IMG/VR virus record: IMGVR_UViG_3300026488_000055
Coordinates: 1 to 21,520 of that record
Direction: 5' to 3' (one strand)
Length of the DNA stretch: 21,520 bases
From: a virus
Shown: positions 1 through 21,520 of the stretch, piece by piece
Layout: the number at the start of each line of letters is the position of its first letter
How positions within the stretch are numbered: position 1 is the first letter of the stretch
Notes under the pieces: generated by a model
What the model saw: only the letters and a program-made list of their open reading frames with translations
What the model was told of the DNA's origin: nothing
The model's database searches: none
Made by a program: the position numbers and the translations under genes

Positions 1-885
1 TTCACAAGTAGGACAATGCAATTCAAAACAAGAACCATTAATAAATCTTTTTTCAAAAACAGTTCCACATTTTTTATGTTTCACTCTTATAAATTCATCT
101 TTTCCAATGTAATCATCAACCAATTCAAATTCAGGATATTTCTCTTTTATTTTCTTTTTTATCTTTTTAAAAGTTATTTGTATTCTTTTTTCTGCTTGGT
201 ATCTTATTCTACATTCTAAACTTCCACAAGTTTTACTATATCCTTTTATGAAATTTATAAATTTTCTTTCTTTTTCACAATAAGAACATTTAGGAATTTC
301 TTTTAAATTATTTTTTAAAAGATAAAGTCGTTCAGTCAATCTTAAAGATTGAATTGATGAAAAATCTAAAGGAATTATGTTTTTGGTTAAAAATAAAACA
401 TCATTCCATTCAGTTTTAAATTTTTTAATTCTTTTCCAATTCACACAAATTTGTTGAATTGGTTGTTTTAAAAGAATTTTCCAATTTGAATTTAAAAATG
501 TTTTTCCTAATTCTTTAGAAAGTTCTTGTTGTAATTTTAATTCTGTTTCTTTCTTTTTATCTTCTATTTCTTTATAATCTAATTTTCTTCCATATTTTGC
601 TACACATTTTTTACAATAATCTGGTGGTGGATTTTTAAATGTAAATGTTTTAAAAGGTTTTCCACATTTTTTACATTTAGGAATTTCTTTTAAATTATTG
701 TATAAAAGATAAAGAACTTGACTTTCTGTTAAATTTGAAAGATTGTTTTCTTGAATAAAATCTTGAATTATTTTGTATTCTTTTGGGTAATTTTCTTGTA
801 TCCATTTGAAATTATGTTTTATTTTTGCACTATTTATTTTTCCATCTTTTCTAATAAGATTGTTTTCAATAAATTCTTTTAACAT
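1..885 (-). CDS. Zinc-ribbon phage protein, probable homing/Vsr-like endonuclease N-terminal part (partial)
   Basis: An open frame of 295 codons starts at ATG 885 and runs off the left edge with no stop. I translated it by hand across every line. It carries three cysteine clusters: C71/C74/C91/C94, C200/C203/C220/C225 and C273/C286/C291/C294, each spaced like a zinc ribbon. The module LYLLxNNLKEIPKCxxC occurs twice (about residues 58-74 and 187-203). In many phages, proteins of this layout continue after the last CPTC into a Vsr-like or other PD-(D/E)XK nuclease domain and are regarded as free-standing homing endonucleases. That domain would lie outside the window, so the nuclease role is inference. 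The gene lies beyond the terminator of the sheath gene, so it should need its own promoter; its Shine-Dalgarno site is weak. Confidence is high that it is coding, moderate on function. Confidence 0.75.
   Translation of the reverse strand, partial: MLKEFIENNLIRKDGKINSAKIKHNFKWIQENYPKEYKIIQDFIQENNLSNLTESQVLYLLYNNLKEIPKCKKCGKPFKTFTFKNPPPDYCKKCVAKYGRKLDYKEIEDKKKETELKLQQELSKELGKTFLNSNWKILLKQPIQQICVNWKRIKKFKTEWNDVLFLTKNIIPLDFSSIQSLRLTERLYLLKNNLKEIPKCSYCEKERKFINFIKGYSKTCGSLECRIRYQAEKRIQITFKKIKKKIKEKYPEFELVDDYIGKDEFIRVKHKKCGTVFEKRFINGSCFELHCPTCE
286..327 (-). repeat. 42-nt direct repeat, copy 1
   Basis: This stretch matches 673-714 at 40 of 42 positions by direct reading; the first 27 nt are identical. 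Both copies encode the LYLLxNNLKEIPKC element that opens a zinc-ribbon module in the same protein, so it marks an internal duplication with very little nucleotide divergence. Confidence 0.85.
673..714 (-). repeat. 42-nt direct repeat, copy 2
   Basis: Second copy of the repeat at 286-327, differing at two positions. It encodes the start of the first zinc-ribbon module of the partial protein at 1-885. Confidence 0.85.
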
Positions 886-928
886 GTTATCATTTTATCA
901 AATTCTTTTTTGATTTTAAAATAAAAAA

Positions 929-957
929 GGGTTGGGTGAGAATATCTCACCCAACCC
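929..957 (-). terminator. Intrinsic terminator after the tail sheath gene
   Basis: A perfect 12-bp inverted repeat (GGGTTGGGTGAG, loop AATAT, then its complement) is by far the most GC-rich element in this AT-rich region. Read on the minus strand, the hairpin is followed at once by TTTTTTATTTT, the U-tract of a rho-independent terminator. It begins 26 nt past the sheath stop codon. On the plus strand no T-run follows the stem, so it acts on minus-strand transcription. It closes the long leftward virion operon and separates it from the zinc-ribbon gene. Confidence 0.93.
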
Positions 958-983
958 ATTGAAGTTTTCTTGAATTTTTATTT

Positions 984-2786
984 TTAAGCAACAACTTGTC
1001 CTTTAATAAGTTCTTGGAAGTTAGCATCAGTTCTTGTAACATTTACATTGATTTGTATGAATTCAGCAACTCTTTCAGGTTTGATGTAAATATCAATTAC
1101 TAATACATTTTGGTCAATTATTTCAGGTGTATTGTTTGTTTCATCACAAACCACGAGAAAATCATATAATCCCCTTCTTCCTTTCACTTCACGCAAATAT
1201 GGTTCTATCATTCCCTTTACTCTTGCTCGAGTAAATTCATCATTAAATTCAAATAGAGAATATTTTGCTGTTGTAGCAATTGCTTTCTCAATTGTAATTA
1301 ACAATCTTCTTACATTTAATCTGTCCATTGCAGATGGTCTTGCAGTTGCAGTTTTATTTCCCCAAATTATTGCAACTCCTTCACCAGGAACACTCATAAT
1401 TGGGTTGATTGCATTTACATACAATTCATCTCTATTTTGCTTTTTAGGATTAAATCCTAATTTAATTGCATTCTTAATTTTTCCTCTAAATAGTCCTGCA
1501 GTTGCCCACCACGGGTCGTAATCCCTTGCAGTCACTGCTAATAGTCCAGCAACATCACCACCGATTGGCATCCATCTATTTTTATCATTGAACTTGTCAT
1601 ATTGATATTTTACATTTCCAAATATAGCAGCATATGTGTTGAATTCTTTGAATTTAGCATTTGACAAATCAGGACTTCTTGTTCCATAATTTTTTATTAG
1701 ATATTCAGTTGCTTCAGTTGAAGATTTACCAACTATTTCATCATATTCATAAGGAGATATTATAGCAACACAATCCTTTCTTGTTTTACAAATTACACTT
1801 GCTTTATTCAAATCAAGTTTGTGTGCAACTAAAATATTCAAATCAAAATCTTCTGGATTTGCGAATAATTCATAGGCAAAATCAATATCTGCTTGTTCAT
1901 AAATTCCTGTGTATTTTAATTGAGATAAATCACTTGCATTATTGTTCGGATAAACATTATCTTTAGAAACTATTTTTAGTTTCAATTCATCAATTGATTT
2001 ATCATAAGTGGAAATTGGTTTTGCTTCTTCTCCTAATTTAGCATAAAGTTTTCTTGACTTTGTAAAGAATACATGTTCAACAAAAATGTTTCTTCCATAA
2101 TTGTCTCGTCCAGTTTCTTTATAAGAAACTATATATTTTTCTGCTATATCATACAATCCTGTTTTTTCATCTTTTTCAGCAACTAATACTATAAATTCTC
2201 CAGCATCCCAATCTGGTTCATAATCAAATAATTCAGAGAATTTAATTAGATTTGAACCATCAGTTGATTGTAATGTTGGAACAAATTTTTGTGTTGTGTC
2301 AGAAGTGATTGGTTTATTCCATCCATTCTTATCTGAACACACAATAACTGCTAAATTTTGTTGAGAAGTTACATAACGATTTATAAACATTAAAGATTGT
2401 GTAATTGCTAATCCTTCAAGTGTTTTTTCAGCAATATCAGAATTATACATATTTCCAAGTTCAGTGTTTTCAATTTTTAATTGGTTTGAAGTATCAATAT
2501 CAAATGTTATTGCTGTGTTTTTTGCTGATGGGTTCATTGGTCTTACAACATAAGCAGACTGTGCGTATTGTAAGAAATTCCACACATTAAACCAATCTTC
2601 ATAGTTTAAGTTTGTTGGGTATCCAAAATTTCTTATTAAATCAGTTTCATTTGTGATTGGAACAATTTTTAGTGCTTCTCCTGTATCTGCTCTTAAAATA
2701 AATCCTGTTTTGCTTGCTGGTAATCTTTTTATTGTTAATGAAAAATCTCGTTCTTTAACATCAACAGACGGACTTAATGAGAACAT
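984..2786 (-). CDS. gp18: Contractile tail sheath protein (T4 gp18 family)
   Basis: 600 residues. The polymerising sheath around the tail tube, whose contraction drives tube penetration. The C-terminal domain is diagnostic: ARPSAMDRLNVRRLLITIEK, then YSLFEFNDEFTRARVKGMIEPY, a region ending in GLYDFLVVCDETNN, and a final strand region with IDIYIKPERVAEFIQINV, as in gp18-type sheaths. The N-terminus (SPSVDVKERDFS) also fits the family, where this end donates a strand to a neighbouring subunit. The ATG is preceded by a perfect AGGAGG site on the minus strand, fitting a very highly expressed virion protein. The terminator at 929-957 follows. In T4 the gene after 16 is 17 and then 18; here a spike gene and an inverted fibre gene separate 16 from 18. 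Confidence 0.95.
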   Translation of the reverse strand: MFSLSPSVDVKERDFSLTIKRLPASKTGFILRADTGEALKIVPITNETDLIRNFGYPTNLNYEDWFNVWNFLQYAQSAYVVRPMNPSAKNTAITFDIDTSNQLKIENTELGNMYNSDIAEKTLEGLAITQSLMFINRYVTSQQNLAVIVCSDKNGWNKPITSDTTQKFVPTLQSTDGSNLIKFSELFDYEPDWDAGEFIVLVAEKDEKTGLYDIAEKYIVSYKETGRDNYGRNIFVEHVFFTKSRKLYAKLGEEAKPISTYDKSIDELKLKIVSKDNVYPNNNASDLSQLKYTGIYEQADIDFAYELFANPEDFDLNILVAHKLDLNKASVICKTRKDCVAIISPYEYDEIVGKSSTEATEYLIKNYGTRSPDLSNAKFKEFNTYAAIFGNVKYQYDKFNDKNRWMPIGGDVAGLLAVTARDYDPWWATAGLFRGKIKNAIKLGFNPKKQNRDELYVNAINPIMSVPGEGVAIIWGNKTATARPSAMDRLNVRRLLITIEKAIATTAKYSLFEFNDEFTRARVKGMIEPYLREVKGRRGLYDFLVVCDETNNTPEIIDQNVLVIDIYIKPERVAEFIQINVNVTRTDANFQELIKGQVVA

Positions 2787-2906
2787 TTATTTTTTCCTCC
2801 TTAAAAATACTGAATTTTTATCTTCTTATTTATTTAAAGTCTATTTAATAATAAATTCTTTAAATAAGAATAGATTAAATAGAATTTTAATGATGGAGGA
2901 TAAAAT
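2787..2906. promoter_or_regulatory. Divergent intergenic region with symmetric late-promoter-like motifs
   Basis: This 120-bp gap separates the minus-strand sheath from the plus-strand fibre-like gene, so promoters for both should lie here. Each strand carries TTTAAATA, one mismatch from the T4 late -10 element TATAAATA: plus strand 2859-2866 (40 nt before the ATG at 2907) and minus strand 2838-2831 (44 nt before the sheath ATG). The motifs belong to inverted repeats: CTATTTAAT at 2841-2849 with ATTAAATAG at 2874-2882, and an imperfect pair at 2825-2839 and 2858-2868. Such words are common by chance in AT-rich DNA, so the promoter call rests mainly on gene orientation. Confidence 0.45.
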
Positions 2907-3599
2907 ATGAAAATTCTTGGTAAAACTAATTTTATGTTAAATCCATCAATTGGTTTCGTTGTTGAACCTTATGATGGAAGTGCTGACCCCAACAATCCTT
3001 TTCCAAGTGATGCTGCAACAGGAAGATTGATTTTTAGAACTGATGAACAACAAATTTATATTTGTGTTTCAGATAATCCAATTGTTTGGCAACCTTTAAT
3101 TAAAGTTACTTCAAGTTATATTCACAATCAAACCACAAATGCAACAACTTGGAATATTCAACATAATTTAGAAACAACTAATGTTTTAGTTCAAGTATAT
3201 GATACAAATGGAAATAAAGTAATACCTGAAGAAATAAATATTGTGGATAAAAATAATATAACAATTACATTTTCAACAAATTTTGCTGGAAAAGCATTAA
3301 TAATTGCTCTTGATACTCATATAGGTGCTTTTGTTCAAGAAAATAAATTATCTCAAGATGTTTTAAAATCAGACCAAGACATTACAAATGTAATTTATGA
3401 TGAAAATGATAATCCAACTGAAGTAGATTATGGAGATGGTTCAAAAGCAATTTTAACTTATGTTCCTGATGGACAAAATGGTGCAGGAAAAGTTAAAACA
3501 ATAGAATTTTATAATTCAAGTAATGTGTTAATTGAGAAATGGACTTATACTTATGATTCAAATGATAGATTAATACAAGCAACTAAAACAACTTCTTAA
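2907..3599 (+). CDS. Tail-fibre / receptor-binding-like structural protein
   Basis: 230 residues and the only plus-strand gene in the window. The ATG has a GGAGGA site at 2895-2900. Residues about 12-65 look like a virion-attachment segment (NPSIGFVVEPYDGSADPNNP, then FRTDEQQIYICV, WQPL). Residues about 70-135 hold a pattern seen in many phage tail-fibre and baseplate-appendage proteins: TTWNIQHNLETTNVLVQVYD, GNKVIPEEI, then NNITITFS and FAGKALIIA. The C-terminus (DENDNPTEVDYGDGSKA, EKWTYTYDSNDRL) resembles a YD-type beta-hairpin repeat. I infer an appendage or receptor-binding role. Its stop lies 2 nt from the stop of the convergent spike gene, leaving no space for a terminator. The orientation suggests independent expression or insertion as a module. 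Confidence 0.7.
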   Translation: MKILGKTNFMLNPSIGFVVEPYDGSADPNNPFPSDAATGRLIFRTDEQQIYICVSDNPIVWQPLIKVTSSYIHNQTTNATTWNIQHNLETTNVLVQVYDTNGNKVIPEEINIVDKNNITITFSTNFAGKALIIALDTHIGAFVQENKLSQDVLKSDQDITNVIYDENDNPTEVDYGDGSKAILTYVPDGQNGAGKVKTIEFYNSSNVLIEKWTYTYDSNDRLIQATKTTS

Positions 3600-3601
3600 A
3601 A

Positions 3602-4309
3602 TTAGCAATTCAAATAAATCATCTGCCCATTAATTCTAATATCACCACCTGCTTGTATTGTTATATTCTGTCCAACTTGAATAGTTTGGTTTTGTCCTAT
3701 TTCTCTTTTTTCATTTTGTCCTATTTTTGTCTTTTTATCTTTTTCAATTACTTTATATTCATTTTCATTTACATGTGTTGTTTTATTTCGTTTTACTTGA
3801 ACCCAATCATTTCCATCAATTAAAGTTAATCTATCTCGTTGAATATATATTTTATAATCTCGATTAATTATTTTCATACCATCTTTAGTAATATGAACAA
3901 TCATACTTCCATCATCAATCATTGAAAAATATGTTCCTGTTGCGTGTTGTGTAATAACTCTTCTATTTCCTGGTGTATCATCTTGAATAAAAACATGCCC
4001 AGAATGAGTTTGTTTAACAACAATTTTTCCATATTCTGCTTTTTCTGGTGTTGGTCTTGGTTCTTTAATTGTTTTTTGAAGTATTTCTGGATATTCTAAA
4101 ACTATTTCAGGGTGGACTTCAACAAGATTTTTAATAACAATATAATCAGGAGTTCTTGTTACTTCGGTATTGTTAACAGATGGATTAAATGAATTTGGGT
4201 CAGGTAAATTAAATTGAACATATCTTGAAATTGAAGTTTCATTATTTTCTTTTTTAAAATATCCTAATTCTTTTTCTTTTTCTTTTAAATCTCCAAAACC
4301 TAAACTCAT
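3602..4309 (-). CDS. Baseplate central spike protein, gp5-like with octad-repeat needle
   Basis: 235 residues. The C-terminus contains the octad repeat of the T4 gp5 trimeric beta-helix: positions I196-G197, I204-G205, V212-G213 and A220-G221 recur every eight residues (IGQNEKRE, IGQNQTIQ, VGQNITIQ). The preceding region (about 124-175, HATGTYFSMIDDGSMIVHIT onward) also reads as short alternating beta strands, as in gp5/VgrG needles. The N-terminal about 100 residues are charged or proline-rich, and I see no lysozyme-like domain, unlike T4 gp5. It should form the membrane-puncturing spike, capped by the PAAR protein at 11692-11994. The start overlaps the stop of the small terminase gene by ATGA, implying translational coupling. 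Confidence 0.8.
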   Translation of the reverse strand: MSLGFGDLKEKEKELGYFKKENNETSISRYVQFNLPDPNSFNPSVNNTEVTRTPDYIVIKNLVEVHPEIVLEYPEILQKTIKEPRPTPEKAEYGKIVVKQTHSGHVFIQDDTPGNRRVITQHATGTYFSMIDDGSMIVHITKDGMKIINRDYKIYIQRDRLTLIDGNDWVQVKRNKTTHVNENEYKVIEKDKKTKIGQNEKREIGQNQTIQVGQNITIQAGGDIRINGQMIYLNC

Positions 4310-4770
4310 TTTGAATTTTCCTTAATCATTTTCAACAATTCAGCAGTTGAACCAGTAAAAATAGCATTTTGAATATTAAAAGAATTTTCTTCTTTCTTTT
4401 CTTCTTTTGAAACTTCTAAATTCTTTTTAATCTCTGTTAACTTTTTATATATATCAATCATCAATTCAAGATTTCTTGAAACTGAATCTTGTAATTGTGC
4501 CAATGCCATCAATTGTCCTGCTTTTAAATCATAAATTTCTAATTCACTTGCATTTGCAAGAATTTTTTGTCCTAATTGAATTAATTTCATTAATTCTTGT
4601 CGTATCATTAAATAATCATTTTTCAATTGTTCAAAAGAAAATAATTCTTCTTCAGGAATATTTTTTGTATCTATTTCTTCTAAATTTATATCCTTATCAA
4701 TTTTGTTAATTATCTCTTCCGAGTGGATTTTTTGCAAATTAAATTTCTCTTCAAGTTTTTCTAAATTCAT
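4306..4770 (-). CDS. gp16: Terminase small subunit (T4 gp16 family)
   Basis: 154 residues, about the length of T4 gp16. It recognises the concatemeric genome and regulates the large-subunit motor during packaging. The central region is a long helical hairpin with the family pattern: LKNDYLMIRQELMKLIQLGQ, then ILANASELEIYDLKAGQLMA, then NLELMIDIYKKLTEIKK. The C-terminal NAIFTGSTAELLKMIK is the characteristic tail of gp16 proteins (NAxFxGSTxELxxxI). The charged N-terminus is low in complexity. Neighbours agree: the gp15-like gene is 4 nt upstream, as in T4 where 15 and 16 are adjacent. The large subunit gp17, which follows gp16 in T4, is not in this window. Confidence 0.88.
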   Translation of the reverse strand: MNLEKLEEKFNLQKIHSEEIINKIDKDINLEEIDTKNIPEEELFSFEQLKNDYLMIRQELMKLIQLGQKILANASELEIYDLKAGQLMALAQLQDSVSRNLELMIDIYKKLTEIKKNLEVSKEEKKEENSFNIQNAIFTGSTAELLKMIKENSK

Positions 4771-4774
4771 TTTT

Positions 4775-5533
4775 TCACCCTTCTTTAATTTCTGTTTTCA
4801 CGGGTTCTTTATCTCGTTCATCAGGTGGATATAAAGGTTCAGTATTTATTGCTTTCATTGTGTATTTTTCTAATTTTTTCATTGTATCCAAATCAAAATA
4901 ATTTATATCAATTTCAAGTATTTCTTTAGATATTCTTTCAGGAATAAAGTAATAAATTTTAGCAGTAAAAGACAAAGTTGCATTCAAAATTCTTAATTCT
5001 TCAGTTGCAAATTCTTCAGGAATATCTAACATTACACTTTGCAAATAGATTGGAACAGAAATTGCATCAATCTCTGGGTGTAATTTAATATCTAAAGAAA
5101 TACTTGGAGAGAAAAATGGAATAATTTGTTCTATTATTTGAAATAAATCATAAACAGTTTTTGTTGAAATGAATAAATCAATAGTCATTTCATAAGGAAC
5201 AGGCATAAAAGTGTATTTATGATTAAATCGAATTTTGTTAAGTTTATTCAATTGTCTTTGAGAATCATAATTTAATCCTGTTATTGAACATGCCATTCGT
5301 GGAAGTGCTAAATCAAAATAAACAGGAGTTGTTGTTGTATTATCATCTTTTTTAATTCCAATAGAAGATAAAACAGAAATATAATGTTCTTTAGATGCAA
5401 AATTAATTGGAACTTTTATTTGTCGTAATTTATTATTATTCTCATCAAATTTATAAATTGTTATATTTGAAAAAAATTCCATAAATGCTAAAATTGTTTT
5501 TAATGAAATATTAAAACTAAAATAATTTTTCAT
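4775..5533 (-). CDS. gp15: Tail terminator / sheath stabiliser (T4 gp15 family)
   Basis: 252 residues, close to T4 gp15 in length. It caps the head-proximal end of tail tube and sheath and docks the tail to the neck. The match to gp15 is visible along the sequence: FMEFFSNITIYK, IKVPINFASKEHY, LPRMACSITGLNYDSQRQLN, then VPYEMTIDLFISTKTVYDLF and QIIEQIIPFFSPSISLDI, which parallel FSNIQIKR, VPITYASKEHF, LPRINL and QIVEQILPYFQP of T4. The C-terminal tail (PLYPPDERDKEPVKTEIKEG) is acidic and proline-rich. It lies between gp16 (downstream, 4 nt) and a U32-like gene (upstream, 5 nt). Confidence 0.93.
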   Translation of the reverse strand: MKNYFSFNISLKTILAFMEFFSNITIYKFDENNNKLRQIKVPINFASKEHYISVLSSIGIKKDDNTTTTPVYFDLALPRMACSITGLNYDSQRQLNKLNKIRFNHKYTFMPVPYEMTIDLFISTKTVYDLFQIIEQIIPFFSPSISLDIKLHPEIDAISVPIYLQSVMLDIPEEFATEELRILNATLSFTAKIYYFIPERISKEILEIDINYFDLDTMKKLEKYTMKAINTEPLYPPDERDKEPVKTEIKEG

Positions 5534-5538
5534 TTTTA

Positions 5539-6582
5539 TTATTCACCTTCAAAATCAATTTGTTTCATTGCTTTAGAAAATATTATTTCTTTGCAATAAT
5601 TACAATTTTCACATTTTTTGTTACATTTATTTCTAAATTCAAAAAAGTCATTGGGAATTCTTTTATTATCCAAATAATAATAATATTTTAATGCGTTTAA
5701 AGAATCTAAAATTTCTAATAAATTCCCATCAAAATCTTCAGTAAAATATGCTAAAAGCACTTTTTTTAATAAATCTTCATTAAAAGTTCGTCCAGCAATT
5801 TTAAAAATTATATCATCATCAAAATTTTGTAATTCTTCTGGTCTAATAAAAGGACTTTTTAATACTAAATATGGGTTATGTTTATATAATTTTATACATC
5901 CTAATTTTTCATTTATATTAGAATAAAATTCAAAATTATTTTTTATTATTATTGAATTATTAATTGATAAATTATTTAAGATAGAAATAACAAAATCATG
6001 AGAACATTTAAATGGACAATTAAAAAGGCATCCTTCATTAACTAAAATCTTTACTTTAACATTTTCTTTTTTTAATTTTTCTATCAAAATATTTCGTTTA
6101 TTTTGCAACAAATTTAAATTTCTATCAATATTTATTTCTTTTATTTTTTTCAAACCATTTAATTCTAAAAAATCATTTAAACTATAAAATTTTTCTATTG
6201 AATCAATTCCAAAATTTATACTTGGAATATAATTAATTTGCTTAAAAAAATCATCAAATTGAATTAAAAATAATAAAAAATATGTATCTAAAAAAACAAT
6301 GTTATTAATATCGTATTTAATTAAAAAATCTTTTAATTTTTTTATTTGATTAATATCATAATTGTTTATAAAAGCAAATCTGCCATTTAATAATACATTT
6401 TTTTGAATTGAATTATCTAATTCATTTAATAATTCATAGTTTTTCTCTTCAAAATCCATTCGTGCTGAATTATTTATTATATCTGGAATTGAAAAATATA
6501 CAGAATAAATTTTACTTTTATATTTATTGACAAAATCAATATATGATTTACTAAATTTTAAAGGAATATCAAAAAGTTTCAT
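5539..6582 (-). CDS. COG0826 / peptidase-U32-family protein (Fe-S type, YegQ/RlhA/UbiU relatives)
   Basis: 347 residues. The decisive region is VKILVNEGCLFNCPFKCSHD (residues about 177-196), the cysteine signature of U32/COG0826 proteins, followed by KSPFIRPEELQNF (242-254), FKIAGRTFNEDLLKKVLLAYF (260-280 region), DGNLLEIL and a terminal C320-x3-C324-x2-C327-x2-C330 cluster. Cysteines 185, 189, 193 and 229 complete a set of eight. The N-terminal half reads as a TIM-barrel-like series (IVFLDTYF, IPSINFGIDSIEKF, IKEINIDRNLNL). Characterised relatives (TrhP/YegQ, RlhA, UbiU-UbiV) carry out hydroxylation of tRNA, 23S rRNA or ubiquinone precursors, several with an Fe-S cluster; the older peptidase label is doubtful. 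Its phage role is unknown. It lies between gp15 and an unknown gene, overlapping the latter by ATGA, and is not a known virion component. Confidence 0.72.
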   Translation of the reverse strand: MKLFDIPLKFSKSYIDFVNKYKSKIYSVYFSIPDIINNSARMDFEEKNYELLNELDNSIQKNVLLNGRFAFINNYDINQIKKLKDFLIKYDINNIVFLDTYFLLFLIQFDDFFKQINYIPSINFGIDSIEKFYSLNDFLELNGLKKIKEINIDRNLNLLQNKRNILIEKLKKENVKVKILVNEGCLFNCPFKCSHDFVISILNNLSINNSIIIKNNFEFYSNINEKLGCIKLYKHNPYLVLKSPFIRPEELQNFDDDIIFKIAGRTFNEDLLKKVLLAYFTEDFDGNLLEILDSLNALKYYYYLDNKRIPNDFFEFRNKCNKKCENCNYCKEIIFSKAMKQIDFEGE

Positions 6583-7136
6583 ATGAACTTTAAAATTAAA
6601 AATGATGGTTCACATAAAAAATTAATATCTTTTACCCTAATTTTACTTATACCCCATTCATCAACAATTATTTTAATTTCACATTGTTTATTTTCATCTA
6701 ATTCTAAAATTTTAGAACTTAAAAAGTTTTCTAATATTTTTGCTCTATCTTTTACTTTAATTTTTGTTATTTCATCAACCCAAGAAATATTATCAGGATT
6801 CTCAATAAATATTTGCAATAAATATTCTTTATTGATTTTTAATTTATTATTTAAAATTTCATTATTATTCTCATCAAAAATTTTAAAATTAAAAAATGGT
6901 CTTTTTAAAATCTTGTTAGATGTTTCATCATAAACAAATTTATAAGGGTATAAAAAAATCTCTTGAGATATTAATTTATCATCTTCTATAATTTTACTTT
7001 CACATTTACTATTATCAATAATACTTTTTGCATAAACATCTTTACAAAATGCATTTAAAACTTTAGATGTTTCAGTATCAAAATATAAAATTTTTTCTAT
7101 AATTCCATAATTTTTATTATAAAATATTTCATACAT
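6579..7136 (-). CDS. Unknown protein
   Basis: 185 residues, not recognised. It is rich in Lys, Asn, Ile and Glu and appears mixed alpha/beta, with no membrane segment or signal peptide. The segment FNFKIFDENNNEILNNKLKI then EYLLQIFIENPDNISW looks like paired beta strands with a turn, as in appendage-associated or Ig-like domains, but I cannot assign a family. It is coupled at both ends: its start lies inside the last codons of the Cys-repeat tail protein (8-nt overlap) and its stop overlaps the start of the U32-like gene by ATGA. The tight coupling suggests a functional link with one or both neighbours. Confidence 0.6.
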   Translation of the reverse strand: MYEIFYNKNYGIIEKILYFDTETSKVLNAFCKDVYAKSIIDNSKCESKIIEDDKLISQEIFLYPYKFVYDETSNKILKRPFFNFKIFDENNNEILNNKLKINKEYLLQIFIENPDNISWVDEITKIKVKDRAKILENFLSSKILELDENKQCEIKIIVDEWGISKIRVKDINFLCEPSFLILKFI

Positions 7137-7848
7137 TTGTTACTTCTCCATAATATTTGAATAAAACACCTTTCGGACCGCCTAAAAAATTAATAATAAA
7201 TCCAGCATATCCTTTAGTAGAATAAGAATGTGTCCCACCATCAGAAGAAGTTCCTGTTGCTCCGAGATTTAAAGTGAATTTATAACCTGTTCCATCTAAA
7301 TATGTTGGTGCTGATGAATTATAATCAACATAAAAATAATCACCAAGAGAAGGAGAACCACTTTCATATTGAGGGTGGGGGTTTGCAACTCTAAAAATTG
7401 AAAAAGTAACTATTGGAATTACTAAAAAATCACTTGGTTGTATATCATTTTTTATTTTTTTATAATCATTATACCAATCCGTAAAATCAAAAGTATATAT
7501 TATAGGTTGCCCAACACTTGACGCTGTAATTTTAGAATATGCTGTATAAATTAATCCTTTATCTGGTAATTGCAACCATTTATTACTTAATTTTCCAGTC
7601 TCATCACTTATTGGAATACAATTAGGAGTGGGTTCAACACAAGTAGGTATGTAATTTTTATCAATTTTTCCATTTTCATCACTTATTGGGATACAATGTG
7701 GTGATGATTTCTCACAAGTAGGAATAAACCCTTTATCAATTTTTCCATTTTCATCACTTACTGGAATACAATTAGGTTTAGGCAACTTACAAGATTTATA
7801 CCCATTTAATCTATCAGCATCAATAAAATTCAAATAATCATAATACAT
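7129..7848 (-). CDS. Probable tail-tip/fibre protein with Cys-flanked 25-residue repeats
   Basis: 239 residues. The N-terminal third has three tandem 25-residue units: C20-x6-C27-IPVSDENGKIDK, C45-x6-C52-IPISDENGKIDK, C70-x6-C77-IPISDETGKLSN, each continuing to a xxIPTC-like end in units 1 and 2. The core (xDENGKIDxxxIP) matches a linker repeat common in phage tail fibres; the paired cysteines are unusual. The C-terminal part (about 96-239) is Gly/Ser/Tyr/Thr-rich and ends in GTSSDGGTHSYSTKGYAGFI and GGPKGVLFKYYGEV, resembling a fibre tip domain. I infer an appendage protein. The Shine-Dalgarno site is AAGGG, 6 nt from the ATG. Confidence 0.65.
   Translation of the reverse strand: MYYDYLNFIDADRLNGYKSCKLPKPNCIPVSDENGKIDKGFIPTCEKSSPHCIPISDENGKIDKNYIPTCVEPTPNCIPISDETGKLSNKWLQLPDKGLIYTAYSKITASSVGQPIIYTFDFTDWYNDYKKIKNDIQPSDFLVIPIVTFSIFRVANPHPQYESGSPSLGDYFYVDYNSSAPTYLDGTGYKFTLNLGATGTSSDGGTHSYSTKGYAGFIINFLGGPKGVLFKYYGEVTNV
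7567..7791 (-). repeat. Three tandem 75-bp coding repeats
   Basis: Units at 7791-7717, 7716-7642 and 7641-7567 encode residues 20-44, 45-69 and 70-94 of the tail-tip protein. Units 1 and 2 are nearly identical over the SDENGKIDK segment; unit 3 diverges at its end (TGKLSNKW). An expandable array of this kind could change the length of a fibre linker. Confidence 0.85.
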
Positions 7849-7883
7849 ATTTTTCCCTTAATTTAACACATATTTTATTTTAT

Positions 7884-8906
7884 TTAAAACAAATAAATTA
7901 TCTGCCCACCTAAAACAACTATACTAACAAAAACTAATAATGTTCCATAAAAATAAAAGAAAGGAACATTAAAATACATTTTTGAAATAATTGTGCATTT
8001 ATGCGTTGGAGAAATAAAATATCCTGCAAAATCAATTAAATATAATAATGGTAAATAATGATTTCCAAATAAACTAATTCCTATTCCTGTTAATGCAGCA
8101 TATCTTGATGAACTACCAAGAATAACAGAACCTATAAAAGATAAAATAACAAATAAAATTAAGACTGATGAAGATTGTGAAATTGATTTGAAATATGGAG
8201 TTCCATATAATTTTAAGAAATGAGTTGCAATCATTAAAACAGCAAGAAATATTATTAAATTGTAATTTATATTTTTTAATGATTTGAAAAATTGATTATA
8301 ATCTAACAATATCATTCCAATTAGAAAAATTAAAAAGAAACTAAAATAATTATGAATTAATAGTGCAATAACAAGTCCTAAAAGTCCAGACATTAAAATA
8401 TATTTTACTTCAATTGGATTCACCTTTATTGAATTATCAAGTCCTAAAATATTTATATCATCATTTTTTATCCAAACAAAATAAGCAAACATCAATAATA
8501 TGAAATATGTTACTATTGCTGGAAATAGTAAATGTAAAAATTGAAAATAACTTATTCCTGCCACTCCAATTGTAATTATAATTGATTTTTCTAATGGAGA
8601 CCAAAGATAATAATGATGCGAAGACAGATACGCTAAAATTCCCATTTTTTGATTGTTTTTTTCTTTATTTTGAATACTATCTAACATTCCACATGCTAAA
8701 ACAATTCTCCCAGGAACGGGTAAAAATCCAAGAACATTTACAAATAAAAACAATAATAGTTTTTTATTCTTTATTTTTTTAAGAATAAAATCAATGATTG
8801 GAACAAAAAGTTGTTTATTTTTTAGAAAATCAGAAATAACCAAAACAGAAAACAATAAAAATACATAAGGAACAATACCAAAGACAAGTTTTTTTAATTC
8901 TATCAT
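7884..8906 (-). CDS. DUF401-like multi-pass membrane protein (ion-transporter superfamily)
   Basis: 340 residues with roughly nine or ten hydrophobic segments along the whole length. Three signatures point to DUF401 (COG1906): GFLPVPGRIVLACGMLDSI at 60-78, corresponding to the family LPxPGG motif; YLSSHHYYLWSPLEKSIII at 93-111, corresponding to the NYWFRHxWExxxP region; and GYFISPTHKCTIISKMYF at 295-312, corresponding to SPxHLCLVLTxxYF. SSRYAALTGIG (266-276) fits the second pore-loop half. DUF401 proteins are uncharacterised inner-membrane transporters of bacteria and archaea; substrate is unknown. I know of no virion role. Translation starts from AGGGGG eight bases before the ATG, overlapping the end of the gp14-like gene by context (4-nt gap). 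Likely host-derived cargo. Confidence 0.7.
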   Translation of the reverse strand: MIELKKLVFGIVPYVFLLFSVLVISDFLKNKQLFVPIIDFILKKIKNKKLLLFLFVNVLGFLPVPGRIVLACGMLDSIQNKEKNNQKMGILAYLSSHHYYLWSPLEKSIIITIGVAGISYFQFLHLLFPAIVTYFILLMFAYFVWIKNDDINILGLDNSIKVNPIEVKYILMSGLLGLVIALLIHNYFSFFLIFLIGMILLDYNQFFKSLKNINYNLIIFLAVLMIATHFLKLYGTPYFKSISQSSSVLILFVILSFIGSVILGSSSRYAALTGIGISLFGNHYLPLLYLIDFAGYFISPTHKCTIISKMYFNVPFFYFYGTLLVFVSIVVLGGQIIYLF

Positions 8907-8910
8907 TTAA

Positions 8911-9570
8911 TTATCCCCCTAACAATGGATTTTTTTCAGAATTATCAACAATATTTAATTCTTTCTCTTCATCTTCAATTTCTTTATTATTTCTTTCAAT
9001 ATCTTCATCATTTAAATCAAATAAATCTTCTAATTTAGGAAATGTAGGAAAATTATCATAATCTTGTGTTGCAACTTCTTGCGGAACAATATCATCATAA
9101 TCAAAAATAAATAGTTTACATTCTAATTTATAAGCATAATTTTTTCCTAATGGAAAATTCACTCCTGGTATATTATAATCAGTTACATAAGTTATCTCAA
9201 ATAATCTATCTGAAACAACATGGTAAATCAAATCCTGTTCTTTAGGAATTATATTAAAATGTTGAAACAATTTTTTTGGAGCATACACAGTCATTTCATC
9301 ATTTAGTTGTAATCCAAATTTTGTAAACATGTTACCAGGTCCTGCAAATCCTTCAACTTCTTCAACATAAACCCGTAATGCTTGTGCTTTTTCACTTATC
9401 TTTGTTTTAAATTCTTCAAATCCAGAAACTTCATTTAAAAGTTTTCTTTGAATATAATAAATATCTTGTCCATTTAAATATACTGCTTCTATTAAAATAT
9501 TTTCAAATGTTTCAACTTCTTTATTATCTTTTCTTGAATTATTAAACAAAAATGGATAATCAAATCTCAT
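8911..9570 (-). CDS. gp14: Neck protein (T4 gp14 family)
   Basis: 219 residues. A head-to-tail connector protein that with gp13 completes the filled head for tail attachment. The N-terminus RFDYPFLFNN matches the DYPFFFNN opening of gp14. Next come ENILIEAVYLNGQDIYYIQR, LRVYVEEVEGFAGPGNMF, TKFGLQLNDEMTVYAPKKLF and LIYHVVSDRLFEITYV, each with a clear counterpart in gp14 (ESIxxxGxDxxYxPR, GFxGEGxxxSKFGLExRDEMTF, GDLIYFPxxxxLFEITFV). YKLECKLFIFDYDDI aligns with its YKLQCExFEYSSED end. An acidic C-terminal extension of about 45 residues follows. The gp13-like gene lies a little upstream, separated by two extra genes. Confidence 0.92.
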   Translation of the reverse strand: MRFDYPFLFNNSRKDNKEVETFENILIEAVYLNGQDIYYIQRKLLNEVSGFEEFKTKISEKAQALRVYVEEVEGFAGPGNMFTKFGLQLNDEMTVYAPKKLFQHFNIIPKEQDLIYHVVSDRLFEITYVTDYNIPGVNFPLGKNYAYKLECKLFIFDYDDIVPQEVATQDYDNFPTFPKLEDLFDLNDEDIERNNKEIEDEEKELNIVDNSEKNPLLGG

Positions 9571-9844
9571 CTGGGTTCACCACCTGAATATATCCAAAAT
9601 ATACAATTAATACACCATTCATTTTTATTTCTCTTTTTTCACCATTTAAAAACCGTAAAACAATATTTTTTCCTTTTTTAGCAATTGAAATTGAATCATC
9701 AACCCATTTTCTAATTAAAGTAATAATTTTTTTATAAGTTGTATATTTTCCATCCCAAACAATTACATCTTGAATTTCCGATGGATTTATCAATTTTGCT
9801 GCAATAGCAGCATTATCAAGTAAAAAACTTTTAAACGAAATCAT
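9560..9844 (-). CDS. Small unknown protein between gp13 and gp14
   Basis: 94 residues, not recognised. A helical start (SFKSFLLDNAAIAAKLINPS) is followed by beta-like segments (DVIVWDGKYTTYKKI, NIVLRFLNGEKREIKMNGVL). It is translationally coupled at both ends: ATGA with the 265-residue gene upstream and an 11-nt overlap with gp14 downstream. Position suggests a role linked to the neck or head completion, but nothing in the sequence proves it. Confidence 0.6.
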   Translation of the reverse strand: MISFKSFLLDNAAIAAKLINPSEIQDVIVWDGKYTTYKKIITLIRKWVDDSISIAKKGKNIVLRFLNGEKREIKMNGVLIVYFGYIQVVNPDEI

Positions 9845-10638
9845 TTTAAAAAATTTACCATTTCAAAATAATTTTTTAAATATTTGATGTTTTCTTTAGA
9901 TATTTTATTTAGAAAATCACTCTTTTGTAAATCTAAAAAAATATAATCAAAATATAAATATTCTTCATCATCTTGTCTTTTATAAGGTATTTTTAAGAAT
10001 TTTAAAAAATTTTTTATTCCTATGAAATTCTCTTCTAAAAAACTTGTTGGAACATTAAGTTCAAGATTTATCTTTTTTGCATTCATAGTTTTTATTTTTT
10101 CAATCAAATCTAAAAATTCAATTTTAAATTGAATTTCAGAAAAATTATCACTTTCTAAAAATATTTTATGTTGAAATTCAATTACATTTATTTGAGAGTT
10201 TTCAAAATCAACTTTTTCAAAAAAATTGCTTGATAAATATAAAAGGTTCAAAGAAGAAATATTTAAAATAATCTTTTTAAGATGTTTAGTTCGTAATGGT
10301 TCAAAATAAATCTTATTACACTTTTTTATTTCAAATTCAATATTTTCATTATTTCTTTCTTGAATACAAATATTTAAACCTTCAGAGTTTATATTATCTA
10401 AATAAATTTTTCCAGAATAAATATATCCTAAAAATAATCTTTCTCTTTGATTTTCAAAATTTAAATTTTTTAAATATAAATTATTTCCATTTAATTTAAA
10501 ATATAATAAAATAACAGGTTTATTTATTTCATCTTTAATTTTTGAAAAGTCTATTATACTATCATCTTTTAATTCTATGACTTTATTTCTTTTAAATTTT
10601 TCAACAAATTCTTTTTCAATATGTTTAAAATTTTTCAT
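9841..10638 (-). CDS. Unknown beta-rich (solenoid-like) protein, related to the protein at 15572-16849
   Basis: 265 residues, not a family I can name. Residues about 40-175 are a series of short strands with regular aliphatic spacing: NNLYLKNLNFENQ, GKIYLDNINSEGLNI, NIEFEIKKCNKIYF, LKKIILNISSLNLLYLS, NFFEKVDFENSQINVIEF. This is how a right-handed solenoid or LRR-like fold reads. NNLYLKNLNFEN closely resembles NVLYLKNIEFKNN in the 425-residue protein at 15572-16849, and the C-terminal EYLYFDYIFLDL resembles two FDY modules there. The gene sits between gp13 (2 nt upstream) and a small gene (ATGA overlap), inside the neck block. A structural or adhesion role is possible but unproven. Confidence 0.6.
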   Translation of the reverse strand: MKNFKHIEKEFVEKFKRNKVIELKDDSIIDFSKIKDEINKPVILLYFKLNGNNLYLKNLNFENQRERLFLGYIYSGKIYLDNINSEGLNICIQERNNENIEFEIKKCNKIYFEPLRTKHLKKIILNISSLNLLYLSSNFFEKVDFENSQINVIEFQHKIFLESDNFSEIQFKIEFLDLIEKIKTMNAKKINLELNVPTSFLEENFIGIKNFLKFLKIPYKRQDDEEYLYFDYIFLDLQKSDFLNKISKENIKYLKNYFEMVNFLK

Positions 10639-10640
10639 TT

Positions 10641-11390
10641 TTATCCTACAAAGAAATCGGGTGGAAGTTGGTAAACATCAATCAATTCTTGTTCTAATTT
10701 TTCAAGTTCTTGTTGTGCATCTTGTTTTATTTGTTCAGCATTTAATTGCATACCATTTGGCAACATAGTTCCTTCATACTTCGAAAGGTTTAATCCCCAT
10801 TGGTATCTTGCCATTTCAGTTGCATATTTCTTTATCCACTTATTATCATAAATATAGTTCTCTATATCTGGGTCATCAATATCAGGAATTTCATAAAAAA
10901 TTATTCCATACTTTTGTCCTTTTTTAGCAGGAGTATTAATAAAATATAATTTTTTTGTAACTGGGTTAAAATCAAATTCAATTTTCACATTGTATTTTAC
11001 ATCCATAGTTTCCATAAATTCTTTTACTAATTCCCAAGTTAGTAAATTTCCTTTAAAAAATGAAAAATTCATAAAATCATTTGCAACAACATAATTCACT
11101 GCAAATGGGTCTTGCAAAGATGTGTTAATAGCAAAAGATGAATCATAAATTCTCAAAACTGACATCACTTCAAAAGGTAATTTAAACTCTCGTTGATTGT
11201 CTTCTGTTGGAATTAATACTCCTGCTCGTAATTGAGTGCCACCATAAGCAAATTGAAAATATTTTTGTAATGTTTCATAAATTATGTCTTCCAATTGGTC
11301 ATCAGTAATTTCAATATTTACAACAGGATAACCCAATCTTCTCAAAATATATTGCTTTAAATCATCTTTTGATTTAACTCGTGGTTGCAA
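10641..11390 (-). CDS. gp13: Neck/head-completion protein (T4 gp13 family), TTG start
   Basis: 249 residues. Binds the portal after packaging and, with gp14, forms the neck. Family hallmarks: DLKQYILRRLGYPVVNIEIT and DDQLEDIIYETLQKYFQFAY at the N-terminus; a middle region with FFKGNLLTWELVK; YGIIFYEIPDIDDPDIENYI; WIKKYATEMARYQWGLNLSK; and the C-terminal MQLNAEQIKQDAQQELEKLE with LPPDFFVG, which matches the gp13 end. The frame opens with TTG at 11390; AGGAG lies nine bases before it, and no ATG occurs until residue 80, inside the conserved region, so TTG is the likely start. It follows the small basic protein by 3 nt. Confidence 0.92.
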   Translation of the reverse strand: MQPRVKSKDDLKQYILRRLGYPVVNIEITDDQLEDIIYETLQKYFQFAYGGTQLRAGVLIPTEDNQREFKLPFEVMSVLRIYDSSFAINTSLQDPFAVNYVVANDFMNFSFFKGNLLTWELVKEFMETMDVKYNVKIEFDFNPVTKKLYFINTPAKKGQKYGIIFYEIPDIDDPDIENYIYDNKWIKKYATEMARYQWGLNLSKYEGTMLPNGMQLNAEQIKQDAQQELEKLEQELIDVYQLPPDFFVG

Positions 11391-11393
11391 GTT

Positions 11394-11675
11394 TTACTTC
11401 TCCTTTTTATTTTTCTTTTTATCTGTTTTTTCTTTAGTTTCCTTTTCTTTAGAATTTACTTGTGGTTTCTCAACTTTATCTTCACTCTTCTCTTTAGAAA
11501 CTTCTTGTGGTTTTTTAGATTTGACTATTTCATAAAAGATTGTTGAAAATTGTTCTGCTATTTCTTTCTCAATTTCAACAATTTCACCATGTTTAAAATG
11601 AACGATGTTTCCTTTTAGAAAAATATCAACATATTTTCCATTTGGTGCAAATACTTTATACATTTTTTTACTCAT
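11394..11675 (-). CDS. Small protein with highly charged, lysine-rich tail
   Basis: 93 residues from ATG 11675. An upstream in-frame GTG (11684) is possible, but AAAGGAG at 11690-11684 overlaps it and sits 8 nt before the ATG, so the ATG is preferred. The first about 55 residues (MYKVFAPNGKYVDIFLKGNI, VHFKHGEIVEIEKEIAEQF) look like a small beta domain. The last about 40 residues are almost entirely Lys, Glu, Ser and Gln, predicted disordered. I do not recognise the family; the position just before gp13 and after PAAR suggests a minor virion or assembly protein. Confidence 0.65.
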   Translation of the reverse strand: MSKKMYKVFAPNGKYVDIFLKGNIVHFKHGEIVEIEKEIAEQFSTIFYEIVKSKKPQEVSKEKSEDKVEKPQVNSKEKETKEKTDKKKNKKEK

Positions 11676-11683
11676 TTCAATCA

Positions 11684-11690
11684 CTCCTTT
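11684..11690 (-). promoter_or_regulatory. Shine-Dalgarno site that fixes the start of the small basic protein
   Basis: AAAGGAG on the minus strand, 8 nt before ATG 11675. Because it overlaps the alternative GTG at 11684, it favours the shorter 93-residue product. Confidence 0.75.
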
Positions 11691-11691
11691 C

Positions 11692-11994
11692 TTATCCTAC
11701 TATTACATTTGGACTTCCAGTTACTTGTGTAACAATCAAACAACCAACAGCACAATCCCCTATTCTTGCTGTTGCTCTATTATTTGTTTTAACAGTTGGA
11801 CTTCCTGAACAAATTACACCAACATGCCCACAAAAACCAAGAACAATATCCCCTATTCTTGCAGTTGGTCTATTATTAGTTATTACATCTGAACTTCCAG
11901 TTACAACAACACCACACATTGGAATACAACAAGAAGGACAATGACAACAACAAATTCCGCAATATATATCTCCAATTCGTCCAACTGCAGGCAT
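11692..11994 (-). CDS. PAAR-repeat spike-tip protein, cysteine-rich
   Basis: 100 residues, the usual size of phage PAAR proteins such as T4 gp5.4. It should form the sharp metal-bound cone on the central spike. Three RxGD elements mark the fold: R6-IGD, R46-IGD and R77-IGD, with TGSSDVITNNRPTARIGD and SGSPTVKTNNRATARIGD as near-repeats and TGSPNVIVG at the end. Odd feature: 12 cysteines, eight of them within residues 12-27 (including CCCHCPSCC), plus His18 and His57. Typical PAAR tips bind a single metal with a few His/Cys ligands, so this insertion may bind extra metal or be disulfide-linked. Neighbours are an unknown 368-residue protein (5 nt upstream) and the small basic protein. Confidence 0.9.
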   Translation of the reverse strand: MPAVGRIGDIYCGICCCHCPSCCIPMCGVVVTGSSDVITNNRPTARIGDIVLGFCGHVGVICSGSPTVKTNNRATARIGDCAVGCLIVTQVTGSPNVIVG

Positions 11995-11999
11995 AATTG

Positions 12000-13106
12000 T
12001 TAAAATTCTCCATGTAATTTTGAAATTAATAAGTTTCTTAAATCATTTGTATTTTTTCTTTCTTCTATAAGCATATGTTTAATATCAGGTGGATTTGCTT
12101 GTTTCATAGATTCATACTGCTCTCTATCACCAACCCCAAATTTTTTCTCAAATAAAAAATAAGTTGATTTAAATAAATTATTATTTTTATCATATTTTTC
12201 TTTATCTTCAATATCATAATAAGAATAAGTTTTATTAATATAATATTGACTTGATTGTTCATCAAATCCTACTTCATATAATCTAAAATCTTTTAAATTA
12301 TCTTTTTCAAGAGAATTATCAAGGACAGGTAAAATATTTAAAGGAGAATGTGTCATTTCTTGCCAACTTCCATTTGAATATTCATAAATTTTTTGTTTAT
12401 ATCCACCACCTGATTTTTTAAATCCAACAAAATCATTTAAATTTTTACTTGAAGGAAAATAATAAAGATAGTAAGAATAAGATGGATTTGATATTAATTT
12501 TTCAATTTCTTTTAGTGCAGTCTCACGAGTTTTATTTAAAATTTCTATTTCTTGATTTACTTGTTGTTCTGCCAATTCATCTGCTTTTGCATTTACATTA
12601 CTTTTTAATTGAGATTGCTTTGGAGTTGATAAAATTGAATTTTCAAGCATTAATATTTTCTCTAATAGAATTTGTCCGCCATTTAAAGGAGATAATATAT
12701 CAAATGGGTTCATATTTAAAGAATTTAATTTTTCTATAATTTCTTCAATCTCATCATTTGATAAAGAAAAAGGTAACTGAGAATAATCAATTTCAGTTAA
12801 ATGTTCAAAAATAAATTTTCTATCATTTTGTTCTTGAATAAATTTATTCTTATCTTTCAAATACAAATCTATTCCAAATAAATCATTTTTTAAAACATCA
12901 AAATGGGACTTTGGGTTATTTTTATCATCTTGAATTCCATTCTCAAGTTCAGATAAAGTAATTTTTGCATCTAAAATCCACAAGTATTTTTGAATTTTTA
13001 ATGTATCTTGAGAAAAATCAAAATTATCTAATAAAAAATTTATATATTGATAAGAATTTTGAAAAAAATCTTTATTTCTTATAATTGTTATTTCAGGTAA
13101 ATCCAT
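12000..13106 (-). CDS. Unknown protein upstream of PAAR
   Basis: 368 residues, not recognised. The N-terminal about 160 residues look helical and charged (NFLLDNFDFSQDTLKIQKYL, EIDYSQLPFSLSNDEIEEII). Residues about 170-215 (NVNAKADELAEQQVNQEIEI and following) form a likely coiled coil. The second half is Tyr/Ser/Asn-rich with beta character (SYSYYLYYFPSSKNLNDFVG, KQKIYEYSNGSWQEMTH). No signal peptide, membrane segment or catalytic motif is evident. It ends 5 nt before the PAAR gene, so a spike-loading, baseplate or spike-carried role is a reasonable guess from context only. Confidence 0.6.
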   Translation of the reverse strand: MDLPEITIIRNKDFFQNSYQYINFLLDNFDFSQDTLKIQKYLWILDAKITLSELENGIQDDKNNPKSHFDVLKNDLFGIDLYLKDKNKFIQEQNDRKFIFEHLTEIDYSQLPFSLSNDEIEEIIEKLNSLNMNPFDILSPLNGGQILLEKILMLENSILSTPKQSQLKSNVNAKADELAEQQVNQEIEILNKTRETALKEIEKLISNPSYSYYLYYFPSSKNLNDFVGFKKSGGGYKQKIYEYSNGSWQEMTHSPLNILPVLDNSLEKDNLKDFRLYEVGFDEQSSQYYINKTYSYYDIEDKEKYDKNNNLFKSTYFLFEKKFGVGDREQYESMKQANPPDIKHMLIEERKNTNDLRNLLISKLHGEF

Positions 13107-13108
13107 AT

Positions 13109-13402
13109 TTATCCTTTATTTTTACAAAGTTCTCTAACCTTCTCCAAAGCAGGTTTGTATTTTTTACAAATTTCACTATTTTTTCTTTTTCCGCCTTCGT
13201 TACAACCATATCTATTAAAGAAAAAGACTATCCTATCAACTGCTTGTTTTAAAGAAGTTGAATCTTTACAAATAACCTTTGCTATTTCTTCAGGTGAACC
13301 ATCTTTAAACAAACCTTCAGGTGGATGATATTTAACTTTTACACTATCAATCCACTTTTTCTCTTCAAGATATTTTTCAAATGCTTCACTCAAAACACCC
13401 AT
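13109..13402 (-). CDS. Conserved-looking small phage protein (PPEGLF motif)
   Basis: 97 residues from ATG 13402. A longer frame begins at 13438, but AGGAG at 13415-13411 lies 8 nt before 13402 and the extension would overlap the neighbour, so the shorter product is preferred. The opening MGVLSEAFEKYLEEKKW and the segment VKVKYHPPEGLFKDGSPEEI, AKVICKDSTSLKQAVDRI resemble small proteins seen next to tail and head genes of several phages; function is unknown. It contains four cysteines. It follows the 166-residue protein by 16 nt. Confidence 0.65.
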   Translation of the reverse strand: MGVLSEAFEKYLEEKKWIDSVKVKYHPPEGLFKDGSPEEIAKVICKDSTSLKQAVDRIVFFFNRYGCNEGGKRKNSEICKKYKPALEKVRELCKNKG

Positions 13403-13410
13403 TTTTAAAT

Positions 13411-13415
13411 CTCCT
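13411..13415 (-). promoter_or_regulatory. Shine-Dalgarno site that fixes the start at 13402
   Basis: AGGAG on the minus strand, 8 nt before ATG 13402. It supports the 97-residue product rather than a start at 13438. Confidence 0.75.
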
Positions 13416-13418
13416 TTT

Positions 13419-13919
13419 TTATTCTTGTATAAAATCAATTTCTACTAATTTTTCTAAAACATTTATAGGAATATCAAGACCTTCTATTTCATCTATTTTT
13501 GTTGGTTTAAATTCAATCTTTATTGTTTCAGTGTTAATAAAGTCTTCATATTCTCTCAATTGTTTTTCTCGTTCTTTTATAGCATCTTTAAATTCTTCTT
13601 TTAATTCATCTATTTTCTTATAAAATTCATCAATCTTCTCTTCATCAATAACAACATTGTCATTTTGTATAATCAATTTTCCATTTTCATCTCGTTTTCC
13701 ATATTGTCCCAAAAGGTTCAATCTTTTAGATTCATATTTCATAAACTCTTCTGATGGAGTAATCATATTATCAACATCTTTCAAAGCATCATTTAGTTGT
13801 TTTTTCAATCTTATTACCCTATAATTAAATTTTACATTTGTTGTTTTCAAACTTTCTAAAATATTCCTTAATTCTAATGCATCAATGATTTTTATTTCCT
13901 TCGTTACTATTTCTGACAT
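13419..13919 (-). CDS. Helical phage protein, DUF1617-like (weak)
   Basis: 166 residues, mostly helical. The layout resembles DUF1617 phage proteins: a start with ALELRNILESLKTTNVKFNY, a coiled helical centre with KRLNLLGQYGKRDENGKLII followed by an acidic DEEKIDEFYKKIDELKEEF helix, and a closing beta/helix part NTETIKIEFKPTKIDEIEGL and PINVLEKLVEIDFI. DUF1617 is of unknown function and common in phages of Gram-positive bacteria. The family call rests on pattern memory only. Upstream it is preceded by a good GGAGG site at about 13925-13930. Confidence 0.6.
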   Translation of the reverse strand: MSEIVTKEIKIIDALELRNILESLKTTNVKFNYRVIRLKKQLNDALKDVDNMITPSEEFMKYESKRLNLLGQYGKRDENGKLIIQNDNVVIDEEKIDEFYKKIDELKEEFKDAIKEREKQLREYEDFINTETIKIEFKPTKIDEIEGLDIPINVLEKLVEIDFIQE

Positions 13920-13939
13920 AAAAATCCTCCTTCTTTATT

Positions 13940-14227
13940 TTAATCTTCTTTTATTTCTTCAAATAATACTATGCAACCACCAGAAACTTTTTTAAATTTT
14001 AAATATTTATAAGGTGCATTTGGAATGTTCTTGATTTTTTTACCATTATTAGTTGCTTTTACAAACCCAGGACAATTATTACTATCCAATTTCAACGCCC
14101 AATATTTCCCTTCTTTTTCAGTTGAATAATCATCTAAATCTATAATCTTGTTATCAATCAACCATTTAACTATAAATTCATCAAAAGTTTCTCGTTTTTC
14201 ATTTACAAAATCAATAAATTTTCTCAT
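13940..14227 (-). CDS. Small unknown protein
   Basis: 95 residues, not recognised. It starts with a helical segment (KFIDFVNEKRETFDEFIVKW), followed by mixed strands (KYWALKLDSNNCPGFVKAT, YLKFKKVSGGCIVLFEE). No membrane segment or known motif. The ATG has an AGGAT-type Shine-Dalgarno site 5 nt upstream. It belongs to the run of short co-directional genes between the nuclease and the PAAR block. Confidence 0.55.
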   Translation of the reverse strand: MRKFIDFVNEKRETFDEFIVKWLIDNKIIDLDDYSTEKEGKYWALKLDSNNCPGFVKATNNGKKIKNIPNAPYKYLKFKKVSGGCIVLFEEIKED

Positions 14228-14248
14228 TTTAATCCTCTTTTTCTTTAT

Positions 14249-14599
14249 TTAAATAATGTATTCTAAAACCATATTAAAAACCATAAAGTTATCTCTAAAA
14301 TAAATCCACAAAACTTTATCCTTGAAATTGAAACAATACAAGTTAGGAGTTGCTAAAATTGATACATCAGGAAAAAAATCATAAAAGTAAAATTCTTGTG
14401 GAATTTCAAAATTATTTAGATTAATAACATTATACCCTAAATATTCACTTCCAAAATGTTTTTTTAACCATTCATCAATATGCCCTATTAAATTGTCTTC
14501 ATCTCTATTTTCCAGAATTTTATTTTTCATAAAATCCATCAATTCTGTAAAGTTATTATCCAAATACTCTTGGAGTTTTTTTCCTGTTTGAAAAGTCAT
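14249..14599 (-). CDS. Small unknown protein
   Basis: 116 residues, not recognised. N-terminal helix (GKKLQEYLDNNFTELMDFMK) and an aromatic-rich beta-like C-terminal half (FYFYDFFPDVSILATPNLYC, FKDKVLWIYFRDNFMVFNMV). It begins immediately after the stop codon of the nuclease gene, with the Shine-Dalgarno sequence AAGGAG inside the end of that gene, so the two are likely co-translated. Confidence 0.55.
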   Translation of the reverse strand: MTFQTGKKLQEYLDNNFTELMDFMKNKILENRDEDNLIGHIDEWLKKHFGSEYLGYNVINLNNFEIPQEFYFYDFFPDVSILATPNLYCFNFKDKVLWIYFRDNFMVFNMVLEYII

Positions 14600-15112
14600 T
14601 TAGCAATCTCCTTTCTTTTTCATAATTTTAATGTATTCTAATAAAAAATCATCAAATTTTACAATTTTAAAATCACCAAGTTTAACAAACTCATTTATTT
14701 TTAAATCAAAATCTTTTGTATTCCAAAAAACAAAATCATCAGTCCTATTTCCTTTAAAAACAAGGATAGGAATTAAATTTTTTAAATCACTTTTTAAAAT
14801 TTGATTATTCCAAATGTTATATAATTTTTTTACTTTATTATTTAACAATGTATTTAAAGTTAAATCCTTAAAATCCTTATGAAATTTGCATTCAATATGA
14901 AATGGAAAAAAGTTCTTTAAAATGTTTAATTGAATATCTCCTGATGAATCATTAAAAGTTCCTGATGAGAAATCTCGTTTTGGGATTACTTGTTCGTTTT
15001 CACCAATACTTTTAAAGAGTTCTTTATACTTTTCACAATTTTCTAAAAAAGTTTTATGTAATTTATCAGCAACTTTATTTTCAAAACTTTTTCCTTTTTG
15101 TTTTCTATACAC
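14600..15112 (-). CDS. PD-(D/E)XK nuclease, Holliday-junction-resolvase-like, GTG start
   Basis: 170 residues. The catalytic pattern is present in order: an N-terminal helix KGKSFENKVADKLHK with E11, SSGDIQ with D59, and FHIECKFHKD with E74-C-K76, the (D/E)xK pair on adjacent strands. This arrangement (helix Glu, then GD, then ExK within about 80 residues) fits archaeal Hjc-like and related resolvases or repair nucleases acting on branched DNA. SSGTFND before the GD also fits. In a phage it would resolve recombination intermediates before packaging. The frame has no ATG near the start; GTG 15112 with AAAGGTG about 8 nt upstream is used, just after the preceding stop codon. Confidence 0.75.
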   Translation of the reverse strand: MYRKQKGKSFENKVADKLHKTFLENCEKYKELFKSIGENEQVIPKRDFSSGTFNDSSGDIQLNILKNFFPFHIECKFHKDFKDLTLNTLLNNKVKKLYNIWNNQILKSDLKNLIPILVFKGNRTDDFVFWNTKDFDLKINEFVKLGDFKIVKFDDFLLEYIKIMKKKGDC

Positions 15113-15113
15113 A

Positions 15114-15557
15114 CTACAACACCTTTACTTTTAAGGTATCATGTAAATAATCCAACATTGCTAAAAACTCATTTGTTTTGTCAATGGATAATTTTTTTGT
15201 CATTTTACTCAAAATTGGTTTTATTTGTCCTGATATTTCTGATTTATAAACTCTTTTTCCATTGTAATATCCTAATATTGCATACTTATCTGCTAAAGTT
15301 GATTTAATTTCTTTTAGTTTATTTAAAATCTCATCTTCAGTTATTCCTATAATAGTTGCCACAATTTGAAACAATCTTCCTTTACTTAAAAAAATGCTTT
15401 TTCGTCCTGCAGTTAAATCTTTCCCTAATTCATCAATAAAACTTTCTAAATAATAACATTTATATTCTTCTGAAAAAGATTGATAATTTTTAGCAATTTC
15501 ATCAATGTAAAATCCTTCAAACTCATCTTTCAAAACATACAATCTTGGTTTTTCCAT
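15114..15557 (-). CDS. Unknown protein
   Basis: 147 residues, not recognised. Largely helical (FEGFYIDEIAKNYQSFSEEY, LFQIVATIIGITEDEILNKL, TNEFLAMLDYLHDTLKVKVL), with a short strand region YAILGYYNGKRVYKSEI. A strong AAAGGAGG site overlaps the end of the upstream gene. It sits next to the nuclease gene, stop to start within 2 nt, so a DNA-metabolism link is possible but not shown. Confidence 0.55.
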   Translation of the reverse strand: MEKPRLYVLKDEFEGFYIDEIAKNYQSFSEEYKCYYLESFIDELGKDLTAGRKSIFLSKGRLFQIVATIIGITEDEILNKLKEIKSTLADKYAILGYYNGKRVYKSEISGQIKPILSKMTKKLSIDKTNEFLAMLDYLHDTLKVKVL

Positions 15558-15571
15558 TTTTAAACCTCCTT

Positions 15572-16849
15572 TTATATACTCATTGATTTTTTCATCTTAA
15601 CGAAATTCAAAAATAAATTCAAATTTTTTCCATCACTTGATTTTACAATAATTTTATCATTACTTTTTCTAATACTTTCAAAAAGTAATTTTAATCTTTC
15701 TTCTATTGTTTTTAAATTAGGAAATACAAAAAATATTTTTTTAGAATCATTAAAACTTATAAATTGCTCTAAAAATTTTTCAAAAGTTTCATTAAGAATA
15801 TTTTTTGTATAATTATCATCAATATTTTCAAAGGGAGAATTCACAATATTAAAAAATTCACTATAATCAAAATACAATGTTAAATTTTCAGAATGTTTCT
15901 TAAATTCAATAAAATCAATATAAGGAGAAACAGGAATACTTATACTTTCAAAATTTTTTAGCATATCTTTATTTGTTGTTAAAAAAGTATTAACTTTTTT
16001 AAAACTAAAATTATTAAAATCTATTTCAAATGCCCCACAATTTTTTATTTTTTCTATATTCATATTTGGAATTAATAAGAGAGAATCTATTTTTATGTTT
16101 TTTACATTTTCAAACTGCACATTCTCAATTCTTTTCTTATCAAATTCTAATGTATTACTTTTTAAAAAAACACTTGAAACATTTTTTATAATTAAATCTT
16201 TAATCCACAAATTGTTTAGAGTAAATTGTATTGATATTTCATTACAATTCTCTATTATTAAATCAAAACTATCAGTTGTTGAGTTTTGAATAAAGAAATT
16301 TTGTTTTGTTTTTAAATTTTCAATTTTTACTTTTTTATGTTCTTTTATGAATTCTTCTTCAATTTCTAAATAAAATTTATATTCATCTAAATATTCATTG
16401 ATTTTACTAAAATCAAGTTTATCTGTTTTTCCTGAAACTATATTGAATATTCTGTGATAATCAAAAGAGAAATCCTTTTTTGGAATTTCTAAATGAGTTA
16501 ACAATTCAACCAATGCTTCAAATGATATATCATCTATATTAAATTTATTAGCAACAATTTTTGAATTATTTTTAAATTCTATATTTTTTAAGTATAAAAC
16601 ATTTAATAAATCAACTCTTAAAGTCTTCTCAAAAACAATTTTATTACTATTAATTTTCAATTCATCAATTATTTCATCTTTAAATTGTTCACTATCATAA
16701 TCAATAACAACTTCTTTATCGTTAACTTCATTTTCTATTTTAATTTCTATTCCATTTAATCTTGCTTTGTCTGTGTTTAAAATTGTTAGTATAGATTTTT
16801 CAATATCTTTAAAATTCTCTCCACCATTTAGTTCGAATGTGTGTTTCAT
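15572..16849 (-). CDS. Large unknown beta-rich (solenoid-like) protein, related to the protein at 9841-10638
   Basis: 425 residues, no family recognised. Residues about 75-105 and 175-275 are regular short strands (NVLYLKNIEFKNNSKIVANK, LWIKDLIIKNVSSVFLKS, IENVQFENVKNIKIDSLLLI, EKIKNCGAFEIDFNN), suggesting a solenoid. A module with the core FDY-xx-xFNIV occurs twice (FSFDYHRIFNIV at 127-138 and LYFDYSEFFNIV at 325-336). A similar LYFDYIFLDL ends the 265-residue protein near gp13, and NVLYLKNIEFKNN parallels its NNLYLKNLNFEN. The two are probably paralogues. Acidic and Lys-rich, with no signal peptide or membrane segment. It could be a virion component or a host-interaction protein; nothing decides. 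Confidence 0.6.
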   Translation of the reverse strand: MKHTFELNGGENFKDIEKSILTILNTDKARLNGIEIKIENEVNDKEVVIDYDSEQFKDEIIDELKINSNKIVFEKTLRVDLLNVLYLKNIEFKNNSKIVANKFNIDDISFEALVELLTHLEIPKKDFSFDYHRIFNIVSGKTDKLDFSKINEYLDEYKFYLEIEEEFIKEHKKVKIENLKTKQNFFIQNSTTDSFDLIIENCNEISIQFTLNNLWIKDLIIKNVSSVFLKSNTLEFDKKRIENVQFENVKNIKIDSLLLIPNMNIEKIKNCGAFEIDFNNFSFKKVNTFLTTNKDMLKNFESISIPVSPYIDFIEFKKHSENLTLYFDYSEFFNIVNSPFENIDDNYTKNILNETFEKFLEQFISFNDSKKIFFVFPNLKTIEERLKLLFESIRKSNDKIIVKSSDGKNLNLFLNFVKMKKSMSI

Positions 16850-16861
16850 ACCTTTACCTTA

Positions 16862-17059
16862 TCAAATTTCTTTTTCTTTGTCAATTTTTTCTTCACTAAA
16901 AACTGGAATTAAAACTTCATCACCCATTTTAAAATTCTTTTTCTCGTTTGTTTCATAAAAAAATTGTTTTGCTTCATCTATTGATAAATTAGACATTCCC
17001 CTTAAAACTCCTTCAACAGTATCACCTTCTTTAAATTTATACTTTTTAAATTTTACCAT
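16862..17059 (-). CDS. Mini LysM-domain protein
   Basis: 65 residues, almost exactly one LysM domain: KYKFKEGDTVEGVLRGMSNL at 6-25, a central helix SIDEAKQFFYETNE, and MGDEVLIPVF at 45-54, matching the Y-x-V-xx-GDT ... N ... G-xx-L-xIP pattern. LysM binds peptidoglycan glycan chains in cell-wall proteins and also occurs as a structural clamp in phage baseplate proteins (T4 gp53, P2 gpX-like). No signal peptide, so a baseplate or tail-assembly role is more likely than secretion. It begins 6 nt after the polymerase C-terminal gene ends. Confidence 0.72.
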   Translation of the reverse strand: MVKFKKYKFKEGDTVEGVLRGMSNLSIDEAKQFFYETNEKKNFKMGDEVLIPVFSEEKIDKEKEI

Positions 17060-17065
17060 TTTTCT

Positions 17066-18151
17066 CTATCCAAATAATTTTTTAGATTTTTGGACAAGGT
17101 TATGTTTAATAAAAGGATTTTTATCAGTTTTTATAACATCATAAATATTTTTCAATTCACTTATTATCAGTTTGAAAATTTTATTTCGTTCAGGTTTAAT
17201 ATCAAATTTGTTAAAAATCTCTTTATCTTTCCAAGCAATCACTTTCACATCATCAATATTAAACAATTTTAAAATTTTCTTATCAGTTGTTGTTATATAA
17301 ATATATTTTACAATATCTCCTTGTTTAATCTTTTCTAAAGGAAGTTTGTATTCATCTATTAAAATATTATAAATCAAGGATGCTTTAATATGCTGTGGAG
17401 TTGCTTTTTGGAATGTGTAAATTCCATTTTTTTTCATAATTTGATAACTCTCAAGTTTATTAACCTTTGAACTAACTGCTAAATCATCTATAGATAATTT
17501 TTTTAATACAAGATTTTTCAATTCTTTATAATAATGTAATGCTTTTGTGTGGTCTTTTTCCATCAATGAATTCAAAATATTTTTTAATGTTGGTTTTATC
17601 TTTTCAGGTGTTGATGATTTTATCAAATCTAAATTTCTTGCTTTTAGAGAAGTTTCAGTATAAAAATCTCCATCATAATATTTTTTCATTATGTATTTCT
17701 TCTTCACTTCCAAAAACAAAGTATAATCTGATAATAATTCAAATTCCATCTCAATTGTTTCATCAAAACTATTAAGACTTTCAAGTCCTCGTTTAATAAT
17801 TTTCTTTATTAAATTTTCAATCTTACTTATTTCTTCTTTTACTATTTTAAATTGTTCAGTTTTTGATAATTGCTTAAAGTTTGGAATTTTTTTATTTAAA
17901 TAATCACCCAATAATACAAAAATTGAATCTGTATCAGAATAATTGATTTTATACCCTTCTTTTTCAAGATATTTTATTACCAATTTAAGAACATATCTAC
18001 CACCTGCAGTTATTGACATTGCAGAATTTATATTAAAATACTTAAAATGCACATTTGCTTGTGCTCCATAAAACCCATTAATAAAAGTTTTATATGCTAA
18101 ATTGTGCAAATGTGCATCATTATATTGGTTAATTAATTCATTCTTTTTCAT
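17066..18151 (-). CDS. gp43B: Family B DNA polymerase, C-terminal half (motifs B and C, thumb), T4 gp43-like
   Basis: 361 residues carrying the rest of the polymerase domain. Motif B is KTFINGFYGAQAN (K21, N25, Y28, G29), followed by FKYFNINSAMSITAGGRYVL, as in T4 gp43. Motif C is YSDTDS (Y71-S76) with metal-binding D73 and D75. EVKKKYIMKKYY at about 157-168 corresponds to the KxY/KKRY element contacting primer DNA; the remainder is thumb. It has its own ATG and an AGGTGAG Shine-Dalgarno site, so it is a separate translation product. It should assemble with the 516-residue half, as the split falls between the two helices of the fingers. Confidence 0.92.
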   Translation of the reverse strand: MKKNELINQYNDAHLHNLAYKTFINGFYGAQANVHFKYFNINSAMSITAGGRYVLKLVIKYLEKEGYKINYSDTDSIFVLLGDYLNKKIPNFKQLSKTEQFKIVKEEISKIENLIKKIIKRGLESLNSFDETIEMEFELLSDYTLFLEVKKKYIMKKYYDGDFYTETSLKARNLDLIKSSTPEKIKPTLKNILNSLMEKDHTKALHYYKELKNLVLKKLSIDDLAVSSKVNKLESYQIMKKNGIYTFQKATPQHIKASLIYNILIDEYKLPLEKIKQGDIVKYIYITTTDKKILKLFNIDDVKVIAWKDKEIFNKFDIKPERNKIFKLIISELKNIYDVIKTDKNPFIKHNLVQKSKKLFG

Positions 18152-18161
18152 TATCTCACCT

Positions 18162-18395
18162 TTATTCTTCGTATTTTATTATTCTATTCACTGGAACAAT
18201 TATTTCAACATCAACTTTTTCAGGATTAGGCACGACTTCATATTGTTTTGTTTCTGGATTTATTTTTTGTGTGTAATTTTGTCTTTCCATTTTACCTTTT
18301 ATCTTAACCATTTTGACTGTTGTATTTGGTAAAGTATAATCTTCCAAATTCTCAACTTCAATAGGTTCATAAGAATACAAATAAATCTTTGCCAT
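18162..18395 (-). CDS. Unknown 77-residue protein interposed in the split polymerase gene
   Basis: 77 residues, not recognised. It has a clear AAGGAG site 8 nt before its ATG, which supports translation. The sequence is beta-like and contains an IYLYSYEPIEVENLEDYTLP start, TTVKMVKIKGKMERQ, and a VEIIVPVNRIIKYEE end; it is not recognisable as polymerase fingers, intein or homing endonuclease. It lies 36 nt after the exonuclease half and 10 nt before the motif B/C half. It may be an unrelated insertion or a small partner of the split enzyme. Confidence 0.65.
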   Translation of the reverse strand: MAKIYLYSYEPIEVENLEDYTLPNTTVKMVKIKGKMERQNYTQKINPETKQYEVVPNPEKVDVEIIVPVNRIIKYEE

Positions 18396-18431
18396 TTTTC
18401 AATCTCCTTTTTGAAAAAATTAAATTCAATT

Positions 18432-19982
18432 TTATTTAAATTCTCGTATTTTTTGTTCAAGTTCTTTTTCTCTTCTTTTCCATTTCTTTCTTTCATTAAA
18501 CATAAATGAAATCATTTTTGGAATTATACCATAAATTTTTCTACTTGTAAAATCAAAATTTGGTGTCATACATAAATCATATTTTTTTAACAATGGAGTG
18601 ATATATTTTTCAACAAAATCTAAATCAAGTAAAACATCTTCTCGTTCAAGTGATTTTATTTTTGATAACATTTTTCTTTTCATTTTTAAAACTTCATCAG
18701 GTAATTCTTCATCAGAAATTAAAGTTTCTAAACTTATATTATAAGACCTAATCTGGTTAGGATAACTTGAAGTAATATCAAATACAGCAACCCATTCATA
18801 TTCTCCTGCTTTTGGTTGTTTTACATATCCACCTGGATATGATGGTCGTTGTTTACTTTGTTTATTCTCTAATCGTGGAATTAATTTTTCTTTATACATA
18901 AAAAATTCTAATAAACTTTCTGCAGGTGCTATTGTTCCTAATGCTTTATCAAAATTTATCAAAGTAAGGTATGAATACTCAATTACAAACTTTAAAATAT
19001 GAGATTTTTGTTCAAGTAAATCAATCAACTCAACATCTTTAAAGTTATATTTCATATACAAATCAAAATCATTTTCATACAAATTTGTCAAATTTCCTTC
19101 ATACTCAACTTTACCTTCTCCTAATTCGTGTTTTGCAACATAATCGAGTTTATATGATGGAAGTTTTTTAAAAGAGAATTTTTTATAAAGTTCTAAATAG
19201 TCCAAAATGGAAATTCCTAAAATGTAATTCAATTTGTTTAAATCAACAAATTTTGAAAGATTATTCATTTTCTCTTTTAAAGTTAAATTAAATGGTATTA
19301 AATTTGCAAATAACATATACATATCTTTAGGAAATAATTTTTTTATCCTGTTAGCAATATAATACATATCATATTCAAGAATATTCCAACCCGTAATAAT
19401 GTGTGGTTTATAAACAGAAATAAATTTTACAAATGAATATAATAATTCTCTTTCATCTTTGCATACTTTTTTCTTTGTAATCCCTTTAAATTCATTTGCT
19501 ATTTCAAACTCTCTTGTTGTGAATGTAAAAAATTGTTTATTTTTTCCAATTTCTTTTACTGTTATAACAGAAATAGGAAATTCAGCATCTTTTGCTTCAG
19601 GAAAAACAGAATTGTCTTGTCCTGTATATACTTCAATGTCCAAAGATAAAATTTTCATTTTATCAAATTGTTGTTTTAATTTATCTTTTGTTTTTGAATA
19701 TTCTTTAAACAAAAACAATCTATCTTCATTAAATCCATATACAGGTAAATTAGAATTTACATGTGATTGTTTAGTATCATTGTATTCTTTCCAATCATCA
19801 AAAGTCTTTGGAGCAAGTGGTCGTAAAGCAGGATAAGATTTTATATTTGATTTCCCTTTTGTTAAAGGAAAAAATAAAATTTTTGGAAGTGGTAAAATTT
19901 CCATTTTATCAATGAATTTTTCATCAAGGTATCTAAAAAATATCTTTGAACCAAATTTTTTATAATATGTGTAATATTTCAT
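18432..19982 (-). CDS. gp43A: Family B DNA polymerase, N-terminal half (3'-5' exonuclease and motif A), T4 gp43-like
   Basis: 516 residues. Exo I is SLDIEV with D115 and E117; Exo II is TGWNILEYD (N200, D205); Exo III is YNFKD (Y312, D316). YPGGYVKQPKAGEY (382-395) matches the T4-type FPGAFVKEP element. Motif A is FDITSSYPNQIRSYNISLET with catalytic D402. The protein ends with IPKMISFMFNERKKWKRREK, the first fingers helix, and then stops at REFK. All exonuclease and motif A residues are intact, but motifs B and C are absent and lie in the gene at 17066-18151. Its ATG overlaps the stop of the upstream membrane protein by ATGA. Confidence 0.93.
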   Translation of the reverse strand: MKYYTYYKKFGSKIFFRYLDEKFIDKMEILPLPKILFFPLTKGKSNIKSYPALRPLAPKTFDDWKEYNDTKQSHVNSNLPVYGFNEDRLFLFKEYSKTKDKLKQQFDKMKILSLDIEVYTGQDNSVFPEAKDAEFPISVITVKEIGKNKQFFTFTTREFEIANEFKGITKKKVCKDERELLYSFVKFISVYKPHIITGWNILEYDMYYIANRIKKLFPKDMYMLFANLIPFNLTLKEKMNNLSKFVDLNKLNYILGISILDYLELYKKFSFKKLPSYKLDYVAKHELGEGKVEYEGNLTNLYENDFDLYMKYNFKDVELIDLLEQKSHILKFVIEYSYLTLINFDKALGTIAPAESLLEFFMYKEKLIPRLENKQSKQRPSYPGGYVKQPKAGEYEWVAVFDITSSYPNQIRSYNISLETLISDEELPDEVLKMKRKMLSKIKSLEREDVLLDLDFVEKYITPLLKKYDLCMTPNFDFTSRKIYGIIPKMISFMFNERKKWKRREKELEQKIREFK

Positions 19983-20416
19983 TTATCCTGTTCCTTTTTC
20001 TCATTTAATTTCTCTTGAATTATTTTATCTAAATATTTCAAACTTTTATTTGGAATTTTAGAAATAAGTTCAGTATTTTCTTTTGTTAAAATTGTATTTG
20101 CCGTAAACATTTCAACTATGCTTGTTTTTGAAGGAATTACTAAAAGCAATAAAGTTATAATTGCAAATACAATTCCAATTTTTCTAAAAATTTTCAAATA
20201 AAAATTCTTAATTGTTTTTTGTGATTCTATAATTTCATTATTTTTTTCAACAAATTTAAAAAGTGCATTTCTTCTTAATTCATCTTGGTATTCTAAAAAA
20301 TTTATAAAAACAAAAATCCCCATTATTATTGAAACCACTCCAACCAAAATCCATAAAATAAATAAAATTTCTTTTAAAGATGGTAAAAATGCCAAAAGAA
20401 ACCACCATTTGAACAT
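19979..20416 (-). CDS. Small membrane protein, paralogue A
   Basis: 145 residues. The N-terminal hydrophobic stretch (MFKWWFLLAFLPSLKEILFI to about residue 41) spans the membrane once or twice; a charged helix follows and then another segment IGIVFAIITLLLLVIPSK (about 78-95). The C-terminus (FTANTILTKENTELISKI, PNKSLKYLDKIIQEKLNE) is almost identical to that of the gene at 21233-21520. Proteins with a TM-IPSK-...-helix layout recur in phages without known function; a holin or membrane-regulator role is only a guess. Strong AGGAGG site. Its stop overlaps the polymerase start. Confidence 0.7.
   Translation of the reverse strand: MFKWWFLLAFLPSLKEILFILWILVGVVSIIMGIFVFINFLEYQDELRRNALFKFVEKNNEIIESQKTIKNFYLKIFRKIGIVFAIITLLLLVIPSKTSIVEMFTANTILTKENTELISKIPNKSLKYLDKIIQEKLNEKKEQDK
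20001..20074 (-). repeat. Near-identical repeat in membrane paralogue A (matches 21246-21319)
   Basis: By direct comparison 72 of 74 positions match 21246-21319. It encodes the C-terminal TELISKIPNKSLKYLDKIIQ region and part of the stop-proximal end. Such low divergence relative to the rest of the two genes implies recent duplication or gene conversion. Confidence 0.85.
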
Positions 20417-20417
20417 T
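20376..20417 (-). repeat. 5'-end repeat of membrane paralogues A and B (matches 20810-20851)
   Basis: 39 of 42 positions match 20810-20851. It encodes the shared start MFKWWFLLxFLPSL of paralogues A and B, and it supports the ATG start chosen for B. Confidence 0.8.
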
Positions 20418-20418
20418 T

Positions 20419-20850
20419 TTATTTTCCTCCTTCATCCAAATTCTCTTGGATTATTTTATCTAAATATTTCAAATTTTTATTTGGAACTTTAGAAATAAAA
20501 TATTCAGCATTATTTTTTGTTAAAAACACTTTTGATGCAAAAATCATTTCAAGATAACTTGTTTTAGATGGAATTATTAAAAGCAATAAAGATACAATTA
20601 CAAACAAAATACCAAATCTTTTAAAAACATTTATTTGAAAGTTTCTTATTATTTTAAATGATTTTTCAATTTTATCCATTCTTTTCAATCCATAAATTAC
20701 ATCTTTTCTTAATTCTTCTTGATATTCTAAAAAATTTACAAAATTAGCAAAAAGCATTACCATTAAAATTATCCCTATAAAAATCCACAAAACAGATAAA
20801 ATTGCTTTTAAAGATGGTAAAAACACCAAAAGAAACCACCATTTAAACAT
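20419..20850 (-). CDS. Small membrane protein, paralogue B
   Basis: 143 residues from ATG 20850. A TTG at 20865 could extend it by five residues, but the sequence from ATG begins MFKWWFLLVFLPSLKAIL, the same as paralogue A, so the ATG is preferred; a GAGGGGTG element lies upstream. Two hydrophobic regions (residues about 4-42 and FGILFVIVSLLLLIIPSK) and the C-terminal KVPNKNLKYLDKIIQENLDE repeat the pattern of A and C. It ends 2 nt before paralogue A starts. Confidence 0.7.
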   Translation of the reverse strand: MFKWWFLLVFLPSLKAILSVLWIFIGIILMVMLFANFVNFLEYQEELRKDVIYGLKRMDKIEKSFKIIRNFQINVFKRFGILFVIVSLLLLIIPSKTSYLEMIFASKVFLTKNNAEYFISKVPNKNLKYLDKIIQENLDEGGK

Positions 20851-20888
20851 TCTCACACCCCTCAAAATTTATTCATTTGTTTTTTATT

Positions 20889-21230
20889 TTAATCTTCCAT
20901 CATAAATTTTTTCATTTTAATAAAATTTGAAACTAACACTGCTTGTTCATCAGTAACTGATTTTAAAATTTTATCTTCATCTTTTTCAATTTTATTATTC
21001 CCATTTTCAATTTTATTCTCTATTTCAATCTTATTTTTTTCAAACTTAATTTTATTTTTTTGAGATTCAAGGATTATCTCCTTTCTAATTTTTGCATTTT
21101 GTTCTAAAATTTTTATAACGGTGTAAATAGAAAACACTATAAAAATAATTATAATAAATACACCTAAAAGCAAAAGATTTTGTGGAGAGAATAAATTCAT
21201 TAAAAACCATTCCCATTCAGTTTTACACAT
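20889..21230 (-). CDS. Membrane-anchored coiled-coil protein
   Basis: 113 residues. One transmembrane helix (LLLLGVFIIIIFIVFSIYTV, about 16-37) follows a short N-terminus with tryptophans, then a long Lys/Glu/Asn helix (KNKIKFEKNKIEIENKIENG onward) likely to be a coiled coil. It lacks the C-terminal NKSLKYLDKIIQE block of its neighbours, so it is not a full paralogue, but its arrangement (N-terminal TM then charged helix) is similar. AGGAGG lies upstream of ATG 21230, overlapping the end of paralogue C. Confidence 0.65.
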   Translation of the reverse strand: MCKTEWEWFLMNLFSPQNLLLLGVFIIIIFIVFSIYTVIKILEQNAKIRKEIILESQKNKIKFEKNKIEIENKIENGNNKIEKDEDKILKSVTDEQAVLVSNFIKMKKFMMED

Positions 21231-21232
21231 TT

Positions 21233-21520
21233 CTATTTTCCTCCTTCATTTAATTTCTCTTGAATTATCTTATCCAAATATTTCAAACTTTTATTTGGAA
21301 TTTTAGAAATAAGTTCAGTGTTATCCTTTGTTAAAAATGTATTTGCTACAAACACTTCAATAAGTTCCTTTTTTGTTGGAAAAACAGAAACAACAGTCAA
21401 TAAAATTACAAAACCTATAATACTTTTTTCTAAAGTTTTTTCTACTTTTTTTAAACATTCATCACTTAATCCATTTTCATAACAAATTACAATATTCCAT
21501 ATTCCAAAAAACAAAATAAT
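21233..21520 (-). CDS. Small membrane protein, paralogue C (partial, start outside window)
   Basis: At least 93 residues; the frame stays open to the right edge. The TTG at 21514 is not a convincing start because paralogues A and B have an extra N-terminal membrane segment there, and the reading frame continues (encoding Ile-Ile before it). The visible part has a transmembrane segment SIIGFVILLTVVSVFPTK and the C-terminus FVANTFLTKDNTELISKI, PNKSLKYLDKIIQEKLNE, virtually the same as paralogue A. Probably a complete gene cut by the window. Confidence 0.65.
   Translation of the reverse strand: MILFFGIWNIVICYENGLSDECLKKVEKTLEKSIIGFVILLTVVSVFPTKKELIEVFVANTFLTKDNTELISKIPNKSLKYLDKIIQEKLNEGGK
21246..21319 (-). 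repeat. Near-identical repeat in membrane paralogue C (matches 20001-20074)
   Basis: Partner of the repeat at 20001-20074; two differences in 74 positions. The related stretch in paralogue B (about 20431-20505) is clearly more diverged. Confidence 0.85.

Follow-up and report, generated by a model that had tools for sequence, protein, structure and literature searches.

We have identified, in a 21.5-kb viral fragment (21,520 nt, analysed whole and hereafter called the window), a gene for a U32-like protein in a cassette with a fibre-like protein, and propose that its product is an Fe-S enzyme acting on the fibre-like protein or the 185-aa protein encoded with it, by hydroxylation or some other modification. 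We put the probability of this reading at about 0.45. We observe the U32 fold, conservation of ligand positions across relatives, and the same cassette in three divergent phages. The association of such an enzyme with a fibre-like protein suggests that the host-binding proteins of some phages are chemically modified by the phage itself.

The open reading frame, with its ATG start, matches the description in the first-pass annotation exactly (Table 1). It is a genuine gene and not a chance reading frame, because relatives occur in phages and bacteria, its start overlaps the upstream 185-aa gene by 4 nt (ATGA), and gp15 begins 5 nt past its stop on the same strand. It had been placed between gp14 and gp15, and both do flank the region, but three further genes separate it from gp14; the minus-strand order is gp14, a DUF401/CitMHS-like gene, the fibre-like gene, the 185-aa gene (these two overlapping by 8 nt), the U32-like gene and gp15. 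Other T4-like genes of the window encode a sheath, a gp5-like hub, the small terminase and a gp13-like adaptor. The sheath matches many T4-like phages, all at <60% identity, and thus the window phage belongs to a distant T4-like lineage. Elsewhere in the window, the DNA polymerase (17066-19982) appears as a pair of ORFs (18432-19982 and 17066-18151) separated by one of 77 aa; four small membrane-like proteins lie in a row at 19979-21514, three with a common S(K)IPNK(S/N)LKYLDKIIQE-type tail; and a Cys-rich, PAAR-like spike-tip protein was recognized by eye at 11692-11994.

Table 1. Features of the window and of related loci discussed in the text
Feature	Coordinates or loci	Strand	Remarks
U32-like protein, 347 aa	5539..6582	-	Predicted TIM barrel ~1-282, C-terminal Cys4 motif
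gp15 tail sheath stabiliser	4775..5533	-	PF16724; downstream neighbour of U32
185-aa protein	6579..7136	-	Homologues precede U32 in L125 and L144
Fibre-like protein, 239 aa	7129..7848	-	Three CIP.SDE.GK-type repeats and a C-terminal domain
DUF401/CitMHS-like membrane protein	7884..8906	-	phrog_14035
gp14 neck protein/head closure	8911..9570	-	PF11649
RB69-type operons	L002:4296-6460, L124:2852-4958, L003:4308-5698		U32 and TS homologue, often chorismate mutase
Gastranaerophilales Cys/Tyr-rich leader peptides	L241, L248, L251, L254, L258		Directly upstream of U32, with TupA-like ATP-grasp genes

Characterized U32 relatives are oxidases, and the assignment of the window protein to this family is upheld by its fold and by homology to RB69 ORF050c, itself a PF01136 match (7.4e-11, 42.2 bits against a cut-off of 22.4). 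For an AF2 model (46 sequences; pLDDT 83.4, pTM 0.86), the top PDB hit was 5d88, a U32 protein (Z 16.4 over 225 residues; Foldseek 1.6e-8), ahead of generic TIM barrels (Z 11.7), and the top match among viral structures was an RB69-type 'peptidase'. The structure search proposed earlier thus recovered a U32 fold and not an unrelated one. The window protein has no match to PF01136 above the cut-off, and we therefore file it in a divergent U32-like clade with a predicted U32-fold TIM barrel, not as a PF01136 member. It matches the phrog_5757 'peptidase' profile (E 1.9e-9, residues 25-298), and a TrhP-like protein, searched as a single sequence, is detected with the clade profile at 1.7e-10; the best segment lies in the N-terminal half and the K-x2-G-R block aligns weakly. 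A direct sequence search of the PDB gave no convincing relative, a first genome scan found nothing, and scans of viral_contigs with the single protein or the first alignment returned nothing or RB69-type matches only; the virion-type relatives described below were recovered only with core and clade alignments.

The sequence features listed by the first-pass annotation are all present: the VNEGCLFNCPFKCSHD signature, the SPFIRPEEL and FKIAGRT blocks, eight cysteines (185, 189, 193, 229, 320, 324, 327 and 330) and the C-terminal C-x3-C-x2-C-x2-C. We aligned 59 relatives (35 of cyanophage/marine type, 6 of RB69 type, 2 from L148, 13 bacterial and 3 window-like). N66, N182, E183, C185, C189, C229, K261, C324, C327 and C330 are invariant in all 59. 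The searches themselves used NExC and the C-terminal Cys motifs as patterns, so that part of this conservation is to be expected; no pattern included H195 or N66, and C229 was used in a single scan, the one that retrieved L125. K261 and G264 are invariant or nearly so in phages and bacteria alike, and C320 is found in 53/59, with the RB69-type proteins having a slightly displaced Cys. Position 195 is His in 51 relatives and Cys in the other eight (RB69 type and L148). Conservation of the cysteines among homologues, which had been raised earlier as a point on which the family reading could fail, extends to seven of the eight. The exception is C193, and H195 instead provides the eighth conserved ligand position.

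From this conservation, two four-ligand metal sites are likely, C185/C189/H195/C229 and C320/C324/C327/C330, and the former, in the TIM barrel, would most likely hold an Fe-S cluster. That the protein retains the U32 fold without catalysis, serving in the virion or its assembly, would be in keeping with the location among structural genes, but is most improbable given that the putative ligands and K261/G264 are kept. Known U32 oxidases have a CX6CX15CX3C cysteine motif (PMC11574389). This spacing is absent from the window protein, which has C-x3-C-x5-H ... C and the C-terminal Cys4; in a hand-read alignment, the essential Glu of TrhP, E162, lines up with K178, with the invariant E183 nearby. 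We count both differences against the fibre-modification reading.

The order of fibre-like protein, ~185-aa protein and U32-like protein is kept in the window and in the IMG/VR contigs L125 and L144, to whose U32-like proteins the window protein is 35% and 38% identical, respectively. The fibre-like protein has six Cys, five of them within its repeats; its C-terminal domain is ~66% identical to that of its L144 counterpart, and its AF2 model is beta-rich and of low confidence (pLDDT 53.5). A scan of IMG/VR with this C-terminal domain matched, beyond the window, only the two U32-carrying contigs L125 and L144, and isolate phages gave no match.

More broadly, we define a virion-type group comprising the window, L125, L144, L148 and cyanophage family GC 354 (phrog_1458), with 123 cyanophage records and 313 confirmed IMG/VR stretches, 80 of which were fetched. 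Viral relatives lie mostly among tail-fibre genes, and in S-CAM4 the U32-like gene is in a cluster preceding the neck genes. In GC 354 the U32 domain is fused to a PF13578 methyltransferase, which is a separate neighbouring gene in other loci. Across 82 viral U32 loci, many of them near-duplicates so that counts overstate independence, this methyltransferase is fused or adjacent in most, fibre genes lie upstream in 58, a 2OG-Fe(II) oxygenase gene is found around U32 in 40, a radical SAM gene lies directly upstream in 20, and a DUF401-like gene is nearby in 32 (within six genes in 29). Profiles of the U32-associated genes, DUF401-like included, matched 0/98 control T4-like loci, in which gp13 and gp15 profiles matched 36 and 50, respectively; because these controls were fetched by sheath or gp15, and are thus centred on other genes, and the family loci include near-duplicates, the counts show association, not exclusivity. 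In the window itself, neither a radical SAM nor a methyltransferase gene was recognized, a point against the fibre-modification reading, and no leader or precursor peptide of the kind a RiPP maturase would act on was seen beside the U32-like gene.

Some of these viral loci have further unusual content. Of the three radical SAM genes in the L148 contig, which also has two U32 genes, two are PapB-like (7e-23 and 9e-38); a 381-aa protein of this contig (L148:8762-9907), mostly of [CDCNYCT]n repeats, looks like a RiPP-type structural protein. The P-SSM4 'denV' gene beside GC 354 (L140:7551-8060) reads, by eye, as a 2OG-Fe(II) oxygenase.

The recurrence of the DUF401-like gene beside U32 and its absence from controls could mean that the window enzyme and the DUF401/CitMHS-like membrane protein together modify a small molecule or host-surface glycan, for example as a superinfection block, and host-recognition islands of marine myophages also hold surface-polysaccharide genes (PMC7029224). 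However, the membrane gene is absent from L125 in the part seen, and the RiPP-like relatives discussed below point to peptides; we regard this alternative as quite unlikely.

In the fibre-modification reading, the enzyme, with a putative metal site in its TIM barrel and the C-terminal Cys4 site, would modify the fibre-like or the 185-aa protein before it is built into the virion. TrhP, RlhA and UbiUV suggest, by analogy, that the chemistry would probably be O2-independent hydroxylation. TrmR acts after TrhP, and in cyanophages the fused methyltransferase may similarly act on the new hydroxyl. We infer the substrate from gene context, which is no proof of it, and from bacterial relatives in RiPP-like clusters.

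The bacterial relatives fall into two sets. In our tree, the window protein joins L144 (100/97), and both group with L125 and Desulfobacterota proteins (100/88), apart from the RB69 and cyanophage types; this placement is tentative because branches are long. The Desulfobacterota proteins, the nearest cellular relatives, are not in RiPP clusters, which also counts against the fibre-modification reading. In Gastranaerophilales, the gene order is a TupA-like ATP-grasp gene, a Cys/Tyr-rich leader peptide, U32 and sometimes a radical SAM gene (adjoining in L241 and L246), with up to eight U32 copies in one genome. The peptides, at five loci, are 68-164 aa long, with a shared acidic leader, alike in most pairs when compared with shuffles, and a Cys/Tyr-rich core; they contain 7-9% Cys, against a background median of 2.5%. 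This RiPP-like layout, a candidate RiPP class, is the main reason for favouring a peptide or protein substrate, and no paper found in the part of the literature searched described U32 proteins from RiPP clusters. Additionally, three U32 relatives (L243:1363-2547, L244:1495-2670 and L250:1111-2292) begin, by eye, with Tat- or lipoprotein-like signals and may thus be exported.

The Desulfobacterota grouping makes RNA modification the strongest rival, because three members of this set are arranged in tandem with TrhP-like U32 genes (L232, and by eye and family profile L261 and L262); a TrmO-like gene, identified by eye, adjoins two of the tandem loci. In this alternative, the window enzyme, like TrhP or RlhA, would hydroxylate RNA of the host or the phage, at the wobble U of tRNA or a C of rRNA, and so tune translation during infection; characterized nucleic-acid U32 enzymes use prephenate and act on RNA (PMC6599085). 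However, the phage copy lies in a fibre cassette and not among tRNA- or RNA-modification genes, no tRNA gene was found in the window, and related viral and bacterial copies accompany fibre genes or precursor peptides. Thus, where the first-pass annotation offered action on host tRNA or rRNA or on a virion protein, the former finds no support in phage gene context and we consider it unlikely, whereas the latter fits that context better. A wider and more tentative proposal, which we rate as possible but short of an even chance, is that the clade consists of O2-independent protein or peptide hydroxylases that would serve tail-fibre maturation in T4-like phages, joined in some lineages by methyltransferases and radical SAM enzymes, and maturation of RiPP-like Cys/Tyr-rich peptides in gut Gastranaerophilales.

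A second phage branch, of RB69 type, is found in 218 T4-like isolate records. Its operon partners are arabinose-5-phosphate isomerase, a nucleotidyltransferase and a thymidylate synthase (TS) homologue, the last near U32 in 14/14 loci; chorismate mutase, whose product is prephenate, is present in 11 of the 14 (in Thanatos, a CM_2 match at 8e-8). RB69-like phages have arabinosyl-5-hydroxycytosine DNA, with 5-hydroxy-dCMP synthesis credited to the TS homologue (PMC13390438), and the authors of the Thanatos study gave no hypothesis for the source of the hydroxyl (PMC12838424). As TrhP needs prephenate (PMC6599085), RB69-type U32 is, by analogy, a possible source of this hydroxyl; the idea may already have been published, although we found no papers linking U32 proteins to 5-hydroxycytosine in phages in the part of the literature searched. 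The window enzyme might likewise help to make modified DNA bases, as its homologue ORF050c in the arabinosyl-hydroxycytosine operon probably does, and the operon partners of that homologue speak for this alternative. We consider it very unlikely, as no TS or chorismate mutase homologue was found in the window (a fragment) or in the 82 virion-type loci, and the two types differ in clade and in the His/Cys switch at position 195.

That a phage encodes a U32 protein, as first noted for this window, is correct but not new in itself, given the 218 isolate records and the matching of RB69 ORF050c to Peptidase U32 in 2006 (PMC1524935); such proteins are already on record as annotations. Within the partial literature searched, the novelty seems to lie in the virion-type clade, which has a ligand set of its own, is linked to fibre genes and modifying enzymes, and has bacterial relatives of RiPP-like layout. 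The family goes only by 'hypothetical protein' in hundreds of phage loci, those of well-studied cyanophages among them. If the fibre is modified, phage host binding would rest on chemistry invisible in sequence alone, and a protein would join RNA and quinones as substrates of U32 enzymes. A testable idea for the hydroxyl of 5-hydroxycytosine comes additionally from the RB69 branch.

Compared with known systems, the window protein shares a TIM-barrel fold, conserved Cys and the K-x2-G-R block with TrhP, RlhA, UbiU and UbiV, but their cysteine spacing, the TrhP Glu and a Pfam U32 match were not found in it. RB69 ORF050c (phrog_5757), also from a T4-like phage, has the U32 fold, NExC, C229, K261-x2-G-R and the C-terminal Cys cluster in common with it, but is ~26% identical, has Cys at position 195, and sits in a DNA-hypermodification operon. 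The Desulfobacterota proteins (L224-L236; 26-32% identical, most of them 28-32%) share the NEGCL[YF]xCP[FY]K motif and Cys4 tail, but are chromosomal, some paired with a TrhP-like gene. Cyanophage T4-GC 354, although fused to a methyltransferase and ~20-25% identical, has the same ligand set as the window protein, including His195, and likewise lies among tail-fibre-like genes.
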